Positions 1-64,000 of a DNA stretch of 64,000 nucleotides are shown here, piece by piece. The position numbers and the translations under genes were made by a program. The stretch covers positions 1 to 64,000 of the forward strand of contig CANJIL010000004.1 of NCBI GenBank assembly GCA_947474455.1, given 5' to 3'. The notes under the pieces were generated by a model that saw only the letters and a list, made by a program, of their open reading frames with translations, searched no databases and was not told the DNA's origin. Within the stretch, counting starts at the first letter, position 1. The number at the start of each line of letters is the position of its first letter. The DNA comes from Hyphomonadaceae bacterium (lineage in GTDB: Bacteria > Pseudomonadota > Alphaproteobacteria > Caulobacterales > Hyphomonadaceae).

Positions 1-149
1 GGCGAGCGCATCAGCGGCGTCAGCGATGCATGCGTCCAGAAACCGGAGAGGTCCGGCTTGCCGTCCGCGGCTCTTGGAACCTGCGCCATCGCGGGCGAAG
101 CCAGAATTGCAACAGCAAGCAAGGCAAGCGCCGGTTTCAGCATCCGCAT
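1..149 (-). CDS. N-terminus of an exported hypothetical protein, truncated by the window edge
   Basis: Reverse complement reads MRMLKPALALLAVAILASPAMAQVPRAADGKPDLSGFWTHASLTPLMRS: signal peptide followed by the DGKPDLSGFW motif. AGGAGAG lies upstream of the ATG at 149. Absent from the ORF track because it runs off the edge. Confidence 0.75.
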   Translation of the reverse strand, partial: MRMLKPALALLAVAILASPAMAQVPRAADGKPDLSGFWTHASLTPLMRS

Positions 150-361
150 GGTTGGTGCTCTCCTGCAAGCACGCGGTTTCGGCCGCGCGTCGATGTGAGG
201 ACAGGGTATCCCTAACAGTCGTTTGGTGAAACGACTCACCTAATGCAATTGCTTCCTATTTTTCTGAACTTTCCTACACCATTCGCGGACTGGTTCCGTA
301 TGGTTTTCTGTGTATGTTCCGCGCCAAACCGGCGCGTGATGGCGCCGACAGGGAGACAACC

Positions 362-1183
362 TTGATACACAACCAATGGAAGATCGCCGGCGCTTCGCTG
401 CTGGCGCTTGGCTTTGCAACGGCTTGCGGCGGCGAAACGCCCCCGCCCGTCGAGCCCGCACCCCCGCCGGTCGCAGAAACGCCGGCTCCGCCTCCGGGCC
501 CGGACTACGCTTCGTTCGTGTCGTCACCCGGCCGAATCGCCGACGACACAGCCAAGGACGCAGCCCGCAAGCCGGCCGAAGTTCTGGCCTTCTCGAAGAT
601 CATGCCCGGCCAGACTGTGTTCGAAATGGAAGCCGGCGCTGGCTATTACACTGAACTGCTGTCGCTGACCGTCGGACCAACCGGCAAGGTCATCATGCAG
701 GCGCCGAAGGAATTCGAAGGCTTCTACAAGGACGCCCTCGCCGCCCGCACGAAGGCCAACCGCCTCGCCAACGTCACCGTGTCGTGGTCGCCGTTTGACA
801 AGCTCGACGCGGCGGACGCATCAGTGGACGTGGTCACTTGGTTCCAGGGACCGCACGAACTCTACTGTGCGAAGGCCTGCGGCAACGCCGCGATGGGCGA
901 TCCGGCAAAATCCTTCGCCGAAGTCGCGCGCATCCTGAAGCCCGGCGGCCTTTTGGTGATCATGGACCATGTCGCTCCCTCAGGCGCGCCCACGACGTCC
1001 GGCAACGACCTGCACCGCATCGACCCGCTGCCGGTAAAGGCGCTCGCCACCGGCGCAGGTTTCGCGCTTGAGGAAGAAAGCACCCTGCTCGCCAATCCGG
1101 CTGACGATCACACCAAAGGTGTTTTCGATCCGTCCATTCAGGGCAAGACAGACCAATTCCTGGTGCGCTACAAGAAACCGTAG
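362..1183 (+). CDS. exported class I SAM methyltransferase-like protein (COG4798-like)
   Basis: ORF 314..1183; the TTG at 362 after GGGAGACAAC is the likely start, giving a lipoprotein/signal peptide (ATACGG) followed by a methyltransferase-like domain (VFEMEAGAGYYTELL, RILKPGGLLVIMDH). Confidence 0.75.
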   Translation: MIHNQWKIAGASLLALGFATACGGETPPPVEPAPPPVAETPAPPPGPDYASFVSSPGRIADDTAKDAARKPAEVLAFSKIMPGQTVFEMEAGAGYYTELLSLTVGPTGKVIMQAPKEFEGFYKDALAARTKANRLANVTVSWSPFDKLDAADASVDVVTWFQGPHELYCAKACGNAAMGDPAKSFAEVARILKPGGLLVIMDHVAPSGAPTTSGNDLHRIDPLPVKALATGAGFALEEESTLLANPADDHTKGVFDPSIQGKTDQFLVRYKKP

Positions 1184-1210
1184 AGTCGACTTGACTCAGA
1201 AAAAATCAGG

Positions 1211-1240
1211 CGCGGACCGTAACGCGGTCCGCGCTCATTT
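1211..1240 (+). terminator. intrinsic terminator-like hairpin between the two paralogs
   Basis: CGCGGACC-GTAACGC-GGTCCGCG stem-loop followed by CTCATTTT. Confidence 0.6.
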
Positions 1241-1260
1241 TGTCCAGGGAGGGACATCCT

Positions 1261-2052
1261 ATGAAACGTGCACTTGCAGTCAGCGCGTTTGCGCTTCTAG
1301 CCATCGGTTGCGCAACAATGCCAGGTGGGGCGCCCGCGCTTAGCGCAGCTGACTATGCGCCGATCCTTGCAGCGCCCGACCGCCTGGTGAAGCTCGAGGC
1401 CCTGCAGGGCCCCGACCAGGCCGACGATGCTGCGCGCAAGCCGGCCGAAGTCCTCGCCTTCATCAAGGTCCGCCCAGGCGACACCATCCTCGAAGTCGAA
1501 GGCGGCCGCGGCTGGTATTCGCGCCTCCTTTCGGCCGCGGTCGGGCCTACGGGCAAGCTCTACGCCCAGTATCCCGCGGAATTCGCCTATGGCGACGGGG
1601 CCTACAAGGGACGTCAGGATGCCGGCCAACTCAAGAACACCACCATCGTCAAATCGCACTTCGACGACTTCTCGGCGGTTCCGAGCGGGTCCGTCGACAA
1701 GGTGATCTGGATCCTCGGCCCGCACGAGATCTACTTCACGCCCCAGAACGCGCCGGGCGGCCTGGGCGAAGAAACCAAGACCTACGCTGAGATCAAGCGT
1801 GTGCTGAAACCTGGTGGTGAATTCATCGCCATGGACCACGCCGCCCCCGCTGGTGTGGACAAGAAGGAATCGGCCCAGGCCAACCACCGCGTTGATCCCG
1901 CAGTCGTGCTCGCCGCCGCCAAGGCTGCCGGCCTGACCTACGTCGACAAAAGCGACGTGCTCGCCAATCCGCAGGACGACCGCACCAAGCGCGCGTTCGA
2001 TCCCACGATCCGGCGCCACACGGACCAGTTCCTCTTCCGGTTCCGCAAGTAG
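1261..2052 (+). CDS. exported class I SAM methyltransferase-like protein, tandem paralog
   Basis: ATG at 1261 after GGGAGGGACATCCT. Shares DDAARKPAEVLAF, VGPTGK and RVLKPGGEFIAMDHAAP with the preceding gene. Lipobox-like IGCAT. Confidence 0.75.
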   Translation: MKRALAVSAFALLAIGCATMPGGAPALSAADYAPILAAPDRLVKLEALQGPDQADDAARKPAEVLAFIKVRPGDTILEVEGGRGWYSRLLSAAVGPTGKLYAQYPAEFAYGDGAYKGRQDAGQLKNTTIVKSHFDDFSAVPSGSVDKVIWILGPHEIYFTPQNAPGGLGEETKTYAEIKRVLKPGGEFIAMDHAAPAGVDKKESAQANHRVDPAVVLAAAKAAGLTYVDKSDVLANPQDDRTKRAFDPTIRRHTDQFLFRFRK

Positions 2053-2096
2053 GAGTAAGGCTCGTCTTTCCGGGCGACGCACCCTAGACTTGCACC

Positions 2097-2627
2097 ATGA
2101 TGAGGGCGACGCGTTTCCTCAGGGCATGGGCGACCGCGGCCGTTGTTGCAACTGCTGCGGTCGCCTGCTCGCCTGCTGAACAGGGCGTGTCCCAGGCCCA
2201 GACCGGGGACGCGGTGATCGTCCTATCGGAAGGGGCATGCGCGCAGACCTGCCCGGTCTACGACATGACCCTCCATCCCGACGGGTCTTACATCCTGAAT
2301 AGCGTGAAATTCGTCAAAGCGGCGGGCGTCAGCGAAGGCAATCTGGGCGCTGGCGCTTGGAAGACCGCCGAAGCCGCCCTTACCGAGGCGAGCTTCTGGA
2401 CCCTGCCCGCCAATCAGACCAGCAGCGCCTCCGAAAACTGCCAATTGGGCGCCCCCACGGTGAATGTCATCTGGCGCACGATCGAAGGAAAGCAGAAGAT
2501 GATCGCCTACACGGCCGGCTGTGGCGCGCCTGAAATGCGCGGCGTGGTCGTGGCGCTGCGCCAGGCCATGTTATTCGACGATCTGGTGTGGACTGACGAG
2601 CGCTTTGCGCCGGACGGCAGCCGCTAA
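2097..2627 (+). CDS. DUF6438-like lipoprotein
   Basis: Signal peptide/lipobox (VAVACSP); CAQTCPVYDMTLHPDGSY resembles the DUF6438 motif. Confidence 0.6.
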   Translation: MMRATRFLRAWATAAVVATAAVACSPAEQGVSQAQTGDAVIVLSEGACAQTCPVYDMTLHPDGSYILNSVKFVKAAGVSEGNLGAGAWKTAEAALTEASFWTLPANQTSSASENCQLGAPTVNVIWRTIEGKQKMIAYTAGCGAPEMRGVVVALRQAMLFDDLVWTDERFAPDGSR

Positions 2628-2669
2628 AGCCGCATGGCGTAACAGCAGTTTCGGGCGTAGCACCACGCT

Positions 2670-2873
2670 ATGGAACTCTGGCTGTCATACGGGGTGTACA
2701 TCGCCATTGCCGCGGTTTTCGTGGTTCTGGCGTTTGGCGTCGTAAACCTTGTGCGGACCGACGCAAAGGCCGCTTCACGCTCCAACAAGCTGATGCGCCT
2801 GCGGGTGCTGGTTCAGTTCATCGCGATCATCCTGCTTGTGATTCTTGGGGCTGTCGCCGGAGCCTTCCGGTAA
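2670..2873 (+). CDS. twin-transmembrane small protein (HIG1-like)
   Basis: 67 aa with two hydrophobic helices, located close to the cobalamin adenosyltransferase. Confidence 0.65.
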   Translation: MELWLSYGVYIAIAAVFVVLAFGVVNLVRTDAKAASRSNKLMRLRVLVQFIAIILLVILGAVAGAFR

Positions 2874-3065
2874 CCTCAGCCCCCGGCGGGTGTTGCATCC
2901 CCGCCACGCGAAAACGCCTCCGCACCTTCCTTAGGGGAACGAGGGAGTCACGTGAACGTTCACTGCCCTGTTGGGTCGGTTCGATCGAATTTCATCGATC
3001 GGATTTTCCAAGCCTGAAGCCATGTGTGCGAACTTGGCTCTGGCTGGCGTGGTGGGAGTTCCGCG

Positions 3066-3467
3066 ATGTTCGGACGTGGCGCTATAGAACTAAATCCCCG
3101 TCGATTCTGGAGCTGGTTCGCTTCGGAAACCTCAGGCATCGCCAATGCCCTGGAAGCGCTCCAGCGCGGCGAGGCGGATGCCGAGTGGGCCATCATTGGC
3201 CTTAACCAGCGGATCCGTCGTTTCGATGCGACGCTGGAAGCCGACGTCGTCCTGACCCTCGATGGCCACTGCCACATGACGATCCTGGGCGAACCGCAGG
3301 CGGTTTCGGTTCTGCTGGAGGCTGCCCCGCAGCTCTCTGGCTGGCGTTTCTCGCCTCGAGCCGCCCTGACCGATCTGCGTCGCGTGCCTTTCCGGACGGC
3401 CCCCCGTCCGTCGCTGGACGTGCTAGGCGCGCCAATCTCCGCCCGGCACGAAGCCTACGCTCACTAG
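3066..3467 (+). CDS. hypothetical protein
   Basis: Uninterrupted ORF; MFGRGAIELNPRRFWSWFASETSGIANAL is the likely N-terminus. Confidence 0.55.
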   Translation: MFGRGAIELNPRRFWSWFASETSGIANALEALQRGEADAEWAIIGLNQRIRRFDATLEADVVLTLDGHCHMTILGEPQAVSVLLEAAPQLSGWRFSPRAALTDLRRVPFRTAPRPSLDVLGAPISARHEAYAH

Positions 3468-3513
3468 CGGCGGGACCATTGACGCCGCCGTGCTGCGCGC
3501 GCGTAATTGGCGC

Positions 3514-4092
3514 ATGGTTGTCCTGAATAAGATCTACACCCGCACCGGCGACAATGGCATGACTGGCCTCGCGACTGGCGAACGCGTCCAGAAATGGAAT
3601 CTGCGCGTCGAAGCTTGTGGCGCAGCCGATGAAACCAACTCATCCATCGGCGTCGCCCGCCTCCATTCCGCAGACGATCCAGATCTCCATGCCATGCTGG
3701 GGCGCATCCAGAACGACCTGTTCGATCTCGGGGCCGATCTGGCCACCCCGCAACGTGAGAAACCGCTGGGTTGGGAGCCGCTGCGCATTGTTGCTGCCCA
3801 GGTTACTCGTCTGGAAACAGAGATCGACGCAATCAACGCGACGATCCCTCCGCTCGACAGTTTCATCCTCCCGGGAGGCTCCGCGCTCGCAGCCTATCTT
3901 CACGTCGCACGCACCGTGTCTCGCCGCGCAGAGCGCGTGATTGCGGAACTGGCCGCCACGGAAGGCGAAGTCGTCTCCGAATTCGCTCTGACCTACGCCA
4001 ATCGCCTCTCTGACTTCCTTTTCGTGGCAGCCCGCCGCGCCAACGACAACGGCGCCTCTGACGTCCTCTGGGTTCCCGGCGCGAACCGCTAG
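3514..4092 (+). CDS. cob(I)yrinic acid a,c-diamide adenosyltransferase, PduO type
   Basis: KIYTRTGDNGMTGLATGERVQK, DETNSSIGVAR, FILPGGS, HVARTVSRRAER, RLSDFLFVAAR are PduO-type hallmarks. Confidence 0.93.
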   Translation: MVVLNKIYTRTGDNGMTGLATGERVQKWNLRVEACGAADETNSSIGVARLHSADDPDLHAMLGRIQNDLFDLGADLATPQREKPLGWEPLRIVAAQVTRLETEIDAINATIPPLDSFILPGGSALAAYLHVARTVSRRAERVIAELAATEGEVVSEFALTYANRLSDFLFVAARRANDNGASDVLWVPGANR

Positions 4093-4095
4093 GCG

Positions 4096-4590
4096 ATGCC
4101 GTCCGTCTTCCTCTTCATGCAGGGGCCATTCAGCCAGTTCCACCCATCCCATTTCATGCAGGGCAACCACGACTATGTCTGCGCCGAACAGTACATGCAC
4201 GAGCAGAAGGCCCGTCTCTTCGGAGATGTCGCCATGGCGGACCGGATCCTGAAGTCGGACAACCCGCACGAGCACAAGCTCATGGGCGGCCGCGTCTCTG
4301 GCTTCAACCAGGAACGATGGGACGCCCACAAGGTCGACATCGTCACGGCCGGAACGCGGGCCAAGTTCTGCCAGAATGCGGGCCTGCGCCGCCGCCTGCT
4401 GGCCACCGGCGACTCGATCCTGGCTGAGGCCAACCCCAAGGACTTTATCTGGGGCATCGGCTTATCAGAAGATGATCCCGCCGCGATGGACCCGGCCAGT
4501 TGGCAAGGCAAGAACCTGTTGGGACAGATCCTGATGGCAGTGCGCACCGAACTGGCCAAGCAAGGCAACGCCCGACAAATTCCCGCCTAG
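4096..4590 (+). CDS. NADAR family protein (YbiA-like)
   Basis: FSQFHPSHF, CAEQYMHEQKARLFGD, KFCQNAGLRRRLLATGDSILAEANPKDFIWGIGL and WQGKNLLGQILM match the NADAR/YbiA pattern. Confidence 0.9.
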   Translation: MPSVFLFMQGPFSQFHPSHFMQGNHDYVCAEQYMHEQKARLFGDVAMADRILKSDNPHEHKLMGGRVSGFNQERWDAHKVDIVTAGTRAKFCQNAGLRRRLLATGDSILAEANPKDFIWGIGLSEDDPAAMDPASWQGKNLLGQILMAVRTELAKQGNARQIPA

Positions 4591-4663
4591 TTCGGAATTA
4601 ACCTATTTGCCGAAGGATCGGCTTCCGGCCGATTGAGGGGACGAACAAATTCCTCGATAATGT

Positions 4664-5890
4664 TTGGAGCCGTTGGGACCCAGCTTGAAGTTCGCAGTCC
4701 TTATCCTCTCCGCAGCAATAGCGCTCGCCGCGCCAATGGCCGCGCACGCCCAGCTAACGAAGATATACCAGCAGCTCCAGAATTTCGGCGCCGAACTCGA
4801 CCACGCTGCCACCGCCCCCGATTTTGTCGGCCTCGCCGTAGGGGTCGTGAAAGACGGCCGCCTCGCCATGGTCCGCACCTATGGCGTGCGCGAAGCCGGC
4901 GGCACGGAGAAGGTCACGCCCGACACGGTGTTCCGCATCGCATCGCTCTCCAAGGGCTTTGCCGGCACGCTAGCGGTGATGGAGCAGCAGGACGGCAAGC
5001 TCGATCTCCAACAAAAGGTCACGACGCTCTTTCCCGAGTTCAGACTGCGCGGCCCGGCGCAAGCCGACCGCGTCACGTTCGAGGACGTGCTGTCCCACCG
5101 CACCGGCCTTCCGCCCTACGCCTATGACAACCTGCTCGAAGCCGGCACGCCGCCTTCGCAGATTCTGTCGCAGTATTCCGCCGTGAAGCAGACCTGCCCG
5201 CCAGGCGAGTGCTTCACCTACCAGAACGTCGCCTTCAACATGATTGCCGCCGCCATCGAGAAGGCGTCCGGCAAATCGTATGCGGCTGAACTTCATGCTC
5301 GCATCCTCGACCCGCTCGGCATGAAGACCGCCTCGTTAGGTCGTGCGCAGCTCATGTCCTCCGGCAACTGGGCGCGCCCGCACAAGCGCGCCGGCCAGTC
5401 CTGGGTCGCAACGCCCGTCACTGACTGGTACTATCGCGTGCCGGCGGCCGGCGGCGTGAATGCTTCAATCACCGATCTGTCGAAATGGCTGATCGCCCAG
5501 ATGGGCGAACGTCCCGAAGTCATCCCCACCACAGTCCTGGATGAGGCGCACCGCAAGCGCATCTCGACGCCGCCGGAAACGTCACGCCAGCGTTCGCTGA
5601 AGACGCCTGTCACCGAAACATCCTACGGCCTTGGCTGGCGCACCTACACCTACGCGGGCCACACGCTGATTACACACTCGGGCAGCGTCGAGGGTTATAT
5701 CGCACAGATTGCGTGGTTGCCGGAGAGCCGCTCCGGCGTCGTCGTGCTGTCGAACACGCGCGGCGCTCGCGCCGCCAAGATCGTGCCTGCCTGGCTCGAT
5801 TATGAACTCAACCTGCCAAAGACCGACTGGTTCCGCATGGGCGACCTCACCACTGCGGCCGCCCCCAGCGCGTCCGTCAGCGGCGAGTGA
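4664..5890 (+). CDS. serine hydrolase, class C beta-lactamase/penicillin-binding-like, exported
   Basis: Signal peptide; RIASLSKGF (SxxK), HSG motif (ITHSGSVEGY), YQNVAFN. Start uncertain (TTG at 4664 or about 4685). Confidence 0.85.
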   Translation: MEPLGPSLKFAVLILSAAIALAAPMAAHAQLTKIYQQLQNFGAELDHAATAPDFVGLAVGVVKDGRLAMVRTYGVREAGGTEKVTPDTVFRIASLSKGFAGTLAVMEQQDGKLDLQQKVTTLFPEFRLRGPAQADRVTFEDVLSHRTGLPPYAYDNLLEAGTPPSQILSQYSAVKQTCPPGECFTYQNVAFNMIAAAIEKASGKSYAAELHARILDPLGMKTASLGRAQLMSSGNWARPHKRAGQSWVATPVTDWYYRVPAAGGVNASITDLSKWLIAQMGERPEVIPTTVLDEAHRKRISTPPETSRQRSLKTPVTETSYGLGWRTYTYAGHTLITHSGSVEGYIAQIAWLPESRSGVVVLSNTRGARAAKIVPAWLDYELNLPKTDWFRMGDLTTAAAPSASVSGE

Positions 5891-5895
5891 CCGCT

Positions 5896-6354
5896 CTACA
5901 TCCCCGGCGCCGATCCGCCGCCCTGCACCTTCTGTCGCGCGAGCGCGCTGTCCATCGGCGACAGTCCTAGCCGATCCACAATCTGGCGCATCAGCGTATC
6001 CTCGTGCGGATCGCGCACCCCGTCGGACAAAACCACGCCCCACAGCTCCTCGAGAATCGCCTCGCGCTGCTCGTGCGGGATGGCCGTGCGGATCGCCTTG
6101 GTGAATTGATAGATATCGATCGCCGCGCCTTCGGCTTCTTCGCCCTGCTCGCGCAGTCCGCGCGCCAGATCCGCCGATAGACTGAAGCGCCTCGCCAGCG
6201 CGCGGTCGATGATCGACGCCTCATGGTAATCGTATTTGCCGTCAGCACGCGCAGCCATCACCAGAACGGACGCGATCGCCAGCCGCGCGTCTTCGGGCTG
6301 CAACTCCTCATGGCCTGTCGACATCAGCAGCTTGCGCAGGAAACCCAGGGCCAA
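5896..6354 (-). CDS. TerB family tellurite resistance-like protein
   Basis: LAIASVLVMAARADGKYDYHEASIIDRAL and LWGVVLSDGVRDPHEDTLMRQIVDRLGLS fit TerB. Confidence 0.8.
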   Translation of the reverse strand: MALGFLRKLLMSTGHEELQPEDARLAIASVLVMAARADGKYDYHEASIIDRALARRFSLSADLARGLREQGEEAEGAAIDIYQFTKAIRTAIPHEQREAILEELWGVVLSDGVRDPHEDTLMRQIVDRLGLSPMDSALARQKVQGGGSAPGM

Positions 6355-6357
6355 GGA

Positions 6358-6651
6358 TCAGTCCTCCTCCGTCTGCACGTAAGCCGCAAAGTTGCGGATG
6401 TAAGCGTCAAGATTGCCTTCAAGCATCTGCCGGAAGCCGGCGACGAAATACTCCACGGTCTCGTCGCGCTTGGCCGCCATCTCCTCGCCCGATCCGAACC
6501 CGCGCGCCGACACGAAGGCTGAAAACCGAGCAGAAGCAAAAATAAGCGAGGCATTCGCTGCTTCGGGCGAGGCGTTCTCCGCGTCCTTGTTGGCGCGACT
6601 AATGTGGGCGTCTACACGCTCGTAGAACGCATCGTCAAACAGGTCGGCCAT
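6358..6651 (-). CDS. DUF3144-like protein
   Basis: MADLFDDAFYERVDAHISRANKDAENASPEAANASLIFASARFSAFVSA; internal ATG of ORF 6358..6855. Confidence 0.65.
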   Translation of the reverse strand: MADLFDDAFYERVDAHISRANKDAENASPEAANASLIFASARFSAFVSARGFGSGEEMAAKRDETVEYFVAGFRQMLEGNLDAYIRNFAAYVQTEED

Positions 6652-6903
6652 GGTGAAAACGTCGCTCCTCAACCGAGGCGAAACTATCGCACTGCCCGGA
6701 AAAACCACGTGGAATCCGCATTCACGCACGAATGTTTCATCCTGCCTCTGGGTTAACGCGCCAAATCGACGCTTTTTGCCCCGCCCCGTTCCCGGGAAAC
6801 TTGATTCCGGCGCATCTGCTGCATAACAGGTAGCCGCGGTTCGCAGGTGCACCATAGCGGTGCGCTGTGAACCACCCTGACCGTCCAGCCGGAGACCCCA
6901 CCT

Positions 6904-7650
6904 ATGAAGGTGCTTGTGCCCGTCAAACGGGTGATCGACCCGAACGTTCGCCCGCGTGTGAAAGCCGATGGCTCGGGCGTGGATCTCGCCAACATCAAGA
7001 TGGCGATGAACCCGTTCTGCGAGATCGCCGTCGAAGAGGCGGTGCGCATGAAGGAAAAGAGCATCGTCACCGAGATTGTGCTGGTCTCCATCGGTCCCGC
7101 GCAGGCCCAGGAAACCATCCGCATCGGTCTCGCCATGGGCGGCGACCGCGGAATCCTCGTCCAGACCGACATGGCGGTTGAGCCTCTCGCGGTTGCAAAG
7201 ATCTTGAAAGCGATTGTCGACTCCGAGAAGCCCGACCTCGTCATCACCGGCAAGCAGGCGATCGACGATGATTCGAACCAGACAGGCCAGATGCTCGCCG
7301 CCCTGCTCGACTGGCCTCAGGGCACGTTTGCTTCGGGCGTCACCAAGGAAGGCGACAAGCTGAACGTCACGCGCGAAGTTGATGGCGGCCTGCAGACCGT
7401 GTCGCTGTCGTTGCCGGCTGTCATCACCACCGACCTCCGCCTCAATGAGCCGCGCTTCGCCTCACTGCCCAACATCATGAAGGCGAAGAAGAAGCTGATC
7501 GACGTGAAGACGCCTGCGGACTACGGCGTTGACGTCACGCCGCGCCTGCAGGTCGTGAAGGTCGCTGAACCCAAGAAGCGTGAGGCCGGCGAGAAAGTCG
7601 CCGACGTCGACGCGCTAATCGCCAAACTCAAGTCCGTGGGAGCCATCTGA
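6904..7650 (+). CDS. etfB: electron transfer flavoprotein subunit beta
   Basis: [49 protein letters not shown]; immediately upstream of etfA. Confidence 0.96.
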
Positions 7651-7652
7651 TC

Positions 7653-8582
7653 ATGGCCGTTCTGGTCCTCGCTGAACATTCCAACAACGCCCTCAATGAT
7701 GCGACCGCCAGGACCGTGGTTGCGGCGCGAGCTTTCGGCGGCGATATCGACGTGCTCGTCGCCGGGCACAACGCCAGGTCCGCCGCCGACGCCGCCGCGA
7801 AAATCCCAGGCGTGCGCAAGGTTCTCCACGCTGAAGGCGAAGCGTTCTCGCACGCCCTCGCCGAAGCCGTCGAAGCGCTCGTTGTCCCGCTGATGTCCGG
7901 CTATGACGCCTTTTTCGCTCCGGCCACCACCACCGGCAAGAACGTCGCCCCGCGCGTCGCCGCCAAGCTCGATGTGATGCAGGTTTCGGAAATCACGAAG
8001 GTGATTGACGCGTCGACCTTCGAGCGTCCGGTTTACGCCGGCAACGCGATCATGACCGTGAAGTCAGGCGAGGCAAAGAAAGTCGTCACCGTCCGCGGCG
8101 CCGCCTTCCAGGCCGCCGCAGGATCCGGCGCGGCCGTGGTGGAATCCATTGCAGCGCCTAGCGGCCCCTTCAAGGCCGCGTTCGTCTCCGAAGAACTGCA
8201 GAAGTCGGATCGTCCCGAACTCGCCTCGGCCAAGCGCGTCGTCTCAGGCGGCCGCGCCCTCGCCTCAGCTGAACAGTTCAATCAGTACATCCTGCCCCTC
8301 GCCGACAAGCTCGGCGCCGCCGTCGGCGCCTCGCGCGCCGCTGTGGATGCTGGCTACGCCCCCAATGACTTCCAGGTCGGCCAGACCGGGAAGGTCGTCG
8401 CTCCCGACCTTTACGTCGCCATCGGCATCTCGGGCGCCATCCAGCACCTCGCCGGGATGAAGGACTCGAAAGTCATCGTCGCCATCAACAAGGACGACGA
8501 AGCACCGATCTTCCAGATCGCCGACTACGCGCTTGTCGGCGACCTCTTCAAGATCGTCCCCGAACTGACGAGCAAGCTATAG
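7653..8582 (+). CDS. etfA: electron transfer flavoprotein subunit alpha
   Basis: [49 protein letters not shown]. Confidence 0.96.
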
Positions 8583-8608
8583 TCAGATCGACAGCCGGAC
8601 ACGCGAAA

Positions 8609-8637
8609 GACCCGCCCTTACAGGCGGGCCGTTTTAT
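8609..8637 (+). terminator. intrinsic terminator of etfBA
   Basis: CCCGCC-CTTACA-GGCGGG followed by CCGTTTTATT, directly after the etfA stop. Confidence 0.8.
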
Positions 8638-8652
8638 TAGTCTCTGTGGTCG

Positions 8653-9301
8653 TCATCCGGCCGATGGGTTGTTGATCGCGAGTTGCGCAGCAAAGGCCCG
8701 CTGGTAAGCGGATCGCGCTTCGCCGCGCGCGACATAGGCGGCGAGGTTCGGGTATTCATCCAGAATGCCCGACGATCTAAGCCTGAACAGCACCGACACC
8801 ATCAGAATGTCGCCTGCGCTGAAGGCGCCATCGAGCCAATCGGCTTCGCCCAGGCGAGCCGCGAGCTGGTCCATCCGGGGGCGGACACGACCCTCAACCA
8901 GGGGCAAGCGCTCCTTGGCCCAGGGGCTTGTCCGCCTCAAAAAACCTAGCGGTTACGAGATCGAGGATGGGCGGCTCGACCGTGTTGAGTGCGGCAAACA
9001 TCCAGGTAATAGCCGGCGCCCGGGCATTGGCGTGCTTCGGGAGCAGGCCCGCATCGTGCTCGGCGATATGGAAGACGATTGCGCCTGTTTCGAACAGAGC
9101 GAGATCGCCCTCCTCGTAGGTGGGAATCTGGCCGAAGGGATGAAGCGCCAGATGAGCGGGCCCCTTCATCGCCTTGAAAGATACAAGACGAACCTCGTAA
9201 GGCAGCCCCGTCTCTTCCAGAGCCCAGGGGATGCGCGTGTCCCGCGCCAATCTTCTACCGCCATGGGGTGACCTCTCAAAGGCGGTGATCGTGATGGTCA
9301 T
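8653..9301 (-). pseudogene. glutathione S-transferase family protein, single frameshift
   Basis: ORFs 8894..9301 (GST N-terminal domain) and 8653..8940 (C-terminal domain) lie in different frames. Removing one C (G on + strand, tract 8923-8926) gives ..FFEADKPWAKERLPLVEGRVRP.., a continuous GST. Confidence 0.75.
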
Positions 9302-9378
9302 CGCCAGACGCCTCCCTCGCGCAAGTCATCGGCTGGGCGCTATAAGCTACGCTAGGCCCAGCAGGTTTGATTTCCAGC

Positions 9379-10920
9379 TCAGCTCCATTTCCGGCCGGCA
9401 AAGGCGAACAGGCCGATCGCCACAATGAAGGCGGCGCATATGACCACGGTCCCCGTCGACCCCTTTAAGAAGTCCTGTACTGGCCTGAGCGGGGACGCTT
9501 CCACGGCGCCAGTATGCGTTCCAGGCGACGGCGGCGCCTGGATAACGACTGCAGGCGCCTGCGAAGACGTCTCAACGACAGGCGTCGCTGCAACGGGAGC
9601 CACAGGAGGCGGGGCTGCAGTCTTAGCCGGCGCAGGAGGTGGCGTCACCTCAGGAGCGGGCCGAGCTTGCTGCGCCGCCTCCGTCGTCGGCAGCGCTTCT
9701 TCGGCGCCGCCGGTTTCGCCGCCGCCGGCCGCCGCAGCGCCGACGCCGACCGCTGCAGCGGCTCCGCCCGCCACCGCGGTCGAACTCACCGGCGCCTTTG
9801 TCGATGTCTGGGGCGGCAGCTGTTTGAAGCCATCCGCAGTCGCCGCACCGCCGCGCCGCGCATCGGCGATAGCCGCTTCCGCGCAGAGCCTGTCGAACGT
9901 CGCCTCATCCACTTCGCCTGTCACGGGAAGGCCGCATTTCGTTTGGAAGTCCCTCAGCGCCCGCACGGACACGTCGTCGAACTTGCCGATCGTCCCCGCC
10001 GTGCGGGCGGGCAGATGCTTGAGCGAGATAAGGCAGCGGTTGAGAAAGCGCCCCCGCCCCGTCCATTTCGTGTTTCGCGCGAACGCACCGAACATCGCAA
10101 ACCCATCGCGGCGATAGGAATCCTCGAAGAAGTCCGCGGAGTAGTCGTCCCACGCCGTGAGGTCATAGCTATGCACCGTCAGCGGCAGCGCCAGGTTCCA
10201 GGCGCCCGCCGCGATCAGCTTCTTGATCTCGTCCATGCGATAGACCGAGTTGCGTACGGCCTCGCTGGAGCTTTCGCTCAGCCACTGCCGCCGCGCATCG
10301 ACATAGGCGGCGATCCATTCCTTCTCATTGGCCGCCGAAGCCGGCCCCGCAACTTCGTTTGCCCTGTCCTTCTGGGCGGTCCTGAACGCCACGCCTGACT
10401 GGATTTGCGAGTCATAGGCAACCGCCGCCGACAGGGCGTGTACGAACCCCGCCGCCTTCCAGGCCTGCAGCGCCGGCAACATGAAATTGTCGTAGAAATA
10501 CCTGTCCTGCGCGTCCGCCATCGCGCGGTCAGAAGCCGCTGCAATCAGCAGGTCACGCAGCTCATCATCCTGCAGCAACGCAAGACGCTGTTTTTCGATG
10601 GACGCCAGCCGCTTTTTTTCCTTGTCGCCGATCTGCACCGGCGGCACCTTCACCGCCGCCAGGCGGGTTCGCATCTTGGCCGTCAGGTCCGCATCCGCAC
10701 GGGGCATTTCGCAGTAGTTGGACACCAGGCGGAACAGATTTCCGCTGGTGTGGGACACCTGATGCTTGCCAAAACTCAGCCCGCCGGGATCTGATTTCGC
10801 CCGTGCAACAGTTTCATAACGGAAAGGCCGCCCGCCCTCGAAGACGCCGACAATAGCGTCGATCGTTGCAATCTGCAGTTCAGACAGGCCCAACTCACTC
10901 ACGCCCGCACCCAAACTCAC
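9379..10920 (-). CDS. GH46 chitosanase-like protein with peptidoglycan-binding domain, Pro/Ala linker and C-terminal transmembrane anchor
   Basis: N-terminal DPGGLSFGKHQVSHTSGNLFRLVSNYCE; PG-binding-like FDDVSVRALRDFQTKCGLPVTGEVDEATFDRL; P/A/V-rich linker; terminal helix GTVVICAAFIVAIGLFAFAGRKWS. Confidence 0.6.
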   Translation of the reverse strand: MSLGAGVSELGLSELQIATIDAIVGVFEGGRPFRYETVARAKSDPGGLSFGKHQVSHTSGNLFRLVSNYCEMPRADADLTAKMRTRLAAVKVPPVQIGDKEKKRLASIEKQRLALLQDDELRDLLIAAASDRAMADAQDRYFYDNFMLPALQAWKAAGFVHALSAAVAYDSQIQSGVAFRTAQKDRANEVAGPASAANEKEWIAAYVDARRQWLSESSSEAVRNSVYRMDEIKKLIAAGAWNLALPLTVHSYDLTAWDDYSADFFEDSYRRDGFAMFGAFARNTKWTGRGRFLNRCLISLKHLPARTAGTIGKFDDVSVRALRDFQTKCGLPVTGEVDEATFDRLCAEAAIADARRGGAATADGFKQLPPQTSTKAPVSSTAVAGGAAAAVGVGAAAAGGGETGGAEEALPTTEAAQQARPAPEVTPPPAPAKTAAPPPVAPVAATPVVETSSQAPAVVIQAPPSPGTHTGAVEASPLRPVQDFLKGSTGTVVICAAFIVAIGLFAFAGRKWS

Positions 10921-11020
10921 TCAGCCTGTTGCTGCGCGGTGGAGCTTAAAATAAGGTCTGCGGATAGCCAAGCGGCTGCGTGCACAGAAAGCAGCCTGAG
11001 AAACGCGTGCGGGGCGAGTC

Positions 11021-12322
11021 GTGTTTGGGGGGCCACTAGTCGAGCTGGTCTTGGTGATGGTCTTCGTCTTCCTGACGATGAGCGCAATCGTAAGCACGCT
11101 CCAGGAAGTCGTCGCCCAGACAATCCGCGCCCGTTCGCGCACGCTGCAAAAGTGCATCCGCCAGATGCTGCACGACGACGTCTACAAGAACCAGATCTAC
11201 GAACGTTTCTTCCGTCACCCGCGCATCGCCGTGCCCGGCCGCGCGGTCAACCAACTCACCAACATCAGTCCGGAGGACTTCGCCGTAGCCATGGCGACCG
11301 CCGTGCAGCCCGACGACTCGTCGCACGATTGCATAACGGAGCTGCCAGCTTCCGTTCGTGCATTGAAGGACGGCGCCCTTAAGCAGCGCCTGTGCCTCGC
11401 CATGCCTGACGTGTTCCGTGACGGCGCGGACCCGGACCTGATCAAGCAGTCGGTCACGGCCTGGTACAACGCCTCGATGAACAAGACGATGGAGATCTAC
11501 AAGTCCGAAACGCGGATGCGTCTCTATTTTGTCGCTGCCGTCGCGACCGTGATGCTCAACGTGAGCCCGATCAAGATCGCGCAGGCGCTGCAGAGCCAGC
11601 CCGAACTGCGTGCAGCATTCGCATCGGCCGTGCCCGAACTCAGCACGCTTGTCCTCAATGTCAGCGACAATGCTTCCGCGCGCCTCTCAGGCTCGTCGCA
11701 ACAAGAACGCGGCCCCGACGTCCAGACACTGACGTCCGACCTTCCCTCCTCCGACGTGCAAACCATGCTGGCGATTTTCGAATGCACACGGGGGCGCACG
11801 GGTCTGCCCATCGGCTGGCCGTGGATGGCCAAAGCCTTTGACCAGATCGGCACACAGACGAGCAGCCTGCTTGGCTCATCCCCCAATAGAACGCATGCCT
11901 GCGGGACTGCGCTGGCGACCGCGCAGATGTCTGACAATCTCAAGTCGCAGCTTTCCATGCTGAATCTCAGCGCCGGCCAGACGGCGGCCGCAGCAGCGAG
12001 CACCGAGACGCTCGCCCAACCGCCTGCCCCAGCGCCACAACCTGTCTCTCAGCCCGCACCGCCGACAGCCGAAAAATCTGACGCATCGGCGACGGAACGC
12101 GCCGTCGAAGAACCGGCAGCTCACGCCACGCTTGTCGCGCTCAAGCCAACGCCGCAACAGATCGCCGCCGCCTCCGCGATGTTCACCCCGCAATACGGAC
12201 CGACTTTCGCAACCGATCCCTGGTTTATGGTGCTGCTCGGCTGGCTTGTCATGGTCGTCGCCGCCGGCCAGGGCGCGCCCTTCTGGTTCAACCTTCTCCA
12301 GAAGCTGGTCTCGCGGAAATAG
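11021..12322 (+). CDS. uncharacterised multi-pass membrane protein
   Basis: 433 aa from a GTG start; N-terminal helix ELVLVMVFVFLTMSAIVSTLQEVV, internal helix, Pro/Ala-rich stretch, C-terminal helix. Divergent from the GH46-like gene. Confidence 0.7.
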   Translation: MFGGPLVELVLVMVFVFLTMSAIVSTLQEVVAQTIRARSRTLQKCIRQMLHDDVYKNQIYERFFRHPRIAVPGRAVNQLTNISPEDFAVAMATAVQPDDSSHDCITELPASVRALKDGALKQRLCLAMPDVFRDGADPDLIKQSVTAWYNASMNKTMEIYKSETRMRLYFVAAVATVMLNVSPIKIAQALQSQPELRAAFASAVPELSTLVLNVSDNASARLSGSSQQERGPDVQTLTSDLPSSDVQTMLAIFECTRGRTGLPIGWPWMAKAFDQIGTQTSSLLGSSPNRTHACGTALATAQMSDNLKSQLSMLNLSAGQTAAAAASTETLAQPPAPAPQPVSQPAPPTAEKSDASATERAVEEPAAHATLVALKPTPQQIAAASAMFTPQYGPTFATDPWFMVLLGWLVMVVAAGQGAPFWFNLLQKLVSRK

Positions 12323-12394
12323 CTTCATCCGGGCGACATGGACTCGCTGAAGCATCAGGCATAGTATCGTTCCAGATCGCGGGCGGAGTGACTG

Positions 12395-12808
12395 ATGCCT
12401 TCGCAGGGAATGATCGTCGGCGACAATTGGCTTGCCATCGCCGCAGCCGCCGTGGGTTTCTACGCCGTCGGCTTCATCATCTACGGCGCCGTGTTCTCGA
12501 AGCTCTGGATGAAGCTGTCCGGCTACGCGAAGGAACAACTCCAGCCGCACATGTGGAAGATGGCGATCTCACCGATCATGCCCATCCTCACGGCCATCGG
12601 CCTCGCCATAATCCTGAAGCTTGCGCGCGTTGACAATCTCGCTGTCGGCCTCGTCCTCACCTTCCAGACCTGGTTCTTCATCGTCCTGTCGACGCGGCTC
12701 TATTCCTTCGTCTACAGCCCAGAAAAGCCCGGATTGCTTGTGATGGATGCGATCCACCTTTTTCTCGGCACGATGATCGCCGGCGCCATAATATCGGCTT
12801 GGCCCTAG
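12395..12808 (+). CDS. DUF1761-like membrane protein
   Basis: NWLAIAAAAVGFYAVGFIIYGAVFSKLWM and four predicted hydrophobic segments. Confidence 0.7.
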   Translation: MPSQGMIVGDNWLAIAAAAVGFYAVGFIIYGAVFSKLWMKLSGYAKEQLQPHMWKMAISPIMPILTAIGLAIILKLARVDNLAVGLVLTFQTWFFIVLSTRLYSFVYSPEKPGLLVMDAIHLFLGTMIAGAIISAWP

Positions 12809-13278
12809 CGGTTCGCTCGCACCGAGAGCACGTGCTGCTCGATCGCCCCGCCGGGCGCAGTTGAAAGGATCACGACCTCGAGCTTGCCCGAAGCCGGCGT
12901 GAAGCGGCGCGTGACGAGACCTTCTGGATCGGCCAGCGGCGCCGACGACCAACCCTTCGGCATCAGGCAACTGCCGATGCGATCGATCATCGAGAGGGTG
13001 CCCGGCGCGATCGTAGAGGCATCGATCGACCAGGTGCATTCATACATGTCCCTGGTGTCGCCATGCTTCACGCGGCACTCATAGGCGCTTTCCAGTCCTG
13101 CCGGCCGGGCGACATCGGGCAGCTCCTTGCCTGTGCGCTCATCGACCTCGAACTTGCGGAAAGGCGCCGGCCCACCCGCATCAAGCAGCAAGGCATCGAG
13201 CCCGTGGCACATGACGTCCTGTGCGAACGCTGCCGGCGTCGCTCCAGCCAGCGCGCAGGCAAGCACAATCCATTTCAT
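12805..13278 (-). CDS. exported hypothetical protein
   Basis: Signal peptide MKWIVLACALAGATPAAFAQ; uninterrupted ORF. Confidence 0.65.
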   Translation of the reverse strand: MKWIVLACALAGATPAAFAQDVMCHGLDALLLDAGGPAPFRKFEVDERTGKELPDVARPAGLESAYECRVKHGDTRDMYECTWSIDASTIAPGTLSMIDRIGSCLMPKGWSSAPLADPEGLVTRRFTPASGKLEVVILSTAPGGAIEQHVLSVRANR

Positions 13279-13410
13279 TCCGTCCCTCCCCGATCGTGGC
13301 GAATAATGCTTCGGCGGGCGGCAACGTCAACGCTTGGCTGTTGTTCGCTGGAATAACCTCACTTGGCCGCATAGCCTCGACATGCTCTGCCTTGCAGGAA
13401 CGGATCGACT

Positions 13411-14845
13411 CATGCGACGCAGCCTCCTAGCCGCCGCAAGCTTCCTCGCGGCATCGGCCTGCGCCTCGGCCCCGTCAGCTGGTCCGGTCTCGACAGCCGC
13501 CGCCGCGGCCGGCGAGGGTGAATTCCGCGCGCTCTTCAAGGAACTGGTCGAGATCAACACGACGCTTTCCGTTGGCTCGTGCATCAAAGCCTCTGAAGCG
13601 ATGAAGGCCCGTCTGCTCGCTGCCGGGTGGCCGGAAAGCGACCTCCATACCCTCGTTCCAAGCCCAGTCGTCCGCAGGACAGCAATTTCGTCGCCGTTCT
13701 GCCGGGCACGAATCCGGCGAAGAAAGCCATCCTCCTGATGGCCCACATCGATGTCGTCGAAGCCAAACGGGAAGACTGGGAGCGCGATCCCTTCATCCTC
13801 ACCGAAGCAGGAGGTTGCTTCTACGCCCGCGGCGTCAGCGACGACAAAGGCATGGCCGCGATCTTCACGGACTCAATGATCCGCTACAAGCGCGAAGGCT
13901 ACCGGCCCGAACGCACGATCAAGATGATGCTCAATTGCGGCAAGGAAGGCCCGAACGAACTCGTCGGCGCCAAATACATGGTCGACAACCATCTCGACCA
14001 CATCAGCGCCGCGTTCACGCTCAACGAAGGCGCCGTCGGCCGCATCGATCCCGACACCGGACAATACACACCTACAACGGCGTGCAGGCAGGCGAGAAAC
14101 TCAATCAGGACTTCGCGATCGAAGTGACGAACCCCGGCGGCCACTCCTCCCGCCTGGCGGCTGACAACGCGATCTACCGCCTTGGCGCGGCACTCGCCAA
14201 AATCCAGGCCATCGAATTCCCGATCGAGTTCAACGACGCCACCACCGGGTTCTTCAAACGCATGGGCGAACTCACGCCCGGCCAGGAAGGCCAGGACATG
14301 CACGACGCAGCAATGGGAGAAAACGCCGCCGCCATCCGCCGCCTGATGGTCAACCTTGGCTACAACGCCCTCTTGCGCACAACCTGCATAGCTACCGAGC
14401 TGAGCGCCGGCCATGCGCCCAACGCGCTGCCTCAACGCGCAACAGCCAACGTAAATTGCCGCATCTTCCCCGGCCGCACCCAGGAGGCGATCCAGAAGCA
14501 ACTCATCGCCGCGATCGGCGACGCCGGCGTCAGCGTCACCATGAAGTCCGACCCGGAAGAACCCGGCGCGCCGCCGAAACTGACGCCGGACATCCTCGGC
14601 CCGATCGAAAAATCACTGAACGGATGTGGCCCGGCGTGCGTGTCGTTCCCGCAATGGCGACCGGCGCCACAGACGGCCGCTTCCTCACGCCCGCCGAGAT
14701 TCCAACCTACGGCGTCTCCGGCATTTTTGCCGATCCAGACACAAGCGGCGTGCACGGCCTCAACGAACGCATCGGCGTGAAGCAGCTGATGGAGGGCCGT
14801 GTCTTCCTGCATCTTCTGGTCAAGGAATACGCGGGCGGAAAATAG
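13411..14845 (+). pseudogene. M20 family metallopeptidase with three frameshifts
   Basis: Consecutive pieces in three frames: MRRSLLAAASFLAASACAS..DLHTLVPS; RPQDSNFVAVLPG..MAHIDVVEAKREDWERDPF..NEGAVGRIDPDTGQYT; YNGVQAGEKLNQDFAIEVTNPGGHSS..CRIFPGRTQ; ERMWPGVRVVPAMATGATDGRFL. Breaks near 13655-13675, 14065-14080 and 14605-14620. Confidence 0.85.
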
Positions 14846-14849
14846 CACC

Positions 14850-15254
14850 TCAGGCCCAGCCAAAACCCTTGAGAATCATCACGCCTCCAGCCGCTGACAC
14901 CGCTGAAAGCGCGGCGCCCCAGATCATGTCCACGATCACCATGAGCATGGGCCAGTTCTTCAGCGTGGCGAGATTGGTAAGGTCATAGGTTCCATACGCC
15001 ACCAGTCCGAGAACCGCGCCCAACATCGCAGCCTTCACCCATCCGCCATCCTCCAACGCGGGCGCCACCGCGAAAAGGCTCAGCCCTGCCACATAGAGCA
15101 GGTAGAAGAGCACCGCCGGTGCAATCTCGATTTTCTCCCGCATCAGAGGGCCGAGCTGCTGGGTGATCCACCCTCGCGCAATCACGCCAAGCCATAGCAG
15201 GTCCAGAATCAGCAGGATCAGCCCTGCCGCCAGCGCACCCTTCAGGATCAACAT
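14850..15254 (-). CDS. DUF2177 family membrane protein
   Basis: MLILKGALAAGLILLILDLLWLGVIARGW..YGTYDLTNLATLKNWP..; internal ATG at 15254. Confidence 0.85.
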   Translation of the reverse strand: MLILKGALAAGLILLILDLLWLGVIARGWITQQLGPLMREKIEIAPAVLFYLLYVAGLSLFAVAPALEDGGWVKAAMLGAVLGLVAYGTYDLTNLATLKNWPMLMVIVDMIWGAALSAVSAAGGVMILKGFGWA

Positions 15255-15367
15255 GGCCAGCCTCGCGTCTTCAGCGACTTGATACGCAGCCCAGCGGAAG
15301 TGGATGCAGGATTGAATGTAATTTCTGGACACGCTAGACCTGACGCTCCGGTAACCCGCGAGCAAAG

Positions 15368-16057
15368 ATGCGCCGTCACCACATCCTGTTGGCGCTGCTT
15401 GTTTTTGCGCTGATCGCGCCGCCCGTCTTCGCCCATGCCATCGGCGGCAGTGACGCCCAGTTCGTGCGCAACACCGTTGGAGCGGACCCGTTCCCGTTCC
15501 TCTATCTCGGCGCCAAGCACATGGTGACGGGATACGATCACCTGCTTTTCCTGCTCGGCGTCATCTTCTTCCTCTACCGGCTGAAGGACGTACTGCTCTA
15601 CGTGACGCTGTTCTCGCTTGGCCACTCGACCACGCTGATCCTCGGCGTCCTGTTCGACTTCGGTGTGTCTGCCCACCTCGTCGACATGGTTATCGGCCTG
15701 TCCGTTTCCTACAAGGCATTCGAGAATCTCGGCGGTTTTCGCAAGATCGGGCTCGAACTCGACAACCGCATCGCCGTGGGCGGCTTCGGCCTTGTCCACG
15801 GCCTCGGCCTCGCAACAAAACTGCAGGACCTCGGCCTCAACCCTGACGGCCTCCTGCCCAACCTCATAGCCTTCAACATCGGCGTCGAGATCGGCCAACT
15901 TATCGCGCTGTCGCTGATCCTCGTCGTCATGACCCTTTGGCGCACGACCAAGAGCTTCGGCCGCTTCGCCATTGCGGCCAACGCCCTGCTTTTCCTCGCT
16001 GGTATTGTGCTGGCCGGCGAACAGCTTGCAGGCTATTTTCTCGCTGGAGACGCATGA
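15368..16057 (+). CDS. HupE/UreJ family membrane protein
   Basis: GYDHLLFLLGVIFFLYRLKDVLLYVTLFSLGHSTTLI..VHGLGLATKLQDLGL. Confidence 0.85.
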   Translation: MRRHHILLALLVFALIAPPVFAHAIGGSDAQFVRNTVGADPFPFLYLGAKHMVTGYDHLLFLLGVIFFLYRLKDVLLYVTLFSLGHSTTLILGVLFDFGVSAHLVDMVIGLSVSYKAFENLGGFRKIGLELDNRIAVGGFGLVHGLGLATKLQDLGLNPDGLLPNLIAFNIGVEIGQLIALSLILVVMTLWRTTKSFGRFAIAANALLFLAGIVLAGEQLAGYFLAGDA

Positions 16058-16758
16058 TGCCTGAACAGGACATCACCACACCCGACCAGCCCATCGCCCC
16101 GGTGCAGCTCAAGGTATCGGGCAAGATGCTCGCCCTGATCTCCGGCGGCGGCTTCGCCTTCGGCGCGCTCATCGTGCTAGGCGCAATCATGCCGGCCGAA
16201 TTCAAAACCGACCCGCTCGGCATCGGCAAACTCTCTGGCATTGCCCGCCTTTGGGCGCCCGATGAAAAAACCATCGATCCGACTGTTGCGGGCGCACCGC
16301 TCGCCCGCGACTACGACATCGCGCCCCGCACCGACGTGATCGAGATTCCGCTCACCGATTTTCTCGGCGGCGCGAAAGGTTCCGAACTCGAGTACAAGGT
16401 CCATATGAAGAAGGACGCGACCCTGATCTTCGAATGGGAAACCATTGGCGCATCCAACCCCAACGACATTGGCTACGACTTCCATGGGCACACCACGCCC
16501 GCACCCGGCCAGGAAATGACCGTCGCCACGTACAAGCGGGCCCGCGGCCTCTCCCAGAAAGGCGCACTCACCGCCCCGTTTGACGGCATCCAGGGCTGGC
16601 AATTCTCCAACTTTGGTGACAAGCCCGTGGTTATCCGGGTGAAGCTGTCAGGCTTCTATGAACTGGTCCCCGCCGGCCAGGAAGGCAATCTGGCGGGTAT
16701 CATCGCCAACGTCCCCGGCGCCCAGGCCCGCCCGGATTTTCAGACAAATGAGCGCTGA
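16054..16758 (+). CDS. transmembrane anchor protein paired with HupE
   Basis: Overlaps the HupE stop (ATGATG/TGA). One TM segment near the N-terminus, then a soluble domain (ELEYKVHMKKDATLIFEWE..YDFHGHT). Confidence 0.7.
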   Translation: MMPEQDITTPDQPIAPVQLKVSGKMLALISGGGFAFGALIVLGAIMPAEFKTDPLGIGKLSGIARLWAPDEKTIDPTVAGAPLARDYDIAPRTDVIEIPLTDFLGGAKGSELEYKVHMKKDATLIFEWETIGASNPNDIGYDFHGHTTPAPGQEMTVATYKRARGLSQKGALTAPFDGIQGWQFSNFGDKPVVIRVKLSGFYELVPAGQEGNLAGIIANVPGAQARPDFQTNER

Positions 16759-16849
16759 GCGCCACGCGCTGGCCCCGCCACAATTTCGCGCTAACCTTTC
16801 TCCACCCATAGAGTTGGCGGGGGCAGCTGGTTTCGTTTCGGAGACGCGA

Positions 16850-18106
16850 ATGCCGTACCGCGCCATCCTCGCCCTGTCGCTCGCCGGGATTCTCGCCGGT
16901 TGCGCCTCGACCCGCCCCGCCCCCATTGTCGCTGGCGGGCGCACGCCTCCGCATCGTCCGCCCGTCACCACGCCGCCGCCCGTCGCGCCACCGTCCGACT
17001 TCGCGCTGGCGCCCGCCCGCTTCGCCGACATACCAGGCTGGGCCCAGGCCGACATGGCGCCGACCCTTATCGCCTTCAAACGCCAATGCGATAGTTGGAA
17101 GCTCCGCACGCCGGACGCCCCGCTCAGCGGCGGCCGCTATGGCGGCCAAGTGAGTGCCTGGTTCACCGCCTGCAACGCTGCGCTGACGATCCAGCCCGGA
17201 CAGGAACACTGGTTCTTCGAAACCTATTTCGATCCCAACTTCGTCGTCGGCCAGGGTGAAGCGCGTCTCACGGCCTATTTCGAGCCTGTCATCCAGGCAA
17301 GCCGCGAATGGTCGCCGACGTTTACCGAGCCGCTGCTGAAACGCCCGCCCGACATGGTCACCGTGGACCTCGGCGCCTTCGCCGAAGCCTATGACAACGA
17401 GACGCTACGCGGCGCTCCACGCACGCTGAACGGCAAGGTGAACGGCGACCACATCGTGCCCTATCCGAAGCGCGAAGCGATCACGCCCTTTCTCGGCCAG
17501 GTCATCGGCTATGCCCACCCAGCGGACGTATATAACCTGCAGGTCCAGGGCTCCGGCCGCCTCAGCTTCCTGGACGGCACACAGGCCCGCGCACAATTCT
17601 CCGCGCAGAACGGCTACAAGTGGAATTCAGCCCTCGGCGCGCTGCGCAATTCCGGCCGCCTCGCCAGCGCGACATGGGCGAGTTTCCGCTCGTGGCTCGA
17701 CACCAATCCCAGCGAACAAAAGACGGCGCTCAACGCGGATCCGTCCTACGTCTTCTTTCAGGAAGAGCAGATCGCAGACTATACAGCCGGCCCCAAGGGC
17801 GCGGCCAACGTACCCCTGACGCCGATGGGCTCGATCGCTGTAGACCCCGCCTACCATCCCTACGGCGCGATCGTCTTCGTCGACGGCACGCATAACGGCT
17901 ACGCCTTCCAGAAGCTTTTGGTGGCGCAGGACACAGGTGGCGCGATCCGCCGCGGCCCCAACCGCGGCGACGTCTTCGCCGGCACAGGCCCCGAAGCCGG
18001 CGCCTTCGCGGAGAAGATGAACAGCACGCCCGCCCGCTGGTGGACACTGCTGCCAAAGGCCTTCGCCGCGCCGATCGCGGGACTGGCGTCACCGGCGCCG
18101 GGGTGA
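16850..18106 (+). CDS. mltA: membrane-bound lytic murein transglycosylase A
   Basis: Lipobox LAGCAS; LTAYFEPVIQASRE, VQGSGRLSFLDG, VDPAYHPYGAIVFVDG, LLVAQDTGGAIRRGPNRGDVFAGTGPEAGAFAEKM. Confidence 0.93.
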   Translation: MPYRAILALSLAGILAGCASTRPAPIVAGGRTPPHRPPVTTPPPVAPPSDFALAPARFADIPGWAQADMAPTLIAFKRQCDSWKLRTPDAPLSGGRYGGQVSAWFTACNAALTIQPGQEHWFFETYFDPNFVVGQGEARLTAYFEPVIQASREWSPTFTEPLLKRPPDMVTVDLGAFAEAYDNETLRGAPRTLNGKVNGDHIVPYPKREAITPFLGQVIGYAHPADVYNLQVQGSGRLSFLDGTQARAQFSAQNGYKWNSALGALRNSGRLASATWASFRSWLDTNPSEQKTALNADPSYVFFQEEQIADYTAGPKGAANVPLTPMGSIAVDPAYHPYGAIVFVDGTHNGYAFQKLLVAQDTGGAIRRGPNRGDVFAGTGPEAGAFAEKMNSTPARWWTLLPKAFAAPIAGLASPAPG

Positions 18107-18113
18107 AGAGATT

Positions 18114-18506
18114 TTACTTCAAGCGCCTAGGCGGATTCCGCCGGTTCTCACCCGCATGACAAGGCGTCACCCGGTTGCCTGCCTGACCGCGCAGGTGCGC
18201 CACGCGCCACAGATAGCTCATCACCTGAGGCTCGCTTTCAAGAACAAGACCGTTCGCTTTGAGTTCGGCGACGAGATCATCCAGCCGATCACTTTCAAAC
18301 CAGATCTGGGGCCAGTCCCCGCCCGTCCAGCCATCCACCCATTCGATTGAGAATGTCGACGGTTCAGCGCCATCGCGTTCGGGCAGTTCGAAGCGCGCAT
18401 AACGCGGCGGCGCATTCACAATCAGCTTCAGTCCCAGCATTTCATAGAACGCTACACTCGCAGCGTAATCAACGAGCGGGACAGTGTGCTGATTGAGCCT
18501 CCTCAC
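18114..18506 (-). CDS. VOC (glyoxalase-fold) family protein
   Basis: GTG start at 18506 next to the TGA of the upstream gene; LNQHTVPLVDYAASVAFYEMLGLKLIVN..ARFELP. Confidence 0.75.
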   Translation of the reverse strand: MRRLNQHTVPLVDYAASVAFYEMLGLKLIVNAPPRYARFELPERDGAEPSTFSIEWVDGWTGGDWPQIWFESDRLDDLVAELKANGLVLESEPQVMSYLWRVAHLRGQAGNRVTPCHAGENRRNPPRRLK

Positions 18507-18507
18507 T

Positions 18508-19389
18508 TCATTTCTTCTTTCTTGCGCCGACAACCTTTTTCTGCGGCTTTGCCGCGGCAGGCCTCTTCGCGGCCTTGGCCGCCGCTGGCTTGCTAGAGCC
18601 AGCTTTTGCAGCAGCCAAAGCTTCTGCTTCTGCTGGCGTCTTCGGCGACCCCCCCAGCTTCGCCTGCAACGCCATAGCCGCCGCCGGATTGCGCTCCTTC
18701 GCGCCCGAGGTGAAGAACGCAAAAACGTCCTGTGATTTCGCCCACCCCGAAACGAGCTTCGCAAGCCGCCCAATCTCAGCCGACGGATAACCGGCGGCCT
18801 TGCTGCTCTGTGACTGCATCAGACGCGCAACAGCGAAGTTCGAACCCTCGTGCCGCAACTTCGGAAACTCATCATCCTCGGCATAGACCACCGTGGCGCC
18901 ATGCTTCGTCAGCAGATCGTAGAACTCTGGCACATCGAATCCTGACCCACGAACTTCCAGCGCATTCCTAAGCGGGAGCTTGTCCTTCTCCTTGGGCAGG
19001 ACGGACAGGAAGTTGTTGAAATATTCGGCGTCAAACTTCCGCGTCGCTGGAAACTGCCAGTTGATCGGCCCCAGCTTATCCTTCAGCTCTGTAATGCCCT
19101 GCCCGAGAAACAGGTCGACCGACTTCTTCATGTCCTCACGCGTATTCCGCACGGTGGAGAAGCGATGCGCTTTGAGGCTGAACACGAAACCATCCGGCGT
19201 CGTCTCAGCCCACTTTGCAAACGAGCCCGGCTTGAACGATGAGTAATAGGTCGCGTTCACTTCCACCGCCGTCATCTTCCGGCTTATGTAGGCAAGCTGC
19301 TTCGACTTCGAGAGCCCGGACGGATAGAACGTCTCGTCCCACGGCTCGAAGCTCCAGCCGCCCACGCCAACGCGAATGGGATGCGCCAT
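18508..19389 (-). CDS. DUF72 family protein with basic Ala/Lys C-terminal tail
   Basis: VGVGGWSFEPWDETFYPSGLSKSKQLAYISRKMTAVEVNATYYS; tail AGSSKPAAAKAAKRPAAAKPQKKVVGARKKK. Confidence 0.9.
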   Translation of the reverse strand: MAHPIRVGVGGWSFEPWDETFYPSGLSKSKQLAYISRKMTAVEVNATYYSSFKPGSFAKWAETTPDGFVFSLKAHRFSTVRNTREDMKKSVDLFLGQGITELKDKLGPINWQFPATRKFDAEYFNNFLSVLPKEKDKLPLRNALEVRGSGFDVPEFYDLLTKHGATVVYAEDDEFPKLRHEGSNFAVARLMQSQSSKAAGYPSAEIGRLAKLVSGWAKSQDVFAFFTSGAKERNPAAAMALQAKLGGSPKTPAEAEALAAAKAGSSKPAAAKAAKRPAAAKPQKKVVGARKKK

Positions 19390-19437
19390 ACCAAGCCTCC
19401 CTTTGTGCTGATCGCCCTCTGGCACGCCCGCCGGATG

Positions 19438-19854
19438 TCAGGCGAGATGCGCCACCACGCGCCGCACCTGCGGTTCATCGCGATGCTCGAACAGATAGAC
19501 GCCCTGCCACGCGCCCAGCGCCGGTTTGCCACCAATGATTGGTATAGACAGCGACGTTGGCAGCACAGCCGCCCTGATATGCGCCGGCATGTCGTCTGGT
19601 CCCTCGGTGCGATGCTTTACCCAGTGCATCGAAGGATCATCCGCATGCGGAGCCAGCCGGCGGAAGAAAGCCTGCAGATCCCCGCGCACATCCGGGTCGG
19701 CATTTTCCTGAACCAGAAGCGAGCAGGACGTGTGCTGCGCGAACAGGGTCAGTAGTCCCTCCTCTCGTCCGGCGCCGGCCACAAACGCCCGCACCTCGTC
19801 GGTGAACCCGCGAAGACCCGGCCCACGCGTTGAAATACTGAAGATCGTCTGCAT
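19438..19854 (-). CDS. YjbQ/secondary thiamine-phosphate synthase family protein
   Basis: FSISTRGPGLRGFTDEVRAFV, TLFAQHTSCSLLVQENADPDVR, HIRAAVLPTSLSIPIIGGKPALGAWQGVYLFEHRD. Confidence 0.92.
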   Translation of the reverse strand: MQTIFSISTRGPGLRGFTDEVRAFVAGAGREEGLLTLFAQHTSCSLLVQENADPDVRGDLQAFFRRLAPHADDPSMHWVKHRTEGPDDMPAHIRAAVLPTSLSIPIIGGKPALGAWQGVYLFEHRDEPQVRRVVAHLA

Positions 19855-19947
19855 TTTCCAAGGATATCACGGCCCGACCCCTCTGCATCCTTCCCTTCCT
19901 CCGCGCGATCTGGCCTACTGACGGCACGTGGAATCTTGGAGGACTAG

Positions 19948-20805
19948 ATGCGTTGGACGGGCGGACGGCGCGGCGGCGGCATTGAAGACCGGCGCGGACT
20001 TGGCGCCGGCGGTTTGGCCGCTGGCGGCGGAATCGGCGCGGTGGTCATCGGACTGATCGGCTACTTCCTCTTCGGCATCAACCCTTCGACAACAACGGCC
20101 GTTCTTGGCCAGTTCGGCGGTCTCGGCTCGGGACAGGAGCGCGGCACGGAAGGCACGCCTGCCGACGATGCCGGCCTGTTCGTTGACGTCATCGGCGCCA
20201 ACATCAACGATGTCTGGACAACGCAACTCCCGAGCTACACGCCGCCCAAGGTCGTCCTCTATGAACAAGGCACCGGCACGGGCTGCGGCTACGGCCAGTC
20301 CGCGATGGGCCCGTTCTACTGCCCCAACGACTCGACGGTTTATCTCGATCTTTCCTTCTGGTCAGAGATGCAATCCAAGCTCGGCGCCTCCTCCGCTGAC
20401 TTCGCGAAGGCCTACGTCATCGCCCATGAATTCGGTCATCACGTGCAGTCGCTCACCGGCGCCTCGCAGAAGGTACAGCAGGCGCAGCGCAGCGCCGGCA
20501 GTGTAGCCGAAGGCAACCGCTATTCCGTGGCGCTCGAACTGCAAGCCGATTGCTACGCCGGTGTCTGGGCCGCCAACGCCACAAAAGTCTCCAACGGCGA
20601 AGTCGCGCTCGAAGCCGGCGACCTCGAAGCCGGCATGCAGACCGCCAACGCCATCGGGGATGACACGCTGCAGCGCCGCGGCGGCGGACGCGTGACGCCC
20701 GAAGGCTTCACGCACGGCACGTCGGAGCAACGCAAGCAATGGCTGTTGACGGGCTTTCAGTCCAGCAACCCGCGCGCCTGCGAAGGAACGTTCGACGGGC
20801 TGTAA
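19948..20805 (+). CDS. YpfJ-type neutral zinc metallopeptidase
   Basis: MRWTGGRRGGGIEDRRG..; YVIAHEFGHHVQSLTG (HExxH); SVALELQADCYAGVWA. Confidence 0.93.
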   Translation: MRWTGGRRGGGIEDRRGLGAGGLAAGGGIGAVVIGLIGYFLFGINPSTTTAVLGQFGGLGSGQERGTEGTPADDAGLFVDVIGANINDVWTTQLPSYTPPKVVLYEQGTGTGCGYGQSAMGPFYCPNDSTVYLDLSFWSEMQSKLGASSADFAKAYVIAHEFGHHVQSLTGASQKVQQAQRSAGSVAEGNRYSVALELQADCYAGVWAANATKVSNGEVALEAGDLEAGMQTANAIGDDTLQRRGGGRVTPEGFTHGTSEQRKQWLLTGFQSSNPRACEGTFDGL

Positions 20806-20817
20806 AGCCAGCCGGAC

Positions 20818-21144
20818 TCAGTCGTCCTCGTCCAGCAGGTCGCGAAGGTCGCCCAGCCCGCGCTCCCACAGCGAGCGCTGCACATTGATCCATGACTCGA
20901 TCACACCGAGCCCCTTCGGTTCGAAAGTGCACATGCGTGCGCGCCCTAACTTCTCCGTGCGCACAAGTCCACTGGCCTCAAGCACGTGGAGATGCTGGCG
21001 CACACCGGTCAGCGTGATGCTCAACGGCCCTGCAAGATCCGACACGGTCAATGGACCGCGCGCCAGCCGGTGCACGATTGCGCGCCGCGTCGGGTCGCCC
21101 AATGCGTTGAAAACATCGTCGACCTTCCGCTTGGCTTGAGCCAT
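20818..21144 (-). CDS. ArsR-type HTH transcriptional regulator
   Basis: DDVFNALGDPTRRAIVHRLARGPLTVSDLAGPLSITLTGVRQHLHVLEASGLV. Confidence 0.9.
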   Translation of the reverse strand: MAQAKRKVDDVFNALGDPTRRAIVHRLARGPLTVSDLAGPLSITLTGVRQHLHVLEASGLVRTEKLGRARMCTFEPKGLGVIESWINVQRSLWERGLGDLRDLLDEDD

Positions 21145-21150
21145 CTGCGC

Positions 21151-21615
21151 CTAATCCAGCGCGTCTGCGATGGCGTTCAACAGCGCCCGCCAGCCAAACT
21201 CGCGCATCTGAGGGCCGTCTGCCGGCCCGAAAAACGCCGCTTGATGAGTGAGCTTCAGCTTCGACCCCGCATCCGTCGGTGAAATCTCAACCGTGATCAC
21301 GGCCGCCGAGATACGCCGCTCGCCCACATCCAGCGTCTGCGTGAACACGATGCGCTCATCCTCCACAATATCATCGAACGTATGCGCCCATGTCAGCACC
21401 GCGCCCGCGATCGGCGTTCCGGGCTTCATCTTTCCAACCAACACTTCATTGCCGCCCAGGCGGAAGTCGATGCTGTAGTTCGCCACGTCATGCGCCCCGC
21501 CCCCGGCATACCAGCGCTTCTTCTTCGCAGGGTCCGCAAACGCCGCAAACACCTTGTCCGGCCCCTTCGGGTATTCGCGCTCAACCACGAACGTATTGTG
21601 AGTCACGCTGCCCAT
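21151..21615 (-). CDS. SRPBCC/AHSA1-like protein
   Basis: [26 protein letters not shown]..; GGAGG upstream of the ATG at 21615; paired with the ArsR regulator. Confidence 0.88.
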
Positions 21616-21727
21616 CGAGCCCTCCATACTGAAGCCTATACTTCACTATATAGATGCACGAAGATGGTCATGTCTACGCTTCACAATGTGGCTCGCTCGT
21701 GAAGAGCTGATCACGTCAGACCCAGAA

Positions 21728-21745
21728 GGGCGGCTCCGGCCGCCC
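21728..21745. repeat. short perfect hairpin
   Basis: GGGCGGC-TCCG-GCCGCCC in the intergenic region upstream of the SRPBCC gene. Confidence 0.5.
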
Positions 21746-21872
21746 GTCCCGCCATCGCCCCCAACCTACGCCGTCGCGGATGGGGGATCCACCGCCGTCA
21801 CGCGCAGGCAACGATCGCTTTATGTTAACTGCACGGTGGAAGGTCTTTCCGCCAGCGGTCAGTCGGGCAAAA

Positions 21873-21901
21873 GAAAGCCCGGCGTTCTGCGCCGGGCTTT
21901 C
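21873..21901 (-). terminator. intrinsic terminator of rpoD
   Basis: 12-bp stem GAAAGCCCGGCG/CGCCGGGCTTTC, followed by TTTTG on the minus strand. Confidence 0.85.
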
Positions 21902-21924
21902 TCAATCTTCGACCCACTAACCGA

Positions 21925-24372
<2,448 letters not shown>

Positions 24373-24373
24373 G

Positions 24374-26284
24374 TCAGTCTTCAGAGTGTTTTGACTCCAT
24401 TGCCGCGCCCATGCCTCCCAAGGCGTTCCTCAATTCCTGAACGCCTTCGGAGGCCGGAGTGGCCACCGCTTCATCCACTACAGACCGGCTGGCGCTGCGC
24501 CGCGCGATCACCTTCTGCATAAGCCGATTTTGGTGGGCGGCGCTCATGATCTCGACGCCCTCCTCATCAGCCCGTTTCGTCGCCTGCACTTCCGCTACAA
24601 GCGTTCTTGCGATGGGAAACCGCTCCATTGCGTCGAGCCAATCACGGCTCCCGACATCCAGGTCGGCGCCCGGCTGCCTTCGCAGAAAAGGTTCCAAAAG
24701 TTCGACAGCCCGCTTGCGGTCAAGGATACGTAAATGGGCCGCAACAGTAGGCAGGTCAAGCTTTTCAGCGCTTTGATACACGTCGAACGCCGCCTCCCGG
24801 ATCGCCGCCACATCCGGATCGTCATATTCGGACTTGGCTAGGGCTTCGCGCGCTGACTCGAAGTGTTCAGGCACCAGAATGGCCCGAATTAGCAGTCCAA
24901 GGCCCGCCAAGCCGGTCGGACCAGGGCTGAACCCCATCTTTCCGGGATTTCGACCCTGTCCGCCAGCGCCCACATGTGCAGCGCCCGACCCCTTACCCTG
25001 ACGGAAATGCCAAAATAGCCTGTCCCGGAGTTCGCGCTCATAGGCCTTCTTCACGCCGGGATGCTTAATCTGGATCACAGCGGCCATAAGCCGCGCTTCG
25101 AACCCGGCCTTCCGTTCCGGGGTGTCCAGCGGCTCGGCTTCCAGCTCCCGCGACCACAGCAGGTCAACTAGCGGCCGCGCCTGGCCCAGCAGGTCGCGCA
25201 TTGCCTGCCCACCTCTGACGCGCACGACATCATCGGGGTCCATCCCGTCCGGCAGCAGCACGAAGAACAGCGTCTTGCCCGGCTCGATCAGCGGCAGCGC
25301 CCGGTCGCACGCCCGCCACGCCGCCCGGATCCCCGCGGCATCCCCGTCAAAACAGAGGATAGGTTCAGGCCCCGCCCGCCACAGCAGATCGAGCTGCTCC
25401 TCGGTCAGCGCCGTTCCGAGCGGCGCCACCGCCGTTCCGATACCCGCCTCCGCCAGCGCGATCGCATCGACATAGCCTTCGGTCACGATCAGCCCACGTG
25501 ACAGCGGACCTTCCTTGATCGGGGCCAACGCCTCGCGCGCATCCATGTAGCGATAGAGCGTCCGACCCTTGTGGAAGAGCGGCGAGTCCGAGGAGTTGAG
25601 ATATTTCGGCTTCCCATCTGGATCGAGCGTCCGCGCACCGAACGCGATCACTCGGTGCGAATGGTCGGTGATCGGAAATATCACGCGATTGCGAAAACGG
25701 TCCCATGGCTGCCTACCGTCATCGGGCTGCACCAGCAGCCCCGCCTCGATCAGCTCTTCATTCGTCGCGCCCTGTTTCGTAAGCAGTTCCGACAGTGATC
25801 GCCAGCCGTCCGGCGCAAAGCCCAAGCGATGTCGCGTCCAGGCTTCCGGCCCGAAACCGCGCTTCTGGAGGTATTCCCGCGCTTGCGTTCCCGCTGGCTT
25901 GCGCAGCTGCTCCTCGAAGAACACGCACGCCTTCTCAACCCAGTCGATCAGCGTCGCGCGCCGCCTGTATTGCTGCGCCTCGCCCGGCGACGGCGCCGGC
26001 AGCTCCAGCCCGACATCGCGCGCCAGCTTCTCGACCGCTTCGTAGAAGGTCAGCCGCTCCGTCTCGGTCAGGAAGGTGATCGCATCGCCGGACTTCTGCG
26101 TGGAGAAGCATTTGTAAAAGCCGCGATCGTCATGGACGTAAAAGCTGGGCGTCTTCTCGCTCGAGAAGGGCGACAACCCCACCCAGTCCTTGCCGCGCTT
26201 CTTCAGAGAGACCTTTTTCCCAACGACATCCGAGAGCCGCACGCGCGACTTCAGCTCGCTCAGAAACTCCTCCGGAAACCGCAT
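24374..26284 (-). CDS. dnaG: DNA primase
   Basis: Zinc-finger region, [54 protein letters not shown]. Confidence 0.96.
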
Positions 26285-26434
26285 CTCTGTTTACTGGCCC
26301 TAAGCCCAACTCCCGGCGCTACAAGCGGCGCGCAGTACACGCCAGCAGCCAACCGACCGATCCTGTGGACCGTTTCAATGGGAATTGTGCGCTGATTCGG
26401 GCGAATCAAGCGGCAAGCTGTTAAAGCCCTGTTT

Positions 26435-27202
26435 TCAGGCGCTTCGCTGGATCCGCTTGCCTTCCATGAGGGCGTACCACGCCCACCATTTCAGGCCCGG
26501 AATCCGCAGCAGCACAGCGTCGACCGCCTCGCCGACAGCTCTCACCGGCTTCTCCAGCGGCGTCTTGCGGAACAGCACCGAGCCGAGCGACGTCAGACCA
26601 TAAAGCCTCACATCGGTCTTCTCGAAGGTATTGTCGAACTTGTGGAAGTCCGGAACCAGCAGCGGGTGTTCATCCGGCGTGCGCGCTTCCGGCGTCTTCT
26701 TGCGATAGTATTCGATCGCCGGGTTGTGGCCCAGCGGTTCGGTGAACAGCACCACCCCACCCGGCTTCAGAACGCGGCGCAGTTCGCTCATCGCCTTGTC
26801 ATAGTCGAGGTGATGCAGGATGCCCGAGCCGAACACGAAATCGAAACTGCCGTCCGCGAAATCCATCGCCTCGGCGTTCTGCACGGACAGGTTCACATTG
26901 GTGATGCCGAGGCGCCTGATCTCGTCATTCCCGGCGTCGACCGCCTGTTTCGAAATGTCGATGCCTTCGACCCGTTTCGCGACGCCCGCCAGTGCGATGG
27001 CGTTGTAACCGTGGGCGCAGCCATATTCGAGGACGACGGCGCCCTTGGCCAGCTGCTTCCGGCGCTTCGCATAGCGGTCAAAACAGCTCTTGATCGCGGT
27101 ATAATACTTCATCTGGGCCGAGCGATCGTCCTCGCCGCCGGCGAAACGAGCGTCGTGGAACTGACGTTCGCGTTCAATGCGATCGATCGGGCCGCCGTCC
27201 AT
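26435..27202 (-). CDS. class I SAM-dependent methyltransferase
   Basis: VLEYGCAHGYNAIALAGVAKRVEGIDIS; FDFVFGSGILHHLDYDKAMSELRRVLKPGGVVLFTEP. Confidence 0.85.
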   Translation of the reverse strand: MDGGPIDRIERERQFHDARFAGGEDDRSAQMKYYTAIKSCFDRYAKRRKQLAKGAVVLEYGCAHGYNAIALAGVAKRVEGIDISKQAVDAGNDEIRRLGITNVNLSVQNAEAMDFADGSFDFVFGSGILHHLDYDKAMSELRRVLKPGGVVLFTEPLGHNPAIEYYRKKTPEARTPDEHPLLVPDFHKFDNTFEKTDVRLYGLTSLGSVLFRKTPLEKPVRAVGEAVDAVLLRIPGLKWWAWYALMEGKRIQRSA

Positions 27203-28180
27203 TTACCGTATCCTTCACTGCCCTGGAGTGCACCCGCCATGCACTCCTCAGGCCAGCCCCAAACACCGCCGCTAACCATATTCCCCCAACGCCCCCGCTC
27301 CCATCTGACTCCACTGGCGCGCGAGTGGTTTCACAGCGCGACCAACGGCAGCGGTACGAACCGGTTCGCGACCCACTCCACAATTACCGTCACTCCCGCC
27401 GAAGCCCCAAGCGCGAAGAGCGGGAACCCAGGAGTCATCGGCGCCGACGCCTGATGGTTCGACGAGGCACGCTGTGCGTGTTGGTCGCCATGAGGCCCTC
27501 TAGCGGCGGCAGTTCGGCGCTCCTGGTGGGCAGCCAGCTAGGCTTGCGCCCGTCGCACCGTGAGCGGGCAGTCCGCGCAACGGGCGATTTGGTCCAGTAG
27601 ACCAATTCGAGCGGCGAACGCCCGGAGCGATAGCGCTGGGCGGCGTGCTCACAAACGCCGGGGTGGCGGATGGAGCCGTTCCCAATTCGCACAACAGCTG
27701 AAAATCTTCGCCCCTGATTTCAAAGCGCTGACGACGAAGGATGGAGGATTGAGCCCCGCCGATTCGACCGGCCTGCGAGCGGTCGCGCGGCGGCGCCCAC
27801 GACACCGGCACAAACCCGCGCACACGGACAGGTAACGCCATCGCTTCCTCAGCCCTGGCTGGCAGCGATGCTGCGCGTAGTTGCCGAGTTCGTGCAAAAC
27901 GTCGTCTCGACTTTCCGTATGCGTCTCCGCCGTCCGCCCGTGATTGGCACATGGTCATTGCCGCAACCGCTGCCCGGAAAGACGCCGGACACCTATAAGG
28001 AAACCATCCCCATCGCAGCACGCGACAACGACTCGATAGTCCTCATGCTGAGGAGAGCAGCAACGCTGCGCACCTCGCAGTACGAGGGCGTGCTCACCAC
28101 CATGAGCCACACCTCACCATCCTCCACGCCATGCTTCGCGACAAACGCGACTTCGCTTGAAACAAGACAGTTGTTCCGTA

Positions 28181-28345
28181 TCGATGCTTCGCATCGGTCC
28201 ACCTCCCCCTGCTATGCAGGTGGAGGCACGCGCACCGCCGCAACGAAGGGGAATTGCCTCCACCAGTCCGGTGGATTGGGGGAGCTGGATTGCTCGCGTC
28301 AGCGCGCAAGACGGAAGGGGCTCGCCCCGCGCCCCGTCTTCACCC
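28181..28345. repeat. complex intergenic palindromic element with several adjacent stem-loops
   Basis: CGATGC-TTC-GCATCG (28182-28196); CCTCC..CTGC-TAT-GCAG..GGAGG; CCACC-AGTCC-GGTGG; GACGG..GGGGC-TC-GCCCC..CCGTC. Resembles dispersed intergenic palindromes of alphaproteobacteria; only one copy seen here. Confidence 0.5.
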
Positions 28346-28416
28346 AGCGTCCACCTAAACGGCGCGCTCAACTCAAATTCCAGCAACCCCGCACTCACCT
28401 GCGGGATCGCGCCTGC

Positions 28417-29250
28417 TTATCCAAACCGCCGTACACTTCGCACATCCCCCGCGATCGGCCGGATGCGATCGACCGCCTGCTTCAGCGGCTCGATCTCGCA
28501 GTGCATGTCGCGTGCGCTCGAATGCAGCAGCATGGTCGGCGAGCACATGATCCCGACATGGCCACGCCAGAACAGCAGGTCACCGCGCTCGAGATCGGAA
28601 AAGTCCGCCGCCGGCTTGAAGTCGACGCCCAGCGTCTGTTCCTGCATGTCGGAATCGCGCAGCGGAAAAATCCCCGTCGCCTGCAGCGAAACCTGCACCA
28701 GCCCCGAACAGTCGATGCCCGCGCTCTCGCGTCCTCCCCAAAGATAGGGTGACCCGACAAACCGCTGCGCGACGCCGACAAAATCTGTCTCGGTCTCTGC
28801 AAGTGGCGCGACATGCCGGGCGAAAATCCAGCCTGCCCCCTGCACTTCCGCGAAATTCCCGACGATCTCCCCCAGCGCCATCCGCGCATTCATCGACACC
28901 GCCCGCGACGGCCGCGATTTCATGTCGGCCCGCTCATATATGAACGAGCGCAACACCCTTACCCGATGCGTGGGCTCCGCCCGTGCCGGGCTCAGGCTCG
29001 CCGCACGTATCCAGCCGACATAGCGGTCCAGCCCCAGCTGGACATAAGCCCATTCACTTCCATCATTGTCCGTGATGCGGTCGAAAACGCGCACGGGTTC
29101 ACCGAACAAGGCCTGATTGACCTGTTCGGCTGACCCGTCCGGGATTTTACGAAGAGCCGCTGATCCTGCGGAGATGCGCATGGCTTCGCCGCCGGTCAGC
29201 CCCCCTTCTGGCGTGAGGCGTGGTTCGCTCGACCAGCGGTCAGGCTGCAT
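28417..29250 (-). CDS. SH3-domain plus NlpC/P60 cell-wall hydrolase
   Basis: SPYLWGGRESAGIDCSGLVQVSLQATGI, RGDLLFWRGHVGIM; SH3-like N-terminus. Start uncertain (29250 or 29181). Confidence 0.9.
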   Translation of the reverse strand: MQPDRWSSEPRLTPEGGLTGGEAMRISAGSAALRKIPDGSAEQVNQALFGEPVRVFDRITDNDGSEWAYVQLGLDRYVGWIRAASLSPARAEPTHRVRVLRSFIYERADMKSRPSRAVSMNARMALGEIVGNFAEVQGAGWIFARHVAPLAETETDFVGVAQRFVGSPYLWGGRESAGIDCSGLVQVSLQATGIFPLRDSDMQEQTLGVDFKPAADFSDLERGDLLFWRGHVGIMCSPTMLLHSSARDMHCEIEPLKQAVDRIRPIAGDVRSVRRFG

Positions 29251-29707
29251 GCGAGCTTGAGCCGGCGCCGTCTCTTGGCGCCGCAGGATGGGCAGCCGGT
29301 TTCTTGACGGGCGGCTGCGAGGAAGCGGTCGGCTTCAGCTCGGGCGACTTCGGCCCTGCCTTCAGCCCAGCAGCCTCGTTGGCCCGCTCGCAGGCAATCA
29401 CCCGGTCGCCGAGCCCGGCGAGGACCGCAAGGCCACGTGCTGTTGTCTGAACAAGAACGCTGCGCCTGTCTGACTCGTCCGGCAACCGCGTGGCAAGGCC
29501 AAGGCCTGACAACGCATCAAGCGCCCGGCTCACCGCCGGCTTGCCGAGCCCGAGGGCTTGCGCAAGACCGCGCACCGTGTGGGGCCCGGGTTCTAGAGAA
29601 ACACGAAGAAGGATTGCCGCCTGCCGGACATTGAGGTCAGGCCCATCAGCCCGCACCGTTTCCGCCAGTACATCTTTCAATAGGGCAAGCGCCGCTGTGC
29701 GGTCCAT
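29240..29707 (-). CDS. MarR family transcriptional regulator
   Basis: LNVRQAAILLRVSLEPGPHTVRGLAQALGLGKPAVSRALDALSGLGLATRLPDESDRRSVLVQTTARG. Confidence 0.85.
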   Translation of the reverse strand: MDRTAALALLKDVLAETVRADGPDLNVRQAAILLRVSLEPGPHTVRGLAQALGLGKPAVSRALDALSGLGLATRLPDESDRRSVLVQTTARGLAVLAGLGDRVIACERANEAAGLKAGPKSPELKPTASSQPPVKKPAAHPAAPRDGAGSSSHAA

Positions 29708-29835
29708 GACAGCTCCAATTGGCCGGCCCCTTGAGGAAGAGACTCGCGCGATTTCGGCGGCTGTTCAAGCAGAACGGAAGGAATAAAAATGGGAACACGA
29801 GCCAAATAAAAGTGTTTCTGGCTCCGGCGTTTTTT

Positions 29836-31200
29836 CTAGCGCGCGTAACGGGCCTTCAGCATGGCCCAAACAGCTCGCAATCCGCACGCCGCAGCCCCGG
29901 CAGCGCGGCCATAACGGGCCGGCCGCCATGCCCAAATGTCAAAGTGAGCCCATGACGGCGCGTTCACAAAAGCCTTCAGGAACAAGGCCGCGGTGATCGA
30001 CCCGCCCATTGGGCCGTCGGCTGTGTTCTTCATATCCGCGATGGGCGATTTTAGCCCGCCTTCATAGCCCGGCCACAGAGGCATCCGCCAAACGGGATCG
30101 CCAACTTGTTTCGCAGCCGATGCGATATCGGCCGCGAGAGCTTCATCATCCGTATACAGCGGCGCGAGATCCGGCCCCAGCGCCACCCGGGCCGCCCCGG
30201 TCAGCGTCGCAAAGTCGATCAGCAATTCAGGCTTTAGCTCGCTGGCCCGCGTGAGCGCATCCGCCAGGATCAGGCGGCCCTCGGCATCCGTGTCATCGAT
30301 CTCGACCGTCACCCCTTTGCGGGATTTCAGGATATCGCTCGGCCGGAACGCACCAGGTCCGATCGCATTCTCGACCGCTGGCACGCAGCAATAGAGCCGC
30401 ACCGGCAACTCCGCGCTCATCACCATCCGCGCCAGCGCCAAGGCATGAGCTGCTCCGCCCATGTCCTTCTTCATCAGCGTCATGTTCGAGCCGGTCTTGA
30501 GATTGAGACCGCCCGTGTCGAACGCCACGCCCTTGCCGACGATCGCCACAATCGGCGCATCGGCCTTGCCCCAGCTGATCTCGACATAACGCGGCGCCTG
30601 CTCTGCTCCTTTGCCCACCGCGTGCACCATCGGATAGCCGCTCTCCAGCGCCTTGCCGGTGGTGATCTCGATCTCCGCGCCAAACTCCTTCGCCAACCCC
30701 TCGGCCTCCGCCGCAATCTCGGCCGGCCCCAGATCACATGGCGGGGTGTTGACCAGATCGCGCAGCCAGTCGATCGCATCCGCCTGCCGGCTCACCTCAG
30801 CGCCATCGACCGATTTCGGCAGCAACAACCTGCGGGGCTTTTCACCCAACTTGTATTTCGTGAACTTGTAAGCCCCGTCGGCCCATCCAAGCGCCAGCGT
30901 CTCGCCATTAAATCCTTCCGGAATTTCGGTGAGCGCGTAATCCCCTGCCGGCAGCGAGGCAGGCAGGCTCGCGAGCACGAATGAGTCATTCCCCTCGCCC
31001 AGCCCGACAAGCACGCTCTCGATCTCGCCGCCCGCGCCGTGGATCAGCAGCGTCCTGCCCGCATCCCCGCGAAACCCGGCGGCATCCACCAGAACCCTGA
31101 TCCGCGCCGCCTGCGACTTGGTCCAGGGACCCAGCCCGGCAGCCGTCACAAGTTGCAGGGGCGCGGCTGATGAGGAACGGGGCAGGAAGGCATCATGCAT
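29836..31200 (-). CDS. M17 leucyl aminopeptidase family protein
   Basis: VGKGVAFDTGGLNLKTGSNMTLMKKDMGGAAHALALA; EIDDTDAEGRLILADALTRA; DFATLTGAARVALG. Confidence 0.94.
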   Translation of the reverse strand: MHDAFLPRSSSAAPLQLVTAAGLGPWTKSQAARIRVLVDAAGFRGDAGRTLLIHGAGGEIESVLVGLGEGNDSFVLASLPASLPAGDYALTEIPEGFNGETLALGWADGAYKFTKYKLGEKPRRLLLPKSVDGAEVSRQADAIDWLRDLVNTPPCDLGPAEIAAEAEGLAKEFGAEIEITTGKALESGYPMVHAVGKGAEQAPRYVEISWGKADAPIVAIVGKGVAFDTGGLNLKTGSNMTLMKKDMGGAAHALALARMVMSAELPVRLYCCVPAVENAIGPGAFRPSDILKSRKGVTVEIDDTDAEGRLILADALTRASELKPELLIDFATLTGAARVALGPDLAPLYTDDEALAADIASAAKQVGDPVWRMPLWPGYEGGLKSPIADMKNTADGPMGGSITAALFLKAFVNAPSWAHFDIWAWRPARYGRAAGAAACGLRAVWAMLKARYAR

Positions 31201-31794
31201 GACGGGGCCTCGGGAACTTCGGTTGTGCAGAGATCTGCCTCCGATTTGCGGATATCGGCAATGTATTCAACAGTCCGCAACCGGCGCAGCCGCAATGCTG
31301 GCGCGGCATCTCAGCTCCCCAGTCCGAACGCCAGGCTATCGCCGGAATGGATAGCGGCCCGGTGGCGGGCGAAATCGAAGATCGCGTCGCCACTTCTCGC
31401 GTTCGCCCCACAGTCAGCGCAGATCAAGTGCACATGGATTTGCGACGACTGCGCTTTGCCTGCCGGCAACTGGAGGTCGGTCCGCCGCCGGATCTCCTTC
31501 GCATGCTTCTCGGCCGATTGCGGCCCGGAATTCTGTCTCATGTTCCCTACCTCAAGGGCTGCGATGCTCCAGAACTCCTCCACAGTGAAAAACCTGAACC
31601 TGTCTCGCGGTCACCGAGGCCGGACACCGCGCATCCATTGCCGGTGAGTCGGCCTATCTGCGCATTGGTGTGACACGCGTGAGATGATACCCGTTAGAAC
31701 GGGTCCAGCCTGGGCCCTACCCCTCCGCACGCTTTCTTTAACGCTTCCTTGACGTGGCGCGCCTCAGGATTCAGCCAATATCCGAGGATTGCCC

Positions 31795-32601
31795 ATGCCC
31801 CACATCCGACTTGCTTCGACCGTGAGCTTTGCCGCGCTGACGCTTGCTGGCTGTATCGCGGCGGCGCCGCCGAATGAGCAGGAACTCGCCCTGATCAACT
31901 CCGCGTCCAGCCAGATCCTGCCGGCCACGCAGGCCGAGCGCGACTTCGCGGACAAACAGGACCTTCTGAACCAGGCCAAATTCTGGAGCGGCGAGTATGA
32001 AAAGAACCCGAATGAGTACCAGGCAGCGCTGAAGTACGCCCGTGTCCTGCGCGCCATCGGCTCGTCTGCCCGCGCGACCGAGGTCGCATCCCAGGCGCTG
32101 GTGCTAAAGCCCGGCGATGTCGAACTTACGCTTCTCTATGCGCAGGCCTCGCTTGACCAGGGCAAGGCGGCGGACGCGGCCGTGGCGCTTGCCCGCGCCG
32201 AAGCGCAGGGTCAGGGCGACTGGCGGATCCTGTCGATCATCGGCGTCACAATGGACTCGCTCGATCAGCATCCTGGCGCCCAGGACTATTATCGGAAGGC
32301 GATCGCGCTTTCCCCGGACAATCCGAAAATCCTCGCCAATCTCGGACTCTCCTATGCGCTTGACGGCAAGCCGGGCCTCGCCGAGCAGACCCTGCGGCAG
32401 GCCATGGCCCTGCCCGGCGCCGACAGCCGCGTGACCCAGAATCTCATCGTCGTGCTTGGCGTGCAGGGCAAGTTTGAGGAAGCCGAGAAGATCGCCGGCA
32501 CGGACATGCCCAAGACTCTGATGGAATCGAACCGGGAATATTTCCGTTCGATGCTGAACCCCTCGCGCAGCTGGGAAAACCTGCGTGGAACTCAGAACTA
32601 G
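31795..32601 (+). CDS. TPR lipoprotein, TadD-like
   Basis: Lipobox LAGCIAA; LNQAKFWSGEYEKNPNEYQAALKYARVLRAIGSSARATEVASQALVLKPGD and further TPRs, as in Flp pilus TadD. Confidence 0.75.
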   Translation: MPHIRLASTVSFAALTLAGCIAAAPPNEQELALINSASSQILPATQAERDFADKQDLLNQAKFWSGEYEKNPNEYQAALKYARVLRAIGSSARATEVASQALVLKPGDVELTLLYAQASLDQGKAADAAVALARAEAQGQGDWRILSIIGVTMDSLDQHPGAQDYYRKAIALSPDNPKILANLGLSYALDGKPGLAEQTLRQAMALPGADSRVTQNLIVVLGVQGKFEEAEKIAGTDMPKTLMESNREYFRSMLNPSRSWENLRGTQN

Positions 32602-32712
32602 ACAAAACAGGCCACCCCTAAAGTAAATTAATCCGGGCCATTCATTGCTCGGAACGGCTCGCCAGTCCGTGCGGTCTCGGCTATTCGTGCGCGCGAGCTG
32701 ATGGAGGGACTG

Positions 32713-34650
32713 ATGCGCACTTTCAGGGCAAGTTTCGCGGCGCTTGCGTTAGCGACGGCTTTCACCTCCGGATGCGGCCAACCGGTTTCTGGCGCTCTCA
32801 AGCCACTCGATGTCGACGCCAAGTCGGTTGAAGCTTTCGTCACGAAGCTCACGGGCGAAACGTTCAAGGGCAAGACAACCACGGCCGCCGACATCGCCGC
32901 CGTGCGCGACGCGCTGCCCAAGGAAGTGGGCTTCACCTGGGGCAATCTATCGTTCGATGCGGCCACCAACTCCACGCTGCTGACCGACGTCAAGCTGACG
33001 CCGAAAGACACACCGCAGGTCGGCCTCGGTATTCAGGAACTCCGCCTGTTCGACTTCGATGCCAATTTTGCCAAAGCCCGCCTCAGCGGTCAGCGCCTCG
33101 CCGAAACGGCGGCGCTTGCCAGCCGCATCGACGCCAAAGGCGTTTCGCTGTTCGGCATGGCCGCGATGCTGAATTCAACCATGGGCATTCAGCCGACGAC
33201 CGAACCTGTCGCGCCGGGCGAGCCTGCCTTTCCGTCGAATGGCGCAACGCCCGATGAGCCATCGCCGTCGGACGAGCCTTCCTTTGATGAGTCGATTTTC
33301 CGCACTTCGTTCGACAAGTACGATTTCAGCTTCAGCCGCGTCATTCTCAACGACATCGTGCTGCGCCCCTACGAGATGACGCCCGCCGCGGCCGGATCAA
33401 GCATGACGCAGATGTACGGTTCTGGCGGCGAATTCTTCCAGCAATACATCGCGATCATGCGCGCCTTCGGTGTCGACACATTCGCCGCCTACGACATGAA
33501 GGCGGATCTCGGCATGACGCAGATGGGCCAGAAAGTCTCCGTGTCCTTCGCAGGCAAAACAACAGGCACGCGCGGCTGGCGCGGCGGCGACTTCGACGCC
33601 TCGTTCATTCGCGACATCAGCTTTTCGGTGGACGCGACCGAAAGCCCGCTGATGCAAACGCCGGCGATGAAACTCCAGTACTCGATCGGTAATTTCGGCA
33701 TGGAAGACCTGCGCTTCGACAAGCTCTACGCGCACATGGCGAAAGGCACGATGCCGGCGCGCACCGAAACGGACCTTCTCTCCTATGGTCTCTACACGAT
33801 GGAGAACCAGGTGCTGAAGGTCGGCGGCAAGGATCTGATGACGGTGGGCGAGTCCACGCTCGATGCACGGAAGTTCCACTGGTTCATTCCGACCGAGATC
33901 AAGGCGTCCGCCAAGAACGCCATGCTCGACCTCGGCGCCATTACCCAGATGTCCGGCGCCTTCGCCGAAGAGATGGCCGCTTCATTCGAAGACCCGTCCA
34001 TGCCGCCTCCCGCCGGGCCGGACTTTGCGGCCATCGCCGCCGTGATGGAGAAGCATGGCCTCGCCAAGCCGAACATGAACTTCAACTTCGGTTGGAACTG
34101 GAACGCCATATCGGGCGACTCGAAGATCGACCTCGGCTTCGGCGGAGATAAGCTGATGCAGGTCGACACGAGGTACGAGGGCAGCTTCCCGAGCTTCAAG
34201 GCCGTCTCCGATCTCATACCGGAAGACCCGGAGCAGGCGAATTTGGATAAAATAGGGGCCCTGTTCGACGAGAAGTCGATGCTGAAACTGATGGACATCA
34301 ACGTGACCGACAATGGCGGCCTCGAAAAGATGTTCAACCTCACGGCAGACCTGGGCCCCATCATGGCCGCTTCTGATCCGTCCGGTTTCAATCCGCTTGA
34401 GCACCAAACAGGCCAATCGCTGCGCCAGATGGCCGGGGGCATGCTCACCATGTTGGGCGCGACACCCGATATCGCCCCGTTCATCACCCCGCTCTCGACC
34501 TTCGTCACGCAGGGCGGCAAGCTGCATATCAGCCTCAAGCCGGCGCAGCCGATGACCTGGAGCGCTATCGGGATGAGCCTCATGGGTCCAGCCACATCGC
34601 CGGGCGAGCAGCTTAAGCAGCTTGGCCTTAAGGTCGACCACGGCAAGTAG
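32713..34650 (+). CDS. large exported lipoprotein of unknown function
   Basis: GGAGGGACTG-ATG start; SGCGQ lipobox; about 645 aa uninterrupted. Confidence 0.75.
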   Translation: MRTFRASFAALALATAFTSGCGQPVSGALKPLDVDAKSVEAFVTKLTGETFKGKTTTAADIAAVRDALPKEVGFTWGNLSFDAATNSTLLTDVKLTPKDTPQVGLGIQELRLFDFDANFAKARLSGQRLAETAALASRIDAKGVSLFGMAAMLNSTMGIQPTTEPVAPGEPAFPSNGATPDEPSPSDEPSFDESIFRTSFDKYDFSFSRVILNDIVLRPYEMTPAAAGSSMTQMYGSGGEFFQQYIAIMRAFGVDTFAAYDMKADLGMTQMGQKVSVSFAGKTTGTRGWRGGDFDASFIRDISFSVDATESPLMQTPAMKLQYSIGNFGMEDLRFDKLYAHMAKGTMPARTETDLLSYGLYTMENQVLKVGGKDLMTVGESTLDARKFHWFIPTEIKASAKNAMLDLGAITQMSGAFAEEMAASFEDPSMPPPAGPDFAAIAAVMEKHGLAKPNMNFNFGWNWNAISGDSKIDLGFGGDKLMQVDTRYEGSFPSFKAVSDLIPEDPEQANLDKIGALFDEKSMLKLMDINVTDNGGLEKMFNLTADLGPIMAASDPSGFNPLEHQTGQSLRQMAGGMLTMLGATPDIAPFITPLSTFVTQGGKLHISLKPAQPMTWSAIGMSLMGPATSPGEQLKQLGLKVDHGK

Positions 34651-34665
34651 GCCCGGCTGGGCGCG

Positions 34666-35538
34666 ATGAGCTTCATCACGCGATTTGCGCCCAGTCCGAC
34701 CGGCTTCCTCCATCTCGGGCACGCATATTCGGCGATACTTGCGCACGATGCCGCGCGTGCGGCCGGCGGTGAATTCCTGCTGCGGATCGAAGACATCGAC
34801 GCCGCACGATGCCGGCCGGAATTCGAAACGGCGATCCATGACGATCTCGCCTGGCTCGGCCTTCGCTGGCCGACACCGGTGCGACGGCAGTCGGAGCATC
34901 TTGCCGCTTACGCGGCCGTTCTTGAACGGCTGAATACGCTTGGTGTCGTCTATCGCTGCTTTCTCACGCGGAAGGAAATCGTGGCTCTCTCGCTGTCTGC
35001 GCCACACACGCCAGGCGAAGGATCTGACGGCGTCGTCTACGCAGGTCCGGTGCAACATATGAGTGCAGACGAGGAAGAAGATCGCATCTCGCGCGGTGAA
35101 CCGTTCGCATGGCGTCTCTCGATAAGATATTCACAGGACCTGCTAGGCGAAGACTTCGCGCGGCTGGGTTTCGTCGAGCGTGACGAAGGATCGAACACTG
35201 AACACATGGTTACTGCGCGCCCGGCATTGCTCGGCGACGTGATTCTCGGCCGCAAAGACACGCCGACGAGCTATCACCTCTCCGTCACGCATGATGATGC
35301 GCTTCAGGGCGTCACGCACGTTATTCGTGGGGAGGACCTGCGCGCTTCGACACATGTCCACGTCCTGCTGCAACGCCTGCTCGGCCTGCCCACACCTGTG
35401 TACATGCATCATCACCTGCTCACCGGACCGGATGGAAAGCGCTACGCCAAACGCGATCAGTCGCTGACGCTTGCCGCATTGCGCCAAGCGGGCGCATATC
35501 CGGCGGAAATTCGCGCCCGCATCGGACTACCTGCTTGA
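34666..35538 (+). CDS. gluQ: tRNA glutamyl-Q(34) synthetase
   Basis: MSFITRFAPSPTGFLHLGHAYSAILAHDAARAAGGEFLLRIEDIDAARCRPEFE; YAKRDQSLTLAALRQAG. Short GluRS-like protein without the anticodon domain. Confidence 0.92.
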   Translation: MSFITRFAPSPTGFLHLGHAYSAILAHDAARAAGGEFLLRIEDIDAARCRPEFETAIHDDLAWLGLRWPTPVRRQSEHLAAYAAVLERLNTLGVVYRCFLTRKEIVALSLSAPHTPGEGSDGVVYAGPVQHMSADEEEDRISRGEPFAWRLSIRYSQDLLGEDFARLGFVERDEGSNTEHMVTARPALLGDVILGRKDTPTSYHLSVTHDDALQGVTHVIRGEDLRASTHVHVLLQRLLGLPTPVYMHHHLLTGPDGKRYAKRDQSLTLAALRQAGAYPAEIRARIGLPA

Positions 35539-36407
35539 CCGCGCCCGCCGCCACAACATCCCCTGCCCGCTCATGGCTCGGTCCGGCGATGGTGCTGGCT
35601 GGCGCGGTCGCCATCGGTTTTGCACCTATCGGTGTCCGACTGGCGGAGTTCGGACCGCAGGCGACGGGCTTCTGGCGCGTCCTGTTTGCGATGCCGATGA
35701 TTGCCGCAGTGATATATGCCGGAGGCGGAAAGCTGGGACGGCCATCGTGGATGTCTTTGGTCGCCGGCCTGTTCTTCGGATTTGACATTGCCTTCTGGCA
35801 TGCGTCGCTTGTGATGACGTCAGTCGCCAATGCGACTTTCCTGGTCAATCTCGGCAATGCGTCGGTAGGCCTCGTCGCATGGGTCTTTTTGAAAGAGCGG
35901 CCCGCGAAAATCTGGATGCTTGCCGTTGCAGTTGCCCTGCTCGGCGCCTTCTTGCTGTCGCAGGGATCGGCAAGCGCCAGTGCCGGAGCGCTGAGGGGAG
36001 ACGCGCTTGCAATGATCGCGGCGGTCATGGTCGCGCTGTATCTCTTTTTCGCCAAGCTGGCGCGGCGCACCGAGACCGCGATGCAGGTGCTGTTCTGGTC
36101 TTCAGCCGCCACAGTGGTCGTGCTGGCCATATCCTCCGGCGTGCGGAGCGAAGCGCTGATCCCGCCTCACCCGGCTTGGTTCATCTGGCCGTTTGCTTTG
36201 GCGGTGGTGGCGCATGTTCTAGGACAGGGGCTGATCGTCGCCGGGGTGGGCCGGACGCCGGCGGCTCTGGCCGGCCTTTTGCTGCTGATCCAGCCTGTAG
36301 TAGGGGCCCTGATCGCCTGGCTGCTGTTCCAAGAGGGGCTAACCCAGGTCCAGCTTGCCGGGGCGGCAATGGTCCTGTGCGGCGTCTGGCTTGCAGGCCG
36401 CCGTTGA
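35535..36407 (+). CDS. EamA/DMT superfamily transporter
   Basis: Multiple TM segments; VNLGNASVGLVAWVFLKERPAKIW..LLLIQPVVGALIAWLLFQEGLTQVQLAGAAMVLCGVWLA. Confidence 0.9.
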   Translation: MTAPAATTSPARSWLGPAMVLAGAVAIGFAPIGVRLAEFGPQATGFWRVLFAMPMIAAVIYAGGGKLGRPSWMSLVAGLFFGFDIAFWHASLVMTSVANATFLVNLGNASVGLVAWVFLKERPAKIWMLAVAVALLGAFLLSQGSASASAGALRGDALAMIAAVMVALYLFFAKLARRTETAMQVLFWSSAATVVVLAISSGVRSEALIPPHPAWFIWPFALAVVAHVLGQGLIVAGVGRTPAALAGLLLLIQPVVGALIAWLLFQEGLTQVQLAGAAMVLCGVWLAGRR

Positions 36408-36479
36408 CGGGCCAGTCTGTCCCCGTTACCCATTTTTTCTGGATCAGGATTGCCGCAAGGCAACGTCGGACAGCATTTT

Positions 36480-37019
36480 ATGCCGGACCAGTTCGCTTCG
36501 CGAAAAGGCGGCACGGTTGAGGCCGTGTCTGCAACTACGTCGGATGATGCACCGCCCGGCTCGCCGATGTCGCCCGAAGCTTGCATCCTGCGCAATGTCG
36601 CTCGCGCCTCGCGCGCTGTGGTGGCTGCATATGACCCTGCCCTCGCCCCGTTCGGGCTGACCGGGCACCAGTTCAATCTGATGATGACGCTCGGCAATAT
36701 GGGTCCGATGACGGTCGGCGTGCTGGCGGATACGCTGGGCATGGACGCTTCAGGTGTTCCCCGCGCGGTGCGCCCGCTGTCGGACGAGGGACTCATCGGC
36801 GTCGAGCGCGGAGAAGATCGCCGCCAGCGCGTGCTGAGCCTCACAATTGCAGGACGTGCGAAACTGAACAGGGCCACACCGGCCTGGAGCAAGGTGCAAG
36901 CCGAACTGGTCAACGCCATCGGTGCCAATCGCTGGGTTTCGCTGATGGCGGAGCTGCGCGTCGTGCACTGCGCCGCCACCACATGCTCGACGCGCAAGAC
37001 GACGGGCGACGACACCTAG
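36480..37019 (+). CDS. MarR family transcriptional regulator
   Basis: GLTGHQFNLMMTLGNMGPMTVGVLADTLGMDASGVPRAVRPLSDEGLIGVERGEDRRQRVLSLTIAGR. Confidence 0.85.
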   Translation: MPDQFASRKGGTVEAVSATTSDDAPPGSPMSPEACILRNVARASRAVVAAYDPALAPFGLTGHQFNLMMTLGNMGPMTVGVLADTLGMDASGVPRAVRPLSDEGLIGVERGEDRRQRVLSLTIAGRAKLNRATPAWSKVQAELVNAIGANRWVSLMAELRVVHCAATTCSTRKTTGDDT

Positions 37020-37357
37020 AACAGCCGCCCACCGACCGGCGTTGCGAAATCCGGCGCGATCAGCACGACGGCGCCCTCCTCGTCTGGCACGCCAAGCGTC
37101 AGCACTTCCGACATGAACTTGCCGATCTGGCGCGGCGGGAAATTCACGACCGCGAGCACGCGCTTTCCGATGAGCTGTTCGGGCGAATAGTGCTTCACGA
37201 TCTGGGCGGAGGATTTTTTCTCGCCGATCTCCGGGCCGAAATCGATGCGCAGCTTGATCGCGGGCTTACGCGCTTCGGGGAACGGTTCGCTTGCGAGGAT
37301 GACGCCGACACGAATGTCGACTTTCAGGAAATCGTCGAAAGTGATCTGGGCGGTCAT
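37016..37357 (-). CDS. tRNA-binding protein, CsaA-like
   Basis: MTAQITFDDFLKVDIRVGVILASEPFPEARKPAIKLRIDFGPEIGEKKSSAQI..LIGKRVLAVVNFPPRQIGKFMSEVLTLGV. Confidence 0.92.
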   Translation of the reverse strand: MTAQITFDDFLKVDIRVGVILASEPFPEARKPAIKLRIDFGPEIGEKKSSAQIVKHYSPEQLIGKRVLAVVNFPPRQIGKFMSEVLTLGVPDEEGAVVLIAPDFATPVGGRLF

Positions 37358-37365
37358 GATGGCCT

Positions 37366-37650
37366 CTATTTCCACGTCATGGTGTAAGCCAGCTGCAGAC
37401 CGATCTGCGCGTCACGCGTCAGCCATGGGTAGCGCGTGCGGAGCATGGCGAACATCGCATCGAGCACCTGTTCCATGCTCGCCTTCGACCAGTCGACTGG
37501 AACAGCAATGGCCTCCTGCACGATGCGGCGGGCTTCGGCGTAGACGGCGGGCCCATGGGTTGCAGTGCCTTCCGCCTGCCCGTCCTGCAGGAGGGATGCA
37601 TTCATATGGCCGCTGAATAGCTTGCAGATCGCGGCTTGCTGCGGCGTCAT
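37366..37650 (-). CDS. hypothetical protein
   Basis: MTPQQAAICKLFSGHMNASLLQDGQAEGT..; internal ATG overlapping the start of the preceding GNAT gene's stop. Confidence 0.55.
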   Translation of the reverse strand: MTPQQAAICKLFSGHMNASLLQDGQAEGTATHGPAVYAEARRIVQEAIAVPVDWSKASMEQVLDAMFAMLRTRYPWLTRDAQIGLQLAYTMTWK

Positions 37651-38234
37651 GCGAAAGCTCCAAGGCGCGCATTGAGACCGTCGCGCACGGCGGGCCATTC
37701 TGTGGCGAGCACGCTGAACCAGGCGGTGTCGCGCAGGCGGCCGTCCGGGCGGACCATGTGGGCGCGGTGGATGCCTTCGAACTTCGCGCCGAAACGCTCC
37801 ATCGCCTTCCATGAGCGCGTGTTGCGCGCATCGGCCTTGAGTTCGATGCGGTTGAGGCCGAGCGTGTTGAAGCCGTGGGCGAGTAAGAGGCGTTTGCACG
37901 ATGGATTCACCGCGCCCGACCAGACGCGCTTCGCATAACACGTCCAGCCGATCTCGACGCGTTTGTGCGCCAGAACCACGGCTAAATAGCTGGTTGAGCC
38001 GACATGGCTGTTCGACACCTTGTCGAAGACGGACCAGGAGCGGTCCGGCGCGTTCGCGATTTCAGCCAGCCGATGATCCACCCCTGCGTCAAAGTTCATG
38101 TTGTCGAGATTAACATTGGCGAAGCGCCAGAGGTCGGGATCATTGGCCGCTTCGCGCAGCGGCTCGCGATGGCGTTCTTCCAGTGGCTCGAGGCGAACGA
38201 AGGCGTTTTCGAGGGCGACGGGCGGGAGGGTCAT
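37647..38234 (-). CDS. GNAT family N-acetyltransferase (RimJ-like)
   Basis: FVRLEPLEERHREPLREAANDPDLW..LLAHGFNTLGLNRIELKADARNTRSWKAMERFGAKFEGIHRAHMVRPDGRLRDTAWFSVL. Confidence 0.9.
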   Translation of the reverse strand: MTLPPVALENAFVRLEPLEERHREPLREAANDPDLWRFANVNLDNMNFDAGVDHRLAEIANAPDRSWSVFDKVSNSHVGSTSYLAVVLAHKRVEIGWTCYAKRVWSGAVNPSCKRLLLAHGFNTLGLNRIELKADARNTRSWKAMERFGAKFEGIHRAHMVRPDGRLRDTAWFSVLATEWPAVRDGLNARLGAFA

Positions 38235-38939
38235 GGCGCGGGTTTATCGTGAGTGTTGCGTGGCGTCATCTCGCTGGCGTTCGGAATCTTCCCCAACCTT
38301 GTTGCAGGTACGAGCCCGCGATCCCGCGGGTGGAACTGCGGGTTGGATGGCTTGCGATCGGCCGGCTCATGAGGTGTCTGTGAAGCTTGGCGCACATTCG
38401 GTTGCGAGGCCGCGAAAGGCGGGCGTGGCGCGGCCGTGGAAGCTGGGCTGGAAATTCGCCGAGTGACGGAAGCGGTCGAAGCCTTTGCGCAGGCGAAGGG
38501 CAAGACACTGGATGTAGGAATGCAGGTCCTCGAGGGCGCGGAGGGCGGCATGGCTGCGGAGTGCAAGCGGGCGGCTGGCGCGACGATGCGGGGTTCGCGT
38601 CTGGGACGCCTGTGCTTCCGCTGGCGCAGACGCGCTGCGTCATGCGGAGGCTGGGGGCGCCAGGTGGCGGAGTCTTCGCGACTGAAGACGGACACGGGTT
38701 TGCGCGTTCGGGCCGGACCAACGCACGGCGAACAATCAAGCTGCCATCGTTTCCTGCTGTGGCAATCACATCCGCAGAGTTTTTCAGCCCTTCAGATTCA
38801 GAACGATCCGATAACGTCCCCGCAATCGCGCGTGTCGCCGCCGCACGAGCGGCAACATCGTTGGCGCTGATCCTCGATGGCAATGCCAATTACGCGCGCG
38901 CTTCAAATGTTCCCCAACTCGCGCCTGCCACGGCGCACC

Positions 38940-40934
<1,995 letters not shown>

Positions 40935-41062
40935 GGCCAGTCCTTGCTGCAGCTGCGAAGGCACAAAACTGCAAACCACGGGCCGAGGCAAGCGCTATGG
41001 GCAAACTTCCGCCGTGTGCGGCTGCTGCGCCTCGTTGTCCTGCGCGGCAGGGATAGAATTCC

Positions 41063-41512
41063 CTAACCGCGTTCGACTTTGGCCTGGTTGAACACCGGCG
41101 CATGCATCGGCTGGGCCTGCCCCAGATGCGCGGACCGGGCGCGGAAGGCGACGTCGGACTTGCCGCAATGCATGGCCGCGCGCCAGGCGTTCATGTGGGT
41201 TGGGACGTCCTCGGCGTTCAGCGGCGGGCGGAAATGCCAGCGGAGCATTGTTTCGAATTCGCGGCGGTCGCGCGTGTCGCGGACAATGAGGATTAGGGCG
41301 TGCGTTGCGCCGAGAGCCTTTGCGGCTTCGAGCTGGTGATGGCCGGCATAGCGTTTTGAGAGGCGGTGCGTCTGGCCAGCGTAGTGGATGTGTATGGCGC
41401 CGGACGCGTCTTCGTGCGCCATGAGGTAGACGCATGGCAGGTCGAAGAAGCGCGTCTCGCTGAAATCGATGAACGAAAACGTCTCACCGAGGATTTCGAC
41501 CTGCCCCGTCAT
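41063..41512 (-). CDS. GIY-YIG-like protein
   Basis: CVYLMAHEDASGAIHIHYAGQTHRLSKRYAGHHQLEAAKALGATHALI..RREFETMLRWHFRPPLN. Confidence 0.55.
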   Translation of the reverse strand: MTGQVEILGETFSFIDFSETRFFDLPCVYLMAHEDASGAIHIHYAGQTHRLSKRYAGHHQLEAAKALGATHALILIVRDTRDRREFETMLRWHFRPPLNAEDVPTHMNAWRAAMHCGKSDVAFRARSAHLGQAQPMHAPVFNQAKVERG

Positions 41513-41716
41513 GCACCTTCCCGAATCGACCGATCCCCATTGTAATCCGAGCCGCGCAGGAAAGCGTCAACACGGGATGGCGTTGCGGCGGTGATGCGGT
41601 TGCGACACGCTGGCAGGACTGGCGGCGCCGTCAGGCTTTGCGCGTCTGCTACCCCAGCCATTCCATCCGCGTGGCAAGCAGTACTATGATCGGTTGTTCT
41701 CTGACGGGGACAGCAC

Positions 41717-42667
41717 ATGAGTTTCAGGACCATCGCATTGGGGTTGACGGCATTTGCGGCCGCTCAGGCGGCGGAGGCTCAGACGCCCCCGTAATCGACA
41801 ACCCCGACGCCCAAACCTACAGCGCTGACGCCGCCCAAATCCGGGTTGAAGCTGGCGCAGGCCACCGAGAACGGCGAGCGCTCGACCGCCTATCTTGACG
41901 ACGGATCACTGTTCAGCTTGCAGGATGCCGACCAGAACCGCATTCTGGAACGGTGGCTTCTGGAGGTCTTCCCGGTCGACCAGACCACCGCCGCGCCGCC
42001 CTGGTTGGAGGAGTGGACGCGTCACAGCCTCGACTGCACACACATGAGCGACCGCCCGATGCGGTTGAATTTCATCGACATGACGGCAAGACGCTGCGTT
42101 TCAGTGAGACGCCCACGGACAAGGGACAGGTGATGTACGCCGGCGCCATCATGTCCGAGATGGCGAAGACGATGTGCACCCCCTCGCTTCGGCTATACCG
42201 GCCGCGTCGGACAAGACTCGCCACCTCCCTTCAGACCGGCCGCGCCATGTGTGCGCCGGACTGGCTGAAACTCTCGCCGACGCAGATGCTGGACTGGCGC
42301 CTGGTCAGCGTGACCGACGCTGGCGCCATTGCCCGGGCCGACGCCAAGGCGCCGCCGCGCGACAAGTGGCCGCGCGTCCATGTGATGATCCGCTATCGTG
42401 AGGACGCACCGCCGGTGGCGCCGGGAACGGGCCGGATCGTGCGCGCAAACTCTATCGCGCTCGAGCTCGATTGCGCCGGAGCGAAGGCGCGGCTTGACGC
42501 GCTACTTTGCCGCCAACGGCAGCAATGCCGGTTCGAGCTTTCCTTCGCAGGAGTGGGAGCTGTTCTCGAACTTCCCTGAACAGGACGCTGCGCTGATGCA
42601 GGCGTGCAAGACCGGCCCCGCCAACGGGGAGACCTTCAGCGGCGTTCAGACGGAGACCCAGATCTGA
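41717..42667 (+). pseudogene. exported hypothetical protein, degraded (in-frame stop plus frameshifts)
   Basis: MSFRTIALGLTAFAAAQAAEAQTPP then TAA at 41792-41794. Continuation in the same frame (LAQATENGERSTAYLDDGSLFSLQDADQNRILERWLLEVFPVDQTT), then frame 1 (DGKTLRFSETPTDKGQVMYAGAIMSEMAKTMC), then frame 2 (RYFAANGSNAGSSFPSQEWELFSNFPEQDAALMQACKTG). Confidence 0.65.
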
Positions 42668-42701
42668 CTGCAGTCGAAGCTTACGCCCTGAAGAGTGCGA
42701 T

Positions 42702-43586
42702 TCAGTCCAGCACCCACGGTGCGGCCTTCGAAACGTCGGCCCCGATCGCGGTGTAATAGAGTTTTTGGACGCCGCGCGTGATGGGGCCGGGCCTGCCTTG
42801 CCCAAGCTTAACACCGTCGATTTCGACCACGGGCGTGACGAGGCCGGTGGCGGCGGTGGTGAAGGCTTCAGCGGCGTTTCTTGCTTCTTCAAGGGTGAAG
42901 CTGCGTTCGGTGATCTTGCGGCCTTGCTGGCCCAGGCTGTCGAACAGGGCGTGGCGGGTGACGCCGGCGAGGATCACGTTGGAAAGTGCGCGGGTGATGA
43001 TCTCACCGTCCTCGGTGACGATCCAGGCATTGGAGGATGCGCCTTCGGTGATGTGGCCGTCGGGCGCGACAAGCCAGGCGTCGTCGGCGCCCTGCGCTTT
43101 CGCTTCGGTCTTGGCGAGGGCCTGCGCGAGAAGGCCGACCGATTTGATGTCGCGGCGAGACCAGCGGATGTCGGGCACGCTGATGACGCGCAACCCGTTA
43201 CGGGCGTGGGGCGTGTCGATGAGGGCGCGGGACTCGGCGTAGGCGAAGCGTGTGAGGCGGGGCTTGTCGGGGGCGACGAAGTCGCGGGAGCCGTAAGCAC
43301 CGCGCGTGACCTGAAGATAGACGTAGCCCTCGACGATGCCGTTGTCCGCGATGAGGCGACGGTGAACCTCTTCGAGCTCCTTGCGATCCGGCATGGCGCC
43401 GAACTTCAGTTCGCCGAGCGAGCGTTCGAGGCGGTCGAGATGGCGGTCCATGTCGACAGTGCGTCCGTTATAAACGGCGGTCACTTCATAGACGCCGTCA
43501 GCGAACAGGAAGCCGCGATCGAAGGGCGATATCCTCGCCTCCTCCGCCGCGATGTAGACGCCGTTCACCCATGCCTGCCGCGTCAT
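42702..43586 (-). CDS. class IV PLP aminotransferase, D-amino-acid transaminase-like
   Basis: WVNGVYIAAEEARISPFDRGFLFADGVYEVTAVYNGRTVDMDRHLDRLERSL..; EGASSNAWIVTEDGEIITRALSNVILAGVTR. Confidence 0.9.
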   Translation of the reverse strand: MTRQAWVNGVYIAAEEARISPFDRGFLFADGVYEVTAVYNGRTVDMDRHLDRLERSLGELKFGAMPDRKELEEVHRRLIADNGIVEGYVYLQVTRGAYGSRDFVAPDKPRLTRFAYAESRALIDTPHARNGLRVISVPDIRWSRRDIKSVGLLAQALAKTEAKAQGADDAWLVAPDGHITEGASSNAWIVTEDGEIITRALSNVILAGVTRHALFDSLGQQGRKITERSFTLEEARNAAEAFTTAATGLVTPVVEIDGVKLGQGRPGPITRGVQKLYYTAIGADVSKAAPWVLD

Positions 43587-43681
43587 TTGATGTCTCCTGC
43601 CGCATGGCCGCCCCAATCCCAGTCGAACGTCTGTTGGTCAGCCGGCGGCCTGTCTACGCCCGGCCGCGCGGGGATGCCATC

Positions 43682-43858
43682 ATGAGCTTTTCGCTTCGGC
43701 CGCTTATCGGTTTCAGTGCAGCCTTCCTGACCATGGCGGCCGTGCTGGTCGCTGGCTCGACGACGCCGAGCGCCAAGCCCGCCGTGAATGCTTCCGCAGG
43801 ATGTACGAAAGCGCCGATGCCTTCGCCGATGCAAATCCGGACGGAATATCCGGTTTAA
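43682..43858 (+). CDS. small exported hypothetical protein
   Basis: MSFSLRPLIGFSAAFLTMAAVLVAGSTTPSAKP..; signal-peptide-like N-terminus, 58 aa. Confidence 0.35.
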   Translation: MSFSLRPLIGFSAAFLTMAAVLVAGSTTPSAKPAVNASAGCTKAPMPSPMQIRTEYPV

Positions 43859-44046
43859 GCGCAGCCTGACGGCGCCCGGCGCAGCCTCGCCGCCACACCA
43901 CACTTCCATTTATTGCAGCGCAACAAGACCGCTTGCAATCCGTTCCGTCCTTGGACAAGGTGACGCCCGCTTGACCACTCCCGTGCGGCACACGGAAAAT
44001 TCAAGCAGCAAAAAGTGCCGAAAAACAAGGCCGGGGAGAGTACACA

Positions 44047-45318
44047 GTGGCGGATCGCGTTGGTGCTCGCGAGGTGAGGGATCTCTACAGGGTCGGCGAG
44101 ATTCCGCCGGATTTCCATGTACCGAAAACGATGCACGCCTGGGCAATCCGGCGCGAGCGGCAGGGCCGCCCGCTGAAGGCGATGCAACTGGAGGTGGTGC
44201 CCACACCCGAGATCGCATCGGACGAAGTGCTCGTCCTCGTGATGGCGGCGGGCGTCAACTACAACGGCATCTGGGCTGGCCTGGGGGAGCCGGTCTCGAT
44301 GTTCGACGTGCACAAACAACCTTTCCACATCGCGGGTTCGGACGCAGCGGGCATCGTCTGGGCCGTTGGTTCGCGCGTGAAGCGCTGGAAGCCGGGCGAT
44401 GAGGTCGTCATCCACTGCAACCAGGACGATGGCGACGACGAAGAGTGCAATGGCGGGGACCCGATGTATTCGCCGAGCCAGCGCATCTGGGGTTACGAAA
44501 CGCCGGATGGCTCGTTTGCCCAGTTCTGCCGCGTGCAGTCGCGCCAGCTGATGGAGCGGCCGAAGCATCTCACCTGGGAAGAGTCTGCCTGCTACACGCT
44601 GACCCTCGCCACCGCATACCGGATGCTGTTCGGTCATCGCCCGCACGTTCTGCGTCCGGGTCAGTTCGTGCTGGTATGGGGCGCTTCAGGCGGCCTTGGC
44701 TCTTATGCCGTGCAGCTCTGCGCTGTCGCGGGCGCCAACGCGATCGGGGTGATCTCGGACGACACGAAGGCAGACTTCGTGCTTTCGATGGGCGCCAAGG
44801 GCGTCATCAACCGCAACAATTTCAAGTGCTGGGGCCAGCTTCCGAAAGTGAACTCGCCGGAGTTCAACGACTACATGAAGGAAGCCCGCAAGTTCGGCAA
44901 AGCCATCTGGCAGATCACCGGAAACAAGGACGTCGACATCGTGTTCGAACATCCGGGCGAGGCGACGATGCCAACGTCGGTGTTCGTTGTGAAGCGCGGC
45001 GGCATGGTGGTGATCTGCGCCGGCACGACCGGCTTCAACCTCACCATGGATGCGCGCTTCCTCTGGATGCGCCAGAAGCGCGTGCAGGGTTCGCACTTCG
45101 CCAACTTGCTGCAGGCCAGCCAGGCCAACCAGCTTATGCTGGAGCGCCGTCTTGATCCGTGCATGTCGGAAGTCTTCCCCTTCGCGGACATCCCTACAGC
45201 ACACGAAAAAATGCTCGACAACAAGCATCTGCCAGGAAACATGGCCGTGCTGGTGACCTCGCCGAAGCCGGGCCTGCGCACGGTTGAAGATGTGCTTGAG
45301 GCTGGTCCGGCAGCGTAG
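44047..45318 (+). CDS. ccr: crotonyl-CoA carboxylase/reductase
   Basis: GTG start after GGGGAGAG; FHIAGSDAAGIVWAVGSRVKRWKPGDEVVIHCNQDDGDDEECNGGDPMYSPSQRIWGYETPDGSFAQF is diagnostic for Ccr. Confidence 0.96.
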   Translation: MADRVGAREVRDLYRVGEIPPDFHVPKTMHAWAIRRERQGRPLKAMQLEVVPTPEIASDEVLVLVMAAGVNYNGIWAGLGEPVSMFDVHKQPFHIAGSDAAGIVWAVGSRVKRWKPGDEVVIHCNQDDGDDEECNGGDPMYSPSQRIWGYETPDGSFAQFCRVQSRQLMERPKHLTWEESACYTLTLATAYRMLFGHRPHVLRPGQFVLVWGASGGLGSYAVQLCAVAGANAIGVISDDTKADFVLSMGAKGVINRNNFKCWGQLPKVNSPEFNDYMKEARKFGKAIWQITGNKDVDIVFEHPGEATMPTSVFVVKRGGMVVICAGTTGFNLTMDARFLWMRQKRVQGSHFANLLQASQANQLMLERRLDPCMSEVFPFADIPTAHEKMLDNKHLPGNMAVLVTSPKPGLRTVEDVLEAGPAA

Positions 45319-45426
45319 ACCCCGACACGCCACAGGATCGAGACCAGCGCCCCGAATCGGCGCCCATTGTTGTTGCCTTGTGGAATGGCTCCGGTTAGTC
45401 GCGCGCAGATCATGGGGGCCAGCGCG

Positions 45427-46294
45427 ATGAGTGAGGAAACGCAAGACGATACAGGCCGCATCGTCTTCTGCCCGGCGCGCGCCTTTCAGATGAACTTCTC
45501 ATTTCCTGACTTTCTTGCGGCAAAGGTTGCTGGGAGGCGCGCGACGCGGTTCGCGGTCGAAACCGGCGTGGCGAATGCGATCGCCTATAACCGCACCCCC
45601 AAGCTCGAAGCCAGGTTCACCCGGGCCCATTTCGGCAAGGCCTTCAGCGTTTCGTTCGCCCCCCTCCGGCCGCGGGAGCCGGCGTAGCCGAGATCGAGCA
45701 GGTGCTGGTGTCCGCCTGTGAACTGGGCACGGTTGTCGCCAGGCCGGTCTGCCGGCTTTCCGATCCCGGTATGGCGCGCGAGGCGGCCCGCATCGAACAA
45801 CTGGACGCGGACGTGTTCCAGCAGAACGAAGCGTTGGTGAGGGACGTCTTCCGATTCGTGAACCAGCTTGCCGACGCACGGTTGGGAAAACCAGCGAGCG
45901 CGCTTACCTACGACGGTGTGATGCTTGCCGCGGACCAGCACGGCGAGCAGGCCGCGGCCAACCTCGAAACGGCTTTCCTGCGCGGCGCCGAATGGCGGGG
46001 CTGGTCGGCCAATCATGTGCTCGTCACGGTCCAGTCGACCCCTGCGGAAACAGACGCGCGTTTCGGTCCCGTTGCCGCGGCCCGCTCAATGTGAAGCTGT
46101 CGGGCTTCATCATGTACGGGTTCGTTGAGGCGGACAGCCTGTCCTACGCCACGATCGCCGATAATTTCGAGACGGCCAACTACCTTCTTGCCAAGCGCTG
46201 CCTCATAGTCGGCGCCACCGAGACGTTGCGCGCAGCGTCCGACACATTCGTGTCGGGCGAGCCTCGCGCATCCGGCAAGACACCGCGGCGTTAG
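45427..46294 (+). pseudogene. hypothetical protein gene split by two frameshifts
   Basis: MSEETQDDTGRIVFCPARAFQMNFSFPDFL..SVSFAP (frame 1); PPPAAGAGVAEIEQVLVSACELG..RFGPVAA (frame 3); GPLNVKLSGFIMYGFVEADSLSYATIADNFETANYLL (frame 2). First break is at the C6 tract 45659-45664; second near 46070-46085. Confidence 0.7.
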
Positions 46295-46299
46295 GCATG

Positions 46300-46464
46300 T
46301 CAGGCCAGATCACGTCCGATGGCGATCGAGAATTTTACCCACCATTCGCCGCCCTGCTCGCCCAAGCCGAAGCCGCGCGAGGGTGTGTGCTTGGCGTCCA
46401 TGGCGGCAATGCGGGCGAGGAAGTCAATCAGCTTGCCGAACGTCGGATGATGCGCGTCGGCCAT
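46300..46464 (-). CDS. small hypothetical protein (54 aa)
   Basis: MADAHHPTFGKLIDFLARIAAMDAKHTPSRGFGLGEQGGEWWVKFSIAIGRDLA; GGGGAGACACC upstream of the ATG. Confidence 0.45.
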   Translation of the reverse strand: MADAHHPTFGKLIDFLARIAAMDAKHTPSRGFGLGEQGGEWWVKFSIAIGRDLA

Positions 46465-46609
46465 GGTGTCTCCCCTCACGAGACGCGGGAGCGTGCCCTG
46501 ATCCGCGGATCTGCTCCAGCGAAACGACGGAGCCGGCTCGCGGACGCCACTACCGCCCCGGCTGACGAGCCTGTATGAGTGCGCGCAATACGCCCCCAGG
46601 AGACGATAC

Positions 46610-47059
46610 ATGCGCCTGACCCTGCTTGCCGCCTCGGTGCTCGCCCTTGCTGCGTGCGGAGAGAACCCGCCTGCTGCGCCGGCCGCCGAAACCCCCGCCG
46701 CACCGGCGCATGATATGGCGACGATGGACGACGCCATGAAGACAGCCGACGCGAGCGACGATGCCAACACAGCCGAGACGACGGACGGGTTCACCTTCCA
46801 CACGATCGGCGGCAAGGTCGAAAGCGTGCACCTGCCAACGGCGACGGGCGTCACGTGGACAGCGTCGACTGCCGACACAGCGCAGGTCGAGATCGGTGAA
46901 GCAACAGACGAGAAGATGCCGGATGGCTCGACCCATCACGTGGTGAAGGTTACGCCGAAGGCTTCCGGCAATGCCGTGATCAAGTTCGAGAAGCGCGACG
47001 GCGCCGATGCAGCAGCGCCGGTCACCGAGACGCGCAACATCAACTTCATGGTCCACTGA
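46610..47059 (+). CDS. lipoprotein, hypothetical
   Basis: MRLTLLAASVLALAACGENPP lipobox; Ala/Pro linker; uninterrupted. Confidence 0.7.
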   Translation: MRLTLLAASVLALAACGENPPAAPAAETPAAPAHDMATMDDAMKTADASDDANTAETTDGFTFHTIGGKVESVHLPTATGVTWTASTADTAQVEIGEATDEKMPDGSTHHVVKVTPKASGNAVIKFEKRDGADAAAPVTETRNINFMVH

Positions 47060-47152
47060 GTTTCAGGATTTCGTGCAGACGGGAAAGGGCGCGTGTGATG
47101 CCCGCGCTCTTCACCCATGTGCGCGTTTCGCAAACCAGCCCATGGTCCGTCG

Positions 47153-47410
47153 TTACTGACCCGGCGCAGACGCCGGAGCCGTGGTCTTGGCTTCAACCCA
47201 TTGCTTGAATTCGGCCGTCGAGAGCGATTTGCTATCGTCGACGTCGTACTTGTGGAAGTCCGCTTGCCTGGCTTTCGCATCGGCGGCTTGCACTTCGGCC
47301 ACCGGCAGCGCACCATCCTTGTCGGCGTCGCTCTTGTCGAAATTTTCTTCCGCAGCAGGCTTCGAGGTCGGCTGAGTCAGCTGCGCGAGAGCGGTCGGCC
47401 TGTGCCCGAA
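47153..47410 (-). CDS. EF-hand domain protein, N-terminus uncertain (possibly a remnant)
   Basis: FDKSDADKDGALPVAEVQ and FHKYDVDDSKSLSTAEFKQWV are two EF-hand loops. No convincing signal peptide in frame upstream. Confidence 0.5.
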   Translation of the reverse strand, partial: FGHRPTALAQLTQPTSKPAAEENFDKSDADKDGALPVAEVQAADAKARQADFHKYDVDDSKSLSTAEFKQWVEAKTTAPASAPGQ

Positions 47411-47757
47411 GTACCGGGCGGTTCCTTTTGCCGCCTTGGGCGTGTTTCCCCGTAGCCACAACTCTTGATGTGCTGGGGACCATGGCGAAGCGTTACCCTT
47501 TGGCAGGTCATGAGACGCGCAGACAGACAGTTCCAACCCGTCGCACACGTGAAATGCACTTGGGGCGAACACACCGCCCACGGCGTTGTGCGCAAGGTTT
47601 TCACACATCGTATGGAGTGGGCAACAAAGGGACTACGGTCGCCCGCGCCGCCGACAGGAAGAACCCGGCGTCCCCAAATCGGCCAGGATGACGGGGACAA
47701 TGTGCTGAGGAGCCATAACGAGTTGCATGCGGCTTGCTGCGGCAGTGCGCGAGCGCG

Positions 47758-48312
47758 TTATTCTCCAAACATCTCCGGATCGAATAGCTCCGGCGCTCTC
47801 TTCCCGGCCCAGCGCGCCTTCTCCACCGTCATGTCCGGGTAGCCCTTGAGCGGGCCGACAGGCGCGCCGAGATAGGCCCAGTCCTGCACTTGCTCGATGG
47901 CGACATGATATTTCGTCTCGCGGCCCGTGCGGCCCAAGAAAAGTGCGCGCGGGAGGTTGACCATTTTTGGCGAATGGCAGCGTTCGAACATCAATGGCGA
48001 GCCGCAGCGCGATCAGAAACAGCGCACCTGTTTGCGTTCCGCGTCGACATAGCTGGCGATGGTTGCCTGGCCCTTCACCACCCTCACCTTGCTCTTCCAG
48101 CAACCGACATAGGTGGCGTAGGCAGCGCCATGGGCGCGGCGGGTGACGGCGGAATGATCGTGCCAGGCCCAGAAGACTGGCACCTCCGTCTCGACCTCCA
48201 CGGCGCCACAGAGGCAGGCCCCCGATATGCTCGCGCCGGCGCGCATCTTCGGCTTTTTCGGCTTTCTGGCGGCCTCGGTCTTGATCTTTCCGGCCATGGC
48301 GCTTTGTCCCAT
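47758..48312 (-). pseudogene. GFA (glutathione-dependent formaldehyde-activating enzyme-like) family protein with an in-frame UGA at a conserved Cys
   Basis: SGACLCGAVEVETEVPVFWAWHDHSAVTRRAHGAAYATYVGCW..RKQVRCF-UGA-SRCGSPLMFERCHSPKMVNLPRALF. Both halves are in the same frame; TGA is at 48015-48013. Confidence 0.7.
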
Positions 48313-48399
48313 CTATCTCGACGCGGACCAGCAAACATTGGATAGTCCCCGCCAATCAAGGCTCTGGGCAAGGCTCTGGCCGAAATACTGACGAAGCGA

Positions 48400-49494
48400 A
48401 TGGCAGACGGAACGCTAACGAAATCAGCGGGAATGACCTCGGAAGGCTGGCTGACGGACAGCTGGTATTTCGCGTGCGCGTCGAAATCCCTGGCCCCGGG
48501 CGCGCAGTTCCGCAGGGTGATCTTGGGCCAGCCGGTGATGCTCGCGCGGACGGAGAAAGGCGAGGCGTTCGCGCTGCGCGATGTTTGCCCGCACCGGCTC
48601 GTGCCGCTGTCGGCCGGCAAGCAGATCGAGACGGACGGGCAGCCGACCATTCAGTGCCCCTATCATGGCTGGCGCTTCGGGACGGATGGCAGGTGCAGCC
48701 ATATGCCCTCGCTGGTGAAGCCGGATGATTTCGCAACCGACAAGGTGCATGTGCGGCGCTATCCGGTGCACGAAGTGAACGGCATGATTTTCGTCTATGT
48801 CGCGGACAATCCGCGCGTGGAGGAGCCGCTGGCCGCACCAGCGCCGGCGTTCGATCTCGGCCTGCTGCGGCCGAAGTTCATCGTGGCGCAGGTCTTCGAC
48901 GCGCATATGGACGATGCGGTGGTCGGCCTCATGGATCCGGCGCACGTGCCCTTCGTGCACAACCAGTGGTGGTGGCGTCCGCCGTCTACCGGCCTGCGCC
49001 TGAAGGAGAAGCCGTTCGAGCCGGCCGACCGCGGCTGGTCACTGGCGCGGCACACGCCGTCGGGCAACTCGCTGGCCTACAAGATGCTGATGGGTTCGGA
49101 AGTGACGACCGAGATCGTCTTCCAGATTCCCGGCCTCCGCTGGGAGATTGTCGAGGCGAAGAAGGCGCGCATCTTCACCCTCACTTGCCTGACGCCGATC
49201 ACGGTGAAGAAGACGCGCATCACACAGATCACCTTCTGGCAGAACGCGCCCCTGCTCGATTTCGTGCTGCCGATTCTCATCCCGGCGGCGCAGAAATTCC
49301 TGGGCCAGGACGGCCACATGGTGAACCTGCAGAATCAAGGGCTGGCCTATCAGCAGAACATGCTTTGGATCGACGACATCGACGTGCAGGCGAAGTGGTA
49401 TCGCACGCTGAAGAAGGAATGGGCGGCGTCGCGTTCGGACGGACGGCCTTTCGTCAACCCGATCGAGCCGCGCACCCTGCGCTGGCGCAGCTGA
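48400..49494 (+). CDS. Rieske [2Fe-2S] non-heme iron oxygenase, large subunit-like
   Basis: Rieske motif CPHR-x15-CPYHGW; FDAHMDDAVVGLMDPAHVPFVHNQWW. Confidence 0.92.
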   Translation: MADGTLTKSAGMTSEGWLTDSWYFACASKSLAPGAQFRRVILGQPVMLARTEKGEAFALRDVCPHRLVPLSAGKQIETDGQPTIQCPYHGWRFGTDGRCSHMPSLVKPDDFATDKVHVRRYPVHEVNGMIFVYVADNPRVEEPLAAPAPAFDLGLLRPKFIVAQVFDAHMDDAVVGLMDPAHVPFVHNQWWWRPPSTGLRLKEKPFEPADRGWSLARHTPSGNSLAYKMLMGSEVTTEIVFQIPGLRWEIVEAKKARIFTLTCLTPITVKKTRITQITFWQNAPLLDFVLPILIPAAQKFLGQDGHMVNLQNQGLAYQQNMLWIDDIDVQAKWYRTLKKEWAASRSDGRPFVNPIEPRTLRWRS

Positions 49495-49497
49495 CGG

Positions 49498-49884
49498 ATG
49501 CTGGCGCGATTCGGCCGTATCGCCATTGTCGCGATCGTGTTCGCCGTGATCGCCAGCGGTATCGTCGCCATTCAATTCATGATGGATGGACGACCGTTCG
49601 ATACGAGGTTCTTCGGAGTTTGCGCGTTCTTCTCGACAAGCGTTGTCGCGCTTGCGGCGGGCTATGGCCTCGGGGACGAATTCCGCCACACCATTTCGCG
49701 CGGCGGTATCGGAACAGGATGGCCGTGGCTTGCAATCATCGCGATCTGCGCCGGACTGTTCTGGTCTCTGAGCACCCGGATCGACGCCGCAGCGGGGATG
49801 AGCATTGCCCCGTTCCCGCCAATGCTGCTCGTCGCTGGCGGCGCAGCCGGCGTGCTCGGGCTGCGCCGCCGCGGCAAGACCTAG
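49498..49884 (+). CDS. hypothetical membrane protein
   Basis: Four hydrophobic segments; ATG 3 nt after the Rieske gene stop. Confidence 0.6.
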   Translation: MLARFGRIAIVAIVFAVIASGIVAIQFMMDGRPFDTRFFGVCAFFSTSVVALAAGYGLGDEFRHTISRGGIGTGWPWLAIIAICAGLFWSLSTRIDAAAGMSIAPFPPMLLVAGGAAGVLGLRRRGKT

Positions 49885-50633
49885 GCCATGACTGCGTGCG
49901 GGACGGTGACGGGCTTGCCGCTTGCCTTCATCACCAGCGCGACGCCGACCACGAGCAGCCACAGCTCCCAGCCCATGAAGGCGTAGGGCAGCAGTTCGAT
50001 GACTGGCAGTTCGGGCATCGAGAGCGAGAGCAATTCGGTCTGACCGACGACCCAGAGAGGCAGCGTTGCAAGACCCGCAGCGCCGATCCACTTCATCGCG
50101 CCGCCCATGCGCATTAGGGCGAGGCCAGCGCCGAACGTCCACACCATCAGCACAAGCTGGCCGAGATGTTCGCCCATGCCGACGCCCGCGAAAGTGTTGA
50201 GGGCTTCATAGGCAGCAACCGCCGCGGCCCGCTCGGCTGAGCCGTCCGCGGCCTGCACGTAGGCTGTCGCGACACTCGGAATGGCGAACGTCCAGCGCAG
50301 GAGTGCTGCGGCCTGGAACACGCCGGACAGGACGCCGAACAGGGTGAAGCCGGTCGAGAGCTTTGCTTTGCCATCCTTCAGCGCCTCGCCCATCAGCATC
50401 GCCGCGATAGAGAAGCACAGCGCGCTGAGACCGAACGTCCACCAGGCCAGCACCAGAGGCGTGCCGCCCGCGTGGAAGAGCTCCAACACCTCGCCCGCAG
50501 GACGGCGGAGAACGTCGTCGTAATCGAACAGCGCGACCAGCGCGCCATACGGCACGTTCGCCAGCACAGCCACCGCAGCCAGCGCGAAACCCGCTTTCAG
50601 CATCGCCGGGCGGTTAAAAATCTCGGGGGTCAT
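49881..50633 (-). CDS. multi-pass membrane protein of unknown function
   Basis: MTPEIFNRPAMLKAGFALAAVAVLANVPYGALVALFDYDDVLRRPAGEVLELFHAGGTPLVLAWWTFGLSALCFS.. with several TM helices; divergent from a TetR gene. Confidence 0.75.
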   Translation of the reverse strand: MTPEIFNRPAMLKAGFALAAVAVLANVPYGALVALFDYDDVLRRPAGEVLELFHAGGTPLVLAWWTFGLSALCFSIAAMLMGEALKDGKAKLSTGFTLFGVLSGVFQAAALLRWTFAIPSVATAYVQAADGSAERAAAVAAYEALNTFAGVGMGEHLGQLVLMVWTFGAGLALMRMGGAMKWIGAAGLATLPLWVVGQTELLSLSMPELPVIELLPYAFMGWELWLLVVGVALVMKASGKPVTVPHAVMA

Positions 50634-50648
50634 GTCCAAAGCTCCTTC

Positions 50649-50666
50649 TGTCACCGATCGGTGACA
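50649..50666. promoter_or_regulatory. perfect 18-bp palindrome, candidate TetR operator
   Basis: TGTCACCGATCGGTGACA between the divergent membrane-protein and TetR genes; a half-site-like GGTGACA lies at about 50710. Confidence 0.75.
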
Positions 50667-50743
50667 TGTGGTTCGGTTTTTCGGCCGTGTCAACAGCTTG
50701 TCCCTACTTGGTGACACTGCTAGGCTGCTGCTGGAGATTCTGG

Positions 50744-51367
50744 ATGCCGGATCGAAAAAAAGCTCCCCCCGCCAAGGCAACGCGCGACCGCGAGGCCACG
50801 GAACAGCGCTTCATCGAAGCGGCGGCGCGCGTCATCGCGCGGGATGGCGCGGCGGGCCTAGGCGTCAACGCTATCGCTGCGGAAGCGGGCGCGGACAAGA
50901 AGCTGATCTACCGTTATTTCGGCGGGCTCGATCGATTGCTCGAAGCGATGGGCGCGAACACCGCGTTGTGGCTTGGGCATGCGCTGTCTGCGCCTCAGGG
51001 CAGTTATGGCGAGCGGTTGACCCGCGTTTTCTTGGCCTACGCCGACAACTTGCGCAGCGACCCGGTGCTGCAGAAACTGCTGGCGTGGGAGCTTGCGAGT
51101 TCATCCGATACGCTGCGCCGGATCGACGCCGCGCGGTCGAAGGCGATGTATATGCTGATGCCGAAGGTGCGCGGCGACGAGAAGCCGCCCGAGGGCGTCG
51201 ATGCGCCTGCAGTCAATGCCATTCTTCTGGCCGCCCTGCACTACATGACGCTACGGGGCGCCACGATGGGCGGCTTCTCGGGCCTATCACTGAAAACGGA
51301 AGCGGACTGGCAGCGTGCCATGTCTGCCTTCAAGGGCCTGCTCGAACGCACGTATGGGAATGACTGA
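50744..51367 (+). CDS. TetR/AcrR family transcriptional regulator
   Basis: TEQRFIEAAARVIARDGAAGLGVNAIAAEAGADKKLIYRYFGGLDRLLEAMG. Confidence 0.92.
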   Translation: MPDRKKAPPAKATRDREATEQRFIEAAARVIARDGAAGLGVNAIAAEAGADKKLIYRYFGGLDRLLEAMGANTALWLGHALSAPQGSYGERLTRVFLAYADNLRSDPVLQKLLAWELASSSDTLRRIDAARSKAMYMLMPKVRGDEKPPEGVDAPAVNAILLAALHYMTLRGATMGGFSGLSLKTEADWQRAMSAFKGLLERTYGND

Positions 51368-51518
51368 TCACCACGTTAAGCGCCGCTACTCAAGCGCTTC
51401 GCGCGCCTCACTCACGACCGAGTGTTCAGCCAACGCCAGTTGAAATCGGCGCCAAGTGCGGCGAGGTTGCGCCAACGGAAGCGGCGCTCAGGAGAGCAGC
51501 TGCGCGGGAGATACCGAC

Positions 51519-53399
51519 ATGAAACTGCGCACAGTGTGGCGAGCGGCAGCCTTCGGCCTTGGGCTGGGGCTGTTCACGCTCCCGGCCGCCGCCCAGGAGA
51601 CGCCGCCCGACCATGCCGGTCTCACCGTCTACAACAAGTCCTGCGCTGCCTGTCATGACAATCCTGGCACGACTCGCGCCGCCGCGCTTCCCGCGATCAA
51701 ACTTCTGTCGCCCGTGCGCCTGCGCGAGATCATCTCCGAGGGCGGCGTCATGGCGCCTATGGCGGCGGGCCTTTCCACGCAGCAGAAGACAGATCTCATC
51801 GCGTGGCTCACGGCGGGCCAGCAGGCTGCTTCCGCGAACTGGACCGACGCGCTGAAATGCCCGGCTGCCCGGAGCAAGGTCGACATATCCGCGCCGGTGG
51901 GCTCGGCGGGCTTCGGCGTGGACGCGGCGCAGACACGCAATCTCAGCGGAGCCAAGGCTGGTCTGAGCAAAAGCGATCTTACGAAGCTCGAAACCGCATG
52001 GGCGATCGCCCTTCCCAATCCGGGCTCGGGCGCCGGCGCGTCCGTGCTTGGCGATACGATCTTCATCAACGCAGGGCAGCAACTGCTAGCGCTCGACGCT
52101 GCAACGGGCTGCGCGAAATGGGTCTATCAAGGGTTATCGCGCAATACACCGGCGATCGGCGAAATCAATGGTAAGAAAGTGCTGGCGCTGGCGATCGGCC
52201 CGGACATCCATGTCATCGATCCAGCGAACGGCCAGCTCATCTGGAAGGCATCGGGCCAGCCAGCGGAGTTGAGCGGCGGCCGCATTCGCGGCGGCGTCAT
52301 CTTCGTCAAGGACAAGATCATCGTGCCACTGTCGGCTTCAGGCGTCAGCGCTGGCTCCAACCCGACATTCGAATGCTGCACCGGGCATGGCTCGCTGATC
52401 GCGCTCAAAGCGGCGGACGGAAAGCGGCTGTGGGAATATCACACGATGGGAGAGCCGACCTACAACGGCCAGGTCAACTCGCTGGGCGTGAAGCAACGTG
52501 GCCCTTCCGGCGCGCCAATCTGGTCCGTGCCGGTCTATGATCCCAAGCGCAACTACATCGTCGTCACTACCGGAGAGAACACGTCTCACCCCGGCACCGA
52601 TACGTCAGACGCAGTAATCGCGATCAACGCCGACACCGGCAAGGTCGTCTGGCAATACCAGGCGATGGCGGCCGATGTGTGGAACCTTGCTTGCGATCCG
52701 TTCACGGCCAAGAATGGTCCGAACTGCCCTGTCCTCTACAAGGAAGGCGGCGATGGCCGCGACTACGATTTCGGCGCCGGCGCGATCATCGTGCCTGGCC
52801 TGGGCGACAAGGACATCGTGCTGGCTGGGCAGAAATCCGGTCATATGTGGGCGCTGGACGCGGACACAGGCAAGGTCATGTGGAGCCAGCGCGTCGGCGA
52901 GGGCTCGGCGCTTGGCGGCATTCACTGGGGCATCGCCGCTGACGGCGCGACGGTGGTCGCGCCGATCAACGATCCTATCCTCGGGCCGGACAAGACCTGG
53001 AGATCCTACGCCGGCGTCTATGCGTTCGACATCAAGACCGGAAAACCGAAATGGGCCTACACGGCGAGCCCCAATTGCGGCCGCGAGCGCGTCAAGGCCA
53101 TGACCAACTGCGATACGCGGTACGGCTTCTCTTCGGCGCCGCTCATCGTTGATGGCGCGGTGGTGAGCGGCACGCTGGGGGGAGAGCTTTTTATCCTCGA
53201 CGCAAAGACAGGTCAGGTCCTGAACAAGCTCGACACTGTAGGGCCGATTAAGACGCTCAACCCGATCGAAGGCAAGGGCGGCTCGATCGACGCTCACGGC
53301 GTTTCGGTCGGCGCAGGGATGGTATTCGTCAGCTCGGGCTACACCTCGTTCGGCGAGACGCCGGGGAATGTGTTGATCGCCTACCGGCCGAGGAAATAG
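51519..53399 (+). CDS. PQQ-binding-like beta-propeller dehydrogenase with N-terminal cytochrome c domain, exported
   Basis: Signal peptide; haem motif CAACH; propeller repeats (LLALDAATGCAKWVYQG, HVIDPANGQLIWKASG, MWALDADTGKVMWSQRVG, YAFDIKTGKPKWAYTA). Confidence 0.88.
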   Translation: MKLRTVWRAAAFGLGLGLFTLPAAAQETPPDHAGLTVYNKSCAACHDNPGTTRAAALPAIKLLSPVRLREIISEGGVMAPMAAGLSTQQKTDLIAWLTAGQQAASANWTDALKCPAARSKVDISAPVGSAGFGVDAAQTRNLSGAKAGLSKSDLTKLETAWAIALPNPGSGAGASVLGDTIFINAGQQLLALDAATGCAKWVYQGLSRNTPAIGEINGKKVLALAIGPDIHVIDPANGQLIWKASGQPAELSGGRIRGGVIFVKDKIIVPLSASGVSAGSNPTFECCTGHGSLIALKAADGKRLWEYHTMGEPTYNGQVNSLGVKQRGPSGAPIWSVPVYDPKRNYIVVTTGENTSHPGTDTSDAVIAINADTGKVVWQYQAMAADVWNLACDPFTAKNGPNCPVLYKEGGDGRDYDFGAGAIIVPGLGDKDIVLAGQKSGHMWALDADTGKVMWSQRVGEGSALGGIHWGIAADGATVVAPINDPILGPDKTWRSYAGVYAFDIKTGKPKWAYTASPNCGRERVKAMTNCDTRYGFSSAPLIVDGAVVSGTLGGELFILDAKTGQVLNKLDTVGPIKTLNPIEGKGGSIDAHGVSVGAGMVFVSSGYTSFGETPGNVLIAYRPRK

Positions 53400-53425
53400 G
53401 CGGGGCGACTCCTGGCCAGAAATGC

Positions 53426-53453
53426 AAAGCCCGCGGCGCGAGCCGCGGGCTTT
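53426..53453. terminator. bidirectional intrinsic terminator between convergent PQQ-dehydrogenase and tad genes
   Basis: AAAGCCCGCGGC-GCGA-GCCGCGGGCTTT, perfect 12-bp stem. Confidence 0.85.
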
Positions 53454-53475
53454 GTCTTGTCTGGATTGAATACGC

Positions 53476-54459
53476 CTACTTGCCGAGGCCCATCGCATCG
53501 ATCTTGATGAAGGCCGGTCCGAGAATGACCAGGAACAGAACGGGTAGGAAGAACACGATCATCGGCACAGTCAGCTTGGCTGGCAAGGCCGCGGCTTTCT
53601 TTTCCGCTTCGGTGATCCGCATCTCGCGGTTTTCCTTGGCCATCACGCGCAGGGCGGCGCCCATGGGCGTTCCGTATTTTTCGGCCTGCACCAGCGCCAT
53701 GGCGACACCCTTGACGCCCGGATGGTTGGTGCGCTCGGAGAGATTGTAATAAGCTTGGCGGCGATCAGCGAGATAGGAAAGCTCGGCGGTTGTCAGCGCA
53801 AGTTCCTCGGCCAGTTCCGCCGACGCCGTGCCGATCTCCTCGCCCACGCGCGCGAAGGCGCCCTCGATCGACATGCCGGACTCGACGCAGATCAGCATCA
53901 TGTCGAGCGAGTCTGGAAAGGCGCGCATGATCGACGTGCGGCGCTTGGTGATCAGGTTTTCGAGATATAGGTTGGGACCGTAGAAGCCCGCAGCGAAAGC
54001 GAAAACGACGACGCCGATCCGCATTTGCATCTGCAGGCCGTGATTGTTCACTAACCACATGTAGACAAAGGCGGCAACGCCGAAAACGAGCGGCAGCGCG
54101 AAACGGCAGAAGTAGAAAACCGAGATGGGCTTCGGCCCGCGCAGACCCGCTTGCGTCAACTTCTTGAGCACGCCGGGGTCTTCCAGCATCTTCGCAAGGT
54201 CGAGCTTGTCGACAACCTTCTTCACCGCGCTGGTGTCCTTCACGCGGATCGACTTCTTGGCCTCGCCTTCGAGCGCAGCACGGCTTCTTTTGCGCAGCTC
54301 CTCACGGCGGTTGGCGACAGCCTTAAGACGTGTCGCCAGCTTGTCCCCGCTGAACGCGGGCGCGGTCAGCGTCAGCACCGTCGCGAATGTCGCCACCGCC
54401 GCAAAAATCGACGCCAGCGTCATCGGATCGACGATGAAAGAGACCCAATCCGTCCCCAT
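53476..54459 (-). CDS. tadC: Tad pilus type II/IV secretion F-family protein TadC/CpaH
   Basis: GEF domain: FPDSLDMMLICVESGMSIEGAFARVGEEIGTASAELAEELALTTAELSYLADRRQAYYNLSERT; last of the tad block. Confidence 0.9.
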   Translation of the reverse strand: MGTDWVSFIVDPMTLASIFAAVATFATVLTLTAPAFSGDKLATRLKAVANRREELRKRSRAALEGEAKKSIRVKDTSAVKKVVDKLDLAKMLEDPGVLKKLTQAGLRGPKPISVFYFCRFALPLVFGVAAFVYMWLVNNHGLQMQMRIGVVVFAFAAGFYGPNLYLENLITKRRTSIMRAFPDSLDMMLICVESGMSIEGAFARVGEEIGTASAELAEELALTTAELSYLADRRQAYYNLSERTNHPGVKGVAMALVQAEKYGTPMGAALRVMAKENREMRITEAEKKAAALPAKLTVPMIVFFLPVLFLVILGPAFIKIDAMGLGK

Positions 54460-54473
54460 GGCGCTGTCCCGTC

Positions 54474-55478
54474 CTAGAAGTTGAAGTTGATCATGGAGCG
54501 CATGACGTAGATGCCGGTCCCCATGAGGCACACCGCGATCAAGAGGATCAGATGGCCGAGATCGGTCGTGAACAGCGTCATGATGTAGGCAGGCGTGGTG
54601 AAGTAGACCAGCAACATCACAATCACCGGCAACGAGCCGATGATCATCGCCGACGCCTTGGCTTCCGAAGACAGCGCCTTGATCTTCTCGCGCAGCAGCT
54701 TGCGCGAACGCAGCACGTTCGACAGGTTGCCCAGCGCCTCGGAGAGGTTGCCGCCTGCCTTCTGCTGGATGTTCAGAACGATGTTGAAGAAGTTCACTTC
54801 CTGGATCGGCGTGCGCTGGTACATGCGGTCAAGCGCCTGGGGAATGTCGACACCCATCGCGATGGCGTCGCATACGTTCTGGAACTCGGCAGCCAAAGGC
54901 TGCGGGCTCTCCTTGGCGATCATCCTCAGGCACTCCTGCAGCGGCAGGCCCGATTTCACACCGCGAACGATAACATCGATAGCGTCGGCGAACTGACTGA
55001 CGAACTTCTTCTGGCGCCGGGAAATGGCCATGCCTAGGACCCAGCGCGGGAGGCCGAACGCGGCTGCGAACGAGATGCCGGCGGCAGTCAGAAGCATCAC
55101 GTCCCTGTTCATCCCTGCGCCGATGAACAGACCCCCGAACGTCACAACACCCGCCACTGCCGAAGCGATCCAGAACATGGCCGGCGTGAAGTTAAGGCCG
55201 GCCTGCTTGATCTTGTCCTCGATCGATTTGCCGACACGCTTCCGGCGTCGCGCCTCTTCGCGATCACGTAACGCCTTGGAGGTGGCGTCCATCTGCTTCC
55301 GGCGTGCGAGGTTAGCGGCTTCCGCGTTGCCGCCGCGGCTCCGCGCGCCTTCGCTGATCGCCTTGAGACGCTTGGACTGCTTACCTTGCCCCGCCCCGCC
55401 CGCGAACGCGAGACCGAGGCCAGCGATCGCGACGAAGGCCAAGCCCGCGATCGCGTAGGTGATCATGTCGGGTGTCAT
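54474..55478 (-). CDS. tadB: Tad pilus F-family protein TadB/CpaG
   Basis: FADAIDVIVRGVKSGLPLQECLRMIAKESPQPLAAEFQNVCDAIAMGVDIPQALDRMYQRTP. Confidence 0.93.
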   Translation of the reverse strand: MTPDMITYAIAGLAFVAIAGLGLAFAGGAGQGKQSKRLKAISEGARSRGGNAEAANLARRKQMDATSKALRDREEARRRKRVGKSIEDKIKQAGLNFTPAMFWIASAVAGVVTFGGLFIGAGMNRDVMLLTAAGISFAAAFGLPRWVLGMAISRRQKKFVSQFADAIDVIVRGVKSGLPLQECLRMIAKESPQPLAAEFQNVCDAIAMGVDIPQALDRMYQRTPIQEVNFFNIVLNIQQKAGGNLSEALGNLSNVLRSRKLLREKIKALSSEAKASAMIIGSLPVIVMLLVYFTTPAYIMTLFTTDLGHLILLIAVCLMGTGIYVMRSMINFNF

Positions 55479-56995
55479 TGGCGGCCGCCCTCTTCCAGCG
55501 CGTCAAGGGCCCTGCCCAGATCGCCTTCCATGTTGAAGTATTTAGCGCGGTCCCAGAAGCGCGGGCGGCCAATGCCGGTGCCGCGGTGCGTGCCGATCAG
55601 CTTGCCGTCCTTGTCCTCGCCGTCGATCTCATATCGCATCACGTCCTGCGTCACGATCACATCGCCTTCGAGGCCCATCACTTCGGTGATCGACACGATC
55701 TTCCGGGAGCCATCGCGCAGGCGCGATGCCTGGATGACCACATCGATCGAGCCGACGATCATCTCTCGGATTGTACGTTGGGGAAGCGTGAAACCACCCA
55801 TCGTGATCATCGACTCAAGCCGCGAGAGGCCTTCGCGCGGGGTGTTCGCGTGCAGCGTGCCCATCGAGCCGTCGTGGCCCGTGTTCATCGCCTGCAGAAG
55901 GTCGAACGCCTCAGGTCCGCGAACCTCGCCCACGATGATCCGGTCGGGACGCATACGCAGGCAGTTCTTGACGAGATCGGTCATCGAGACCTTGCCCTGG
56001 CCTTCAAGGTTCGGCGGCCGGGTTTCGAGACGCACGACGTGCGGCTGCTGTAGCTGGAGCTCGGCGGCGTCCTCGCAGGTGATGACCCGCTCGCCCGGCG
56101 CGATGAAAGCGGTCAACGTGTTGAGCAGCGTCGTCTTGCCCGAACCCGTACCGCCCGAGATCAGGACGTTGCAGCGGCAGGCGCCGATGATGCGCAGGAT
56201 TTCAGCACCCGGCTCCGAGATCGAGCCGAAGTTCACCAGGTCGGTGATCTTCAGCTTGTCCTTCTTGAACTTCCGGATAGTGAGGGCTGGCCCGTCAATC
56301 GCCAGCGGCGGCGCAATGACGTTGACGCGTGAACCGTCGGCAAGGCGCGCGTCGCAGATCGGCGAGGCTTCATCGACGCGCCGGCCCACCTGGCTCACAA
56401 TCCTTTGGCAGATATTCATCAGCTGCGCGTTGTTGCGGAAGCGGATGTTTGTGCGCTGAATCTTTCCGGCGACCTCAATGTAGGTCGTGCCGGCGCCGTT
56501 TACCATGATGTCGGCGATGTCGTCTCGCGCCAGAAGCGGCTCAAGCGGCCCATAGCCGAGGACGTCGTTGCAGATGTCCTCGAGCAATGTTTCCTGCTCG
56601 GCGACCGACATGACGACGTTCTTGATCGAGACGATCTCGATCACGATGTCGCGGATCTCCTCACGCGCGCTTTCCTGGTCGAGCTGCGCCAACTGGCTCA
56701 GGTCAATTGTGTCGATCAGCGCGTTGAAGACTTCGGTCTTGGTCCGGTAGTATTCGTCCGACCGGCTGTCGATCGCGGCGACTTTTTCTTTTGGCGGCGG
56801 CGGCGCGCTCTTTGCCGCTGGCTTGCTGGATGCGGCTGCGGTTGAGCGCGGCGGCGGAGGCGGCGGATCGCTCAGCCCGGCCCCGTGCGAAGCGGCCGGC
56901 TTTGGCGGCGGCGGGGCTGCCGCGGGACGCGGTGTTTCGGCCGCCGCTGGCGGCGGGACAGCAGGTCCGCCCGTCGTCGTGCGTTTGCCGAACAT
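55475..56995 (-). CDS. cpaF: Tad pilus ATPase TadA/CpaF
   Basis: Walker A ISGGTGSGKTTLLNTL; RIIVGEVRGPEAFDLLQAMNTGHDGSMGTLHANTPREGLSRLE. Confidence 0.96.
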   Translation of the reverse strand: MFGKRTTTGGPAVPPPAAAETPRPAAAPPPPKPAASHGAGLSDPPPPPPRSTAAASSKPAAKSAPPPPKEKVAAIDSRSDEYYRTKTEVFNALIDTIDLSQLAQLDQESAREEIRDIVIEIVSIKNVVMSVAEQETLLEDICNDVLGYGPLEPLLARDDIADIMVNGAGTTYIEVAGKIQRTNIRFRNNAQLMNICQRIVSQVGRRVDEASPICDARLADGSRVNVIAPPLAIDGPALTIRKFKKDKLKITDLVNFGSISEPGAEILRIIGACRCNVLISGGTGSGKTTLLNTLTAFIAPGERVITCEDAAELQLQQPHVVRLETRPPNLEGQGKVSMTDLVKNCLRMRPDRIIVGEVRGPEAFDLLQAMNTGHDGSMGTLHANTPREGLSRLESMITMGGFTLPQRTIREMIVGSIDVVIQASRLRDGSRKIVSITEVMGLEGDVIVTQDVMRYEIDGEDKDGKLIGTHRGTGIGRPRFWDRAKYFNMEGDLGRALDALEEGGRQ

Positions 56996-57004
56996 ACCCT
57001 ACTC

Positions 57005-58687
57005 CTACTTGCCCAACAGCTTTTTCAGCATGGAGGGCTTGGCCGTCTGAATTTCGCGACCCGTGAGCAGCGCAGCGAGCTGATCGAGCCCGTGCGCAAC
57101 CTTGGATTCCGGCGCCACGTCGAAGATCATCTGGCCATTGTTGGCTGCGGTGCCGAAGAGTTGCGCGTCAAAAGGCAGCACCAGGGATGGCTCGACGCCG
57201 ATGGCCTGGCCGAAGTCCTTCGCCGGGATCTCCGGACGCTTCGGCAGCCCCACCATGTTTAGCACCAGCCTGGGCGGATTGTCGTTTGGCCGCGCGGCCT
57301 TGAGGAAGTCGATCAGATTCTTGCCGTTACGCAGCGAAGCGAGATCCGGCCCAGCCACGACCACCAGCTCGTCGGCCGAGATGACGGTTGACTTGAACCA
57401 GTCGCTCCAGATGTGCGGCAAGTCCAGCACCACGAAGGGAACCGAGCCCCGGACCTGCTCCAGCACGCGGGTGTAGGTTTCAGGGTCGAGGTTGTACGTG
57501 CGGTCCAGCGTCGCCGGCGCCGTGAACAACGAGAGCCTGTCGGTCGCCTTGGTGATCAGACGGCCCATGATCGCATCGTCGAACCGGTCCGGCGACATCA
57601 GCGCGTCAGCGATGGTCGCTTGCGTGTCCTGGTTGAAGTCGAGCCCGGTTGTGCCGAAGTTCAGGTCGAGGTCGACCAGCGTCGCATTGACTTTGCAGCG
57701 CTCAGACAAGGCCCAGGCGAGGTTATGGGCGATGGATGAAGCGCCCACGCCGCCCTTGACGCCCGTGACCGCCAGCGTCTTGCCGGTGAACGGAGCTTCC
57801 GGGTCGGTGAACAAGTTGGCGATCGAGCGGATCATCTGCACCGGATCGATCGGCGCGACGAGATACTCGGAAACGCCCCGGCGCATCAGCTCGCGATAGA
57901 GACGGATGTCGTTGGTCTGGCCGAGAACGACGACACGGATGTTCTCGTCGCAATACTCAGCCAGCGAATCCAGCTCGGCTAGCAGGTTGCGCGGATCGCC
58001 TGAGCCCTCGATGACGAGCAGGTTCGGCGTCGTCTCGTTGACGTAGTACTGCATCGCCGCCGGAACACCGCCTTCGAAAACTTCCATCGTGACATTCTTC
58101 ATGCGGCGATCGTTCATGATCGTCCGCAGGAGATTGAGCGATGCCGTGCGCGTGCAGAAGCCGTGGACCGTGATGCGCGGTATCGGGCGGTCGCCGCCTG
58201 TATGGGCGGCGCCGAAGGAGTAGTCGTAGCCAAGGCCCTGCCCCGCGGCGTCGTCAGCGATAGGTTCGGCCTCGGCCACCGTCATCGGCGGGAGGTCTTC
58301 GATAGGCGGCTCGGCCGGCTTCGGCTGCAGCCACGGCTCGTCAGAGTACGTGATTGGCTTCGCCGCAGGAGGATGCGACGGCGCATCGAAACCTTCGGCT
58401 TCGTCCGAAAACTCATCCTCGAATTGCGCGAAATCCTGCTCGACCGCCTTGTATTCGGAGGATGCGGGCGCCGCCGGCTGCAAAGTCCGCACGGCTTCCG
58501 GCGGAGGCAGCGTCATGAAGTCGTCGTCTTCGGGATTGAAGGCGAGGTCGCCAAACGCTGGCGTGTTGTTGTCCTGACCGCGCAATGCAGCTGCGAAAGT
58601 CGCGCCGATCGGCGCGTCCATGTCGAGATCGTGAGCGAGCTGATCGAGATCGCTGTCATCATCAAACTTGTCGCGTGGTCCGGTCAT
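57005..58687 (-). CDS. cpaE: Tad pilus localisation ATPase-like CpaE/TadZ
   Basis: Receiver-like N-terminal domain, GVKGGVGASSIAHNLAWALSE P-loop; LDLNFGTTGLDFNQDT. Confidence 0.93.
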   Translation of the reverse strand: MTGPRDKFDDDSDLDQLAHDLDMDAPIGATFAAALRGQDNNTPAFGDLAFNPEDDDFMTLPPPEAVRTLQPAAPASSEYKAVEQDFAQFEDEFSDEAEGFDAPSHPPAAKPITYSDEPWLQPKPAEPPIEDLPPMTVAEAEPIADDAAGQGLGYDYSFGAAHTGGDRPIPRITVHGFCTRTASLNLLRTIMNDRRMKNVTMEVFEGGVPAAMQYYVNETTPNLLVIEGSGDPRNLLAELDSLAEYCDENIRVVVLGQTNDIRLYRELMRRGVSEYLVAPIDPVQMIRSIANLFTDPEAPFTGKTLAVTGVKGGVGASSIAHNLAWALSERCKVNATLVDLDLNFGTTGLDFNQDTQATIADALMSPDRFDDAIMGRLITKATDRLSLFTAPATLDRTYNLDPETYTRVLEQVRGSVPFVVLDLPHIWSDWFKSTVISADELVVVAGPDLASLRNGKNLIDFLKAARPNDNPPRLVLNMVGLPKRPEIPAKDFGQAIGVEPSLVLPFDAQLFGTAANNGQMIFDVAPESKVAHGLDQLAALLTGREIQTAKPSMLKKLLGK

Positions 58688-58702
58688 GTCCGCCCCTGAT
58701 TT

Positions 58703-59383
58703 CTATTTCACGGCCGTGCTGATGGCGCCGTCAGCATCGCCATTGCGTTCAGCGGAGGTCTTCTCGCCATTGCGATACTTCGAGAACACGACGCCGCGGC
58801 GCACGGTGTCGGCGGGATCCATCCGCCGCGGACCAACCAGGTCCGATGCGTTGGCGATCTGGGCCGCAAGGTTCACAGAAGTTGCGCAGCCGAATGACGG
58901 CAGCGCAAGGTTAGCGCCTGTCCACGCGAAGTCCCAATGTGAAATGTCTGGGCAGTTCGGCACGACGGCGTTGTAGGTGCGATAGCTGATTATCAGCGGA
59001 GCAGTCCTTGCGCCTGTGCCGTCATAGGTGCCCTCGGCGATGTGAGTTGGCTCGATGCCTTCGGCCAGCATCACGGCGCGCGCGTCAGCGGCGGCTCGCA
59101 TGGCCGAGATATCGTCAGGCCCGTTGCTGGGGCGTGAAATGATTACGGCGCCATGGCCTTCGGCTCGATAGTTGGCGGCAAAGTATTTCACCGCGTCACG
59201 CTCGGCCTCGTTGAGCTTCTCGCCGGCGACGATCGTATCGATCTTGAGATCCGCGGTGGCCTCCTCCGCGACAATCTGGATATGTGAGCGACTTGCCAAG
59301 GCAATCTCTTCAGGAGAATGCTGGCAGGCGCTCAGTGCAACCAGTGAGGCGCCTGCAAATACGATATGGAAACGCGAAGACAT
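58703..59383 (-). CDS. cpaD: pilus assembly lipoprotein CpaD
   Basis: Lipobox LSACQHS; VISRPSNGPDD..; NCPDISHWDFAWTGANLALPSFGCATSVNLAAQIANASDLVGPR. Confidence 0.92.
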   Translation of the reverse strand: MSSRFHIVFAGASLVALSACQHSPEEIALASRSHIQIVAEEATADLKIDTIVAGEKLNEAERDAVKYFAANYRAEGHGAVIISRPSNGPDDISAMRAAADARAVMLAEGIEPTHIAEGTYDGTGARTAPLIISYRTYNAVVPNCPDISHWDFAWTGANLALPSFGCATSVNLAAQIANASDLVGPRRMDPADTVRRGVVFSKYRNGEKTSAERNGDADGAISTAVK

Positions 59384-59396
59384 TCCGTGCCTCCCC

Positions 59397-60914
59397 TCAA
59401 TCGACAATGAAGCCGCTGGCGCCGCTCGGAGGCGAAGCCTTCGCCGCAGCTGAACCAGGCACGGCGTAAACGTCGTTCAGTTTGCCAAACAGAACCGTGC
59501 GCGCGTCCGTCGCGGTCACGTAGCCACGGTCTGGATCGCGAAAGCCTTGCGGATCTGTAGGATCAACCAAGTAAGGCGTCACAATCACGACCAGCTCGGT
59601 TTCGTCGTTCTGGAAGTCACGGCTGCGGAACAACGCACCGAGAACCGGGATGTCTTTCGCGGCCGGAATGCCATCGAGGCTCTGCTTCGTCGATTCCTGG
59701 ATAAGGCCAGCGATCACAAGGCTGCCGCCTGAGGGAATTTCCACCGTTGTTTCTGCACGCCGAACCTTCAGCGCCGGAATGGTCAGCGACGTCGCAGCAA
59801 CGGCCTGACCGGTGGCGGGATCGATCGTCACGCCAGAGTCGGCTTGGAAACCGCCCTGCTGGGTGAGCTCGGACACCTCGACAGAAAGCTGGAGCGAGAT
59901 GCGGCCTTCCGACAGCACGACCGGCGTATAGCCGAGGCCCACGCCGAACGGTTTAAACTCGATGGAAATCTTGCCTTGGTCCTGTGCGACCGGCACGGGG
60001 AATTCGCCGCCGACAAGGAACTTGCCAGCCTCGCCTGAGATCGCTGTGAGGTTCGGCTCGGCCAGCGTGCGCACGATGCCGACACGTTCGAGGGCATTGA
60101 GCTTGACGCCGACGCCGCTCTGCTGCGCCGCGCCAACGAGGTTCTTGTAGCCAAGGTCTGCTGCGAGGCCTCCAAGCGCGGTGCCCGCGATGGGGAATGC
60201 GTTGGACGACGACATCGAGAAGTTGTTGTCGAAATTGTTGCCCGAAAGCTGACCGAAACCAATCGCGCCCGACAGGTTGATGCCCATCTGCTTGATGACC
60301 GTGCGCTGCATCTCGACGAAGCGCACCTTGAGCGTGACCTGGTCCTTGCCATCGATCGACATCAGGTTGAGGATCGAGTTGTCGTCCTTGGCGTAGGTCC
60401 GCGCAAGCTGCACGACGCGATCGGAGCCCGAAAGGTTCGGCACGGAGCCGGCGAGGATGATACGGCCGTTCACCGCTTCGACCTGCACCTTGGAGCCAGG
60501 GACGTGGCGCTTGATGAGTGTGCGCAACTGATCCATGCCCGCGACGCCGTCGGTGACGGAGATCTCGAGCACTTTCACCTTGCGGCCTGAGCGGTCGAGA
60601 AACACGATATTGCTCTCGCCCGGCGCGACGCCCATCACGGCGATGCGGCGGCGGTCGCGTGCGATAATGTTGGCGATCTTGTCGTTGGCGATGATGACAT
60701 CGTCGATGTCGGTGTCGAACTCGATCATGTAGGACTTGTTGACCGTGAGCGTCAGCACTTCTGTTGCGGTCGGAGCCGATGCATCAGGCACCGCTACGCG
60801 GCGTGCGGGAGCCCCGCTGAGTTCGTCGGCAGGCGGCTGGGCCAGCGCGCCGGGCGAAATCACGACCAGGGTCGTAGCAAGGCTCGCGAGGACAATGTTA
60901 CGCTTGGCTGACAT
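59397..60914 (-). CDS. cpaC: pilus secretin CpaC/RcpA
   Basis: VNKSYMIEFDTDIDDVIIANDKIANIIARDRRRIAVMGVAPGESNIVFLDRSG; secretin core EPNLTAISGEAGKFLVGGEFPVPVAQ..GLGYTPVVLSEGRISLQLSVEVSEL. Confidence 0.95.
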   Translation of the reverse strand: MSAKRNIVLASLATTLVVISPGALAQPPADELSGAPARRVAVPDASAPTATEVLTLTVNKSYMIEFDTDIDDVIIANDKIANIIARDRRRIAVMGVAPGESNIVFLDRSGRKVKVLEISVTDGVAGMDQLRTLIKRHVPGSKVQVEAVNGRIILAGSVPNLSGSDRVVQLARTYAKDDNSILNLMSIDGKDQVTLKVRFVEMQRTVIKQMGINLSGAIGFGQLSGNNFDNNFSMSSSNAFPIAGTALGGLAADLGYKNLVGAAQQSGVGVKLNALERVGIVRTLAEPNLTAISGEAGKFLVGGEFPVPVAQDQGKISIEFKPFGVGLGYTPVVLSEGRISLQLSVEVSELTQQGGFQADSGVTIDPATGQAVAATSLTIPALKVRRAETTVEIPSGGSLVIAGLIQESTKQSLDGIPAAKDIPVLGALFRSRDFQNDETELVVIVTPYLVDPTDPQGFRDPDRGYVTATDARTVLFGKLNDVYAVPGSAAAKASPPSGASGFIVD

Positions 60915-60922
60915 GACTGACC

Positions 60923-61801
60923 TCAACCTGCCGGCGTCGAACTGACGCTCTCATTGCCGTAGCGGTAGACGCGCACGCCTTCGACATCCTGCGAAACTCC
61001 GTCACGATAGACGCGGCCCGCGCTCGTTGCGCCTTGAGGCGACTGCATGTCGGCGATCGAACGCAGCGTAAGTGCAATTTCGCCGGCTTTCTTTGCTGAG
61101 CTCAGCAATGTTGCGTCGCGCTCGGTCAATTCCAGCGTCGCGCGCGAGCCGATGATCACCTGGCCCTGCCCCGATCGGGGCGACTCGGCGTCGTTTTCGG
61201 CCGGCGGGGCGCCATAGCTCGCATCGATGGCAAGCACGCGGACGTTGGACAGGATGATGTCAGAGCGGATGTTCATCTTGTTGTTGCCGCCTGAATTGTT
61301 GTCGATGGAGCGCGTGACGATGACATCGACGCGGTCATTGGGCTGAATGAAACCGCCCGCCGCAACCTCGGCAGCGATTTCGACCGAGACAGCGCGCATG
61401 CCTGGCGTGAGCATCACGGCCATGAAGCCTGCGGTACCCGGATGCATCAGCTTGCTGATAGTGACTGGTTCGCCCGGGACGAGATCGAAGCGCGCGACAG
61501 CGCCGACCATCTTTTCGAGGCCTTCCGGCTCTTTCTCTTTCTCGATGAAAGCGTCGGCCGGCGCGCTCGCCGGCCATTCCTGCCAGCGCAGGTCGTCAGC
61601 GGACACAAACTTGCCAACGGGAATTGCTTCCTTCGCGACGAGCACCTGCTTCGTCGGTATTTCGACGGGCTTGGGCGCTTCCGCCGGCGCAGCGACAGCC
61701 GCAACAGCAGGTGCGGACGTCTGCACAGAGCGCACAAGGAAGACGGCGGCAATCGCGGCGCCAGCCGCCACCAGAAGAATGATCAGTCGCACAGGCGACA
61801 T
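60923..61801 (-). CDS. cpaB: Flp pilus assembly protein CpaB/RcpC
   Basis: SAF-like VLVAKEAIPVGKFVSADDLRWQEWP; GMRAVSVEIAAEVAAGGFIQPNDRVDVIVT. ATG 61801 with GGAGGGCCTTC. Confidence 0.93.
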   Translation of the reverse strand: MSPVRLIILLVAAGAAIAAVFLVRSVQTSAPAVAAVAAPAEAPKPVEIPTKQVLVAKEAIPVGKFVSADDLRWQEWPASAPADAFIEKEKEPEGLEKMVGAVARFDLVPGEPVTISKLMHPGTAGFMAVMLTPGMRAVSVEIAAEVAAGGFIQPNDRVDVIVTRSIDNNSGGNNKMNIRSDIILSNVRVLAIDASYGAPPAENDAESPRSGQGQVIIGSRATLELTERDATLLSSAKKAGEIALTLRSIADMQSPQGATSAGRVYRDGVSQDVEGVRVYRYGNESVSSTPAG

Positions 61802-61884
61802 GAAGGCCCTCCGCCGCAGGCCCCCAAAGGCCTGAAAGGGGCCCTGTCCTGAGCGTGACATTTTCACGAGGGCTCTAAAGGAGA

Positions 61885-61933
61885 GTTAAGACGAACGGGC
61901 GGAGGGCATTAACGTTTCACGTGAAGTCTTAAC
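61885..61933. promoter_or_regulatory. inverted-repeat regulatory candidate between cpaA and cpaB
   Basis: GTTAAGAC (61885-61892) ... GTCTTAAC (61926-61933) with the palindrome TTCACGTGAA (61916-61925) inside. Confidence 0.5.
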
Positions 61934-61947
61934 CGTGCAAATTTTGC

Positions 61948-62454
61948 CTAGGCGCTGAAACCCGCAAGACCGGCCGCGAGCACGGGCGATGCCGGCGCCG
62001 CGAGAAGCGCGCCCGCGGCGATCGCCACCGCATAGGGCGCGCCTTCTTCTGGTGACATCAGGCGATTGAGCCACGGTTTAGCACTCGACAGCTTCATGCG
62101 CCTGAGGACGATCAGCACGGCGGCAAGCGCACCGCCCGCGATTGCCATGCCCATGATGAAAGAAGCGCTAGCGGAAAGTCCGGTCCACAAGCAGGCCGCC
62201 GCGATCACTTTCGCATCCCCTCCCCCGAAAACGTTGAGGTAGAAGAGAGCTGCACAGACAAGCAACACGCCGGCTCCGAACACCAGGTGCCAACCGATCT
62301 GGTCCCAGGAGAGTCCAGCCGCAAGGGCGGCGGGAAGGAAAGCAACGCCGAGCACGATCGACACCCAGTTGGGTATCGTCATGGTGGAGACGTCGTGCCA
62401 GGCGGCGTAGATCAGCAAAAGCGGAAACGCCAGGCAGAGCAGCGACGTGATCAT
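61948..62454 (-). CDS. cpaA: prepilin peptidase CpaA/TadV
   Basis: YAAWHDVSTMTIPNWVSIVLG and GGGDAKVIAAACLWTG are A24 peptidase Asp motifs. Confidence 0.93.
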   Translation of the reverse strand: MITSLLCLAFPLLLIYAAWHDVSTMTIPNWVSIVLGVAFLPAALAAGLSWDQIGWHLVFGAGVLLVCAALFYLNVFGGGDAKVIAAACLWTGLSASASFIMGMAIAGGALAAVLIVLRRMKLSSAKPWLNRLMSPEEGAPYAVAIAAGALLAAPASPVLAAGLAGFSA

Positions 62455-62538
62455 CTTCCACCCAAGTTGTGATCCAAGCAACTTACTTCAATTCGCTGAA
62501 GGAAGCGTTGACCGCTCCAAGTATTCGCAAAAAGAAAG

Positions 62539-62565
62539 AAGCCGCGGACGAGGTCCGCGGCTTCT
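62539..62565 (-). terminator. intrinsic terminator of the flp pilin gene
   Basis: GAAGCCGCGGAC-GAG-GTCCGCGGCTTC followed by T-rich TTTCTTTTT on the minus strand. Confidence 0.85.
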
Positions 62566-62603
62566 CCATGTCTTATGCCAGCTGTGCAGCCGGCGTAGGC
62601 TTA

Positions 62604-62792
62604 TTAGGGAGCCGGGGGGGGGCCAGCGCCCGTCAGTTCCGCAGAAACGTCGCCGAAGGTGGTGGCAAGGTTCGTACCAAGCGTCGACACGGCGCCGATG
62701 ATGGCGACGGCGATCAGAGCAGCGATGAGGCCGTACTCGATCGCGGTCGCGCCGGATTCGTTCTTGAAGAATTTTTTCATGACGTTTTTCAT
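62604..62792 (-). CDS. flp: Flp family type IVb pilin
   Basis: MKNVMKKFFKNESGATAIEYGLIAALIAVAIIGAVSTLGTNLATTFGDVSAELTGAGPPPAP: prepilin G/ATAIEYGLIAAL motif; GGAGAAGC upstream of the ATG. Confidence 0.95.
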   Translation of the reverse strand: MKNVMKKFFKNESGATAIEYGLIAALIAVAIIGAVSTLGTNLATTFGDVSAELTGAGPPPAP

Positions 62793-63128
62793 TTTTGCTT
62801 CTCCGCTATGCATGGCTTTTGTTTTCCCACAGTGAATTACCATCACCCGCAGTAGGTATGTTGAGTTCTACATGAGCTGGATTGATATCACGTAAAACGA
62901 ACAAGAAATTTGCAGGTATTCGTGTTCATTCGCGCTTAACTAGGTTCGCAACGATTGATTCAATACTTTGAATAGACCAATAACGCCGATGCCGCCGCCA
63001 GGTCGCGTGTATTATAGACTCACGCGCGCGAACCCCTCCCTGCCGCACTGAAGCACGGGCCAATGCCTTAGCCATTGATTCAGTCTTGATCCCTATCGTG
63101 ATCCGAACGGCCCCCCCGGGAGACGTCC

Positions 63129-63569
63129 ATGACGAAGAATTTTTTCGCTGCTCTGGCATTCTGCCTCACGCTTGCGCCGGCTGCGGCTGCGGATCCTTTT
63201 AACGTGAAGGTCGATCAGACGGTGACGCTAAAGCTAAGCCAGCCGGCGAACTCGGTCGTCGTCGGCAACGCGACGGTGGCTGATGTGGCGGTCCACGATC
63301 CGCGCACGCTGCTGGTGACAGGCAAGGCGTTCGGCTCGACAAACCTCACTGTTCTCGATCGCGCCGGCAACACAATCTATTCGAGCACGCTCAACGTCGG
63401 CGGCGAGGAAGACAACGGCCTCACGATCGTGCGCAGCGGCGCGACTTACTCATACTCGTGCATGGACAAGTGCCGCGCCACACCGATGGTTGGTGATGCA
63501 CCCAACCACTTCCAGGACGTTATGGGCACCGTCACTGCCAAGGCCCAGACCGCCAAGGGCGGCAACTAG
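63129..63569 (+). CDS. pilus assembly N-terminal-domain protein (stand-alone CpaC/RcpA N-terminal-like domain), exported
   Basis: Signal peptide; VDQTVTLKLSQPANSVVVGNATVADVAVHDPRTLLVTGKAFGSTNLTVLDRAGNTIYSSTLNV parallels the CpaC N-terminus; Cys-containing tail YSCMDKCRATPMVGD. Confidence 0.85.
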   Translation: MTKNFFAALAFCLTLAPAAAADPFNVKVDQTVTLKLSQPANSVVVGNATVADVAVHDPRTLLVTGKAFGSTNLTVLDRAGNTIYSSTLNVGGEEDNGLTIVRSGATYSYSCMDKCRATPMVGDAPNHFQDVMGTVTAKAQTAKGGN

Positions 63570-63591
63570 CTCTCGCCAACCGCCAAAAAAA

Positions 63592-64000
63592 TCAGGCGTG
63601 CGCCTGGCTCGAAGGCACGAGCTGGCCTTTCTCCCCTGTCGTCTTCTTCAAGGTCAACATCATCGCCAGTCCGATGATCATCAGCACCAGCACCGGTGAA
63701 AAACCGATTCGCTGGTCGTTGAACGTCCGTGTAAAGACTTCCGCCAGCAGCGGCCCCATCCACACCGTCGCTGTGCTGGAAAGCGCAAACAGGCCGAAGA
63801 ACTCGGCGGTCCGCTCCTTCGGCGCCAGCACGACGATCATGTAGCGGCTAGAGGAGATGTTCGCTGTGGCGAACGCGGCGATGACGCCAATCAGCAGAAG
63901 ATAGAACATGTCTGACAGCGTGCTGAAGATCGGCAGGCCATTCACGGCGAAGCCTGCCGGAACCAAACCATAGAAGATCGCATCCTGCGTCACACCCAGC
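63592..64000 (-). CDS. MFS transporter (UMF1-like), C-terminal part, truncated by the window edge
   Basis: IAAFATANISSSRYMIVVLAPKERTAEFFGLFALSSTATVWMGPLLAEVFT; frame is open to 64000. Confidence 0.8.
   Translation of the reverse strand, partial: LGVTQDAIFYGLVPAGFAVNGLPIFSTLSDMFYLLLIGVIAAFATANISSSRYMIVVLAPKERTAEFFGLFALSSTATVWMGPLLAEVFTRTFNDQRIGFSPVLVLMIIGLAMMLTLKKTTGEKGQLVPSSQAHA

Follow-up and report, generated by a model that had tools for sequence, protein, structure and literature searches.

A nine-cytosine tract before the stop codon of a Hyphomonadaceae Flp pilin gene probably encodes a species-specific tail

The 64,000-nucleotide stretch of a Hyphomonadaceae genome analyzed here (the window) carries a pilin gene in which nine consecutive cytosines lie shortly before the stop codon. 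We consider it probable (roughly 0.8) that this is an ordinary Flp pilin whose species-specific Gly/Ala/Pro tail is encoded by consecutive CCC codons. The alternatives are that the tract switches the C terminus of the pilin by slippage, that its length is a sequencing or assembly error, and that it serves programmed ribosomal frameshifting.

The pilin gene and the Tad locus

The predicted protein matched the Flp_Fap family of Pfam (PF04964; E = 3.6e-20; 71.9 bits, with a cutoff of 32.2), in agreement with the identity proposed in a preliminary description of this DNA. The predicted leader is MKNVMKKFFKNESG, its cleavage site being placed before ATAIEY by analogy with Caulobacter crescentus, and the short mature pilin is predicted to have 48 residues (ATAIEYG...GAGPPPAP). 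The mature pilin aligned, as far as the start of the tail, with the solved structure of Caulobacter PilA (8u1k; E = 7e-9), in which the mature chain begins with an identical ATAIEYG. According to Pfam, the pilin gene is followed in 3' direction and on the same strand by cpaA, cpaB (RcpC/SAF), cpaC (secretin), cpaD, and a gene for a CpaE-like ATPase.

62604..62792, minus strand: Flp/Fap (type IVb/Tad) prepilin gene, 62 aa (Pfam PF04964 and alignment to 8u1k)
61948..62481, minus strand: cpaA, prepilin peptidase (Pfam PF01478)
57005..61867, minus strand: cpaB, cpaC, cpaD, and cpaE-like Tad genes (Pfam RcpC/SAF, Secretin/pil_N/BON, Pilus_CpaD, and AAA_31)

With the prepilin peptidase and the Tad assembly genes adjoining it, the gene encodes an ordinary major Flp (Tad) prepilin and heads the pilA-cpaABCDE locus of this Hyphomonadaceae bacterium. 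The named relatives of the pilin include metagenome-assembled genomes of this family, with no second genome of the same species among them.

Upstream of the pilin gene, a block at about 62840-62880 of the window (minus strand; TGTAGAACTCAACATACCTACTGCGGGTGATGGTA) is near-identical in several loci of the same genus (L009, L012, and L016) and is probably a promoter or leader. The divergent gene adjoining the pilin gene (63129-63569) encodes a stand-alone pilus-formation N-terminal-domain protein (PF13629), and a run of seven C is found just 5' of its start (63111-63117). The genome encodes a further Flp-like pilin outside the window, divergent at 40% identity (L002; G000:C9:37428-37598, minus strand), with an Ala/Pro tail ending in GASAAP.

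Reading frame of the tract and alternative C termini

The nine consecutive C reported in the preliminary description are present on the minus strand (62622-62614) and in frame, the 3' end of the gene reading ..CTG ACG GGC GCT GGC CCC CCC CCG GCT CCC TAA TAA. All other C/G runs in the window are shorter.

62614..62622, minus strand: C9 tract, in frame as GGC CCC CCC CCG (G9 on the plus strand)
62607..62630, minus strand: codons of the Gly/Ala/Pro C-terminal tail GAGPPPAP, species specific and missing from most same-genus orthologs
62601..62606, minus strand: tandem stop TAATAA, common to the ortholog of genome G011 (first stop at 62606-62604)
62577..62594, minus strand: conserved small hairpin in the 3' untranslated region, with compensatory changes in same-genus relatives
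62573..62575, minus strand: stop of the C8 frame, 5' of the terminator hairpin (10 additional residues)
62529..62564, minus strand: conserved intrinsic terminator between the pilin gene and cpaA, with a GAAGCCGCGGAC stem and a U-tract
62488..62490, minus strand: stop of the C10 frame, 3' of the terminator U-tract

Translation of every tract length from 5 to 13 showed that the three frames yield different C termini from a homopolymer near the 3' end. Tracts of 9, 6, and 12 C give proteins of 61 to 63 aa ending in ..PAP, C9 itself being the 62-aa prepilin that ends in GAGPPPAP. Tracts of 8, 5, and 11 C give proteins of about 72 aa ending in ..RLPNKPTPAAQLA; that of C8 has exactly 72 aa, ends in GAGPPRLPNKPTPAAQLA, and is 10 residues longer, with a basic tail in which RLPNKPTPAAQLA takes the place of PAP. 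With 10, 7, or 13 C, the product has about 101 aa and a tail of net +6. The predicted mature lengths are thus 48 residues for C9, 58 for C8, and 87 for C10, while 39 to 50 are usual in Flp pilins. The C8 tail expected in the preliminary description was recovered by translation and can now be described as a clean 10-residue extension with a stop before the terminator. Its other forecast, that C10 reads through the terminator hairpin into a long basic tail, also held, with one refinement: since the first stop in this frame lies beyond the terminator, transcripts that finish there would be non-stop, as judged from the sequence.

The terminator consists of a hairpin (62564-62538) and a U-tract (62537-62529). 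In the same-genus comparison, 11 of the 26 predicted pairs of the small hairpin and the terminator showed compensatory change, and it is the retention of this hairpin and the strong terminator in the genus that accounts for the conservation of the DNA 3' of the pilin gene. We also considered whether this conservation reflects the coding of alternative tails and rejected the idea: the tails result from reading the hairpin region behind the gene in other frames, and what is conserved there are RNA hairpins, not protein.

Conservation of the tract among relatives

None of the same-genus orthologs from 11 genomes has the tract. Most of them stop right after the helix (..SM or ..AM followed by the stop), around 8 to 10 residues earlier, and the tails that do exist vary freely between species (TATAP in G011, TGAGGGEGE in G020, GGAGGDGGGDAGAGAAD in G023, and GASAAP in the paralog of the same genome). 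The closest tail is that of G011, ..TATAP-TAATAA, which has the Ala-Pro and the tandem stop in common with the pilin studied here and lacks a C run. The fact that G011 also has AP-TAATAA indicates that C9 represents the native frame rather than a +1 or -1 error.

The 140 distinct Flp genes in the loci retrieved for comparison were examined for runs within their final 45 nt. The maximum was 9 in this gene, 6 in one other (a run of A), and 5 in two, with no run above 4 in the remainder. Across 398 genomes of the order, a pattern requiring an Flp gene and, at the appropriate distance behind it, at least seven C matched one genome, this one; the anchor of the pattern occurs in 33 of 60 genomes, meaning that about half of the 398 were effectively probed. 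The C9 tract is an outlier among all the Flp genes surveyed.

Expected and observed C/G runs

A C9 run is not improbable by composition alone: dinucleotide shuffles of the window gave 2.35 ± 1.98 C8 matches, and 65 of 100 had at least the observed number. Codon-level comparison gave a different picture of coding DNA. Synonymous-codon shuffling of the longer genes in the window (150-aa cut, below which the pilin gene falls) led to an expectation of about 0.8 runs of at least 9 C/G, and none was seen. Over 51 kb of coding sequence, there were 3 runs of length 6 (16.9 expected) and 1 of length 7 (5.0 expected). Long C/G runs are purged from coding DNA here, about fivefold at lengths 6 and 7, and the persistence of the C9 in the pilin gene accordingly asks for a reason. 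The pilin run is one of few survivors, an exception situated where a frameshift would be least damaging. For DNA that encodes AGPPPAP with local codon use, the probability of a run of at least 9 is 0.045; CCC is used twice in succession in the tract, although CCG is twice as common in the genome (0.49 versus 0.25, with codon statistics drawn from the window).

Contingency loci favor surface or modification genes. A pattern search with overlapping matches merged returned 33 C/G runs of at least 8 in the whole genome, and exact C9 runs numbered 7, within the normal range of relatives (0 to 15). Using Pfam to judge which runs are coding, we identified in-frame runs of 8 in mreB, dxr, a trpG-like class-I glutamine amidotransferase gene, and the genes of a MarR regulator and an M19 dipeptidase. 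The tsaE gene carries an in-frame G9 toward its 3' end, beyond the matched domain (L186:1349-1357, minus strand), and the other long runs are mostly outside recognizable genes. The runs of 8 or 9 in mreB, dxr, the trpG-like gene, and tsaE indicate that C/G runs are not specific to surface genes. We found no concentration of tracts in surface or variable genes among the Pfam-recognized genes with runs of 8 or 9, and the other long C/G runs did not mark a set of contingency genes, being mostly outside recognizable genes and otherwise in housekeeping genes.

Some of the runs have features of their own. Three poly-C tracts lie about 60 to 100 nt 5' of the apparent start of minus-strand open reading frames: 14 C at L181:2343-2356 (G000:C40; 396 aa), 14 C at L184:2183-2196 (G000:C51; 316 aa), and 9 C at L182:2212-2220 (G000:C42; 344 aa). 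These are possibly promoter-region repeats and, if anything here is phase variable, they are better candidates than the pilin gene. A run of 11 C (L178:1856-1866, G000:C33) is found about 44 nt 5' of the start of an open reading frame that by eye resembles an IS110-type transposase. A run of 21 G at the end of G000:C28 (L176:3001-3021), nine bases from the contig end, is probably an assembly edge effect.

Explanations of the tract

If the pilin is an ordinary one with a species-specific tail, the C9 would be no more than the GGC-CCC-CCC-CCG coding of Gly-Pro-Pro-Pro in a GC-rich genome. It would survive because slippage within a few codons of the stop carries little cost, and we infer relaxed selection at the 3' end as the reason for its survival. 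As with 9-mers in general, the background rate of slippage may be raised. The tail itself is expected to be flexible.

Alternatively, replication slippage at the C9 could switch an exposed pilin tail, with C8 giving an extended basic form and C10 an OFF state in which reading into the terminator would leave a non-stop mRNA and the pilin mostly lost. The frames and stops on which such a switch would depend were computed directly and exist, and C-terminal phase variation by 3' tracts of similar length, including one in a pilin gene, is known in Neisseria gonorrhoeae, where G8 tracts are reported to vary (PMC5320596). The exposed C terminus assumed for Flp pilins in the preliminary description has its counterpart in the solved Caulobacter Tad pilus, in which the pilin C terminus points outward and that of one C. 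crescentus pilin occupies a pocket of the maturation protein of phage PhiCb5; adsorption of PhiCb5 fails on a non-host strain with a pilin altered at the contact residues (PMC11067988). Since the C terminus touches a phage in Caulobacter, a switch would matter, and this contact, together with the gonococcal class, makes the contingency idea biologically reasonable. Nevertheless, we regard switching as unlikely. No relative surveyed has the tract (same-genus orthologs from 11 genomes, a pattern search effectively reaching about half of 398 genomes of the order, and 140 distinct Flp genes), tracts are not enriched in surface genes, with 8- and 9-mers in housekeeping genes such as mreB, dxr, tsaE, and the trpG-like gene, and the alternative-frame tails fall in a region kept as RNA hairpins. 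The pilin gene as a switching locus, the central proposal of the preliminary description, thus gained no positive support beyond the run itself. On its own, a homopolymer at the end of a surface gene is weak evidence, given that housekeeping genes of the same genome contain runs of comparable size. On the basis of a brief search of the literature, we know of no earlier locus of this kind among alphaproteobacterial Tad systems. Were switching real, this would be the first as far as known, with escape from pilus-binding phages or altered adhesion as the payoff. Tad-piliated environmental bacteria would have a simple way to alter the phage-contacting portion of the pilus, and C-terminal phase variation would extend beyond the host-adapted bacteria in which it has been described.

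Homopolymers are error-prone in sequencing, and the true tract might be C8 or C10 in an assembly of 103 contigs that has other long C/G runs, one of them of 21 nt at a contig end. Such an error, which the preliminary description took as the main alternative, is very unlikely: only C9 (or C6 or C12) reaches the Ala-Pro-TAATAA that G011 also has, which speaks against a simple +1 or -1 error, and the C9 product is near the usual mature length, unlike those of C8 and C10. It is most improbable that a minor form of the pilin with an extended C terminus arises by programmed +1 ribosomal frameshifting on CCC-CCC-CCG. On CCC-C, tRNA-Pro is known to slip (PMC4519876), and the +1 product would be the C8 protein with its clean stop before the terminator, but the extended tail is conserved in no relative, no stimulatory element was found, and relatives that lack the C run conserve the 3' hairpins to the same degree.

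Comparison with known systems

Like the C-terminal phase-variable genes of N. gonorrhoeae, including the pilin gene NGK_2161, the gene analyzed here has a homopolymer of similar length near its 3' end, and its three frames give three different C termini. In N. gonorrhoeae, tract variation between strains has been seen for several genes, whereas the C9 is known from one genome, is missing from the relatives of that genome, and does not belong to a set of similar loci in surface genes. The phase-variable poly-G of Neisseria pilC is also a C/G homopolymer in a pilus gene, but it lies toward the 5' end and acts as an ON/OFF switch, while the tract in the pilin gene is close to the stop. The nearest counterparts are C. 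crescentus PilA and the Flp/Fap pilins (PF04964; 8u1k and 8u2b), which share the ATAIEYG start of the mature protein. As in C. crescentus, this is a short helical pilin with a C terminus predicted to point outward and with cpa genes adjoining its own; it differs in the tail GAGPPPAP with its C9 and in a predicted mature length of 48 residues rather than 45.
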